Assembly (NCBI GenBank): GCA_029062985.1 | Contig: JAIDPA010000186.1 | Span: forward strand, 1-42,890 | DNA length: 42,890 nt | Direction: 5' to 3' | From: Muribaculaceae bacterium | GTDB lineage: Bacteria > Bacteroidota > Bacteroidia > Bacteroidales > Muribaculaceae | Part shown: positions 1-42,890 of the stretch, in pieces | Position numbering within the stretch: position 1 is the first letter of the stretch | Layout: every line of letters starts with the position of its first letter | Notes under the pieces: model-generated | Databases searched by the model: none | Told to the model about the DNA's origin: nothing | What the model saw: only the letters and a program-made list of their open reading frames with translations | Made by a program: the position numbers and the translations under genes

Positions 1-390
1 CTGCTGGATCTTATCAAAGGCGTTACGGTCTACCATAAGGTCTTTGATAACAGGGAAAGCAGCCGAACGCCAAGGCTCGACAGTGATAGTCTCTCCGTTC
101 TGGAAACGCCTCATGTAGAGCTGGCAGGTAGTAGCGCCTGTAGCAGGACCGTGAGGATGGCCGTTGATATAGAGAGAACACATGCCGCAGATACCCTCGC
201 GACAGTCGTGGTCGAAGACGATAGGCTCTTCACCCTTTTCAACGAGCGATTCGTTAAGGATGTCGAGAGTCTCAAGGAAAGAGGTGTCGGGTGTTGTCTC
301 AACGTCAGTATAAGTCACAAACCCACCCTGAGCCTTAGCGTTTTCCTGACGCCAGACCTTGAGGTTGACTTTCATTATATTTTCTTCCAT
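1..390 (-). CDS. frdB: Succinate dehydrogenase/fumarate reductase iron-sulfur subunit, 3'-truncated by window edge
   Basis: This is the electron-transfer subunit of the membrane-bound succinate:quinone/fumarate reductase complex, passing electrons between the quinone site of the cytochrome b subunit and the flavoprotein. Only the first 130 codons are inside the window. They cover the plant-type ferredoxin domain, with [2Fe-2S] ligands at Cys63, Cys68, Cys71 and Cys89 ([11 protein letters not shown], then TTCQ). The dicluster C-terminal half lies off the left edge. ATG at 390 is used; a second in-frame ATG at 375 (MKVNLKVW) is possible. It is the third gene of a leftward C-A-B operon, 26 nt after frdA. 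In anaerobic Bacteroidales this enzyme normally works as fumarate reductase. The family is certain; the working direction is inferred from lifestyle. Confidence 0.95.
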
Positions 391-416
391 GATTGAAATT
401 GCTTTTTAAAAGAGGA

Positions 417-2441
417 TTATGACTTATAGTTACGAGTCTGAACCTTGATAGCCTCATAGTGGAGAGGCTCTTTGATTAGAGTAGGCGCCTTTGAATCTGA
501 GCCGGCGTAATCCCAGCAGCTTACGTAGAAGCAGTTCTGGTCGTCGCGCTTAGCCTCACCTTCCTCAGTCTGATATTCTGTGCGGAAGTGACCGCCGCAG
601 CTTTCGTTACGGCTGAGAGCATCGTATGCGATGAGCTCGCCCATGGTGATGAAGTCGTTGAGGCGGAAAGCCTTGTCAAGCTCAATATTCATACCCTTCT
701 GAGAACCGGGAATAAAGAGGTCAGTGTTGAAGACTTTGCGGAGATCGCCGAGTTTCTGGATAGCGAGTTCAAGCCCTTCTTTGTCACGAGCCATTCCGAC
801 GTATTCCCACATGATGTGTCCGAGTTCCTTGTGGATGGAATCTACAGAACGTTTGCCCTTGATGTTCATGAGCTTATCCTGCTCAGCCTGACATTTTGCC
901 TCAGCCTCGTCGAATTCCGGAAGATCGGTAGAGAAGTGAGGCACCGTGATCTGGTCGCTGAGATAATTCTGGATAGTATAGGGGAGCACGAAATAACCGT
1001 CGGCAAGACCCTGCATGAGGGCAGACGCACCGAGGCGGTTAGCACCGTGGTCAGAGAAGTTGCACTCGCCGATAGCGAACAGACCCTTGATGGAAGTCTG
1101 AAGCTCATAGTCAACCCAGATACCGCCCATAGTATAGTGGATAGCCGGGAAGATCATCATCGGGTTGTAATAGTTAACACCGTTAGTGGTGCGTGCGAGC
1201 TCGCCGGGGTTTACGTCAGTGATTTCCTCATACATATCGAAGAGGTTGCCATAGCGCTGGCGAACGACGTCGATGCCGAGGCGGTTGATAGCCTCAGAGA
1301 AATCAAGGAACACAGCGAGACCAGTGTTGTTTACGCCGAAACCGGCATCGCAACGCTCTTTGGCAGCACGAGAAGCCACGTCACGGGGAACGAGGTTACC
1401 GAAAGCAGGATAGCGGCGTTCGAGATAGTAGTCGCGATCTTCCTCGGGAATATCAGAACCCTTGATCTGACCTTTCTGAAGCTTCTCGGCATCTTCCTTC
1501 TTCTTGGGCACCCAGATACGGCCGTCGTTACGCAGAGACTCAGACATAAGAGTGAGCTTTGACTGCTTGTCGCCGTGAACGGGGATACAGGTGGGGTGGA
1601 TCTGCACGTAAGCGGGGTTTGCGAAATAAGCGCCCTTACGATAGCAAGCCATTGCAGCAGAGCAGTTGCAGCCCATAGCGTTTGTAGAAAGGAAGTAGGT
1701 GTTGCCATAACCGCCGGTAGCGATAACGACAGCATGAGCGGCAAAGCGTTCGAATTCGCCTGTGACGAGATTCTTGGCGATGATGCCGCGAGCGCGTTCC
1801 ACACCATCCTTATCCTTGATGAGCACCACATCGTGCATCTCATAGCGGTTGAAGCTCTTCACCTTTCCAGCCTGAATCTGACGGTTGAGAGAAGAGTAAG
1901 CACCGAGGAGGAGCTGCTGACCGGTCTGACCTTTAGCGTAGAAAGTACGGCTCACCTGAGCGCCGCCGAAAGAACGGTTGGCAAGAAGACCGCCGTATTC
2001 ACGAGCGAAAGGCACGCCCTGAGCGACACACTGGTCGATGATATTGTTAGCCACTTCAGCAAGACGGTAGACGTTGGCTTCGCGAGCACGGTAGTCGCCT
2101 CCTTTGACAGTGTCATAGAAAAGACGATATACGGAGTCGCCGTCGTTCTGATAGTTCTTGGCAGCGTTGATACCGCCCTGAGCAGCGATAGAGTGTGCGC
2201 GGCGGGGGCTGTCCTGGATACAGAAGTTGAGGACGTTGAATCCGAGTTCGGCAAGAGTGGAGGCAGCAGAAGCACCGGCAAGACCTGTGCCGACAACGAT
2301 AACGTCGAGTTTACGCTTGTTGGCAGGGTTTACAAGCTTCTGGTGAGCCTTATAGTTGGTCCATTTCTCAGCGATAGGACCCTCCGGGATTTTAGAATCA
2401 GCCGGATTCATTATTTTGACAGTTTCTTTAATATTTTCCAT
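417..2441 (-). CDS. frdA: Succinate dehydrogenase/fumarate reductase flavoprotein subunit
   Basis: This is the catalytic subunit that interconverts fumarate and succinate on the cytoplasmic face of the inner membrane. At 674 aa it has the usual length of the Bacteroidetes/B-type enzyme. The N-terminal Rossmann motif [10 protein letters not shown] covers residues 47-56. The covalent-FAD histidine is probably His83 in [11 protein letters not shown]. Substrate-site motifs IHPTCIPV and a late [20 protein letters not shown] block are present. It starts 12 nt after the frdC stop and is followed 26 nt later by frdB, so the three are one transcript. Long open frames on the opposite strand are codon-bias shadows. 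Confidence 0.97.
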
Positions 2442-2453
2442 ATCGCTAAATAA

Positions 2454-3452
2454 TTAATGGTTGTGTTCGGGATGAGCACCTTGGTTGGAAGGAGGCACGC
2501 CGGGGAGTTCAACAGCCATTTCTTCTTCCACGTCAAGATAGTCAAGAAGAGCTTCAGTAGCCTTGAGAGTCTCAATCTTTTCGTCGATGTTAGGCTCATT
2601 CTGCATATAGCCGCGAGCAGCAGGATTATCCATCTGAGAGAGGGCACCCTTAACCATCTGCTTAACCTGATCGAAAGGAGCGGCAGAGATAGCCATTGCA
2701 GCATCCGGACCGAAATCTTTCTCAAACATCGGGACAATCATTTCCTTGTATTGCTGACGAAGCACTTCGTTAGTCTTGTAATAGTTGCGATGAGCGTTCA
2801 CAGTGAAGACGATAGCCTGAGCGATGAAGAGCGCCACGACGATAGTAGCCCAGCAGCAAGCGATTTTCTTGAGGCGTTCAATCCACACCTGATTGTCCCA
2901 ACCGCAAGACTGGAACATTGACCAGAAACCGTGGTTGAAGTGGAACCAGAGAGCAACGAAGCCGATGATGTAGACGATGGGAGTCCATACTTTGGAGAAA
3001 GCTTCCTGGATGAAGAGTGTGCCGGCAGCAGGAGGAAGGACGTCGTGAACGCCGCGAATCTCCTGGAGCTGCATCTTAGCCCAGAATTGAATCATGTGAA
3101 CCACGAGGAAAGCGAGGATAACGATGCCGAGCACGAGCATGTTCTGGCTTGACCATTCAACTCCCTTGGGTGTCTTGGAGATGAGATAGCGGTCGTTACC
3201 ACGAGCTTTGCGGTTCTGAATTGTTAGCATCACCGCATAGATGATGTGGATGATGAGAAGCACAGCGAGACCTACTGACGCGATAAGAGCATACCAGTTG
3301 GCGCCTAAGAATTCGCAGATTGAATTATAGGCGGCGGGCCAGCAGATAGCTATGGCATTCATCAAACAGTGAAATGTGACGAATAGGACGAGCGCCGCGC
3401 CGGTGATGGCCATGACGAACTTACGCCCTACAGATGAGCTTGATAACCACAT
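2454..3452 (-). CDS. frdC: Succinate dehydrogenase/fumarate reductase cytochrome b subunit with long C-terminal tail
   Basis: This is the di-haem, quinone-reactive membrane anchor of the complex. Residues 1-222 show the five-helix B-type fold: helices near 10-35, 50-75, 105-130, 150-175 and 195-215, with haem-ligand candidates in FHCLMNA, HIIYAV, HMIQFW and FHFNHGFWSMFQ. As I know the family, Bacteroidetes FrdC proteins are about 220-230 aa. This one is 332 aa. The additional 110 residues after the last helix are soluble, charged, Met/Glu-rich, and end in a Pro/His-rich stretch (GAHPEHNH). It is the first gene of the frdCAB operon and has a strong promoter about 120 nt upstream. Confidence 0.95.
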   Translation of the reverse strand: MWLSSSSVGRKFVMAITGAALVLFVTFHCLMNAIAICWPAAYNSICEFLGANWYALIASVGLAVLLIIHIIYAVMLTIQNRKARGNDRYLISKTPKGVEWSSQNMLVLGIVILAFLVVHMIQFWAKMQLQEIRGVHDVLPPAAGTLFIQEAFSKVWTPIVYIIGFVALWFHFNHGFWSMFQSCGWDNQVWIERLKKIACCWATIVVALFIAQAIVFTVNAHRNYYKTNEVLRQQYKEMIVPMFEKDFGPDAAMAISAAPFDQVKQMVKGALSQMDNPAARGYMQNEPNIDEKIETLKATEALLDYLDVEEEMAVELPGVPPSNQGAHPEHNH

Positions 3453-3573
3453 AGCAGTTCTGAATTAAATTTGAGTTTTATTGTTAGTTATTTAGTTTAG
3501 TCCCTTAGGTTTGTATTCTCGTGCAGACGTTAGGAGATAAATGGAGAAAGACGACAACACGTGGAATCACTTG

Positions 3574-3605
3574 CAAATTTATTATTTTTTGCTCACACAC
3601 ACAAA
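3574..3605 (-). promoter_or_regulatory. Bacteroidetes-type promoter of frdCAB
   Basis: Read leftward, a TTTG -33 box (3605-3602) is separated by exactly 20 nt from TAAATTTG (3581-3574), matching the Bacteroidetes consensus TTTG-N19-21-TAnnTTTG. Transcription would start near 3567, leaving a leader of about 115 nt before frdC ATG. Confidence 0.7.
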
Positions 3606-3624
3606 CTTTATAAATTAAAAATTT

Positions 3625-3757
3625 TAGGCTGGAGGCATTAGGCTGGAGGCTGGAGGCTGGAGGCTCAAGGCTCAAGGCTCGAGATAAGAAGCAATTTGAC
3701 AATTTGACATCTTGTCAAATTGACAATTTGACCGCCTAAAGCCTACCGCCTAAAGCC
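3625..3757. repeat. Compound AGGCTNG / AATTTGAC intergenic repeat
   Basis: A 7-nt-period array (AGGCTGG and AGGCTCA/AGGCTCG units) runs from 3625 to about 3683. It is followed by CAATTTGACA-TCT-TGTCAAATTG, a perfect 10-bp hairpin at 3700-3722, then a further AATTTGAC unit and two GCCTAAAGCCTA/C units. Related arrays lie near 5080-5125 and 8028-8056. The last unit overlaps the 3' end of the aminotransferase gene and supplies its TAG stop codon. There are no CRISPR-like spacers. Confidence 0.8.
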
Positions 3758-4970
3758 TCGCTGAAGAGATGGCGTTGACAATACGCTTCACTTCGTCAGG
3801 ACCTACGTAGGGACCGGCGGGCAGACAAAGCCCACGGCTGAAAAGGTCTTCGCTAACTCCGTTGACGTAAGCCGGACAATTCCGGAAGAAGGGCTGCAAA
3901 TGCATCGGCTTCCAGAGGTGGCGTGTCTCGATATTCTCTTTGTCAAGAGCGCGGCGCAGGGCTTCGGGGCGTCCGCAGCCGTCATCCCCCTTTATCTTCA
4001 GGTCAGGAGTAAAGGTTATTGCGCAGAGCCAGAAATTGCTGTCGAAGTCGGGAGAAGGATTGTCGTGAAGTTCAATTCCGGGGATTGCGGCAAAGAGTTC
4101 GCGATATTGCTGCTGGACATTACGGTGGTGGGCGAGATGCTCTTCAGCTATTGTCATCTGACCTCTGCCGATACCTGCCGAAATATTGCTCAGGCGGTAG
4201 TTGAACCCTACGCGCTCATGCTCATACCAGGGTACAGGTTCGCGTGATTGTGTGGCATAGCAGGTCACGAGGCGTGCAATTTCCTCATCAGGGCATACGA
4301 GCGCCCCACCTCCGGAGGTGGTGATCATCTTGTTGCCGTTAAACGACATTATGCCGAATATGCCGAAAGTGCCGCAGAACTGCCCTTTATATTTCGAGCC
4401 GAAAGCCTCAGCGGAATCTTCTATCACGGGTATCTCCCATCGGGCTGCGACTTCAAGTATTTCGGAAATCTTTGCCGGCATTCCGTAGAGATAGACCGGA
4501 ATTATGGCTTTAGGTTTTTTTCCTGTTTTCTCAATGCGGTCGGCAATGGCACGGTCAAGCAAGACAGGGTCCATATTCCATGTGTCAGGTTCGGAATCGA
4601 CAAAGACCGGTGTTGCACCGACGTATGTAACCGGATTTGCGGAGGCAGAGAAAGTGAACGACTGGACTATCACCTCATCGCTGTGACCGACACCGAGCGC
4701 CACGAGAGCGAGATGAATGGCAGCGGTGCCGGCAGAGAGAGCCACAATTTTTTTCTGAGCCAGCAATTCAGGAGAATGTGAGATTTTCAAATCCGAAGCC
4801 TGCAGGCTGGGATGTGTATGAGATGAGGGTATGAAGAAATGTTCGAGATCTTTTTCAAAACCGATGACGTTGGGTCCGAGTGGCACCACCCAGTTATCTT
4901 TGAAAGCTTCGTTAATAAAATCCATCTCTTTGCCTGACATGTGGCAGAGACAGAGGAGTATGCGGTCCAT
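3750..4970 (-). CDS. DegT/DnrJ/EryC1/StrS-family PLP-dependent sugar aminotransferase
   Basis: This is a fold-type I PLP aminotransferase that would convert a nucleotide-linked keto-sugar to an amino-sugar for surface polysaccharide or glycan synthesis. The exact sugar cannot be told from sequence. The N-terminus LLCLCHMSGKEMDFINEAF aligns with the family's usual start, supporting ATG at 4970. SAGTAAIHLAL, EDSAEAFGSKYKG and the Schiff-base lysine in SFNGNKMITTSGGG are clear. The C-terminal LPAGPYVGPDEVKRIV block is complete. Residues about 47-73, between the EHFF helix and KIVALSAGTAAIH, are an additional ~27 aa not expected in the family. Part of it, PSLQASDLKI, matches a translation of the neighbouring intergenic repeat. 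No sugar-biosynthesis neighbours are present. Confidence 0.9.
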   Translation of the reverse strand: MDRILLCLCHMSGKEMDFINEAFKDNWVVPLGPNVIGFEKDLEHFFIPSSHTHPSLQASDLKISHSPELLAQKKIVALSAGTAAIHLALVALGVGHSDEVIVQSFTFSASANPVTYVGATPVFVDSEPDTWNMDPVLLDRAIADRIEKTGKKPKAIIPVYLYGMPAKISEILEVAARWEIPVIEDSAEAFGSKYKGQFCGTFGIFGIMSFNGNKMITTSGGGALVCPDEEIARLVTCYATQSREPVPWYEHERVGFNYRLSNISAGIGRGQMTIAEEHLAHHRNVQQQYRELFAAIPGIELHDNPSPDFDSNFWLCAITFTPDLKIKGDDGCGRPEALRRALDKENIETRHLWKPMHLQPFFRNCPAYVNGVSEDLFSRGLCLPAGPYVGPDEVKRIVNAISSARL

Positions 4971-4980
4971 CTTTTGATAA

Positions 4981-5125
4981 ATTGAAATTTGAAAATTTGA
5001 AAATTATGATGGCGGCATCAAGCGGAGGTGTCGCGAAGTGCAAAGATAAGAAAGATTTTAGAAATTTGAAAATGGTTTAGCCTCGAGGGTCGAGGCTCGA
5101 GGTATTAGGCTTTAGGCTGGGGACT
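4981..5125. repeat. Second copy of the compound intergenic repeat, with promoter inside
   Basis: An AATTTGAAAATTTGAAAATT array lies at about 4983-5004. A 7-nt-period array (CTCGAGGGTCGAGGCTCGAGG, then ATTAGGCTTTAGGCTGGGG) lies at about 5082-5122. The order and unit types resemble the 3625-3757 and 7994-8056 copies. The segment between the arrays carries the aminotransferase promoter. Nothing coding was seen in 4971-5212. Confidence 0.7.
5041..5048 (-). promoter_or_regulatory. Putative -7 element of the aminotransferase gene
   Basis: TATCTTTG (5048-5041, read leftward) fits TAnnTTTG and sits about 70 nt before the ATG. No clear TTTG/TTG box lies 19-21 nt upstream, so this is weaker than the other promoters in the window. 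Confidence 0.45.
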
Positions 5126-5212
5126 GGGTATAAAAACTATGCCCGGGGATTTGTAGCTTTGGGAGCTGTAAATCCTCGAGCATCTTTTTTCAGTTTTTTA
5201 CAAATTCAATCT

Positions 5213-5920
5213 TCAGAAGGGAGAATTCTCATCCTCATCCTCTTTCCTGAAGAAAGACTTGCTGCGTTGTTTGCGATATTGGATTTTTTCCTCAGCATCA
5301 AGGCCCTTTTCAAACATGACGCGATCATCATGATAGGAAGCCAGATTGGATGCCAATCTATCCATCATATTAGAAGTGCCTTTTGCGGAAGCGTTGAATG
5401 CCATGGAATTGTCGATATTCATTTTCCTCGACACTTTCACCACATCTATGTTGGCACCGATGAAGTTGAAATTCCAGCCGAGTTCCTTCAGCTGTTCGAT
5501 AAGTTTCGACACCTGTTCCCATGTATATTCGGAAGAGGAATTCTCCATACCGTCAGTGATGATAGTGACCGAAGCTACTGCATCCTCATGAGTTGAAGCA
5601 ACGGCACGGAGGTCGACAAGAGTGGAACCGACGGCATCAAGGAGAGGAGTGCAACCCCAGGGGCGATAATCCTTATCGGTAATATCCTTCGCCTGCTCAA
5701 TAGGTACATTTTTGCAGAGATAGCGGGAGGGAGATTTGTCGTTGCCTGACTGGAATACGTAGATGCTGACGAGCTGGCGCTGAGAATCGGCATATTTCTC
5801 GTTGAGCGAACGGATTACGTTTAGAGTTTCGTTGCAGCCGGCGATTGTCTGAGGTGAGATGCTGCTCATGGAGCCGCTTTCATCAAGGATGATGAGGTTG
5901 AAGCAAGTTGTCTTTCCCAT
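5213..5920 (-). CDS. Cytoplasmic von Willebrand factor A (VWA) domain protein
   Basis: This is a 235-aa single-domain VWA protein with no signal peptide or membrane segment. The MIDAS metal site is intact: D13-x-S15-x-S17 in ILDESGSMSS, a threonine in the GCTPLLDAVG loop, and an aspartate in IITDGMENSSS. The domain ends near residue 215, and the remainder is a charged tail. Such proteins usually form metal-dependent contacts with a partner such as an AAA ATPase or kinase. No obvious partner is encoded beside it, so its role is unknown. It may be monocistronic: gaps of 242 nt and 160 nt flank it. Confidence 0.8.
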   Translation of the reverse strand: MGKTTCFNLIILDESGSMSSISPQTIAGCNETLNVIRSLNEKYADSQRQLVSIYVFQSGNDKSPSRYLCKNVPIEQAKDITDKDYRPWGCTPLLDAVGSTLVDLRAVASTHEDAVASVTIITDGMENSSSEYTWEQVSKLIEQLKELGWNFNFIGANIDVVKVSRKMNIDNSMAFNASAKGTSNMMDRLASNLASYHDDRVMFEKGLDAEEKIQYRKQRSKSFFRKEDEDENSPF

Positions 5921-6080
5921 GTCTTTTTATCTTTTTAGTTTTGGTGTTTGTTGATGAATTATTCAATCCTGAGTTCCGAAGATGAAAATTAAGGATTAAA
6001 AGGTTACTTTGTGTAATACTTACACTAACAAATACCATAAGGAATAAAAAGGTAAACGGGATAATGAAAAAAAAGAAAAA

Positions 6081-7139
6081 TTATTTTCTGCGACGTAAAA
6101 AATCGAAAAGACCTTTCGTAGAGCTTTCCTTGTGGGCAGGTTTTCTTTTTAGGGATTCCACAGGGGGGGGAGAGGGCAGCATGAGATCTGACAGAGCAAT
6201 ATATTCATCGCCGGGAGGAGTGCAGTAGGTCATATCAGCATCGGAATGGGTTGCTGTCATTGAATTGGAAAACAGATCGCTTTTGGAAATTGACCTTGCA
6301 TCGGAATTAATCTGCGAAGAGTCATCCTTATCCATACACATATCCGCAAAACAATTTTCAATTTCGGCATTTGACAGCTCCGCCATGTCGTCATCACTTG
6401 CTGCCGTAACAATCTCCTTAGTCTCATCGTCAATCATCTCCTCCAGCATTGGCGATGCCTGGAAAAGTTTGGGAGGACGGTTGCGGGCTTTAGCCGGTTT
6501 CACATCCGTAGGCTCAACGATGCCCGACTCCTGCACGGAGCGTGAGAAGTTTCGGCGGTCATAGATAGTGTCGTTGATCACTTCATAAACCTTCTGAAGC
6601 TCCCCGAGAGAAAAGTATTTGTTCAGGAGATTGAAAGCAATGGGCTTGAGCACGAGCACTTCCTTGAGGTGCTCGCGAGCTTCTTTGACGATGGTCAGAT
6701 GGTCGAAGGCAAGAGGAGGAAGTTGCTTGATGTCAAACCAGAAAGCGTTGGCGGCATCATCGCCGGCTATCACTTCATAGTCGGAAGGGCGCACAAGGGC
6801 AATGAAAGCCACGGAAATGACTCTTGTCCGCGGGTCGCGGTCGACTTTGCTGTAAGCCTTGAATTGTTCGAGATATACATTTTTCAGATTTGTCTCCTCA
6901 CGCAATTCGCGGGCAGCACACTGCTCGAGGGTTTCATCCTGATGTATGAAACCTCCGGGGAGAGCCCAGCATCCCATGAAGGGAGCGGCGCCCCGTTCTA
7001 CAAGCAGTAGATTAAGTTTTTCTCCGTCAAAACCGAAAATGACACAATCGGTTGCCACGGAAGGACGTGGGTAGTTATATGTATATTTCCCCGGAATAGA
7101 ATCGGGATGAGGAGGAAACTCCCGTTGTCTCTTTTTCAT
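6081..7139 (-). CDS. NrtR-like Nudix-winged-helix protein with long C-terminal tail
   Basis: This is a two-domain protein of the NrtR/AraR type, in which a Nudix-fold domain senses a nucleotide-sugar-like ligand and a winged helix binds DNA. The Nudix box is G63-x5-E69-x7-R77-E-L-R-E-E82. The usual late glycine of the box is Asn84, but the catalytic carboxylates are retained, so hydrolysis is possible. The winged helix spans about 160-225 (YDRRNFSRSVQESGIV, ending RPPKLFQ, where the family normally ends). About 125 additional residues follow, Ser/Asp/Met-rich with a basic end (FDFLRRRK) and no recognised domain. The codons near residue 324 contain a run of eight C. The controlled operon is not evident. 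Confidence 0.85.
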   Translation of the reverse strand: MKKRQREFPPHPDSIPGKYTYNYPRPSVATDCVIFGFDGEKLNLLLVERGAAPFMGCWALPGGFIHQDETLEQCAARELREETNLKNVYLEQFKAYSKVDRDPRTRVISVAFIALVRPSDYEVIAGDDAANAFWFDIKQLPPLAFDHLTIVKEAREHLKEVLVLKPIAFNLLNKYFSLGELQKVYEVINDTIYDRRNFSRSVQESGIVEPTDVKPAKARNRPPKLFQASPMLEEMIDDETKEIVTAASDDDMAELSNAEIENCFADMCMDKDDSSQINSDARSISKSDLFSNSMTATHSDADMTYCTPPGDEYIALSDLMLPSPPPVESLKRKPAHKESSTKGLFDFLRRRK

Positions 7140-7158
7140 AATTAATGTAGCTTTGACG

Positions 7159-7190
7159 CAAAGTTAATTAAAAGGGCTGATAAAAGCAAA
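7159..7190 (-). promoter_or_regulatory. Promoter of the Nudix regulator gene
   Basis: Read leftward, TTTG (7190-7187), a 20-nt spacer and TAACTTTG (7166-7159) match the Bacteroidetes consensus. The predicted transcript starts roughly 12 nt before the ATG at 7139, so the leader is very short. Confidence 0.7.
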
Positions 7191-7210
7191 TAATAATTCA
7201 ACTTTCAATT

Positions 7211-7251
7211 AAAAAAGAAAGGATGAAGGGGGTGAGCCTTCATCCTTTTTT
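7211..7251 (-). terminator. Rho-independent terminator after yebC
   Basis: A perfect 9-bp stem (GGATGAAGG at 7221-7229 with CCTTCATCC at 7237-7245) has a 7-nt loop. It is flanked by A-rich sequence on one side and six T on the other, so it could act in both directions. It lies about 20 nt past the yebC stop. Confidence 0.85.
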
Positions 7252-7272
7252 CAGAGTATCTTGAGATTGATA

Positions 7273-7989
7273 TTATTCCTCTTCCTTCATGTTATGGAAT
7301 ACGTTCTGGACGTCTTCATCGTCCTCAAACTTTTCGAGAAGCTTTTCGATTGCCTCGCGCTGTTCGGGAGTCACTTCCTTATAGTCGTTCGGAATGCGCT
7401 CGAATTCAGCAGAGACGATTTCCAGTCCGTTCTCCTCAAGGAAGTTCTGAAGATTTGCGAATTGGTCGAAAGCGCCGTAGATGAGCCATTCTTCCTCTTC
7501 GGCATCAATTTCAGCATCAAAATCCATAAGGTTAAGTTCGAACTCTTCGAGAGAAGTGTCGGCATTTGGCTTAACGTGGAACACGCTCTTATGGTCGAAA
7601 AGGAAGGAGAGTGAGCCCTGGGTGCCGAGCGAGCCGCCATGTTTATTGAAGTATGAACGCACGTTTGCCACTGTACGCTGGTTGTTGTCAGTAGCAGTCT
7701 CCACTACGATTGCGATTCCGTGAGGACCATATCCTTCATATACGATTTCTTTGTAATCGCCGGCATCTTTATCGGTAGCTTTCTTGATGGCACGTTCAAC
7801 GGTATCTTTAGGCATGTTGGCAGCCTTGGCATTCTGCATGAGCACACGCAGACGGGGATTCATGTCGGGGTCAGGACCTCCGGCTTTCACCGCGATGGTG
7901 ATTTCCTTACCGATACGGGTAAAGGTGCGGCTCATGTTGCCCCAACGTTTTAGTTTTCTTGCTTTGCGATATTCAAATGCTCTTCCCAT
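7273..7989 (-). CDS. yebC: YebC/PmpR family (TACO1-like) protein
   Basis: This 238-aa protein has the full length of the YebC/TACO1 family, with the signature N-terminus (MGRAFEYRKARKLKRWGNMSRTFTRIGKEI) and the block NMPKDTVERAIKKATDKDAGDYKEIVYEGYGPHGIAI. The family was annotated as a DNA-binding regulator. Homologues are now also linked to easing ribosome stalling, so the product name should be read with care. The C-terminal end is very acidic (EKFEDDEDVQNVFHNMKEEE). It is 113 nt downstream of pheT with only a repeat array between them, so it may be co-transcribed. A strong terminator follows. Confidence 0.95.
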   Translation of the reverse strand: MGRAFEYRKARKLKRWGNMSRTFTRIGKEITIAVKAGGPDPDMNPRLRVLMQNAKAANMPKDTVERAIKKATDKDAGDYKEIVYEGYGPHGIAIVVETATDNNQRTVANVRSYFNKHGGSLGTQGSLSFLFDHKSVFHVKPNADTSLEEFELNLMDFDAEIDAEEEEWLIYGAFDQFANLQNFLEENGLEIVSAEFERIPNDYKEVTPEQREAIEKLLEKFEDDEDVQNVFHNMKEEE

Positions 7990-7993
7990 ATTT

Positions 7994-8056
7994 TAATTTG
8001 AAAATTGAAATTTGTGATAGTTTTTTTAGGCTTTAGGCTCGAGGCTCGAGGCTCTT
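7994..8056. repeat. Third copy of the compound intergenic repeat
   Basis: ATTTGAAAATTGAAATTTG (about 7997-8015) is followed by AGGCTTTAGGCTCGAGGCTCGAGGCTC (about 8029-8055). These are the same two components, in the same order, as the copy at 4981-5125. It fills most of the pheT-yebC gap. Confidence 0.75.
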
Positions 8057-8102
8057 ATAAATTTTATAAGGTATTAAATTATTTAAAGCCTTGGGGCGCC
8101 CT

Positions 8103-10592
8103 TTAACGGAGCTCAGCACCGGCTTGCTGCAGGGCTTTGATAATCTTCTGCATCACAGCGTCAATCTGGCGGTCGTTGAGTGTCTTTTCGTCATCCTGAA
8201 GAGTGATTGCTATTGCATAACTTTTCTTCCCTGCGGGAAGATTCTTGCCTTCATAGACATCGAAGAGGGTCACATTCTTCAGCAACTTGCGCTCTGCCTT
8301 ACGCACAATTTCCTCAATGGTTGCAAATTTCACGTCGGCATCAATGAGGAGGGCAAGGTCGCGGCGCACAGGCTGAGTCTTTGGCAGGGGGGCGTAAGTC
8401 ACCTGATGCTTTGCCACCAGACGGAACAGCGTGTTCCAGTCGATAGTGGCATAGACAACGCCTTGCTCAATGTCAAAACGCTTCAGCACTTCGAGCCGAA
8501 GGATTCCGAGTTCTCCGATTTTCTTGCCGCTGCGTGAAGAGATGACAAGACGTGCGGAGAAGATTTCATTTGAATCCTGAGAGCAGGTGATTGCCGACTC
8601 AGAGAGTCCTAAGACCTTAAACAGATTAAAAACGATTCCCTTGAGGTCGAATACGGAAGCTTCCGCTGCCTTTACATTCCATGAGGGAAGCACGAAGTCT
8701 CCGGTCATCCATAAGGCAAGCTCCATGTTTTCGGAGAAAGGAGCGAGTGGCTTCTCTTCAGTGGGTTCTTTGGCAGGGTCTTTTGTATAGATGTTCCCGA
8801 ATTCATAGAAACGAAGGTTGGGAGCCTTGCGGTTGATATTGTGTGATATGGATTCCAGTCCGCCATAAAGCAGAGTCTGACGCATCACGGAGAGATCACC
8901 GCTCAGGGGATTCATCACTCTGACGCATTTCTCTGCCGGGAAACAGGATGAATTTTCGTAGTAAGAGGTAGCTGAAAGAGAATTATTTAGAATCTCCATG
9001 AAGCCTTCTCCGGTCAGTCGGTTGCTGACAAGCTGCTGAAGACGATAGCTCAGATCTGTGTCGCCTTCGGGGGAGAGGTTGGCATGCATTTCTGTGCCGA
9101 ACTCTACGTTGTTATATCCGTAGACACGGAGGATTTCCTCCACTACATCGCACGGACGGGTCACGTCGACACGGTAGGTCGGGATGCGGAGGTGAAGAAT
9201 GTCAGCATCTGATGCGTCTTTGACAACAGAGATATCCAGCGCGCGCAGGATTGCTATCACAAGGGGTTCGGGAATTTCTTTTCCGATGAGGGAAGCACAG
9301 TAGCTTAAAGAAAATTCCACTTCGGCTTCCTTAAAGTCGGATGAACATACGTCAGCGACCTCTCCGCATACTTCTCCGCCGGCGAGTTCTTTGATAAGAC
9401 AGGCAGCGAGCTTGGCGGCATAGACAGTGATGTTTGGGTCAGCGCCACGCTCATATCGGAAAGAGGCGTCTGTGCTCAGCCCGTGGCGGCGGGCAGTGAG
9501 ACGTATGCTTGTAGGATTGAAGTAAGCACTTTCGATAAATACATCTTTAGTAGCTTCTGTCACCCCTGAGTCAAGACCTCCGAAAACGCCTGCAATACAC
9601 ATTGGTTCTTCGGCATTGCAAATCATGAGGTCATCCTTGTGGAGTTTACGCTCCACTCCGTCAAGAGTTGTGAAAGATGTGCCTTCCTGACATTTGCGCA
9701 CCACAATTTTTTCTCCCTTCACTTTTGCGAGGTCGAAACAATGGAGCGGCTGTCCGATTCCATTGAGGATAAAATTGGTGATGTCAACTATATTGTTTAT
9801 AGGACGCTGACCGATAGTCGTCAGGAGATTGCGGAGCCATTCGGGCGATTCCTTCACTTCTACGCCACGTATCGTCACGCCGCAATAGCGCGGGCATGCG
9901 TCAGCATCGTCAACGATAACTTCTACAGCGCCTTCATTACGGTCAGAGGCAAAACTTTCAACCTCCGGGACTCTTACTTCCGGGAATTCGGATTCAGGAT
10001 TATTTTCGGCAGCTTCGCGAGTAAAGAGAGCCTTAAGGTCGCGTGCTACACCGAGATGGCTTGCGGCATCCACACGATTGGGAGTCAGTTCAACCTCGAG
10101 ACAGTAGTCACTTTCGACGTTGAAATATCTGGCAGCCGGTGTGCCGGGGGCAATTCCCTCAGGAAGCACCATTATTCCGTCGTGACTGTTGCCGATTCCG
10201 ATTTCATCCTCGGCACATATCATTCCGTTTGATTCGACACCACGGATTTTTGATTTCTTTATCTGAAATTCTTTATCGCCGTCATAAAGCGTGGTTCCTA
10301 CGGTCGCTACCACTACAGTCTGGCCTTCAGCTACATTTGGGGCGCCGCAGACAATCTGCTGCACATTTCCCTGCCCAAGGTCAACTGTGGTGATATGAAG
10401 ATGGTCGGAATTGGGATGTTCGATGCAGGAAAGAACTTTGCCGATAACGATGCCACGTAAACCGCCCCTTATACTTTCCACTTCTTCAACATGGTCGCAT
10501 TCAAGACCCAGAGAAGTGAGGGCAGCTGTCAGCTCCCGGGGGGAAAGATTAAAATCGATGTAGCGTTTTAGCCACTTATAAGAAATATTCAT
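8103..10592 (-). CDS. pheT: Phenylalanine-tRNA ligase beta subunit
   Basis: This is the non-catalytic beta chain of the heterotetrameric synthetase that charges tRNA-Phe; it binds tRNA and carries the editing site. At 829 aa it is the long bacterial form. In order it has an N-terminal EMAP/tRNA-binding OB domain (about 40-150, VGKVLSCIEHPNSDHLHITTVD), the B3/4 editing domain (about 210-390), B5 (about 400-475), a catalytic-like domain, and the C-terminal ferredoxin-fold anticodon-binding domain (about 735-829, KTQPVRRDLALLIDADVKF). The alpha subunit gene pheS is not adjacent, which is common in Bacteroidetes. It has a good promoter at 10646-10676. Confidence 0.97.
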   Translation of the reverse strand: MNISYKWLKRYIDFNLSPRELTAALTSLGLECDHVEEVESIRGGLRGIVIGKVLSCIEHPNSDHLHITTVDLGQGNVQQIVCGAPNVAEGQTVVVATVGTTLYDGDKEFQIKKSKIRGVESNGMICAEDEIGIGNSHDGIMVLPEGIAPGTPAARYFNVESDYCLEVELTPNRVDAASHLGVARDLKALFTREAAENNPESEFPEVRVPEVESFASDRNEGAVEVIVDDADACPRYCGVTIRGVEVKESPEWLRNLLTTIGQRPINNIVDITNFILNGIGQPLHCFDLAKVKGEKIVVRKCQEGTSFTTLDGVERKLHKDDLMICNAEEPMCIAGVFGGLDSGVTEATKDVFIESAYFNPTSIRLTARRHGLSTDASFRYERGADPNITVYAAKLAACLIKELAGGEVCGEVADVCSSDFKEAEVEFSLSYCASLIGKEIPEPLVIAILRALDISVVKDASDADILHLRIPTYRVDVTRPCDVVEEILRVYGYNNVEFGTEMHANLSPEGDTDLSYRLQQLVSNRLTGEGFMEILNNSLSATSYYENSSCFPAEKCVRVMNPLSGDLSVMRQTLLYGGLESISHNINRKAPNLRFYEFGNIYTKDPAKEPTEEKPLAPFSENMELALWMTGDFVLPSWNVKAAEASVFDLKGIVFNLFKVLGLSESAITCSQDSNEIFSARLVISSRSGKKIGELGILRLEVLKRFDIEQGVVYATIDWNTLFRLVAKHQVTYAPLPKTQPVRRDLALLIDADVKFATIEEIVRKAERKLLKNVTLFDVYEGKNLPAGKKSYAIAITLQDDEKTLNDRQIDAVMQKIIKALQQAGAELR

Positions 10593-10645
10593 AATGAAAC
10601 GAAAGTGTCGTGATTAGGAAAGAAATATGAGGCTTTCCAAGGGCG

Positions 10646-10676
10646 CAAAAGTAATAAAACTCACTTAAATATGCAA
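10646..10676 (-). promoter_or_regulatory. Promoter of pheT
   Basis: Read leftward, TTG (10676-10674), a 20-nt spacer and TACTTTTG (10653-10646) fit the Bacteroidetes consensus. The leader would be about 47 nt. No T-box or phenylalanine-type leader peptide was recognised. Confidence 0.65.
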
Positions 10677-10740
10677 GAGGAATAACCTTAAAGGAGGTGA
10701 TTAATATTGGAAATATGGTAAGAGGGAAGAAATAATTCAG

Positions 10741-10748
10741 TAATTTTG
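10741..10748 (+). promoter_or_regulatory. Possible -7 element for the TPR regulator gene
   Basis: TAATTTTG fits TAnnTTTG about 100 nt before the ATG at 10849. There is no convincing -33 box at the right distance, so this is a tentative call. Confidence 0.3.
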
Positions 10749-10848
10749 CAATCTGAAACTTTTTACAATTTCCACGTTTCAATTTTAAATCTAAAAAAGG
10801 ACTTGAGTCTTAACCGGCTTGCAAAACTTAAACTAATTGCCTGACATA

Positions 10849-12498
10849 ATGAATATTGATAAGCCAATATATTTAGTAATGATGCTGATGGGAATTATTA
10901 CCTGTGCGTGTGGTAGGAGCGTTAATGATTCTTCTCTGCTGGAGGCGGAACGTCTTGCCAATAATAAGCCCGATTCAGCGCGCCGCATATTGAATGATGT
11001 GAATCCCGATAGGCTTGACAATGATGACGAACGCATGTTGCTAAGGTTGCTGAAACTGGAAGTGGCAGATAAACTTTATGAGCCACATACTGATGACAAG
11101 GAGGTAAAGGCTCTAATTGAATATTTCATAACGGGAGATAATCTGCAGAGAGTTCATCCGACTGTCTTCTATTATGCCGGAAGAGTATATTATGATCTGG
11201 GTGAGGATGCAAAGGCTATGGGCTATTTCAAGAAATCGCTCAGGATGATTAAAAGAGAAGGAAATCCCGACATGGAGGAGAGAATATATGCTCAGTTAGG
11301 GTATATATGTTCTGATCATCGCCTCTACAATCATAGCAAGCGTTATATACGGAAGGCTGTCGAATTATCGGAAAGCCGCCGAGATACGGTCAACTTAATA
11401 GGATTAAAGCTAAACCTGGCTGATATTCATATAAGTAAAGAGGAACCTGATTCTGCTGGATTGATTTACAGAGGATTGGAAAAGATGGTGAAGGAATGTA
11501 ATGATTCTGTCACCCGTACGACCTACTACACTCAGCTGGCAATTTATTACTACTATTATGTTTCAAAAGAAAAAGCGGACTCTCTGCTCAACAGCCTTGC
11601 TTTGTCGTATGATAAGGATTCTAAGAGAGCCGTGTTCTGTATCAGGGATAAGATAAGGCGTGGAGCACGTGGCGAGAAAATTGATGAAGATTTTTATAAA
11701 ACTATGATCAATGACCCTGATCCGAGCCTGCGATTCATGGCAGCCAAGAATCTGGCTACGGCTGCCGGTGAACGTGGTGATGGCGCCGTAATGCTTCAGT
11801 ATGCCAAGAAAGCTTTTGAGGAGATGAAGGTGGTGCAGAAACGTTTTAACAACTCCACTATTGTGGAGATGGAGAAGATTATTGGAGATACGGAATTGGA
11901 GAATGAGAATCTGGAGTTAGTTATAGAAAATAATCATACACGCTTTATATTGATGTCTGTGCTGGTCCTTTCTCTGATAATTGCAGGCGGAGCTGCTATA
12001 TTTATTATACGCGGACGCTATAAAAGGACAGTCCTCGCATTAGAGATTGAGCGCCTGAAGAGGGAGAATCTGAGGACCGTTATGGAATTGGAGGCAAAAA
12101 TAAAGGAATTAAAGGAATTGGAAGATAGCAACGGAATTAAGGAAATAGGTGGTGTCGAGAATCTCAAACACCGTCTCTTGCTCGCGAAAGAGACGGATGA
12201 GATGATGCGCCTTTTTGAAAAAGGCGATATGGCTGCTTCGGAAGAAAATTTCGTTCGTCTCAGGGAAGCCTTGCGTCATAATTATCCTGCCTTTATTGCT
12301 GCCCTTGACAGGATGAATTTAAAGCAAAGAGATTATCATGACGCCATGATGATAAAGATAAAGGCGCCTCAAAAGATGTGTGCCAAATATTTCGGTGTCT
12401 CGCCTCAGTCTCTTGCCAACAGCCGGAAAAGGTTGTTTGAGAAGTGGTGTCAGGGAAGCGGGTTCAAAAACTGGAAGGAGTATGTAGAGTCGCTCTAA
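10849..12498 (+). CDS. TPR membrane protein with C-terminal helix-turn-helix-like region
   Basis: This 549-aa protein belongs to a Bacteroidales type that joins envelope TPRs to a cytoplasmic DNA-binding-like tail. It has an N-terminal hydrophobic segment ending in a cysteine (GIITCACGRS, possibly a lipoprotein or signal anchor). Helical TPR-like repeats span about 30-330 (for example VFYYAGRVYYDLGEDAKAMGYFKKSL). A transmembrane helix lies at about 364-388, then a coiled coil (ALEIERLKRENLRTVMELEAKIKELKELE). The C-terminal region, 489-545 (QKMCAKYFGVSPQSLANSRKRL), looks like an HTH. An upstream in-frame TTG (10837) is possible, but ATG is preferred. It diverges from pheT and has no obvious target operon. 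A role as a one-component membrane regulator is inference. Confidence 0.75.
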   Translation: MNIDKPIYLVMMLMGIITCACGRSVNDSSLLEAERLANNKPDSARRILNDVNPDRLDNDDERMLLRLLKLEVADKLYEPHTDDKEVKALIEYFITGDNLQRVHPTVFYYAGRVYYDLGEDAKAMGYFKKSLRMIKREGNPDMEERIYAQLGYICSDHRLYNHSKRYIRKAVELSESRRDTVNLIGLKLNLADIHISKEEPDSAGLIYRGLEKMVKECNDSVTRTTYYTQLAIYYYYYVSKEKADSLLNSLALSYDKDSKRAVFCIRDKIRRGARGEKIDEDFYKTMINDPDPSLRFMAAKNLATAAGERGDGAVMLQYAKKAFEEMKVVQKRFNNSTIVEMEKIIGDTELENENLELVIENNHTRFILMSVLVLSLIIAGGAAIFIIRGRYKRTVLALEIERLKRENLRTVMELEAKIKELKELEDSNGIKEIGGVENLKHRLLLAKETDEMMRLFEKGDMAASEENFVRLREALRHNYPAFIAALDRMNLKQRDYHDAMMIKIKAPQKMCAKYFGVSPQSLANSRKRLFEKWCQGSGFKNWKEYVESL

Positions 12499-12815
12499 AG
12501 ACGGGGAATTCTCCGGATTTGAGCCTTCACAAACGTTCATCACCCTTATATTACCTCTTATTCGCGGGTTTATATAGGAGTGATGTAAATATATGATTGA
12601 TAGTAGAATCTGTATAAAAAGACTTATACGTGAACTTTTGTGAATAAATATATTTGGAAAAATATCGGGAGTGGGGTAATTTTGTGATGAAATGTCACAA
12701 CCAACCACTGTTTTGCAGACACTGCGGTGTCAGAAATCCGGAACTGGGGCAGACTGTGAAACACCTTTTTTGCCCCATTTTCGGATGTAATTATAGATAA
12801 AAAATCCGGATTCTG
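12499..12815. other. Intergenic region between convergent genes with two inverted repeats
   Basis: No gene was seen in these 317 nt. GACAC-tgcg-GTGTC forms a short hairpin at 12718-12731. A longer imperfect inverted repeat has 16-nt arms (12736-12751 and 12771-12786, starting ATCCGGAACTGGGG) that pair with two mismatches around a 19-nt loop. Neither is followed by a proper T-run on either strand, so they are not textbook terminators, although the position between convergent stops suggests that role. Confidence 0.55.
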
Positions 12816-14048
12816 TCAGGCTGACGGCAGTTCAATCCTGAAAGTTGTGCCTTTCCCTATTTCGGATTCTTTCACGAATATTTTCCCCCCGTGATAATCC
12901 TCAATTATTCGTTTTGCAAGAGTCAAGCCAAGTCCCCAGCCTCGTTTTTTTGTTGTATAACCGGGAGAGAAGACATTCTTAAAGTTTTTTCGGGCTATCC
13001 CTTTCCCGGTATCCTTGACCTCAATCCATACCTTATCTTTTTCTTTCCCTGAAGTTATGGTGATTTTCCCTTCTCCCCCCATTGCGTCAACAGCATTCTT
13101 TGTCAGATTCTCCATGACCCATTCAAAAAGCGGAGGCGAGAGAAGCACTCCATGGTCGTCGCTGTCCATGTCTGAAATTATTTCCACTTTTCCTGAGATG
13201 CGGCTTTTCATATAAAGGAGCGAGCGTGCCACTGTTTCGTTTACATATTCCAAAGAAACTTCCGGGCGTGAGCCTATCTTTGAAAATCTGTCGGCAATCA
13301 CCGACAGACGATTGATATCTTTCTGTATCTCGTCAGTCACTTCCTGATCTGAGCCTGTAGCTTTTAGAAGTTCGTTCCACGCCATGAGGGAAGAGATAGG
13401 GGTGCCAAGCTGATGAGCTGTTTCTTTTGACAGACCTGCCCACACTCTGTTTTGTTCAGCTTTTTTTGTGTATATGACTGCAAAATAAATTATTACGATG
13501 AGAATAATCATGACTACAAGCTGAATGTAAGGATAGAGGCTGAGTCGTTTCAGCAGGATAGAATCTTCGTAATAAATGTATTGATATGTGTTATGATACA
13601 CTTCAACCCGGATGAAATGAGGGTCAGTCTCCGAAAGGTCACGCAAGGACATTCCTCGCCCTGCATCGCGCAGACGTTTGCTGAGGTAACTACGGTTTGT
13701 CTCTGATAATTCTTCAAAAACAGGCTTTTCTATATGCTCTTTTTCCGGAAGGGTGAAATTTCGGAAGTCGATGATTGTATAGTCCTCATCAGCCACCAGC
13801 ACAGGTATTGAATTGTTCTGGCTGATAATCGCAAGGAGGAAGTCAAAATCGGTGTCGATATTTGCCTTGGCAAGTTTTTCGGTTGCACTTGCCCATATTT
13901 TCATCCTGTCTCTTTCCTGCCGTGCAAGCTCCTTTACCAGATTATTGCTGACAATAAGAAAAAAGATTATGGCAATAGCAGCGACGCCCAGGAATATTAA
14001 TTTGCCCGTGCGTCTGCGTTCATATATTCCTGCTTTGTCAAATCGCAT
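12816..14048 (-). CDS. Membrane sensor histidine kinase, no adjacent response regulator
   Basis: This is a 410-aa two-component sensor. A transmembrane helix lies at about 17-36, a small extracytoplasmic sensor at about 37-172 and a second helix at about 173-193. The DHp box is KETAHQLGTPISSL with phospho-acceptor His212. The HATPase domain has N-box E313-N-L-T-K-N318, G1 DTGKGI (346-351) and G2 GWGLGL (370-375). No HAMP domain is apparent. The ATG lies inside the 3' end of the phosphatase gene (11-nt overlap), so translation is coupled. It is the last gene of the psd-pssA operon, and no response regulator is nearby. The placement suggests, but does not show, a link to envelope lipid status. 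Confidence 0.93.
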   Translation of the reverse strand: MRFDKAGIYERRRTGKLIFLGVAAIAIIFFLIVSNNLVKELARQERDRMKIWASATEKLAKANIDTDFDFLLAIISQNNSIPVLVADEDYTIIDFRNFTLPEKEHIEKPVFEELSETNRSYLSKRLRDAGRGMSLRDLSETDPHFIRVEVYHNTYQYIYYEDSILLKRLSLYPYIQLVVMIILIVIIYFAVIYTKKAEQNRVWAGLSKETAHQLGTPISSLMAWNELLKATGSDQEVTDEIQKDINRLSVIADRFSKIGSRPEVSLEYVNETVARSLLYMKSRISGKVEIISDMDSDDHGVLLSPPLFEWVMENLTKNAVDAMGGEGKITITSGKEKDKVWIEVKDTGKGIARKNFKNVFSPGYTTKKRGWGLGLTLAKRIIEDYHGGKIFVKESEIGKGTTFRIELPSA

Positions 14049-14886
14049 GGGAAGAGAGCTGAGAGTCAGTAAGGATATATTGTGCCACAGAATCAGAATA
14101 ATTAGGACCGATGATGATGTCTGCCATCTCTTTCACTTCGGGCAAGGCATTTTCTACTGCCACTGCTACATCAGCAGCTCTGAGCATAGGAATATCGTTG
14201 ACATTATCGCCAAACACTACCACACGATCAGCACCTGCAACCTTTTTCAGCCATTTCAAGGCATTTGCTTTAGATGCCTCGGGAGCAAATGCCTCTAACA
14301 CTGCCATTCGCTCTCCATAGATATCATTATAGAAAAGAGGATTGCAGATATTTCCACGTTTCAGCTCCTCATACGCCTCTTTCCCTTCTTCCGAAGGCTG
14401 GATGCTATAAAACAGAGCGACATCCGGGAGAGGAGAAGGGAGTGTAGACTGTCCGTCATCTGGCACATGGAATTGTTTATAACGTCCTGAACGTCCCTTC
14501 ATAAACTCCTTTTCAGGCTCGGAAAGTGAGCCGGAGTGATAAACGTGAATGACACCTCCTACGAAACAATAAATGAACACAGGTAAAGAATGCTTACGGA
14601 ACACCTCAAGAATTTTCTCTGCATCATTCCGGGGAATGGAGACTGTGTGAGAAAACAGTCCGTCTGTCGGGTTCCATCCGGCTGCTCCTGTCATAACTAT
14701 GAAAGGAAGATTGGTATGGACTTTTTTCAACAAGGTTTCAACTGTCGAAGGGGTCCGTGCAGTGGCAATACTGAAAAGAGCACCCCCTGAAATTGCCTTA
14801 TTGAGCATTTCTGCAGAGGCATCGGAAAGACGACCGTCCGGAGCAAGCAATGTGCCGTCAAGATCAGTGACGTAAAGCGTTTTCAT
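14038..14886 (-). CDS. Cof-type HAD-IIB phosphatase
   Basis: This 282-aa cytoplasmic HAD-superfamily hydrolase has a C2-type cap. Motif I is D8-L-D10-G-T-L, with Asp8 as nucleophile and Asp10 as acid/base. Motif II is SIATAR (39-44), the motif III lysine is Lys206 in EASKANAL, and motif IV is G226-D-N-V-N-D231. All catalytic residues are in place. Family members dephosphorylate sugar phosphates, FMN or similar small molecules, and the substrate cannot be assigned. It overlaps the gene upstream by 4 nt (ATGA) and the kinase downstream by 11 nt. Confidence 0.92.
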   Translation of the reverse strand: MKTLYVTDLDGTLLAPDGRLSDASAEMLNKAISGGALFSIATARTPSTVETLLKKVHTNLPFIVMTGAAGWNPTDGLFSHTVSIPRNDAEKILEVFRKHSLPVFIYCFVGGVIHVYHSGSLSEPEKEFMKGRSGRYKQFHVPDDGQSTLPSPLPDVALFYSIQPSEEGKEAYEELKRGNICNPLFYNDIYGERMAVLEAFAPEASKANALKWLKKVAGADRVVVFGDNVNDIPMLRAADVAVAVENALPEVKEMADIIIGPNYSDSVAQYILTDSQLSSHAI

Positions 14887-15362
14887 CTCCTCTTTTTTCT
14901 CGATGAGTTATTATTTTCGTTGTTGTCTTTGATTTCAACCCACTCAACGTCGCTCACCTGGCTTTCATGGTATTCTACTCTCTGACCATCAGAAAACCGA
15001 GCTTCAATATCAGTTTGAGAAAATTCTTTTATTTCGGTAAATTCAACGTCTTCAGCATATTCGGGAGGAATGATATGAGTGTCGTAGGAAGAATAGCCAT
15101 AGCCATATCCTGCTCGATAGCCTGAATGACTCCCGGATGAAGAAGATGACTCAGACGACTGACTGCGGGAAGATTTATTTTTTCTGGAGCGTTTATCGGC
15201 ACGTGAACCCGGACGTGGCGGCATCCCCGTGGCATTACGGATGAAGTCTTCTGTTTTGTTTGTTAAATATTGATTGAATTTCCGCTTCAGCCATGCGCTT
15301 ATCCTTGAACCGAAGATAAGCCAGACCAGAATGAGTATTATTAAGATAATAACAAAGTGCAT
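14883..15362 (-). CDS. DUF4834-like small membrane-anchored protein
   Basis: This 159-aa protein has one N-terminal transmembrane helix (about 3-18, FVIILIILILVWLIF), then a basic segment. A Ser/Arg-rich low-complexity linker with a Gly-Tyr run lies near 75-92. The C-terminal block has paired motifs (EDVEFTEIKEFS and SQVSDVEWVEIKD), ending in a basic tail. The pattern and its place next to pssA fit the Bacteroidetes family DUF4834, of unknown function. It is 27 nt after pssA and its stop overlaps the HAD gene start by 4 nt. Confidence 0.75.
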   Translation of the reverse strand: MHFVIILIILILVWLIFGSRISAWLKRKFNQYLTNKTEDFIRNATGMPPRPGSRADKRSRKNKSSRSQSSESSSSSGSHSGYRAGYGYGYSSYDTHIIPPEYAEDVEFTEIKEFSQTDIEARFSDGQRVEYHESQVSDVEWVEIKDNNENNNSSRKKRR

Positions 15363-15389
15363 AGAAATATTTGATTTTAGGGCATGGCA

Positions 15390-16091
15390 TTACCCTTTGC
15401 AAAGTGCAATAGAGAGAAGGATATAAAAGATTATAAGCCAAAGAAGCCCTGCCACACCCATAGTGAAGCAGCACACTATTGCAGCTACTACAAGAAGAAT
15501 CTGAGGATAATGGGTTGCGAATGAGAAATGCTTTATTTTTAAAGAAAACATTTTGACACCGGAATTCATCAGCCAGCATTCTACGATGAGAATTGGGAGA
15601 AAACATGCCCATTGGGCGATAAAGGAAGTCCCCTCCATGAAAAGAGCGGCATATCCTATCCAGAATATTGCATTTGCCGGGATAGGAAGTCCGATGAATG
15701 TAGTGGTCTGGCGTGTGTCTATGTTAAAACGTGCGAGACGTAAGGCTCCGGAAACCGGTATGAGCAGGGTAGCCCAGGCGAGCCATGAAGTATCGGCATA
15801 TTTGCTCAGAAGATTGAAAACGATCATGGCAGGCGCAACTCCGAAGGTGACAAGATCGCAGAGGGAGTCGAGTTCCTTGCCAAGATCTGAATAAGCTCCT
15901 AAGGCGCGTGCTGCGAATCCATCAAGGAAATCAGCCACCGCACCGATTGCTATGAAAATAAAAGCCCATTGATATGCCGGAAGCCCCCAGAGCAGCTCAT
16001 CTGCCTTGAAAGCACATACTATGGCAAGACACCCCGAGAGGATGTTTATGCATGTTATTGAATTAGGTATGTTACGTTTTATTGCATTCAT
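15390..16091 (-). CDS. pssA: CDP-diacylglycerol-serine O-phosphatidyltransferase
   Basis: This is the integral membrane enzyme making phosphatidylserine from CDP-diacylglycerol and L-serine, the step before decarboxylation to phosphatidylethanolamine. At 233 aa it carries the complete CDP-alcohol phosphotransferase signature D54-x2-D57-G58-x2-A61-R62-x8-G71-x3-D75-x3-D79, and about six to eight hydrophobic helices. Its start overlaps the psd stop by 4 nt (ATGA), so the two consecutive enzymes are translationally coupled, in the reverse of pathway order. Confidence 0.96.
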   Translation of the reverse strand: MNAIKRNIPNSITCINILSGCLAIVCAFKADELLWGLPAYQWAFIFIAIGAVADFLDGFAARALGAYSDLGKELDSLCDLVTFGVAPAMIVFNLLSKYADTSWLAWATLLIPVSGALRLARFNIDTRQTTTFIGLPIPANAIFWIGYAALFMEGTSFIAQWACFLPILIVECWLMNSGVKMFSLKIKHFSFATHYPQILLVVAAIVCCFTMGVAGLLWLIIFYILLSIALCKG

Positions 16092-16765
16092 TGTTGTGGG
16101 AGTGATTGTTTGAAACGTGCCACAGGTGTAACGCCTCCCTTGACGTTTTGTTTCATTTCCACAAGAATTTCTGTGCCCAACGGTAGATAAAGATCGACAC
16201 GCGAGCCGAATTTTATGAAACCAAGATGTCCGTCAATATTGGCTTCATGTCCTTTTCGGGCGTAAGTTACAATTCTCCGCGCCATGGCTCCGGCAATCTG
16301 GCGGGCTGTGATTCTTATTCCCGAATCAGTTACTATCCCGATAGTGCTCCGCTCGTTTTCTGTGCTTGCTTTCGGAAGATAGGCGGAGAGAAAGCGTCCC
16401 CGGTGATGGCGCACGTATTCCACAGTTCCGTCGACCGGATACCAGTTGGCATGTACGTTCAGAGGCGACATGAAAACAGAAAGCATGATTGCTTCTGATT
16501 TGAGATATTCGGGTTCATATACTTTCTCTATGGCAACTATATGACCGTCGACAGAGCTTACGACCATATCCTTTCGTTCTCCGCGATATTTACGTTTGGG
16601 ACATCGGAAGAAATTAAAGACAAAAATATAGACCACTGCCGAGATTGCAGAGAATATGATGGGGATAGTGTAGGGAGGCATAAAGAGCCACACCGGAGCG
16701 TTAAGCGCGGCGAGCACGAGGAAGAGGAGGATAAGTATGTTGGTGCCTTCTCGATGAATCTTCAC
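16088..16765 (-). CDS. psd: Phosphatidylserine decarboxylase proenzyme
   Basis: This pyruvoyl enzyme converts phosphatidylserine to phosphatidylethanolamine at the inner membrane. At 225 aa it belongs to the short type. Two hydrophobic segments are N-terminal (about 9-27 and 31-52). The autocatalytic cleavage site is F186-G187/S188-R, Ser188 becoming the pyruvoyl group. The charge-relay candidates are Asp73 (SSVDGHIV) and His105 (PLNVHANWYP). The start is a GTG (16765-16763); no ATG lies upstream in frame within the leader. It is the first gene of the five-gene operon, with a consensus promoter 90 nt upstream. Confidence 0.95.
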   Translation of the reverse strand: MKIHREGTNILILLFLVLAALNAPVWLFMPPYTIPIIFSAISAVVYIFVFNFFRCPKRKYRGERKDMVVSSVDGHIVAIEKVYEPEYLKSEAIMLSVFMSPLNVHANWYPVDGTVEYVRHHRGRFLSAYLPKASTENERSTIGIVTDSGIRITARQIAGAMARRIVTYARKGHEANIDGHLGFIKFGSRVDLYLPLGTEILVEMKQNVKGGVTPVARFKQSLPQQ

Positions 16766-16852
16766 GATAGTTATAATTTCCGGTTGGCGATTTCAAAGTA
16801 TTATTCTGCCCGAAGGCATTTTTTCAGGGGTGGTTTGCCTCTGTTTTGAATG

Positions 16853-16884
16853 CAAATTTAGGGTTTTTCTGCCTATTTCGCAAA
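16853..16884 (-). promoter_or_regulatory. Promoter of the psd-pssA operon
   Basis: Read leftward, TTTG (16884-16881), a 20-nt spacer and TAAATTTG (16860-16853) are a full consensus match. The predicted leader is about 80 nt. It is interleaved with the rightward promoter of the lipid kinase. Confidence 0.7.
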
Positions 16885-16891
16885 TTTTTCG

Positions 16892-16899
16892 TAACTTTA
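16892..16899 (+). promoter_or_regulatory. Putative -7 element of the lipid kinase gene
   Basis: TAACTTTA differs by one base from TAnnTTTG and lies 31 nt before the preferred ATG at 16931. The -33 region is poor. It is only 8 nt from the -33 box of the divergent psd promoter. Confidence 0.4.
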
Positions 16900-16930
16900 C
16901 CCACCTTTTTCAATGCACTTGGATAAAGAT

Positions 16931-17899
16931 ATGAAAGAAAAGAAAGCTTTGCTGGTGGTGAATCCTGTCTCAGGCACTCGTTCTAAACGTGGACTGGAGG
17001 AGGTTGTGGCTTCACGTCTTGGTGAAAACGGAATCAGTGTCTCTACAAAATTTACTGAAAAAAGCGGTGATGCCGCTGCTTTTGCCCATCAGGCTGCCCT
17101 TGACGGATTTGATCTGGTGGTCTCAGCAGGGGGAGACGGAACAGTCAATGAAATTGCCGGTGCTCTTTCCCACACGGATACCGCTCTCGGAATCCTCCCG
17201 TTAGGATCCGGCAACGGGCTGGCGCGTTCCCTTAACATTCCTCAGGATGTGGACGGGGCATTGAAGATCATAACGGAGGGAAATACTATAGTTGCTGATC
17301 GAGGATTGGTCAATGATAAACCATTTTACTGCACTTTCGGAGTGGGTTTCGATGCTGCTGTGAGTGAAAAGTTTGCCCAGATGAAACGTCGCGGGAGAAT
17401 CACTTATGTGCGCAGCGTCCTTCAGGAATTCTTGCGCTATCAGAGTCAGGCGTATGCAATTTCAATAGGGGGCAAGGTCATAACCGAACAGGCTTTTCTC
17501 ATAGCTGTATGTAATGCTCCCCAATATGGCAACAATGCATATATTGCTCCTCAGGCGAAACTTGATGACGGGCTTCTCGACATAACAGTCATTCATTCCG
17601 GTTCCCCTCTTTCTGCCGTTCTGGTTGGAGTTGACCTCTTGGCTGGTTCTCTTGATAAAAACACTCATATTGACACCTTCCGTGTCAGTTCCGCTACGAT
17701 AACCCGTCTTTCTCCCGGTCCGATTCATATTGACGGAGACCCTCACACGATGGACAAATGTCTGGAAATCACATGTCAGCCATCTGTGTTGAAGGTGTAT
17801 GCGCCGACAAAGATTGAGGAGTTTCGTCCGATAGTCTCTCCGTTGAGGGCGATGCTGAGCGATCTCCGTTATGACGTGAAGGCGAAACTACGTCGCTGA
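16931..17899 (+). CDS. Diacylglycerol/sphingosine-kinase-family lipid kinase (YegS/DgkB-like)
   Basis: This is a 322-aa soluble lipid kinase that would phosphorylate diacylglycerol or a related lipid (sphingoid lipids are also possible in Bacteroidales). It has the DAGK catalytic fold: VVNPVSGT at 9-16, the nucleotide loop GGDGTVNEIAGAL at 67-79 and GSGNGLARSLNIP at 92-104. The C-terminal beta-sandwich ends with HIDGDPH. ATG at 16931 (MKEKKALLVV) is preferred over 16913, because the family begins just before this strand and the likely promoter leaves no leader for the earlier start. It is divergent from psd-pssA and convergent with the fimbrial operon. Confidence 0.9.
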   Translation: MKEKKALLVVNPVSGTRSKRGLEEVVASRLGENGISVSTKFTEKSGDAAAFAHQAALDGFDLVVSAGGDGTVNEIAGALSHTDTALGILPLGSGNGLARSLNIPQDVDGALKIITEGNTIVADRGLVNDKPFYCTFGVGFDAAVSEKFAQMKRRGRITYVRSVLQEFLRYQSQAYAISIGGKVITEQAFLIAVCNAPQYGNNAYIAPQAKLDDGLLDITVIHSGSPLSAVLVGVDLLAGSLDKNTHIDTFRVSSATITRLSPGPIHIDGDPHTMDKCLEITCQPSVLKVYAPTKIEEFRPIVSPLRAMLSDLRYDVKAKLRR

Positions 17900-17924
17900 C
17901 AGATGAGTGATTCCATGAAAGTCA

Positions 17925-18899
17925 TCAGTCGGAATTTTTCCAGTCGGATATTGTCGACACATCAATAAGTATGCGGTCAGTCCGAGTGAGGGGATCTTCC
18001 GGCTTCCTCGGAATAAAGTTGCCCTTTACCGTTATCTGATAGTTAGGCCGGATTTCAATATCTCCGCCTGCTATGGCAGTCTCTACCGGGGTGAGTCCGT
18101 CAGCCTCCACACTGAAAATGAGTTGCCCGAGAGCATCTTTATAGTTTGAGGTGGAAAAAGAGTAAAAATAGAAAAGTTCTTTTGAGGCTGCATCCGATGG
18201 CGATACGTCCCATTTCCCTCCGTCTACCTTATAAACGGAATTGTAGGGATTGGAAGCTGTGCCGGTAGTCAGCTTATAGCTCATGAATGTGGAAAAATTG
18301 GTGATGCTGACTTTTGTCGGTGTTTCGGCGCCGACAGGCTCTTTCTCCGTCATCCTTATCTTTGAGACTATGCGCGGCAGAGATATGGATTCTCTTTTTT
18401 CTTCAGCCTCTTTAGTCAGGACGATATACGTGCCGAAACAATCATAATTATCGTTGTTTATTATGGTCTTGCCGAAACTCTTCATTTCAATATCCTCTGT
18501 CGCCGATGTGTCGTAATACACATCGGGATAGACTCCATCAGCATCCGGCTGAGTGGCTATAGGGATATAGTCTGCAAAAAGAGTGATTGTATAGACACCC
18601 TCCTCAACACCTTCAAATACAAGGGTATTTGTCGCCCCCTCAATTATCTGCTTTTTCTGAACCAACTCAATATCACCTTTATCGACATTCCCTTTCAGAA
18701 GTTTAGCCGTGTATCTCAGTTTATGAGAGGCATCTGCACGGGTCTGTATCTCAGGAGCGGATAGTGTGAGGGAGATGACGTCTCCATTGAGATTCGGCGA
18801 GTCCTTACTTCCGATTATGTCCGTTTGGGAACATCCTGCAAAAAGAGAAGCTGAAACAAGGAGAAGGGAGCTTACTTTGCTTTTGAATATGTATGCCAT
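17925..18899 (-). CDS. Fimbrillin-like (DUF6562-type) surface lipoprotein
   Basis: This 324-aa exported lipoprotein has a signal peptide with lipobox LFAGC (Cys23). The mature part is beta-rich, with a short RAD segment near residue 55, and has two sandwich-like halves, the second near IRPNYQITVKGNF. This arrangement matches fimbrillin-related Bacteroidales proteins; DUF6562 is my best family guess. It is the last gene of a four-gene operon, 64 nt after the Mfa2-like gene. It may be the stalk or tip subunit of a type V pilus, but it lacks an obvious donor-strand sequence that I can identify by eye. Confidence 0.7.
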   Translation of the reverse strand: MAYIFKSKVSSLLLVSASLFAGCSQTDIIGSKDSPNLNGDVISLTLSAPEIQTRADASHKLRYTAKLLKGNVDKGDIELVQKKQIIEGATNTLVFEGVEEGVYTITLFADYIPIATQPDADGVYPDVYYDTSATEDIEMKSFGKTIINNDNYDCFGTYIVLTKEAEEKRESISLPRIVSKIRMTEKEPVGAETPTKVSITNFSTFMSYKLTTGTASNPYNSVYKVDGGKWDVSPSDAASKELFYFYSFSTSNYKDALGQLIFSVEADGLTPVETAIAGGDIEIRPNYQITVKGNFIPRKPEDPLTRTDRILIDVSTISDWKNSD

Positions 18900-18963
18900 A
18901 ATTATGTAATTTTTCTGAATATTATTTATTGTCGTTAAGTCCGATCTATTATCTTGGAGATTA

Positions 18964-19983
18964 TTATTTATCCGGCGACTCTGTCAAGTCTATTATGACT
19001 TCTCCTTCCCATTCATATTCCACGTGCAGCGGACTTTCAAAGAAATTGGAAAGAAAATCTCCCGACACTATCGTCGTACGGTTTCGTCTGACCGGTATCT
19101 CCAATCCCCTCGTGCGAGCCACTATTCCCTGAGCACTGTTATAGATTATCAGATCTGACGTAAGATTCTCTCCTGACGAAGCTGTAAAGACAGGCACGGT
19201 GAGAAGTGTTGAGGCTTCGGAGGTGGGCATGACCAGAGATGAATTGAATATGATTCCGGATGAATATGTATTGGGCTCGCCTGTGAGAAGATTGAATGTT
19301 TCTGCCACAGGAGATGTGAAGGAAAGACTTGCAGAATAATTACTTCCTGTTATAACATTGGGATAATGCTCGATAAAGGTATCGGTGTCTGTCGCAACTA
19401 TCTTTACCAAACCGACAGGCGGGGAAAGGGTAAAAGGGAGAGTGATGGTTTTATTCCATTCTTCTTTGTACTGACGTAAATCCAGTTGTGAGGATGTATA
19501 TGCGCATAAAGGCATGGTTATTTCGGCACGTAGGGCAAGCTCTTCGGAAGAGTGGTGTAGCCGGCTTATTCTTGCGAAATCAGAGGCATCATAATGCAGA
19601 GGCTGATTATCATGTTGTGTGGCTAAATCACACCATATCCGTATGTCATAAATTGAGGCTGTAAGGGTAAAGGGAAGCGTCAGGTCGATATTCCCTTGTT
19701 CCGTACGATTGTGTACCACATAGGTTTCATATCTCATCGGACGCAAGGAGGATTGGGCAAGTTCAATGATTATATGATAGTTGGAATATGTGGAAGTTTC
19801 CTCACTGCGCGGAATCATTTTTTCCATTGCGGAAAGATCAATATCAAGATTAAGGGAAAGAACGGTTTTGAGACGAGAAGGATCTTCACCCTCTCCATGA
19901 GGATACGTGTGGATGCATCCCCCGGAAAGTATTCCGAAAATAGCAGCGATGAGATATGTGGCAAGTGAGGTTTTCTTCTGCAT
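18964..19983 (-). CDS. FimB/Mfa2-family fimbrial anchor-like lipoprotein
   Basis: This is a 339-aa lipoprotein. The start was set to ATG at 19983, because it gives a clean type II signal peptide (MQKKTSLATYLIAAIFGILSGGC, Cys23) right after the DUF3575 gene. The longer frame starting at 20112 has no signal and overlaps that gene. The mature protein is beta-strand-rich with two sandwich-like domains (about 40-170 and 180-335), in the manner of Mfa2/FimB anchors that hold and limit the length of Bacteroidales fimbriae. It is 4 nt downstream of the DUF3575 stop. The family assignment rests on architecture and context more than on a diagnostic motif. Confidence 0.7.
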   Translation of the reverse strand: MQKKTSLATYLIAAIFGILSGGCIHTYPHGEGEDPSRLKTVLSLNLDIDLSAMEKMIPRSEETSTYSNYHIIIELAQSSLRPMRYETYVVHNRTEQGNIDLTLPFTLTASIYDIRIWCDLATQHDNQPLHYDASDFARISRLHHSSEELALRAEITMPLCAYTSSQLDLRQYKEEWNKTITLPFTLSPPVGLVKIVATDTDTFIEHYPNVITGSNYSASLSFTSPVAETFNLLTGEPNTYSSGIIFNSSLVMPTSEASTLLTVPVFTASSGENLTSDLIIYNSAQGIVARTRGLEIPVRRNRTTIVSGDFLSNFFESPLHVEYEWEGEVIIDLTESPDK

Positions 19984-19987
19984 AATA

Positions 19988-20530
19988 TCAAATATCAAGA
20001 ATATAGCCGATAGATATGGAAATCTGATCAATACCCCAGTAGAAAGTTTTCCTTGTATCTGCCTTTGCTCCGTTAGGAGTATTATAGAAACGTTCATAGC
20101 ATAAGGAGGCACATCCGACCCCTAAAGAGAAGTCAAGGCTCCAGTTAGGGGCAATGGATAAAGAATATCCATAAGAGATGCCACCCCCTAAAAGAGGACG
20201 TTTTACATCCTGGTATCTGTAATGTCCGAATTTGAGATTATACCATGCCAGAGAGCCGTGTAGCCCGAAATGATGTCCGAACGGAGATGGTGAAAGCCGG
20301 AACCGCAGTTCAGGTTGTGAGGCAAAAACTCTCAATGCTTTTGACTCAGTAATAAACCATGGACACCAGTATAGAGGGAGGGCAAAAGAGAATTTGTCGT
20401 TGAAATAAAGCTCAGGCTCAACATTCATGACAGTAGCACCCCATGCAGGTATATTTGTGCGGAGTGCCAGCATCGGAGGGGATGTATTTGGCTGGAGTGC
20501 CAGCATTGTGGCAAGGAGTAGGTTTATCAT
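19988..20530 (-). CDS. DUF3575-family outer-membrane beta-barrel protein
   Basis: This 180-aa protein has a short hydrophobic N-terminus and a beta-barrel-like body. It matches DUF3575 proteins of Bacteroidales fimbrial loci in the blocks ALRTNIPAWGATVMNVEPELYF, LPLYWCPWF, GHHFGLHGSLAWYNLKFG and the terminal aromatic-alternating strands. It is presumed to sit in the outer membrane and assist fimbrial export or anchoring. The ATG overlaps the TPR gene stop by 4 nt (ATGA). A 33-bp direct duplication near the 5' end makes the N-terminus read MLALQPNTSPP then MLALRTNIP. Confidence 0.85.
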   Translation of the reverse strand: MINLLLATMLALQPNTSPPMLALRTNIPAWGATVMNVEPELYFNDKFSFALPLYWCPWFITESKALRVFASQPELRFRLSPSPFGHHFGLHGSLAWYNLKFGHYRYQDVKRPLLGGGISYGYSLSIAPNWSLDFSLGVGCASLCYERFYNTPNGAKADTRKTFYWGIDQISISIGYILDI

Positions 20531-21759
20531 GATTGTTGAGTATTTTCTGCCAGCTCAGCTTTCGCCGGTTTCCCGTTGTGGAGGCGTATGATAAGCGGAG
20601 TCCCGAGCGGGAGATTATCCGGGATTTTGAAACGGTGAGGGTGGAGCCAGAAATTATTTCCATCTTTATCAGTCACGCGCCAAGCCACGTGCGACGCTCC
20701 GTATCCTTTATTTTTATCGGAAGCTACCGGATTTTTATGGTAAGTTTTCTTCACTTCCAATGGAGGGAGAGATTCATACACGAAGTCGTCCGCAAGGTGT
20801 TTGATTCTCTGATAGGCATTCTCCGGATTGCATGGCTGTGTGCCTGCGGGAATTACTTCCATAGTTTTATTGAAGTCGGGAGAAAGATGCCACGTATTGG
20901 ATTCATACAGTCGTTTTACTATTGAGAGTTCCCATAGAGCTTGAGAGAAGGCATTTATTGAAATCCAGGCTTTTGCCAGAGCAATTCTGATTTTCCCTTT
21001 GAATTGTTCCGGTCCGGGCGCAGATAAAGCCTTATAGAGAAGGGAGATGTGCAGACGTAAATCTTCTTCCGGATTTATGAGGGAGGCAAGCCGGCTCCAG
21101 AAATAATATTTTGAGGGCGCTCCGAGCGTCGCTTCTTTCAGAAGTGTCAGTGCTGAGGCTGTATCTTTTTCAAGGATATGAAGTGATGCCCGTTGGTAAA
21201 GCAAGGTGGGGGAGCCGGGAAATAAAGCGATGGCTTGGTCGGCAAGTTCTGAGATAAAGAGAGGTGTCGGAGCTGAGGCAGAAGTGCCGGGGGCTTCATC
21301 CACAAGGTGTGTCAGTAATTTTTCAGCAGTCGATGAAAGAATCTTTCCATCTAATTCTTTTCTCCGCCAGTCGCCGGGACGCAAATATTGAGGATTCCAC
21401 AATTCTGTAAATTTTATTATGGAGAAGGTGGTTACATCGCGTGGATTCTTATTATATGAAAACTCACGGGCATTCTTATATAGCCGGATTGCTTCCGTAA
21501 GAATCATCGAATGGAGTTTATGTGGCTTTACGACGTTGAGTTTCAGGTATCTTGCCAGCATTCTTTTCCTTATATCAATTGCAGTGTCGGCTGCCTGATG
21601 AAGGGCATAATATATTATCCATCCGAAAGGGTAATGACTCTTGGAAGGGAGTTCGCCTCTATCATGAATGAGGCTTACGGATTGATAGACATCAAGCGCA
21701 TTCCCTGCTTTTGCTTTTTCAAATCCATCAGAGACGTATTGGATGAGTTGTTGGGTCAT
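20527..21759 (-). CDS. TPR protein with C-terminal OB-like domain, first gene of fimbrial operon
   Basis: This 410-aa cytoplasmic protein has no signal peptide or membrane helix. Residues 1-290 are helical with TPR-like repeats (for example LLYQRASLHILEKDTASALTLLKEATLGAPSKYYFWSRLA). A small beta-rich domain at about 350-400 (SHVAWRVTDKDGNNFWLHPHRFKIPDNLPLGTPLIIRLHNGKPA) resembles a cold-shock/OB fold. I do not recognise a named family. It overlaps the DUF3575 gene by 4 nt and carries the operon's promoter upstream, so it is co-expressed with surface fimbrial genes. A TPR-OB protein is unexpected there; nucleic-acid binding would be inference. Confidence 0.75.
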   Translation of the reverse strand: MTQQLIQYVSDGFEKAKAGNALDVYQSVSLIHDRGELPSKSHYPFGWIIYYALHQAADTAIDIRKRMLARYLKLNVVKPHKLHSMILTEAIRLYKNAREFSYNKNPRDVTTFSIIKFTELWNPQYLRPGDWRRKELDGKILSSTAEKLLTHLVDEAPGTSASAPTPLFISELADQAIALFPGSPTLLYQRASLHILEKDTASALTLLKEATLGAPSKYYFWSRLASLINPEEDLRLHISLLYKALSAPGPEQFKGKIRIALAKAWISINAFSQALWELSIVKRLYESNTWHLSPDFNKTMEVIPAGTQPCNPENAYQRIKHLADDFVYESLPPLEVKKTYHKNPVASDKNKGYGASHVAWRVTDKDGNNFWLHPHRFKIPDNLPLGTPLIIRLHNGKPAKAELAENTQQS

Positions 21760-21838
21760 GACATTAGTTAGGGTTATTTTTAACGGAAGACGAAGAGATG
21801 AAAGAATTTTGCCGGATAATATTTCCTCTCTCTATTTG

Positions 21839-21870
21839 CAAAGATAGTAAAGGAATATTTAATATACAAA
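21839..21870 (-). promoter_or_regulatory. Promoter of the TPR-DUF3575-Mfa2-fimbrillin operon
   Basis: Read leftward, TTTG (21870-21867), a 20-nt spacer and TATCTTTG (21846-21839) match the consensus fully. The leader is about 73 nt. No flanking inverted repeats suggesting an invertible promoter were seen. Confidence 0.7.
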
Positions 21871-21895
21871 TAAAGGCGTAAAAATCAGGGAAAAA

Positions 21896-22222
21896 TCATA
21901 TCGGTTCGTCAAGTGGACTACGCTTACGGTAAGTTTTTCTGTCTTTGGAATGCCGGCTGCCTGATTTTTTTCTTTTCCCCCTTTTAGCGTTCTTTTTTGT
22001 GGAGTCGGTAGGGTTCAGTTCCTTATTGTCTATGCCTGATTTCTGATTCCGGACGGAGTCAAGAGAAACGATTGTCTGAATTTTATCTTGAGGAAGCTTT
22101 TCTGTGGCGTCCGGTTGGGTGCATCTTGAAATGATGAAGCCGGAAGAAGTGATTAACAGAGCTAACGCCGCGACAACAAGGATGCCGCGGCGTTCAGAAG
22201 CTGAGTATGATTTCTTTGCCAT
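21896..22222 (-). CDS. Small single-pass membrane protein, last gene of the tamB-tamL run
   Basis: This 108-aa protein has one N-terminal transmembrane helix (about 13-31, ILVVAALALLITSSGFIIS) preceded by a SASERRG motif. A polar linker and a strongly basic C-terminal half (KRGKRKKSGSRHSKDRKTYRKR) follow. I do not recognise the family. The N-terminus resembles the start of Bacteroidetes helix-hairpin-helix (ComEA-like) proteins, but no HhH domain follows. It starts 19 nt after tamL, so it is probably in the same transcript. Confidence 0.65.
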   Translation of the reverse strand: MAKKSYSASERRGILVVAALALLITSSGFIISRCTQPDATEKLPQDKIQTIVSLDSVRNQKSGIDNKELNPTDSTKKNAKRGKRKKSGSRHSKDRKTYRKRSPLDEPI

Positions 22223-22241
22223 ATTTGCTTAGGTGGAGTTA

Positions 22242-24563
22242 TCAGAAGGGGTATCCTATTGCAAGATGGAAAGCAAAGGCATCTTTAAACCGTATGTTGA
22301 AATAATGAGGAGTCCCGTTGTAGTAGGGAGCGTGGAGTCCGTATCCCAGGTCACCTCGGATAACCATCATACCTATATCGACACGTAGCCCGACCCCTGT
22401 GCCGAGAGCAATCTCACGTAAGAATGTTTTCCCGGTAATAGTACCTCCCGGACGTAAGGGGTCATTCTTAAGGAGCCATATATTTCCGGCGTCCACAAAG
22501 GCGGCTCCATGCAGAATGCTATATATCGGGAAGCGATATTCCGAATTGAGTTCAATTTTGAAAGTACCGGTCTGATCGAAATAGCCGTCTTTTTCCGATT
22601 GAGGCGCACGATACGAACCCGGACCTATCGAACGCACTGTGAAAGCTCGTATGGAGTTGGCGCCTCCGATATAGAACTGCTCTGAATAGGGCACCTGTCT
22701 TGAGTTTCCGTAGGCATGTTCAGCACCTATAAGGACGCGCGACACAAGCCATTGGTCGGCTCCGCGGATAAGACGGCGGTTATAGACGAGCTGCACTTGT
22801 CCTTTGACAAATTGTGAGAACGGAGTTCCGAACAGACGTTTTTCCCCTTTCACACCACAGGCACGATAGATTACGTCGAAAATATTACCTGCTTCCGTAA
22901 AAGATGCCGTGAAGTTGATTCCGTTTATCCTTTCTCGCTCAAGAAATTTGTCGAGAGTGTATGTGTAGGAAAGCTGGGGGATGTACTGACTCTGGAAACT
23001 GAGTGCCACTGCCGGATTCTGCGCCATGATGGAGTCAAACTCATGAGTGGTGCTCATCAGTTTTGTATAAGTCAGCTTGAAAGGAGTCAGCTGATTTAAA
23101 GAATTGCGTGACGCCCTCCATTCGTAGGATATGCCGGCATTAAATTCTGCGAGCTTGAAGTAGTGGGGGCGGTTCAGGATGCTTCCTCCCAGAGAAAGAG
23201 TGGTCCAGTTGAGTTCCCGTTGGGTTCTTTTTATAAATTTCGGAGCGAGCATTCTCGGAAATGCGAGAGTGGCTGTGAGTCCGAATTCATAGCTGTTGAA
23301 GACGCTCCCTCTGTTTCTGCCTGTCTGCCATTCGTATTCTGCATCAAGTTCGAGACTGAGGCGTTCTCCCCCTCCGAACACATTATTGTGGGAGAGTCCG
23401 AGAACAAGTCCGGGTCCTATATAACTGTTTGACTTCGATGTGGCATTCACTTCGATAGATGCCTCAATAGGATTTTCAAACTGGCAAGTGATATAGACGT
23501 CAAGCACTCCGTGTCCTGCCACTGTATCGACAGGCACGGGTTGGATCTGTATGTTGCCGAAAATACCGAGACGTGAAAGACGTGTCTGGGTACGGTCCAT
23601 ATTTCGCACGGAGAAGAGACGTCCCTTACGGAAGGTAATGCAAGAGGGAATCAGATTTTTACGTAAGCGTGCAGGCTGCATCACAATCACTTCCCCGCGG
23701 TCGGTATGAAGAGTGTCGGGTGTGCCGGGATTACGTTTGCTTTTCCTCAGTACAGTGGTGTAGATATTCCCGACGCGATAAGGCTGAAGAGCCATTTTAG
23801 GGGTATTGTCGGCAATATCCAGTTTTATGGCAACTTTTCCGGGTGTGATGAGTGTGTCGGCAAGAAATTCGATATATTCCGGACGAAAATAATAATATCC
23901 TCTGTTTCTCATGACGTTGGCAATCCTTATACGCTCAGATGCCAGAGAATCGACGCAGAATATTTCTCCTTTCTTGAGATAGTGGCTCTTCTTGGCTATT
24001 GAATCGACAAAGAGAGACATTTCGTCTTTATTCCCCAGATAAAGTATCGAATCGAACCGATATGGCTCAGACAGATGTATGGTATAGTCGATCGCCGCCT
24101 TTTTATTATTGCGTTTATTGTAAGCAACCTCGTAGCTGACTTTTGATCCGAAATATCCGTTGTTATCCAGAATCTGTTCCATCAGCTGCGTGCGCATATC
24201 TGCCTTTACGTCGCTTATCAAGACAGGTTGTTTGACAAGTTTCTGATAAAGCCATCCTTTAAGCCCTTTGGTGGAATCGTTCCAGTTGTTATAGACCCAC
24301 AGACCTACAGGAATCTTTATGAATGAAGCAAAAATATAGTTGTTCGGGTCGCAATCTACAGCCTGGTTCATATCAGCCATGAGGGCTGCCGGCATTTTTT
24401 CATCCTTGGGCTTGATTACTTCCATTTTCCCGACTCCCGTGTAGCGAGTTTCCCCGTCGGGTATCCGTCGGGTTGTGGAGCAGGATGCAGCAAGTAGCGA
24501 TACTGCTATAAGAAGTATGACAGTGCGGATATATTTCCGGGAATTATTTATCTGTATCATCAT
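22242..24563 (-). CDS. tamL: TamL: lipoprotein TamA-like BamA-superfamily outer-membrane protein
   Basis: This 773-aa Omp85-family protein is the outer-membrane partner of TamB, in a complex for outer-membrane protein or lipid transport. It carries a lipoprotein signal (LLIAVSLLAASCSTT, Cys28), the feature separating Bacteroidetes TamL from proteobacterial TamA. POTRA-like repeats lie at about 50-370, then a 16-strand barrel of the BamA type at about 380-773, with YSEQFYIGGANSIRAFTVRSIGPGSY (the loop 6 region, with VRSIGPG in place of VRG) and a C-terminal FAFHLAIGYPF strand ending in Phe. The start overlaps the tamB stop by 20 nt. Confidence 0.92.
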   Translation of the reverse strand: MMIQINNSRKYIRTVILLIAVSLLAASCSTTRRIPDGETRYTGVGKMEVIKPKDEKMPAALMADMNQAVDCDPNNYIFASFIKIPVGLWVYNNWNDSTKGLKGWLYQKLVKQPVLISDVKADMRTQLMEQILDNNGYFGSKVSYEVAYNKRNNKKAAIDYTIHLSEPYRFDSILYLGNKDEMSLFVDSIAKKSHYLKKGEIFCVDSLASERIRIANVMRNRGYYYFRPEYIEFLADTLITPGKVAIKLDIADNTPKMALQPYRVGNIYTTVLRKSKRNPGTPDTLHTDRGEVIVMQPARLRKNLIPSCITFRKGRLFSVRNMDRTQTRLSRLGIFGNIQIQPVPVDTVAGHGVLDVYITCQFENPIEASIEVNATSKSNSYIGPGLVLGLSHNNVFGGGERLSLELDAEYEWQTGRNRGSVFNSYEFGLTATLAFPRMLAPKFIKRTQRELNWTTLSLGGSILNRPHYFKLAEFNAGISYEWRASRNSLNQLTPFKLTYTKLMSTTHEFDSIMAQNPAVALSFQSQYIPQLSYTYTLDKFLERERINGINFTASFTEAGNIFDVIYRACGVKGEKRLFGTPFSQFVKGQVQLVYNRRLIRGADQWLVSRVLIGAEHAYGNSRQVPYSEQFYIGGANSIRAFTVRSIGPGSYRAPQSEKDGYFDQTGTFKIELNSEYRFPIYSILHGAAFVDAGNIWLLKNDPLRPGGTITGKTFLREIALGTGVGLRVDIGMMVIRGDLGYGLHAPYYNGTPHYFNIRFKDAFAFHLAIGYPF

Positions 24564-27500
24564 CTTTCGGTTTGACTGCTATGGAATCTTTGGTTGTGAC
24601 GGAAGCGTCGCTGTTGTGGGGCATTAAGAGCGAATCCGGTTTGTGGGAATCATCGGAGTTATTATTTTTTCTTCTTCCGAGTCGGAAGAGACGACGCAAG
24701 GTGGCAAGGCGTCTTTTCATTACGAAACCTACACCTGTCTCCGTAATCTCACCTTCCAGAATGCTTTCATAACCTGTATGACGGAACAACCGGGCATACA
24801 TGGTCAGAGAGTTTGTCTGCTTGAGTATATATTCAAACGATATGTCGCTTATAAGATTTTCGGAGAAGTTCTCATCTGCGGAGGCATCCGTAGAATAATT
24901 GCCGCCTACAGAAATCTTAAATCTATTGTTGAATAGAGATTTTGACATCTGATAGCTGTAGCTTGTGGTGCTTCCGGTCTCTCCGTTGACTGTCTTGTCA
25001 TACTGATTGACTCCGAAGCTCAGGTCAACTCCCTTCACGTGATTTGCCATCCAGTTGTTGAGCTGTGAGGTCAGCATTCCGTAGAGGGCGCCCTGAAGCA
25101 TGTCGCTGCTGGCTGTCTTCACTCCCTGTCCTGAATACTGCCCTGTCAGCAAAAGGTTTATGGCTGCCATACTTCTTTGGTCTGCACTCATCGACATTAG
25201 TTCGTTCTGAATGCTGAGGTCATCGTCTGTGCTTAAGTCAAATAGTATTTTTGGTGCCGACAGAGTGTTCCCGACTGACAGGTTTACAAGGAAATTCACA
25301 AGCCGCGAATTGCCGTTTTCAATCAGGTTGGTCTTTATCATATCGGTCGCATCAATATTCAGACGCGGGTTCATTATGTCTCCGCTCCATTGGACATAGC
25401 TTTCAGGATCGAATGTAAATTTCTTTTCACCCACCACCGGCACGGCATATTTGGCATAGCCGTTCCCTATGTTGAGCTGACCGTTGAGGCGCATGTCGCC
25501 CATGTAATTCTGGAAATAGTTGAGTGTCCCGGACGGAGAAATCTCAACTTTCCCGTTTCCTGTTGTAGCTGTTCCCGGAATATTTACCTCGACCTGTGTG
25601 CCCGGCTGAATGGTAAGCCCCGCTACAATTCTCATGGAAAGAGGGGAAACTACCGTATCTGCCGCTGCCATTTGTGTGGTGTCATTGAAATTGACAAATT
25701 TTACTACTCCGCTTGCATCCTGCTGGGTAAGTTCGACAGTGGTCTGCGGAACAGAGTAGGTGATGTCAGTAGTCGGAAGAATTGAAAGATTGGCATTGAC
25801 ATTCATGTGAGCCATCGGTCCTGTCACTCCGGCATTGAGATCAAGGAACAATTTGCCATAAATATCGCTATGGCTCTTTTTGTCATTTCCAATCAACTGG
25901 AAGTTGGAAGCATCCGCTCTCAGGTTAAACAGGATATTGCTGAAACTGCTGGCATCAACTGAACCGTCAATCACCAGAGGATTGGAATTTGCTGCCAGAA
26001 TATTAAATTTATTAAAGCGGACAACATTATCTGCTACCAATATCGAATCGTCCTCAAGTTTCAGGCGTGAGCCTATCATCGGGATATAGACTCCTACGGA
26101 ATCGCAGGCAATACTTCCGAAGAATTTGGGAGAATTGAAATTTCCTTTCATGTCAACTTCTCCATTGAGGAATCCTGATAAGCTTGCCACATCTTTTCCG
26201 AGGAAAGCATTCGCGACCTTAAGGGGGAAGCGGGTCATTTCAACACCTAATTTCTGAGCGGTGAGAGTCCCTGTAGAATCTGGAGCAAGACGCACTTTGG
26301 CTGTCAGGGCATCCGCCCCGTCTATTTTTAGAGTAGCCAGGGCTGCCGTTGAGCCGTCGTTGTTATGTCCCGCACGCAGACCAAGATCGAAATCTCCCAC
26401 CTGAATCTTATCGTAGGTGAAATTGGTTATCCCGATTGTTCCGTTGCCATAGAACCATTCCTGAGTGTAGCCTAAATTAAGATCTGCATTGACAGAAGCG
26501 GTTAACGGAGGAGCAAAGACAGACATCTTGAGGAAGTCCTGGATACGGATGTTATTGAGGGCAAGGTGGATTTCGTCATTACCGCCTTTTCCGGTCTGGG
26601 TCTTGAGATATATGCTGCTCTGGTTGCTTTCTGCTGAGAGGTCGGCAGAAATATGCTTGGAGAACATATTGAAATCAATATGGTTGTCTACGTTGAATTG
26701 CCAGGGCAGATAGGCGATGGTAGCCTTGAGCGGGGTGAAGTGGACTGACACGAGCGAATCTGTGAAAGCTCCTGTCATACCAAGACGGTAGCCGGTTTCT
26801 CCTTTCTGATTTTTCTGTGACAAAGAGAGGAGCAAACGGTTGGAACCGAGATAGCCGTTAAGATTTACATTGGCAAATTCCGAGATAGGATTATTGGCAC
26901 GGTTGCCCATGTGAAGCTGATAGTCGAGCAATGCGCCTCGCTGAAGTATGTTGAGTGACAACGTATCGGCTCGCATGCTTGTATTGGATATTTCGATTGC
27001 CCCTATGTCGGCACGTAAAAGAGAGTCGTTGGCAATTGAGCCGTGAATTGTGTCAAGACTCATTCCCATGGTGTTCATATACTTTCCTACAAGACCTTTG
27101 CCGGAGGCATTGATGTCAAGGGTGAAATGAGGAAGTGTCTTCTGAAGCATCTCAACATTCACATCGCGGCGGTCAATTTGCTTCATGACGGAATCGGTGG
27201 CAACCGTGAAAGAGTCCATGAGACGTTTAAGCCCGGACTCACTGTTGAATCTGACACTCGTCATAAGTGCGTCGATATTTGCCTGCACGTTGTCAATAGT
27301 GCTCCGGAAAGTAGCCGTAAGCTCTCCGGGCACTGCAAAATATTGATTCCCTGCTGTCCATTCAAGATTTTCAAGTCTTAGGTCGGCATCATAAAGCCAT
27401 TTGTCAGGACTTACACTTCCTTTAAGGAAAATTTCTCCCTTACCATGATTTTCGTCGGGGGAGAGACCGAGGGATTTTAAATCCAGTTCATCTATTTTGC

Positions 27501-29553
27501 TGACGAGATCGAACGTGTAATAATCCGGTGCGACTGTCCCTGATCCGTCAAGTCTGAGACGTGCCCCGGGATTTTGTGAGAGTGCGTTTACGGTGAAGGC
27601 TCCATTATGGAGTGTCACGTCTGCCACAATATCATGGAGAGTCTTCTTCTGATACACCAGAGATTTTAGATCCAGCTGAATGTCGGTCGCTGCGTGTGGT
27701 AAAGTCGGATTGAAGCCTGCTCCATTTGCCTTGATTGTGGCTGTCACTAATCCTACGCCTGCCGTGGGCATAAAGTGGGCGACGTTGAGGTTACGCAGGC
27801 TTACGTTGGCGTTATAGCTCTCGGCTGTCATGCTGACCTTACCGTCTGCGGCAACATCGCCGGCTGAGGTGAAAAGTGAGAAATCCGCGCCATACGTCTG
27901 ATTGCTGGCGGTCGCCTTACCTTTTATGGTGAGGGTCGGCATCTTGAACCCGGCATTCCCCATAAAACTGTCAATGATTGCAGGGTTGGTTACGCTTCCG
28001 TCAAACATCAGATTTGCCTGCAGCTTCTTGAAGTCGAGCGCGTTTGCGGCGCGTCCTTTGGCATTAAGTGAGAATACACCCGGAATGGCGACATCGAAAG
28101 TAGGGATTTCCACGTCGGAGAGTGTGCCGTCGGCTGCCAAAGCAAAGTTAATCGGACTTCTTTGTGGAAGATGGGAAGTATAGGTCCGCACATCCGGCAT
28201 GAAAGCCTCTATATCAGGAATACCGAGACTGCCTGAAACATTAGCCTTGAGTGGAGCTGAGGGCATAAGCTGCATAAGGGCAAAAGGTATGCCGGCTGTG
28301 GCTTGCACTGAAGAATATAGGGTCTTTATTTCCACACCTCTCAGACTTAGACCTGTGGAGTCGACACCGATTGTGCCTTCCCCTTCCGTGATGGCAAGTC
28401 CGCTGCGCTCTTTAGCAGTGATTCGCGTGATTGGCAATTCCACTGTTGAGGAGGCATTGTAGAAATCCCGTAGGGTGATATTGACATCATCAACCTGGAT
28501 ATATGAAGGATCAAAGCCCGGTAGAGGCTTGGCATCTTTTACTGCATATAGTGCTTTGAATCGGTCAAGCTCCACTGTGTCTCCCTTTATTATCATGGGA
28601 GCGGAAGGGGCAGCAGTGGAATCAGCAGCGGGTGCGGGATGTGAGGCTATATATTCCGGGGTAGGGGTGAGATAGATAACGTTTCCATCAGCCGCTCCGA
28701 GATATTTTGCCGTCACGAGGTTTTTCTCCAGATCAATCACTCCTTCCCTGAGCCTGAGGCTTCCTGCATGAAGAGTAAGGGTGTCAATGACGGGGAGCAT
28801 TCCCATCTCGAAATCAAAGTTATCAAGACGGAGGTCGTTAGCTTTGATGACGAAGGGGGTAGCTGTGGTGTCTTTCGGGGTCGGCTGCTGTTTCCATACA
28901 TTCATGTAGAGAGACAGATTGCCGTCTTTTAGGATGGCTTTATTCAGATTGATAGCTCCGGTCGCTATGTTTGCTGAACTTTTGTCGTCTACTTCAAGCA
29001 AGCCGGCTTTGATTTTCAGTATCATTGAGGAGTCGGGCGACACCATTCGGTAGCTTCCATCTAAGAGTTTAAGCTTATTTATGTCGACGTCAAGTTTAAA
29101 AAGAGGTTTCATCTTCACATCCACCAAAGCTTCTTTTGCATAGACCATTGTGTCTCCGGTAGCCTCTACTATCGTAACTCCTTTTAGAGAGACATCGAGA
29201 GGCCATTTAAGACGAAAGCTGTCGATGCTTATATCCATGCCGGTAGATTTTTTTACGATATTGCAGGCAATGTTCTTTACAAACGTCTGCACCGGAGGAA
29301 CGTAAAGCAACACGGGAATCATAAGCACTACGATCACCAGCCACATGATTGATTTTAGAGTTATGCGCAGCCATTTGGGACGGATAAGATGTCTCCTGGT
29401 CTTTTTTCCGTCCTTGGGTGGCATAGGAGATTGATCATTCTCCGAAGAAACGGTCTCTGCTTTCGAAGATGTTTCATCGTTTGATGGCAGGGTCGGCTCT
29501 TCTGCATTTGCGGTGAGCTCTTCCGGGCGTGGATCTTTGTCAGAATCGTTCAT
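24544..29553 (-). CDS. tamB: TamB-family AsmA-like envelope-spanning protein
   Basis: This 1669-aa protein is anchored in the inner membrane by one helix (about 69-88, LKSIMWLVIVVLMIPVLLYV) and spans the periplasm as a long beta-taco groove. The AsmA-like N-terminal region and many repeating beta segments lead to the conserved C-terminal TamB domain (DUF490) at about 1270-1600, including PRLNIDATDMIKTNL and LSIQNELMSMSADQRSMAAINLLLTG. The cytosolic N-terminus is Pro/Glu/Lys-rich. It works with TamL, encoded next with a 20-nt overlap. The gene follows vanZ after 30 nt, making it part of the rimP-infB transcriptional run. Confidence 0.95.
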   Translation of the reverse strand: MNDSDKDPRPEELTANAEEPTLPSNDETSSKAETVSSENDQSPMPPKDGKKTRRHLIRPKWLRITLKSIMWLVIVVLMIPVLLYVPPVQTFVKNIACNIVKKSTGMDISIDSFRLKWPLDVSLKGVTIVEATGDTMVYAKEALVDVKMKPLFKLDVDINKLKLLDGSYRMVSPDSSMILKIKAGLLEVDDKSSANIATGAINLNKAILKDGNLSLYMNVWKQQPTPKDTTATPFVIKANDLRLDNFDFEMGMLPVIDTLTLHAGSLRLREGVIDLEKNLVTAKYLGAADGNVIYLTPTPEYIASHPAPAADSTAAPSAPMIIKGDTVELDRFKALYAVKDAKPLPGFDPSYIQVDDVNITLRDFYNASSTVELPITRITAKERSGLAITEGEGTIGVDSTGLSLRGVEIKTLYSSVQATAGIPFALMQLMPSAPLKANVSGSLGIPDIEAFMPDVRTYTSHLPQRSPINFALAADGTLSDVEIPTFDVAIPGVFSLNAKGRAANALDFKKLQANLMFDGSVTNPAIIDSFMGNAGFKMPTLTIKGKATASNQTYGADFSLFTSAGDVAADGKVSMTAESYNANVSLRNLNVAHFMPTAGVGLVTATIKANGAGFNPTLPHAATDIQLDLKSLVYQKKTLHDIVADVTLHNGAFTVNALSQNPGARLRLDGSGTVAPDYYTFDLVSKIDELDLKSLGLSPDENHGKGEIFLKGSVSPDKWLYDADLRLENLEWTAGNQYFAVPGELTATFRSTIDNVQANIDALMTSVRFNSESGLKRLMDSFTVATDSVMKQIDRRDVNVEMLQKTLPHFTLDINASGKGLVGKYMNTMGMSLDTIHGSIANDSLLRADIGAIEISNTSMRADTLSLNILQRGALLDYQLHMGNRANNPISEFANVNLNGYLGSNRLLLSLSQKNQKGETGYRLGMTGAFTDSLVSVHFTPLKATIAYLPWQFNVDNHIDFNMFSKHISADLSAESNQSSIYLKTQTGKGGNDEIHLALNNIRIQDFLKMSVFAPPLTASVNADLNLGYTQEWFYGNGTIGITNFTYDKIQVGDFDLGLRAGHNNDGSTAALATLKIDGADALTAKVRLAPDSTGTLTAQKLGVEMTRFPLKVANAFLGKDVASLSGFLNGEVDMKGNFNSPKFFGSIACDSVGVYIPMIGSRLKLEDDSILVADNVVRFNKFNILAANSNPLVIDGSVDASSFSNILFNLRADASNFQLIGNDKKSHSDIYGKLFLDLNAGVTGPMAHMNVNANLSILPTTDITYSVPQTTVELTQQDASGVVKFVNFNDTTQMAAADTVVSPLSMRIVAGLTIQPGTQVEVNIPGTATTGNGKVEISPSGTLNYFQNYMGDMRLNGQLNIGNGYAKYAVPVVGEKKFTFDPESYVQWSGDIMNPRLNIDATDMIKTNLIENGNSRLVNFLVNLSVGNTLSAPKILFDLSTDDDLSIQNELMSMSADQRSMAAINLLLTGQYSGQGVKTASSDMLQGALYGMLTSQLNNWMANHVKGVDLSFGVNQYDKTVNGETGSTTSYSYQMSKSLFNNRFKISVGGNYSTDASADENFSENLISDISFEYILKQTNSLTMYARLFRHTGYESILEGEITETGVGFVMKRRLATLRRLFRLGRRKNNNSDDSHKPDSLLMPHNSDASVTTKDSIAVKPKDDDTDK

Positions 29554-29583
29554 CAGGATGTAGTGTTTATGATTGTGGAGTCA

Positions 29584-30024
29584 TTAATTGTCTTTATGTA
29601 GGTCTCTCAGAAAGGGGTTCATCAGCAATAGCCAGCCGTTGCCGGTAAGCAATGCGCCTGCAAAATCGGCTATCATGTCGGAGTATTCAAATCCTCTGCC
29701 GAGTGCCATCTTCAATTGTAAAACTTCAATAAGGCATCCGATAGCCGTTGAAACTGCCACGGCAAACATTACAGGAGGAATCGACACTGGAAGCCAGTCT
29801 CTTTTTCGTGTTCGGTCAAGAAGGATCATGGCGGTCAGAAAACCAAACATCAGTGCATGAGCCACTTTATCTGCTCCCGGAAACAGTCTGGGAGAGTTGT
29901 CTCCCAGAGGATCAGGACTGAGCGTCAGCCATAATATGATTAGCAGCGACACAACAGAAAAAATGCCTCCCGGGAGATGGGAAAGTTTACGGGTTATAGT
30001 GTAAACGCGGTGAGGGGCTGGCAT
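29584..30024 (-). CDS. VanZ-like family membrane protein
   Basis: This 146-aa protein has four hydrophobic segments (about 18-36, 52-68, 78-98 and 118-136). It has the VanZ-like pattern SPDPLGDNSPRLFPGADKVAHALMFGFLTA, then ATAIGCLIEVLQLKMALGRGFEYSDMIADFAGA, with the family's conserved D-K-x2-H and E-x2-Q residues. The function of chromosomal VanZ-like proteins is not settled. It lies between nudC (14-nt gap) and tamB (30-nt gap). Confidence 0.85.
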   Translation of the reverse strand: MPAPHRVYTITRKLSHLPGGIFSVVSLLIILWLTLSPDPLGDNSPRLFPGADKVAHALMFGFLTAMILLDRTRKRDWLPVSIPPVMFAVAVSTAIGCLIEVLQLKMALGRGFEYSDMIADFAGALLTGNGWLLLMNPFLRDLHKDN

Positions 30025-30038
30025 ATTTTATGAAAATA

Positions 30039-30800
30039 TTAAGAATTGGAATTAAACTTTCCTGCTCGCCATTCCTCTATTATGACACGTGAAAGAGAGG
30101 GCATAGTCGGCAGCACCGGCATAGCATCAGGACAAAAAAATCCGCCTGCCGTAATTTCTCCGTCAGCAAACTTTAATTCTCCTCCTGAATAACGGGCAGT
30201 GAATCCCATCATGAGCTGGAAGGGGAAGGGCCATGCCTGGCTCCCGAAATATTTCACGTCGCTGACGTCAAGATTGGTCTCTTCTTTTATTTCTCTTCTG
30301 ACACACTCCTCAAGACTTTCACCTGTCTCCACATATCCTGCCACTAAAGTGAGCACGTCAGGATTTTTTAAAGTGTGGGCATGGACAAGTAATGCCTCAC
30401 TCCCTTTCAGCACGAGAACGACAATAGCCGGATTCAGACGGGGAAAATATTCTCTCCCGCAACGCGGACAGCATTTGCTTATCTGAGAAGCACGCTGAAG
30501 CTTTTCTCCATCCCGGCTGCAGAATTTCTCGCTTTCACTCCAGTTGACAAGTTCGGCTCCTTTAGTTGCAGCAGTATATTTTTCGGGAGGGAGTATCTCC
30601 CATGATTCCCTAAGCCCGTAGACGATACTTCCCTCCGGCAAGTCAGTGACTTCGGAAAGATTTGCTGCCACATAATTTTGGAAATCAAAAGTTTCGATAT
30701 CCGGAGAAAGAGCAATCTCTTCAGATGTCGGAAGCCGGAGCTTCCCGTTGTCATTCATCAGCAATATTTTGGAATTGCCTGTGATAAGAAGTTCTTTCAT
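30039..30800 (-). CDS. nudC: NudC-type NAD(+) diphosphatase / NAD-decapping Nudix hydrolase
   Basis: This 253-aa protein would cleave NAD(H) to NMN(H) and AMP and may remove NAD caps from RNA. ATG at 30800 is chosen because it overlaps the folK stop by 4 nt (ATGA) and gives the family length; the longer frame to 30878 has no homologous N-terminus. The Nudix box is G155-Y-V-E-T-G-E161-x7-R169-E-I-K-E-E174. The NudC signature reads S187-Q-A-W-P-F-P193 rather than SQPWPFP. The zinc ribbon has Cys94, Cys111 and Cys114, but the fourth position is Asp97 (CSRD) instead of Cys; a neighbouring Cys110 could substitute. Confidence 0.88.
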   Translation of the reverse strand: MKELLITGNSKILLMNDNGKLRLPTSEEIALSPDIETFDFQNYVAANLSEVTDLPEGSIVYGLRESWEILPPEKYTAATKGAELVNWSESEKFCSRDGEKLQRASQISKCCPRCGREYFPRLNPAIVVLVLKGSEALLVHAHTLKNPDVLTLVAGYVETGESLEECVRREIKEETNLDVSDVKYFGSQAWPFPFQLMMGFTARYSGGELKFADGEITAGGFFCPDAMPVLPTMPSLSRVIIEEWRAGKFNSNS

Positions 30801-31285
30801 GTCGATTGTGTTTTTTGCCCTTCCTGAAGTTCTATCAGCATTTGCAGGGGTGATTTCCCTGTAAGGGGATGTATCCATCCGGGTGCTATCTCATTCAGGG
30901 GCTCCAGAAAGAAACTACGCTCTGAAAGCCGGGGATGAGGAACTGTCAGCTCCGGAGTATTGATAACCTCATTATCGATTGCCACTATGTCAATATCTAT
31001 CACTCTGTCGGCATATCCTCCTTCGGGTGTGCGGTGGGAGGCTGGAGAAATTGAATTCTCAATTTCCCGTACAGCCTTGAGAATCTGATATGGCTCGTCA
31101 TCTGAATGGAAAGCCATCGCAATGTTCAGAAAAGAATGGGTGGAATCAAACCCCCATGGGGCTGACTCCACCGCATGACTAAGTTCAAAATATCCGAATC
31201 TTTCCTCAAGCGCACGCACCGCACGGCTCAGATTGAGACGACGGTCGCCGAGATTGCTCCCGATATTTACTATCACGAAAGACAT
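30797..31285 (-). CDS. folK: 2-amino-4-hydroxy-6-hydroxymethyldihydropteridine diphosphokinase
   Basis: This is HPPK, which transfers pyrophosphate from ATP to hydroxymethyldihydropterin in folate synthesis. At 162 aa it has the usual length. It has VNIGSNLGDRRLNL (8-21), the catalytic metal-binding block RVIDIDIVAIDN and the PHPRLSERSFFLEPLNEIAP segment. It starts at the infB stop (1-nt overlap, TGATG) and overlaps nudC by 4 nt, so the three are translationally coupled. Confidence 0.96.
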   Translation of the reverse strand: MSFVIVNIGSNLGDRRLNLSRAVRALEERFGYFELSHAVESAPWGFDSTHSFLNIAMAFHSDDEPYQILKAVREIENSISPASHRTPEGGYADRVIDIDIVAIDNEVINTPELTVPHPRLSERSFFLEPLNEIAPGWIHPLTGKSPLQMLIELQEGQKTQST

Positions 31286-34158
31286 CAGAGAGATTTCTTC
31301 ACTTCAACTTCTTCGTATGCTTCGATCATATCGCCTTCGCGAATGTCGTTATAGCCTTGCACGGAAAGACCGCAGTCATAGCCTGACACGACTTCCTTGG
31401 CGTCATCCTTGAATCGTTTGAGCGATCCAAGCTCGCCGGTGTAAATAACGATACCGTCGCGGATGACACGCACTTTGCTCGTGCGTTTGATTTTGCCATC
31501 ACGCACGATAGCTCCTGCAATTGTTCCGACCTTGGAAATGTGATATGTCTGAAGCACTTCTGCCGTACCGGTGATTTCTTCCTTGATTTCCGGCGAAAGA
31601 AGACCTTCCATGGCGTCTTTGACTTCTTCAATGGCTTTGTAAATGACAGAATAAAGACGGATTTCAACACCTTCTTTCTCTGCTTCTTTACGCGCTGCTC
31701 CGGAAGGACGCACCTGGAAGCCGATGATGATGGCATCTGATGCTGCTGCCAGAGTCACATCGCTTTCGGAGATGGCACCTACACCCTTATGAAGCACGTT
31801 GACCTGTATCTCCGGAGTAGAGAGCTTGATGAGAGAGTCGGAAAGTGCTTCCACAGAACCGTCAACGTCACCTTTGACAACGAGGTTAAGCTCGTGGAAG
31901 TCGTTGAGGGCACGACGGCGTCCGAGCTCTTCAAGACCGGGACGTTTCTTGGTGCGGAGTCCGAGCTCACGCTGAAGCTGCTCGCGCTTGGCGGCTATCT
32001 CGCGCGCCTCCTGTTCTGTCTCAAGGACGTTGAAGGTGTCGCCTGCTGTCGGCGCTCCATTCATGCCCAGAATAAGAACCGGTGTGGAGGGCCCGGCTTC
32101 TGTTATGCGCTGATTGCGCTCATTGAACATTGCCTTTATCTTGCCATAATGTGTGCCGGCAAGAATAACGTCGCCCACTTTAAGCGTACCGTTCTGAACA
32201 AGCACAGTAGCAACATACCCACGTCCTTTGTCAAGACTTGACTCAATTACGGAGCCAATGGCAAGACGGTCGGGATTAGCTTTAAGGTCAAGCATCTCTG
32301 CTTCAAGCAAGACTTTTTCCATAAGCTCATCAACCCCGATACCTTTCTTTGCCGAAATGTCCTGGCTCTGATATTTACCTCCCCATTCCTCGACAAGGTA
32401 GTTCATATTGGCAAGCTGTTCCTTGATTTTGTCAGGATTTGCTGTCGGCTTATCTATCTTGTTGATAGCGAACACCATCGGCACGCCGGCTGCTGAGGCA
32501 TGGTTGATTGCCTCAATGGTCTGGGGCATGACGTCATCGTCAGCTGCCACAATGATGATGGCAAGGTCCGTAACTTTAGCTCCGCGGGCACGCATAGCCG
32601 TAAATGCTTCGTGACCCGGAGTGTCAAGGAAGGTGATGCGGCGCCCGTCAGCCAGTTTTACGTTGTAGGCGCCTATATGCTGGGTGATACCTCCGGCTTC
32701 TCCGGCGATTACATTGGCATTACGGATGTAGTCAAGCAGTGAGGTCTTACCATGGTCAACGTGACCCATGACTGTGACAATTGGAGGACGAGGAATGAGA
32801 TCTTCTTCGTTGTCTTCTTCCGGAGCAATAGCTTCTGTCACGTCAGCGCTCACGTATTCTGTAGTGAAACCGAATTCTTCAGCCACGATGTTGATAGTCT
32901 CTGCATCAAGACGCTGATTGATTGAGACCATCACGCCGATATTCATACATGTCGCTATGACATTGTTGACAGGCACCTCCATAAGGTTTGCCAAGTCGTT
33001 TGCTGTCACAAACTCTGTCAGCTGGATGACCTTGCTTTCTGCTTCTTCCCGACGCTGGTTTTCAAGCTCACGGTTATGAATGGCTTCTTTCTTTTCCTTA
33101 CGCCATTTCACACCCTTTTTAGGAGCCTTGTTTGTGAGACGTGCCAGAGTTTCCTTAACTTGTTTCTGAACGTCTTCCTGGCTGGTCTCCTGCTTTTGCT
33201 TATGATCGTTCTTACGGTTCTTCTGGTTGCCGTCGTTCTTACGGTCATTGCGTTTTCCCTGACCGCCTCCTTGTTGACCTGCCTGGTTTTGTTTCCCTTC
33301 GGAATTTTTCTTTTTATTATTGCGTTCAGAGCCGAAACCGGGCTGTGAGGCAGCCTTTTCAATGTCTATTTTCTCCTTACCAATGCGTTTGCGTTTCTTG
33401 CGGTCGGAGGTGGCTTCTGACGCATTTGCAGCGTTTCCGCCCTGACGGTTTTTATCTCCTTTACGTCGGTCGTCTTTCCCTCTTTTCTTTGGGCGGGTGC
33501 TTTGATTGAGCGAAGAGAGGTCGATTTTACCCAACACCTTTAGCTCCGGCTGGGCAGCAGGAGCATTGAGACGGAAAACATTGCCGGCGCCCCCTTCCGT
33601 TTCTGCCGAGACTTCCTCTTTGGGCGGCTCAACCGGTTCGGGAGCCGGTTTCTTTTTCTCCGGAGCTACAGCTTTTGGCTGTGCGGGAGTCTGGGGAGTA
33701 TCCTGTTTCACTACCTTTTTCTGCACATTTTCTTTCTGCACAGTAGTCTGCTCCGCCTTTGGAGCGGGGGCAGGTTTTTGTGGGGCTTGTGTGGCAGCCT
33801 GTTTCTGTTGGGGCTGCGCAGCCGGACGCTGACCTCTGTTGCCGTTACGCTTAGCGGCATCAAGGTCTATCTTCCCAAGCACTTTTAAACCGGGAGCCGG
33901 TGCCGTCTCTGTCTGCTGTTCGGGACGGCGCTCGTTTTTCTCTTTCTTGGCATCCTTTCGCTTCTGAATGTTGCCGTCCACTTTCTGTTTGTCGGCTTTG
34001 TCGTTGCTGAATTCGCTCATCAGTAGTGACACAGCACTGTCGTCAACCCTGGCATTAGGATTATTCTCGACTTCAATGTTGTGTTTTCGGAGGAAGTCGA
34101 CAACTGTACCTACTCCGACATTGAGATCTTTTGCTACTTTGCTGATTTTTGTGCGCAT
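31285..34158 (-). CDS. infB: Translation initiation factor IF-2
   Basis: This GTPase brings initiator tRNA to the 30S subunit and promotes subunit joining. At 957 aa it has the N-terminal IF2_N helices (1-50). A long low-complexity region at about 60-370 is rich in Gln/Ala/Pro/Lys and contains two similar LKVLGKIDL motifs. The second IF2_N-like domain lies at about 380-440. The G domain starts near residue 460 ([34 protein letters not shown]), and domains II, III and IV complete the protein. It follows nusA after 55 nt. Confidence 0.98.
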
Positions 34159-34213
34159 ATATAAGGTAAAGGATTGTTTTCTTTTATTTGGTTAAGGAGA
34201 GAGGCAGGAGACA

Positions 34214-35461
34214 TCAGTCTTCAAATTCTGCCCGGATGATGTCGAGCACCTGTTGCACCGTATCATCCTCAAGATCTGCCTGCTCCAGTTTCTCGGGAGT
34301 GGCATTGAGCACTGCCTTGGCTGTTCCGAGTCCTATATTTTTGAGCTGTTCGATTACCCAGCCGTCGATTTCATCGCGGAATTCATCAAGATAGATATCC
34401 TCTTCTCCTTCTTCAATATCGCGGTAGACGTCAATCGTATATCCGGTAAGCATTGTTGCCAGTTTGATATTGAGTCCGCCCTTGCCTATGGCGAGTGATA
34501 CTTCCTCAGGATGAAGGAATACTTCCGCCTTTTTCTCTTCTTCGTTGAGACGGATCGAAGAGATGCTTGCCGGACTTAATGCTCGCTGAATGAACAGCTG
34601 CGGATTGGCGGTATAGGAAATAACGTCAATGTTTTCATTTCGCAGCTCTCTGACGATGCCATGTATGCGGCTCCCCTTGATACCTACACAAGCTCCTACC
34701 GGATCAATGCGGTCATCATAGCTTTCTACTGCTATCTTGGCACGCTCGCCGGGGATTCTGGCTACTGAGCGGATGGTGATAAGTCCGTCATGAATCTCAG
34801 GCACTTCCTGCTCGAAAAGACGGCGCAGGAAGCGTTCGTCAGTGCGGGAGACAATAACTTTGGGATTGTTGTTGTTATTGTCAACACGCTTAACGACTGC
34901 CCTCACAGTGTCGCCCTTATGGAAGGAATCGCTCGGTATCTGCTGGTCTTTCGGCATAATCAGCTCATTCTGGTCTTCATCTATAAGGAGAGCTTCACGC
35001 TTCCATACCTGATGTACTTCTCCGGTGATGATTTCCCCCTCCAGATTCTTGAATTTTGAGGAAATTGCCTCTTTCTGAAGGTCCAGAATTTTAGACTGTA
35101 AGGTTTGGCGTAGGGTCAGGATAGCACGGCGCCCGAATTTCTCAAAAAATATCTGCTTTGACACTTCTTCCCCGATTTCACATTCAGGGTCAATTTCACG
35201 AGCTTCGGAAAGACTGATTTCCATGTCTTTATTGCTTACCTCACCGTCGGCAACGACCTTGAGGTTCTGATAAATCTCACAGTCGCCTTTGTCAGGATTC
35301 ATAATGACATCGAAGTTCTCATCTGACCCGAACATCTTCGTGAGGACATTCCGGAAAGATTCTTCGAGCACACTTATCATTGTGGTCTTGTCGATATTCT
35401 TGAGCTCCTTGAACTCTGCAAACCGGTCTACCATATTGACCGTCTCTGCTTTTTTTGCCAT
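34214..35461 (-). CDS. nusA: Transcription termination/antitermination factor NusA
   Basis: This RNA polymerase-associated pausing, termination and antitermination factor is 415 aa, the short form. An N-terminal RNAP-binding domain (1-130) leads to an S1 domain (about 135-200, GEIITGEVHQVWKREALL) and two KH domains (about 205-350, PVGACVGIKGSRIHGIVRELRNENIDV and VSLAIGKGGLNIKLATMLTGYTIDV). An acidic C-terminal segment follows. It begins 4 nt after rimP, as in most bacteria. Confidence 0.98.
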   Translation of the reverse strand: MAKKAETVNMVDRFAEFKELKNIDKTTMISVLEESFRNVLTKMFGSDENFDVIMNPDKGDCEIYQNLKVVADGEVSNKDMEISLSEAREIDPECEIGEEVSKQIFFEKFGRRAILTLRQTLQSKILDLQKEAISSKFKNLEGEIITGEVHQVWKREALLIDEDQNELIMPKDQQIPSDSFHKGDTVRAVVKRVDNNNNNPKVIVSRTDERFLRRLFEQEVPEIHDGLITIRSVARIPGERAKIAVESYDDRIDPVGACVGIKGSRIHGIVRELRNENIDVISYTANPQLFIQRALSPASISSIRLNEEEKKAEVFLHPEEVSLAIGKGGLNIKLATMLTGYTIDVYRDIEEGEEDIYLDEFRDEIDGWVIEQLKNIGLGTAKAVLNATPEKLEQADLEDDTVQQVLDIIRAEFED

Positions 35462-35465
35462 GACT

Positions 35466-35930
35466 TTAGAATTGTAGTAGGTATTTGGTGTATTTTACAT
35501 CGCCGTAGGGAAACGTAGTCTCTACTTTTTCCACTACGGGGCGCCTTGCTCCCTCAGGCTTCACTTTCTCTTCTGTCACTATCGTGAAGCCCTGGTCGTC
35601 GGCGCTTTTAAGCATTCCCTTGAGTTTCTTCCCGTCTTTTGTCAGAACTTCAACATCGTTGCCGATATTCTTGACATATTGACGTTTAACCTTGAAGGGA
35701 GACGTGATGCCGGATGACCCTATTTCGAGCTCATAGTCTTCTACATCTCTGTCAAATTCATCTTCTATCTCACGCGTGAGCTTGACACACTGGTCTATGT
35801 CTACACTCGTGTCGGAATCGATTTCGACCTTGATGTCATTGCCGGATGTTACTGCCAGCTCTACAAGATAGAGGTCGGTTCCCTCAAGCTGCTTTTCTAT
35901 GAAAGCGGTCAGTGCGGTCTTGTCGATCAT
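35466..35930 (-). CDS. rimP: Ribosome maturation factor RimP
   Basis: This 30S assembly factor has 154 aa. Its N-terminal alpha/beta domain carries VEIDSDTSVDIDQCVKLTREIEDEFDRDVEDYELEIGSSGITSPF, and the C-terminal half is an SH3-like barrel. It has a recognisable Shine-Dalgarno (AAAGGAG, 7 nt before ATG), unusual among genes here. It is the first gene of the rimP-nusA-infB run and has a structured leader. Confidence 0.96.
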   Translation of the reverse strand: MIDKTALTAFIEKQLEGTDLYLVELAVTSGNDIKVEIDSDTSVDIDQCVKLTREIEDEFDRDVEDYELEIGSSGITSPFKVKRQYVKNIGNDVEVLTKDGKKLKGMLKSADDQGFTIVTEEKVKPEGARRPVVEKVETTFPYGDVKYTKYLLQF

Positions 35931-35984
35931 CTCTGTTCTCCTTTCTTTTTAAGGTTATTGGATTGTTTCCCTTTTTGGAAAATC

Positions 35985-36025
35985 GTGTTAAAAAACGCGG
36001 AGGAGACTGATGTCCCCTCCGGAAT
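35985..36025 (-). terminator. Hairpin with T-run between dnaX and rimP: attenuator or dnaX terminator
   Basis: Read leftward, CGGAGG and CCTCCG form a 6-bp stem that continues, past one mismatch, into GAC/GTC around a 4-nt loop (35998-36021). It is followed by CGTTTTTT. This is a good intrinsic terminator. It lies 110 nt past the dnaX stop but also downstream of a candidate rimP -7 box (36033-36040), so it could stop dnaX transcripts or attenuate rimP-nusA-infB. Confidence 0.7.
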
Positions 36026-36032
36026 GCTTTTG

Positions 36033-36040
36033 CAAAGGTA
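36033..36040 (-). promoter_or_regulatory. Putative -7 element of the rimP-nusA-infB run
   Basis: TACCTTTG (36040-36033, read leftward) fits TAnnTTTG. No TTTG/TTG was found 19-21 nt upstream. It would place the transcription start just before the hairpin at 35998-36021, giving a leader of roughly 95 nt. Confidence 0.45.
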
Positions 36041-36137
36041 ATAAAAATTTACCCTTTATTCACTACTACCTTACTCCCTTTTAATCTTTTTATTGTGAAA
36101 TTAATTATATTTAACATATATAAGCATAATTTAACTT

Positions 36138-37964
36138 CTAAATAAGCTCTCCGTTTATTTCCTGAAGCACTTTAGCTATAGCCGGATTTGTCTCAACCAC
36201 TTGTTTTAGAAAATCTCTCGGAGGAAGCTGTCTGGCATCCACCGGCGCTTCCGTGACCTCCACTTTAAGTGTCAGCAAATCATTCGCAAGATAGTCACGC
36301 AGATATTCTATAAGGCGTGGCATAGAGAGCTCGAATGCCTGAAGCTGGGCAGGATGATCCACTATAATGGTATAGGCATTGGGGGCTGTCTGTTGCGGTT
36401 GCGCTGCCCGCATTGTATTCACAAGGATATGCAGGGAGGGGTTGCGCACGATAAACTCGTTCCAGGCTGCCATGAATCTGGAATGGTCAATCGGTGTGGT
36501 GCGCTGCTGGAGCGTATTCTCTGCCCGAACAGTAGTGTTGGAGGCTTCTTTAAGACGGAATGAGGAGGGGCGTCCCGTAGCACGTGGCTGGCGGGGAGAG
36601 GTCTTGGCAGGGGGTGGCGTTACAGATGCCGGAGATGTTGGCTTCGCTGGAGCTGGTTCGGCATTCTGTGGGGCAGACTGAGTAGGAACGGGCTGAGAGT
36701 TCTGTCTGGGGACAGATTGGCGCTGAGGCTGAGTCTGTCCGGAAGCGGGAGTAGCTGATACGCCAGAAGCTGCCGCAGCCGGAGCTGACCGGGCAGAAGA
36801 GGATCCGGTCGGATCGCCAAGAGGGATTTGGCGATCCGCAGAATCAAAAGGGGGTGTGGCAGGTTTAAGAAGCTGACAGAGGCGTATAAAGGTAAGCTCC
36901 ACTAAGAGACGCTTGCTGCTGGCAGTGCGGTAATTCAAATCGCAGTCACTGAGAAGTTTGATTGCCGCATAATACCATTGTGCAGGTAATGTTTTTGCTT
37001 GCTCGGTGTATTTCCCTGCTATTTCTTCAGATGTCTCGAGAAGGGGAAGTGTACGCGAATCAGCTGCCACCATCAGATCTCGCAGGTGAGCGGCAAGACC
37101 GTTGACAAGGAATAGGGAGTCGAAGCCTTTATCTCTTATTTCTTTGTAAATAAGAAGGGATTCGGGCACGTCTCCGTTGCGGAATGCCTCGACAAGGCGG
37201 AAATAATAATCATGGTCGAGCACATTAAGATTGTCAATCGTATTCCGGTATGTGACATTTCCTCTTGAGGAGGCTGCCACCTGGTCAAATATTGACAAAG
37301 CGTCACGCATGGCTCCGTCGGCTTTCAGGGCGATTACTCCTAAAGCATCTCGTTCGGCAGTTACACCCTCTTCCTTTGCCACATACTCAAGATGATCAAT
37401 CATGTCGTTGACCGTGATACGCTTGAAGTCATATATCTGACATCGGCTCAGGATAGTAGGAATGACCTTATGTTTCTCTGTCGTGGCAAGAATGAAAACC
37501 ACATTCTTGGGGGGCTCCTCAAGAGTTTTCAGAAATGCATTGAAAGCAGCATTTGAAAGCATGTGGACCTCATCGATTATGAACACACGATAGCGTCCGT
37601 TTTGAGGAGGGACATTGACCTGTTCGGTAATTGAGCGGATGTCGTCAACGGAATTGTTGGAGGCTGCATCAAGCTCTACGAGATTGAAGGAATTGCCAAG
37701 TTCGATAGCCCTGCATGATTCGCATACGCCACAAGCCTCTCCGTCAGGGGTAGGAGTGAGACAGTTGATGGTCTTTGCAAAGATGCGGGCACAGGAAGTT
37801 TTGCCTACACCTCTCGGTCCACAGAACAAGTATGCCTGGGCAAGACGTTTAGTGTCGATTGCGTTTTTCAGGGTGGCAGTGAGAGCTCGTTGACCCACCA
37901 CGGTCTTGAATGTGGCAGGACGGTATTTACGTGCAGATACTATATATGGCTTATTATCGGACAT
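36138..37964 (-). CDS. dnaX: DNA polymerase III subunit gamma/tau
   Basis: This is the clamp-loader ATPase of the replisome. At 608 aa it has Walker A GPRGVGKTS (49-57), zinc ligands Cys68, Cys78, Cys81 and Cys84, Walker B IIDEVHML (about 129-136), the SRC sensor motif in TILSRCQIYDF, and the clamp-loader collar domain to about 365. A Pro/Ser/Ala/Gln-rich linker follows (about 370-470), then a tau-like C-terminal domain. I saw no clear slippery heptamer for making a gamma form by frameshift. Confidence 0.96.
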   Translation of the reverse strand: MSDNKPYIVSARKYRPATFKTVVGQRALTATLKNAIDTKRLAQAYLFCGPRGVGKTSCARIFAKTINCLTPTPDGEACGVCESCRAIELGNSFNLVELDAASNNSVDDIRSITEQVNVPPQNGRYRVFIIDEVHMLSNAAFNAFLKTLEEPPKNVVFILATTEKHKVIPTILSRCQIYDFKRITVNDMIDHLEYVAKEEGVTAERDALGVIALKADGAMRDALSIFDQVAASSRGNVTYRNTIDNLNVLDHDYYFRLVEAFRNGDVPESLLIYKEIRDKGFDSLFLVNGLAAHLRDLMVAADSRTLPLLETSEEIAGKYTEQAKTLPAQWYYAAIKLLSDCDLNYRTASSKRLLVELTFIRLCQLLKPATPPFDSADRQIPLGDPTGSSSARSAPAAAASGVSATPASGQTQPQRQSVPRQNSQPVPTQSAPQNAEPAPAKPTSPASVTPPPAKTSPRQPRATGRPSSFRLKEASNTTVRAENTLQQRTTPIDHSRFMAAWNEFIVRNPSLHILVNTMRAAQPQQTAPNAYTIIVDHPAQLQAFELSMPRLIEYLRDYLANDLLTLKVEVTEAPVDARQLPPRDFLKQVVETNPAIAKVLQEINGELI

Positions 37965-37987
37965 GTTAATGTGCTGGTTTCAATTTG

Positions 37988-38019
37988 CAAATATAACGCT
38001 TTTTTCCTTTTTGTAGCAA
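37988..38019 (-). promoter_or_regulatory. Promoter of dnaX
   Basis: Read leftward, TTG (38019-38017), a 21-nt spacer and TATATTTG (37995-37988) fit the consensus. The leader would be only about 17 nt. Confidence 0.65.
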
Positions 38020-38107
38020 TGGGGATATAAAAATATTACCCTTTCGTTGCAACAATATACTTCCACAAGCGTTAAAAAAAAGAAAATCGCAACCGACAAT
38101 ACCATTT

Positions 38108-38668
38108 ATGATGAAAAGCGCTCTATATACTCGTACAGGTGATTCCGGGACAACATCCCTTGTTGGAGGTGCCCGCGCTCCTAAAGATTGTACACGCCTT
38201 GAGGCGTATGGCACTCTTGATGAGTTTTCTTCTTTTCTGGGCTGTGTGCTTTCTGACCCCGTTTGCCCTGAGAATATCAGGCGGCAGCTGCTTGAGGTGC
38301 AGAATATGCTGTTTAATGTCGGAGGGTATCTCGCTTGTGAGGTTAAGGAAGGAGAGTGTCCTCCGGTATGGGTGTTGTGTGAGAATCATATTTCGCAGCT
38401 TGAAGGCTGGATTGATGAACTCGATTCTTCCACTCCCAAAATAAAGGCATTTGTCCTTCCCGGAGGATGTATGCTGGCTGCACGCACACATGTGGCGCGC
38501 GCCGTATGCCGCCGTGCCGAACGTCGCATAATAGCGTTAGCTTCGGAGGAGTATGTCGATCCTCTGTTACTCTCTTATATAAATCGCCTTTCTGATTATC
38601 TTTTCATTCTTGCCCGCTACTTCAATCACAAAGAGGGAGTGGAGGAAATCACATGGAGGCAGGGATGA
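38108..38668 (+). CDS. PduO-type cob(I)alamin adenosyltransferase
   Basis: This 186-aa enzyme adds the adenosyl group to cob(I)alamin or cobyrinate diamide, making coenzyme B12. The PduO/MMAB signature is at the N-terminus (YTRTGDSGTTSLVGG, residues 7-21), then LEAYGTLDEFSSFLG and the late RTHVARAVCRRAERRIIAL helix. The first of two adjacent ATGs is used; the second (38111) is equally likely. There is no room for a cobalamin riboswitch in the 143 nt before it, and none was recognised. It is divergent from dnaX and followed 114 nt later by the DUF2795 gene. Confidence 0.94.
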   Translation: MMKSALYTRTGDSGTTSLVGGARAPKDCTRLEAYGTLDEFSSFLGCVLSDPVCPENIRRQLLEVQNMLFNVGGYLACEVKEGECPPVWVLCENHISQLEGWIDELDSSTPKIKAFVLPGGCMLAARTHVARAVCRRAERRIIALASEEYVDPLLLSYINRLSDYLFILARYFNHKEGVEEITWRQG

Positions 38669-38782
38669 CAGGCGGAATCAGCCGGAGGATAGGGTAGTAG
38701 GGCAAAAATCGGTAAAACGATTGAAGGAACATAACGGAAGCCTTAACTGAAATTAAATATTTAATCTAAAAAACTAAATTAT

Positions 38783-39004
38783 ATGTACTGGACACTTGAA
38801 CTCGCGTCAAAACTTGAAGACGCACCCTGGCCCGCAACAAAAGACGAGCTTATCGACTACGCAATGCGTAGCGGCGCACCACTTGAAGTGATAGAGAACC
38901 TTCAGGAGATGGAAGACGAAGGCGAGACATACGAAAGCATCGAGGAAATCTGGCCCGACTATCCCTCCAAAGACGACTTCTTCTTCAACGAAGAAGAATA
39001 TTAA
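38783..39004 (+). CDS. DUF2795-family small acidic protein
   Basis: This 73-aa very acidic protein (MYWTLELASKLEDAPWPATKDELIDYAMRSGAPLEVIENLQ) closely follows the DUF2795 pattern widespread in Bacteroidetes. The function is unknown. The codons look more optimised than in neighbouring genes (many GAC, AAC, CTT, GCA), suggesting high expression. The ATG has a short A-rich upstream region without a Shine-Dalgarno. The last eight codons plus terminator recur at 40882 as part of a direct repeat around the DUF4143 gene. Confidence 0.93.
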   Translation: MYWTLELASKLEDAPWPATKDELIDYAMRSGAPLEVIENLQEMEDEGETYESIEEIWPDYPSKDDFFFNEEEY

Positions 39005-39198
39005 AGCGATTATTTCGCATAAACGATTAATAATCAATGGCCAAGTAAAAAAATATTTGTTTGGCCATTGGTGTTTTATAGCCTCAAAAGGCGCAGTTTG
39101 TTTGGCTACCTTCAATGATAAGCCTAATGATTGAGCCATTAATTTCGCTAAAATTATGCGAATACAAAAATCCTCCGGAATATTCCTGTTTCATATAG
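38981..39198. repeat. Direct repeat copy A: 3' end of DUF2795 gene, terminator and flank
   Basis: This copy includes the last codons of the DUF2795 gene (FFNEEEY-stop), the hairpin terminator and about 130 nt beyond. It aligns with 40882-41100. The first ~50 nt have about ten differences. From 39031 to 39187 the copies are identical apart from one A in a homopolymer, and the final ~11 nt are similar with a 2-nt gap. Confidence 0.95.
39035..39074 (+). terminator. Terminator hairpin of the DUF2795 gene
   Basis: CAATGGCCAA (39035-39044) and TTGGCCATTG (39061-39070) pair perfectly over 10 bp around a 16-nt A/T-rich loop, followed by GTGTTTTAT. The T-run is weak, but position and stem fit a terminator. 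The same hairpin recurs at 40936-40970. Confidence 0.7.
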
Positions 39199-39218
39199 AG
39201 GAGGAATGTTCCGGAGGA
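39166..39218 (-). terminator. Terminator of the AAA/DUF4143 gene
   Basis: Arms 39171-39187 (TCCTCCGGAATATTCCT) and 39202-39218 pair over 17 nt with one G-U, and read leftward end in TTTTTG. It lies about 110 nt past the DUF4143 stop. Only the left arm exists in repeat copy B, where no hairpin can form. Confidence 0.75.
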
Positions 39219-39329
39219 AAACCGAGTAAGGCGGCTTCCATAAACCTCATACATTATTTCCCTTGTGAGTTCTTATAGCTGGCAAAATGGATTACTTCTT
39301 TACACTTGTTTTCCCATTTTAACTGTGCG

Positions 39330-40532
39330 TTATTGCACACTTAATAACCAGCGGGGAATATCCACTATTCTTATCCCTTCGTAATCAGTTTCTTCGTTTC
39401 TAGTTCGTGCAAGTAGTAGTTTGGGATAGGCATCACGTATCTGCAACAACGGTTCCACCTCACGTTTGAAAGTCGTTTCTACTGAAATATCATCACTTAC
39501 CTGAATGTAGATTTTATCCCCACCTTTCATTGCAACGAAATCTATCTCCTTCTGGTACAGTTTGCCTACATATACCTCATATCCACGCCGTAGCAATTCA
39601 ATGAACACTATGTTTTCAAGCATACGCCCCCAGTCCATGTTCCGTTTACCAAGTTGTGCAAAACGTATCCCGGTGTCCGCAAGATAGTATTTGCTCAATG
39701 ATTGCAGATAGTTTTTCCCTTTTACATCATAACGTTTAGCTTCGTAAAACACAAAAGCATTACACAGATAATCTATATATCTGCCGACAATCTTATGATT
39801 GGTTTCCACCCCATCGGCTATAAAACTCCCGCTTATATTTCGTGAAGAGGATATATTGCCGATATTGTCCATTAAGTAATGGCTCATACGCTTCATCATC
39901 ATTGGATTGCCAAGCTTGTATTTCTCTACAAGGTCACGGATAAGTATTGTTTCATAAACATCTCGTATATATTTATCCATATCTGCTGTCCTTGAATAAG
40001 GATATGCCCCTGACAAACCGCCTACCTGAATATAATCAGTGAAAGCTTCTTGCATATTGCTATCTGCTATCTCAAAATATGTGCAGTATTCACTGAAACT
40101 GAACGGAAAAACATGTATCTCGATATAGCGACCTGTAAACAGAGTGGCAAGATCACTGCTCAAGAGAAAAGCATTGGAGCCTGTAAGGTATATGTCATAC
40201 CTTTCTTCTGAATGCAGGCTGTTTATTGTAAGTTCAAAACCCTCACACAGCTGCACCTCATCAATCATAAGATAGTTGTTTACTCTATCTTTATATTGCT
40301 TTTCTACATACTCATTAAGAGCATGGTATTCTTTTAACTTTTCAAAACGTAGCTTGGTAAGATCAATTTCAATAACATTTGCTGTCGAATCAATGTTACG
40401 GATATAACGGGCAAAGGCACTCAAAAGCTTTGATTTTCCCGAGCGTCTGATACCGGTCACTATCTTTATGTCGGGAGTGTTCATTACTCCCGATAACTGA
40501 TTGAGGTAGTGTGGTCTGCTTATTAGTTTCAT
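39330..40532 (-). CDS. AAA-family ATPase with C-terminal DUF4143 domain
   Basis: This 400-aa protein belongs to the AAA_14/DUF4143 ATPases common in accessory regions of anaerobes. Walker A is GIRRSGKSKLL (27-37) and Walker B is YLMIDEVQL (87-95). A sensor-like TGSNAFLLSSDLATLFTGRY segment follows, with a winged-helix middle region near 215-250. A C-terminal restriction-endonuclease-like fold covers about 290-370 (ENIVFIELLRRGYEVYVG, EIDFVAMKGGDKIYIQVS); the usual E-x-K position reads IQV, so nuclease activity is doubtful. The physiological role of the family is not known. It is A+T-richer than the core genes and sits between ~210-bp direct repeats. Confidence 0.92.
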   Translation of the reverse strand: MKLISRPHYLNQLSGVMNTPDIKIVTGIRRSGKSKLLSAFARYIRNIDSTANVIEIDLTKLRFEKLKEYHALNEYVEKQYKDRVNNYLMIDEVQLCEGFELTINSLHSEERYDIYLTGSNAFLLSSDLATLFTGRYIEIHVFPFSFSEYCTYFEIADSNMQEAFTDYIQVGGLSGAYPYSRTADMDKYIRDVYETILIRDLVEKYKLGNPMMMKRMSHYLMDNIGNISSSRNISGSFIADGVETNHKIVGRYIDYLCNAFVFYEAKRYDVKGKNYLQSLSKYYLADTGIRFAQLGKRNMDWGRMLENIVFIELLRRGYEVYVGKLYQKEIDFVAMKGGDKIYIQVSDDISVETTFKREVEPLLQIRDAYPKLLLARTRNEETDYEGIRIVDIPRWLLSVQ

Positions 40533-40542
40533 GTCATGCGGT

Positions 40543-40575
40543 GTCCCAAACTTAAAAATATTTCATTTTTGGGAC
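40543..40575. promoter_or_regulatory. Inverted repeat in the leader of the DUF4143 gene
   Basis: GTCCCAAA (40543-40550) and TTTGGGAC (40568-40575) are perfect 8-nt inverted arms 17 nt apart. They lie between the predicted start of transcription (about 40575) and the ATG (40532). It could be an operator or a 5' mRNA hairpin. Confidence 0.55.
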
Positions 40576-40581
40576 GCGAAA

Positions 40582-40612
40582 CAAAGATAAGTATTAAATT
40601 TAAATCCTACAA
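40582..40612 (-). promoter_or_regulatory. Promoter of the DUF4143 ATPase gene
   Basis: Read leftward, TTG (40612-40610), a 20-nt spacer and TATCTTTG (40589-40582) match the consensus. The cassette therefore brings its own promoter and terminator. Confidence 0.65.
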
Positions 40613-40881
40613 TAGATTCTGTAGTATTCTCACGGAAAATATGAATTCAAAATTGAGAACAGGCTCTTAAATTAGATTTTCTGTAATTTTCAACCTAAAA
40701 TAGCCTTTATTCCCTTTCATGTATTAAATTCTTACGATGAACTACCAAACGTGTAATTTAGTCGGATAATTTGTTTGGCCCAATGTTATTGTATCTCCTC
40801 AGATAGTTATAAATAGTCTGGTTTGTTGCGTTAAATGTAATATATAGACTGTTAAATAATTGATTATCAAATGCGGTAGCG
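40613..40881. other. A+T-rich non-coding stretch upstream of the DUF4143 gene
   Basis: No gene was seen. The segment near 40770-40795 (TTTGTTTGGCCCAATGTTATTGTAT) looks like a degraded version of the right arm of the DUF2795 terminator (TTTGTTTGGCCATTGGTGTTTTAT), possibly a third, older repeat remnant. Confidence 0.4.
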
Positions 40882-41100
40882 TTCTTCAACGAAGAGGAAT
40901 ATTAAAGTGATTATGTCGTAAAAGTGACTGCTAATCAATGGCCAAGTAAAAAATATTTGTTTGGCCATTGGTGTTTTATAGCCTCAAAAGGCGCAGTTTG
41001 TTTGGCTACCTTCAATGATAAGCCTAATGATTGAGCCATTAATTTCGCTAAAATTATGCGAATACAAAAATCCTCCGGAATATTCCTACTTCATCCATAG
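40882..41100. repeat. Direct repeat copy B: remnant of DUF2795 3' end plus terminator
   Basis: This copy is the counterpart of 38981-39198. It keeps the codons FFNEEEY-stop in frame, with a GAA-to-GAG synonymous change, but the rest of the DUF2795 gene is absent. The terminator hairpin is intact, and the downstream 17-nt arm of the second hairpin is present without its partner. Confidence 0.95.
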
Positions 41101-41171
41101 TTTCTTGCTTCATAACTTCTTTTTAGGCGGTATGAGTTATAAATTTGTTTATTATATAGTTGATATTTGAT

Positions 41172-41210
41172 TTATCGCAATTTGCGATAAATTACGATAA
41201 ATTGCGATAA
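41172..41210. repeat. Downstream array of 9-nt half-sites at 10-bp spacing beside fic
   Basis: TTATCGCAA (41172), TTGCGATAA (41182), TTACGATAA (41192) and TTGCGATAA (41202) start exactly 10 nt apart. The first two form a perfect 19-bp palindrome. The array ends 4 nt before the fic stop codon (41215). Confidence 0.9.
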
Positions 41211-41214
41211 TGCT

Positions 41215-42516
41215 CTAATGAATTTTGCCTATCAGCTTGTCGAAATTTTCAGAGCGGATATAGCCTTTTGTCCTGCCGTTTAAACTGATTTCACTCAGGT
41301 AGCTCTTTTCTGTCAGTTTTCGCAAGTCGGATTTTGCAGTGTTGGGAGTTACTCCGAATTTACCGACAATATCGGTGGAAACAAGTACGATATCGGGATT
41401 TTCGATACACATATTCAAGATTTGAGACTGGCGTTCTGTAATGTTGCCAAGATGTAAAAGCTTCTTGGCTTTCTTTTTCTCGTTGTTCTTTCGTTTGATA
41501 TATCGGCTTAATGCATCAAACGATTTAAGTAGCACATCCAGATTATATTGTATGAAATATCCTATGTCATTTCCGTCGGCTTCAGAATAAAGAAACGCCT
41601 TTTCATAAGATTTCTTCGAGCCTTTTATGATACGTGAGATAGACAGATACTGCACAAGCCAGTAGTTTGATTTCATCATGTACCAATAAAACAGAGCTCT
41701 TGCAGTTCGGCCATTGCCATCAGCAAAGGGATGGTAGTAGCCGACAAGGAAATGTATTGTTATTGCTCTGATTATAGGATGAACGAAGATCTCGGTATTC
41801 TCGTCGTTGAAAAACGCACATAAGTGATCTAAGAACTCATTAAGGCACTCAGCAGATGGTGGAGTATGCACTATTTCGCCTGTTATGCCGTTGCCTACAA
41901 CAATATTTTCATCATCTCGCCTTAATCGACCGGTGGCATTAGGAACATCAAGCGCATTTTCAGTCATCATACCATGTATCTGCATTACCAATGCCGGAGT
42001 CAACTTTTCGTTTGCATGGTCACGAATAAAATTGATGGTATTGTAGTTGTTGAGAATCATACGTTGGCTCTTATCTCTTGGCGAGATTTTTTTACGAAGC
42101 ATCTCTTTTGCTGCCTCACGTGTTGTGACTGCTCCCTCCATTTGGCTCGAGGCGATGGCCTCCTCCATTATAGAACTGATAAGATACAATTCCTGTGTCG
42201 TCTTGTCGTCGGGAAATATCTTGGAAGCACCCCATGAGCCGCCAAAATTCATATCAAACTCATGACATAGCCTCTGCATTGTGTTTGTCAGAGAGAAATG
42301 AATATTGTTTTGAGACCAAATCTTGACATCAGTTAGATTTCTCACAGATTTGACCTTGCTCCATAATTCAACGCCCGTCATGTTTGAAGGCATACGATAT
42401 TTGACATCACTCCAATAAAGATAGCGGCTATTGATTGAGGAAATAAGATTCGTCAATTCTTCATTATCCAGTGTGGCATCTATATTTTGAGTTATAAATG
42501 GCGGCTGTTCAATCAT
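41215..42516 (-). CDS. Fic-domain AMP-transferase with C-terminal winged helix
   Basis: This 433-aa class II Fic protein would transfer AMP (or a related group) from a nucleotide to a target-protein hydroxyl. The catalytic motif is intact: H262-P-F-A-D-G-N-G-R270. The inhibitory helix lies N-terminal to it (S123-S-Q-M-E127-G, matching S/TxxxEG), so the protein restrains itself and needs no separate antitoxin; none is encoded beside it. The N-terminal ~90 residues are helical, of the Fic_N type. The C-terminal residues 358-430 form a winged helix (TERQSQILNMC ... VSTDIVGKFGVTPNTAKSDLRKL), suggesting DNA binding. The target is unknown. A+T-rich composition indicates acquired DNA. Confidence 0.95.
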   Translation of the reverse strand: MIEQPPFITQNIDATLDNEELTNLISSINSRYLYWSDVKYRMPSNMTGVELWSKVKSVRNLTDVKIWSQNNIHFSLTNTMQRLCHEFDMNFGGSWGASKIFPDDKTTQELYLISSIMEEAIASSQMEGAVTTREAAKEMLRKKISPRDKSQRMILNNYNTINFIRDHANEKLTPALVMQIHGMMTENALDVPNATGRLRRDDENIVVGNGITGEIVHTPPSAECLNEFLDHLCAFFNDENTEIFVHPIIRAITIHFLVGYYHPFADGNGRTARALFYWYMMKSNYWLVQYLSISRIIKGSKKSYEKAFLYSEADGNDIGYFIQYNLDVLLKSFDALSRYIKRKNNEKKKAKKLLHLGNITERQSQILNMCIENPDIVLVSTDIVGKFGVTPNTAKSDLRKLTEKSYLSEISLNGRTKGYIRSENFDKLIGKIH

Positions 42517-42534
42517 ATCATTTTATTTAGAATG

Positions 42535-42565
42535 CAAATATAGTAATTTATCGCAATTTATCAAA
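42535..42565 (-). promoter_or_regulatory. Promoter of fic
   Basis: Read leftward, TTTG (42565-42562), a 19-nt spacer and TATATTTG (42542-42535) match the consensus. The leader is only about 12 nt. The half-site array at 42548-42576 covers the spacer and the -33 box. Confidence 0.7.
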
Positions 42566-42576
42566 ATTTGCGATAA
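42548..42576. promoter_or_regulatory. Candidate operator over the fic promoter: 10-bp phased half-sites
   Basis: TTATCGCAA (42548), TTATCAAAA (42558, degenerate) and TTGCGATAA (42568) start exactly 10 nt apart. They use the same half-site as the array after the fic stop codon. Overlap with the promoter points to repression, plausibly by the Fic winged helix; this is inference. Confidence 0.75.
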
Positions 42577-42890
42577 ATATGAATTTGAGACATTAATAAA
42601 CAAATTGTTAGGCTATAGCATGAAATGATAGGTATTGAATAGGTCAACTTGGATTAGCGACTTATACCTTGTGGATCGTCAAAGATAAAAAATTCTCTGA
42701 ATGTCTGACCGTTTCTTTGTCCACGCCGAGTCTGTTTGACCATTCGATTTTACGCCGTCTGACCGTGAAATATGTTTGTCCATATTACACTACATATTAT
42801 GTAACTTATTATGTGTCCCGTCCTAAAAAATATTGACTAGGATTTGTATTGTTAAATGTTAATATACGTTTAAAATCCGGATAGGTTTTG
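42577..42890. other. A+T-rich right edge with short repeats and a possible 34-codon ORF remnant
   Basis: No confident gene was seen. Between 42694 and 42783 the motif GTCTGACCGT or close variants (GTTTGACCAT, TTTGTCCA) recurs. Read leftward, the same stretch gives a 34-codon frame (42783-42679, MDKHISRSDGVKSNGQTDSA...) of unknown kind. TTACACTACATATTATGTAA (42785-42804) is an imperfect palindrome. TGTCCCGTCCTAAAAAAT at 42812-42829 has the look of a mobile-element end, but nothing beyond it is in the window to confirm this. Confidence 0.35.

Follow-up and report, generated by a model that had tools for sequence, protein, structure and literature searches.

Probable units of a mobile cassette array at the 3' end of a DUF2795 gene in a Muribaculaceae genome

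Two genes between and beyond copies of a DUF2795 end

The window, by which we mean the whole stretch of 42,890 nucleotides analysed here, is an entire contig (C97) of a 2.97-Mb Muribaculaceae genome that is 86% complete. Towards its right end, a host gene (38783-39004, forward strand) encodes a DUF2795 protein of 73 aa (Pfam PF11387, E 2.6e-18), and its last codons, FFNEEEY-stop, form the first copy of what we call the core (38981-39004, forward strand), an attL-like sequence recognised by eye and by core scans. The core is followed on the same strand by a leader, or left arm (39005-39194), with a terminator-like stem at 39033-39072, and then by a single gene on the reverse strand (39330-40532) whose product is an ATPase of the AAA_14/DUF4143 type and matches the candidate defence family PDC-S01 of PADLOC (E 2.4e-145). 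A right-arm motif (40851-40881, forward strand, with TTGATTAT at 40860-40867), common to core copies lying away from the gene, precedes the second core (40882-40905, forward strand), which marks the junction with a following leader (40906-41094, forward strand, stem at 40934-40972) and with a gene on the reverse strand for a Fic-domain protein (41215-42516, PF02661). The Fic gene is probably the cargo of the unit that follows in the array; the contig stops at 42890, before that unit's right end. The ATPase unit thus holds one gene and keeps both att ends, namely the cores at 38981 and 40882 and the arms, while the Fic unit holds one gene up to the end of the contig; both genes, encoding 400 and 433 aa, lie antisense to DUF2795.

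An earlier note on this DNA had described near-identical repeats that begin inside the last codons of DUF2795 and enclose one AAA/DUF4143 gene with its own promoter and terminator, and our analysis agrees with each part of this description. The copies at 38981-39198 and 40882-41100 are identical in 205 of 220 aligned columns (three being gap columns), and from about +51 to +207, some 157 nt, they differ only by one A of a run. Both start within the final codons and retain FFNEEEY-stop in frame, the GAA/GAG difference being synonymous, and Pfam assigns the one intervening gene to AAA_14/DUF4143. A pattern scan places a promoter match at 40582-40612 on the reverse strand, built as TTG-N-TATCTTTG, which we take to be the Bacteroidetes promoter consensus; a match of this kind arises in 2.3% of shuffles of that stretch. 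A terminator-like hairpin followed by T residues lies 3' of the ATPase gene (39171-39218, reverse strand); its inverted arms were read from the sequence, as the automatic stem list has a shorter loop limit and omits it, and the second leader retains just one of these arms. The stems at 39033-39072 and 40934-40972 are parts of the repeats and would be expected to terminate DUF2795 rather than the ATPase gene. By count alone, terminator-like sites are not beyond chance in the window (4 against 2.5, sd 1.4, in shuffles), and sigma-70-type promoters number 14 for 15.0 expected.

No further repeat copy was detected in the genome at E 0.001, and within the window no tRNA or Rfam family lies at the site (nothing at Rfam gathering scores). 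It is also worth mentioning that a 40-nt inverted repeat, 85% complementary and containing TTTATCGCAA-type words, flanks the Fic gene (arms at 41170-41209 and 42539-42578) and overlaps a promoter-like match of that gene ending at 42535; the repeat is perhaps an operator through which the gene controls itself.

The attachment site and its recombinase in Bacteroidales

The DUF2795 gene with its flank, used as query, matched 75 of 101 sampled genomes of the genus, and 17 further matches, in 15 genomes besides the window's own, start at query positions 197-202, that is, in the last codons. The stretches around matches were fetched, and the core scan, which covered the window and loci L063-L141, returned 63 copies at a DUF2795 gene and 38 elsewhere. 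To the left of these 38 the sequence is unrelated, save commonly for an arm motif: in the consensus of 37 of them, a TTGATTAT-like motif precedes the core by about 14-21 bases and its inverse follows the core start at a distance of about 50. The strict core pattern is present in 50 of the 101 genomes, and the same pattern reversed, used as control, has no match in any of the 101. The 63 loci that start with the gene come from 61 genomes, G037 and G057 contributing two each. In eighteen there is another core and the gene has no adjoining recombinase, in 11 a recombinase adjoins the gene, and 34 have one core and no recombinase, 18 of these 34 with less than 3 kb of contig remaining. The array locus and the recombinase locus of G037 lie on different contigs (L078 and L089), and the two DUF2795 loci of this genome bin perhaps reflect two strains or a real duplication. 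Adjacent units frequently have leaders of different types, and no clear signal relates the stop codon to the leader type.

Profile searches of the fetched stretches identified a tyrosine recombinase of about 452 aa directly downstream of DUF2795, with domains PF13102 and PF00589. Its catalytic part aligns with XerD, including the Arg, His-x-x-Arg, His and Tyr positions, which are presumably the catalytic residues. At E 1e-60 this family occurs in 12 of the 101 genus genomes (13 copies), and in 31 of 297 and 8 of 295 genomes of family and order samples that overlap. A core lies within about 600 bp upstream of the recombinase in 41 of 45 loci fetched from the genus, family and order searches; the four exceptions are L161, where none was found, L162, whose recombinase is inverted, L197, at a contig edge, and L204, a distant relative. 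We also examined loci named in GTDB, taking the best 80 of 108, which overlap with the 45: DUF2795 lies 152-281 bp upstream of the recombinase on the same strand in 73 of these best 80, the other seven comprising four with the core alone, one inverted and two with neither. The named loci include Bacteroides, Phocaeicola, Barnesiella, Alistipes and Prevotella, and a few carry labels unlikely for this recombinase (Clostridiales, Saccharibacteria). Across 66 loci, distances between recombinases correlate with distances between leaders (rho 0.37, reached in 0 of 2000 permutations), a correlation that shared ancestry alone could also give. The earlier note had viewed the DUF2795 3' end as an attachment-like site, and the adjoining recombinase, the paired cores and the empty site described below carry this view further: on comparison of sequences, the 3' end of DUF2795 in Bacteroidales is an attachment site.

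In the window's own genome (86% complete) no close recombinase was found, the best match having 30% identity, and seven PF00589 matches on other contigs are none of them close to the family at the site. At E 1e-60 the recombinase is likewise absent from seven array genomes of 91-99% completeness, where no helper was seen, and because of these genomes we infer that units are acted upon in trans; the recombinase may instead have been lost or missed there. G032 has a broken and G036 a truncated copy, and remnants occur inside a unit of 3.6 kb in G016 and, in G008, next to DUF2795. At L126:5952-7295 a recombinase copy is inverted relative to DUF2795, beside a gene that looks resolvase-like by eye. 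One recombinase sequence had no match among plasmids (E 1e-30) or phages (E 1e-20) and three weak matches, at 27-30% identity, among viral contigs.

When 15 recombinase-bearing genomes were searched with a one-mismatch core pattern (29 matches, against 3 for the backwards control), in seven a contig carries the recombinase flanked by two cores, and in the other eight this was not seen. These islands measure 13.3 kb in G188 and 27.7 kb in G651 (each a single contig), 17.2 kb in G136, 21.4 kb in G301 (cores with one mismatch), 19.2 kb in G178, 11.1 kb in G242 and 14.3 kb in G617, where a second recombinase copy follows. The islands of G188 and G651 (L298 and L300) look like mobilizable elements, since they encode a Mob_Pre relaxase; none was found among the selected genes scanned in islands L106, L299 and L302. 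An IS21-type pair, a Mu-type transposase with IstB, lies within the G188 island (L298:5214-7632).

Units, their cargo and their movement

Between consecutive cores we delimited 31 units of 1.26-11.8 kb in the genus, of which 30 lack a complete recombinase, the exception being in G030. For five, whose right-arm score is negative, the call may be mistaken. The longest array has three complete units on one contig (L108). In a Pfam scan of 50 proteins from units and the larger islands, 14 had no family, and the cargo recognised comprises DUF1848 proteins, DUF4417 proteins with HTH/ImmA-type regulators, RhuM, Mks/Wadjet-like genes, AAA+ and Fic proteins, Schlafen/AlbA, AAA_21 proteins (AbiLi/AriA-like) and a reverse transcriptase that PADLOC types as DRT UG24, together with two restriction systems, one of the BsuBI/PstI kind that comes with a KwaB-like protein and one of EcoRV type that comes with a TIR protein. 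By our own reading, about 13 of the 31 units carry families with a link to phage defence, a count from which the DUF1848 and DUF4417 units are excluded, and the ATPase and Fic genes of the window are likely defence cargo too, judging by family resemblance only; the Fic gene is SoFic-like in PADLOC, its 63 bits being far below the NCBIfam SoFic cut-off of 550. Some individual units may be described further. The recombinase-bearing 11.8-kb unit (L167:1799-13618) contains an EcoRV-type endonuclease, two methylases, the TIR protein and a large ATPase that matches AAA/STAND weakly; a 9.2-kb unit (L132:10415-19580) combines the DRT UG24 reverse transcriptase with an AbiGi-like protein and one that has a CHC2 zinc finger. 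Three genomes, G011, G057 (two contigs) and G086, have a four-gene Mks/Wadjet-like operon at this site (loci L108:499-7388, L079, L114 and L123), and PADLOC assigned no family to the four genes of the L108 copy.

The earlier note had asked whether related genomes show an empty site, or other cargo between the same repeats, and both exist. In G088, DUF2795 is directly followed by two genes that G014 has past a 4.2-kb unit and a second core; identity is 96.6% for one of these genes and 99.8% for the other, and the alignment begins at the core, so that G088 compared with G014 is, as read from the alignment, an empty site. Other cargo is provided by the 31 units, and the mobile-cassette reading of the ATPase gene agrees with its recurrence in G013, at 94.3% identity, within a complete 1.9-kb unit that has another gene to its right. 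Relatives thus do not uniformly have both copies with the same gene between them at uniform divergence. A complete 2.1-kb unit of G066 carries a gene related to the Fic gene, for the most part at 76-91% identity per 100 nt, and the Fic gene itself is 96.5% identical in G047, where it lies behind a degenerate core; in G093 an ATPase relative follows a DUF1848 gene, no core being detected between them. G084 and G015 share one unit at 99.8% identity over 3753 nt; between these genomes DUF2795 is 82.8% identical and cobO 67.5% over the 209 nt aligned, and to the right of the core identity drops to 38-64% per 50 nt. A unit so similar in diverged genomes, beside dissimilar neighbours, has moved recently without them. 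Loci L131, L109 and L125 were considered as empty sites and dropped, as the core is then followed, by eye, by an apparent dispersed repeat; L125 also carries a recombinase remnant. Similar intergenic words (TATCG...ACGTCAG-like) after the core in L131, L132, L109 and L125 are perhaps this dispersed repeat. In genus g14, an empty-site search through a putative transporter beyond the far end found no DUF2795 nearby in the other loci fetched.

The displaced core copies belong to no gene, yet they vary in a codon-like manner. An even scan allowing up to five mismatches and without codon preference, whose shuffled control gave no match at this limit, yielded 46 distinct non-gene copies. Relative to the consensus, and leaving out the first codon, 57 of 276 third positions differ as against 9 of 552 first and second positions, an excess with p 2e-20, to be read with the shared ancestry of the 46 copies, which are not independent. 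This variation suggests that each displaced copy, or a recent ancestor of it, once served as the end of DUF2795. As for the leaders, the two of the window are 80, 98, 100 and 100% identical per successive 50 nt, while the first is 92, 82, 76 and 80% identical to the leader of the same cassette in G013. The earlier note had attributed the divergence over the first 50 nt or so to different alleles, and this reading has to be refined: these 50 nt of the first leader are closer to the cassette's leader in G013 (92%) than to copy 2 (80%), and the near-identity of the next 150 nt points to later gene conversion between the two leaders. The start of a leader probably keeps the identity of its cassette, the remaining 150 nt or so having been homogenised later.

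A proposed mechanism, its rivals and related systems

Comparison of genomes shows that one recombinase family goes with the site, that ends are paired, that a site can be empty, that modules are exchanged and that near-identical units occur in diverged hosts; in the light of this we consider it quite likely that the window holds two units of a site-specific mobile cassette array, joined to the end of DUF2795 by a dedicated tyrosine recombinase. A recombinase of this family would join a circular element, the circle and the reaction being our reconstruction, to the last codons of DUF2795. Each element would bring the same codons and a leader with a terminator-like stem, and because it carries them DUF2795 would stay intact after insertion, the displaced old end marking the far side of the unit. 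For small units devoid of recombinase, the enzyme of related islands would act in trans to move them, and later homologous recombination between leaders would account for the 150-nt near-identity in this genome. It is tempting to go further and to suppose, although only tentatively, a Bacteroidales cassette system of its own kind, in which the DUF2795 coding end would be the platform, the recombinase of mobilizable islands would serve in trans a large pool of cassettes of one to a few genes, often defence genes, and selection would keep the cassette ends in frame since each in turn becomes the end of DUF2795.

One may object that the arrays are decayed tandem islands, or CIMEs: recombinase-bearing islands would have inserted serially and lost their recombinase, the remnants moving with a neighbour or never. 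The remnants in G016 and G008 and the damaged genes of G032 and G036 speak for such a course, which is moreover a published route as far as the accessible text of PMC5704250 describes it. Single-gene units that keep both arms speak against it, and the 99.8% identical unit with different right neighbours in two diverged genomes argues for recent movement, so that we hold decay as a full account to be possible but rather doubtful; it partly overlaps our preferred explanation, as decay may be the origin of units later moved in trans. Homologous recombination between the leaders of about 200 bp after DNA uptake, with no present site-specific recombination, would suit the 98-100% likeness of the leaders in this genome beyond +50, but leaves unexplained the sharp left boundary in the last codons and the adjoining recombinase of 73 of the best 80 of 108 loci, and sits poorly with adjacent units often having different leader types; we regard it as unlikely. 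The view that the DUF2795 end was long ago duplicated locally in tandem, around the ATPase gene, to which the mere two copies in the genome might lend some colour, was rejected as extremely improbable: other cargo lies between the same repeats, an empty site exists, and the ATPase gene (94.3%, G013) and Fic gene (96.5%, G047) are more alike between genomes than cobO (69% over 174 nt aligned, G047).

If the site-specific array is accepted, the end of DUF2795 offers in many Bacteroidales a precise and searchable boundary of a variable region with defence-like genes, and thereby a route to seek new ones. The shuffling of cassettes by a recombinase in trans becomes a testable question outside integrons, and codon-like variation in displaced copies a useful sign of array turnover. 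Our literature search, with most subscription journals outside its reach, found no paper joining DUF2795 with an integrase, and the titles on DUF2795 alone were unrelated.

The closest known systems are tandem islands and CIMEs, such as the ssrA islands of Dehalococcoides, with integrons as an analogy. According to the accessible part of their description, the Dehalococcoides islands stand in tandem at a single gene, whose 3' end is copied at the border of every island; some have an integration module and others do not, and mobilizable elements, possibly CIMEs, were proposed (PMC3146451). The units described here likewise stand in tandem between copies of the target gene end. However, the target in Dehalococcoides is the tmRNA gene ssrA, the proposed recombinases are serine recombinases and the cargo includes many reductive dehalogenase genes (same part of PMC3146451), whereas here we have a small protein gene, a tyrosine recombinase and units of 1-12 kb, partly defence-like, in several Bacteroidales families. 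CIMEs, in the portion of the review at hand, carry no integration or transfer genes, keep both att ends and lie in tandem with recombinase-bearing elements (PMC5704250). Similarly, the units of the window are without integration or transfer genes and the ATPase unit keeps both att ends; unlike CIMEs as portrayed there, many units are single genes or operons that recur as modules in different surroundings, their mobilization being our deduction. The target gene of NBU1 differs from DUF2795. In having a tyrosine recombinase and a relaxase at a gene end, two of the larger islands resemble NBU1-type elements of Bacteroides, although their relaxase matches Mob_Pre and that of NBU1 is called MobP in the same portion (PMC5704250). 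Arrays of short cassettes, many without integrase and movable in trans, recall integron and CALIN arrays as outlined in the available text of PMC11389934, such movement being presumed here. Unlike those of integrons, the repeats at this site are duplicated gene ends, and three of the recombinases score 36.7, 30.7 and 31.2 bits with the integron integrase model TIGR02249, below its cut-off of 265. Finally, rAID arrays share with the present ones a tyrosine recombinase, gene arrays, a conserved intergenic sequence and occurrence in Bacteroidales, and consist, in the accessible part of their report, of co-oriented short orphan immunity genes of 100-300 codons (PMC12247911). The window differs from that portrait in its genes, which encode 400 and 433 aa and run antisense to DUF2795, and in the mixed cargo of the units, a comparison that covers genes and cargo.
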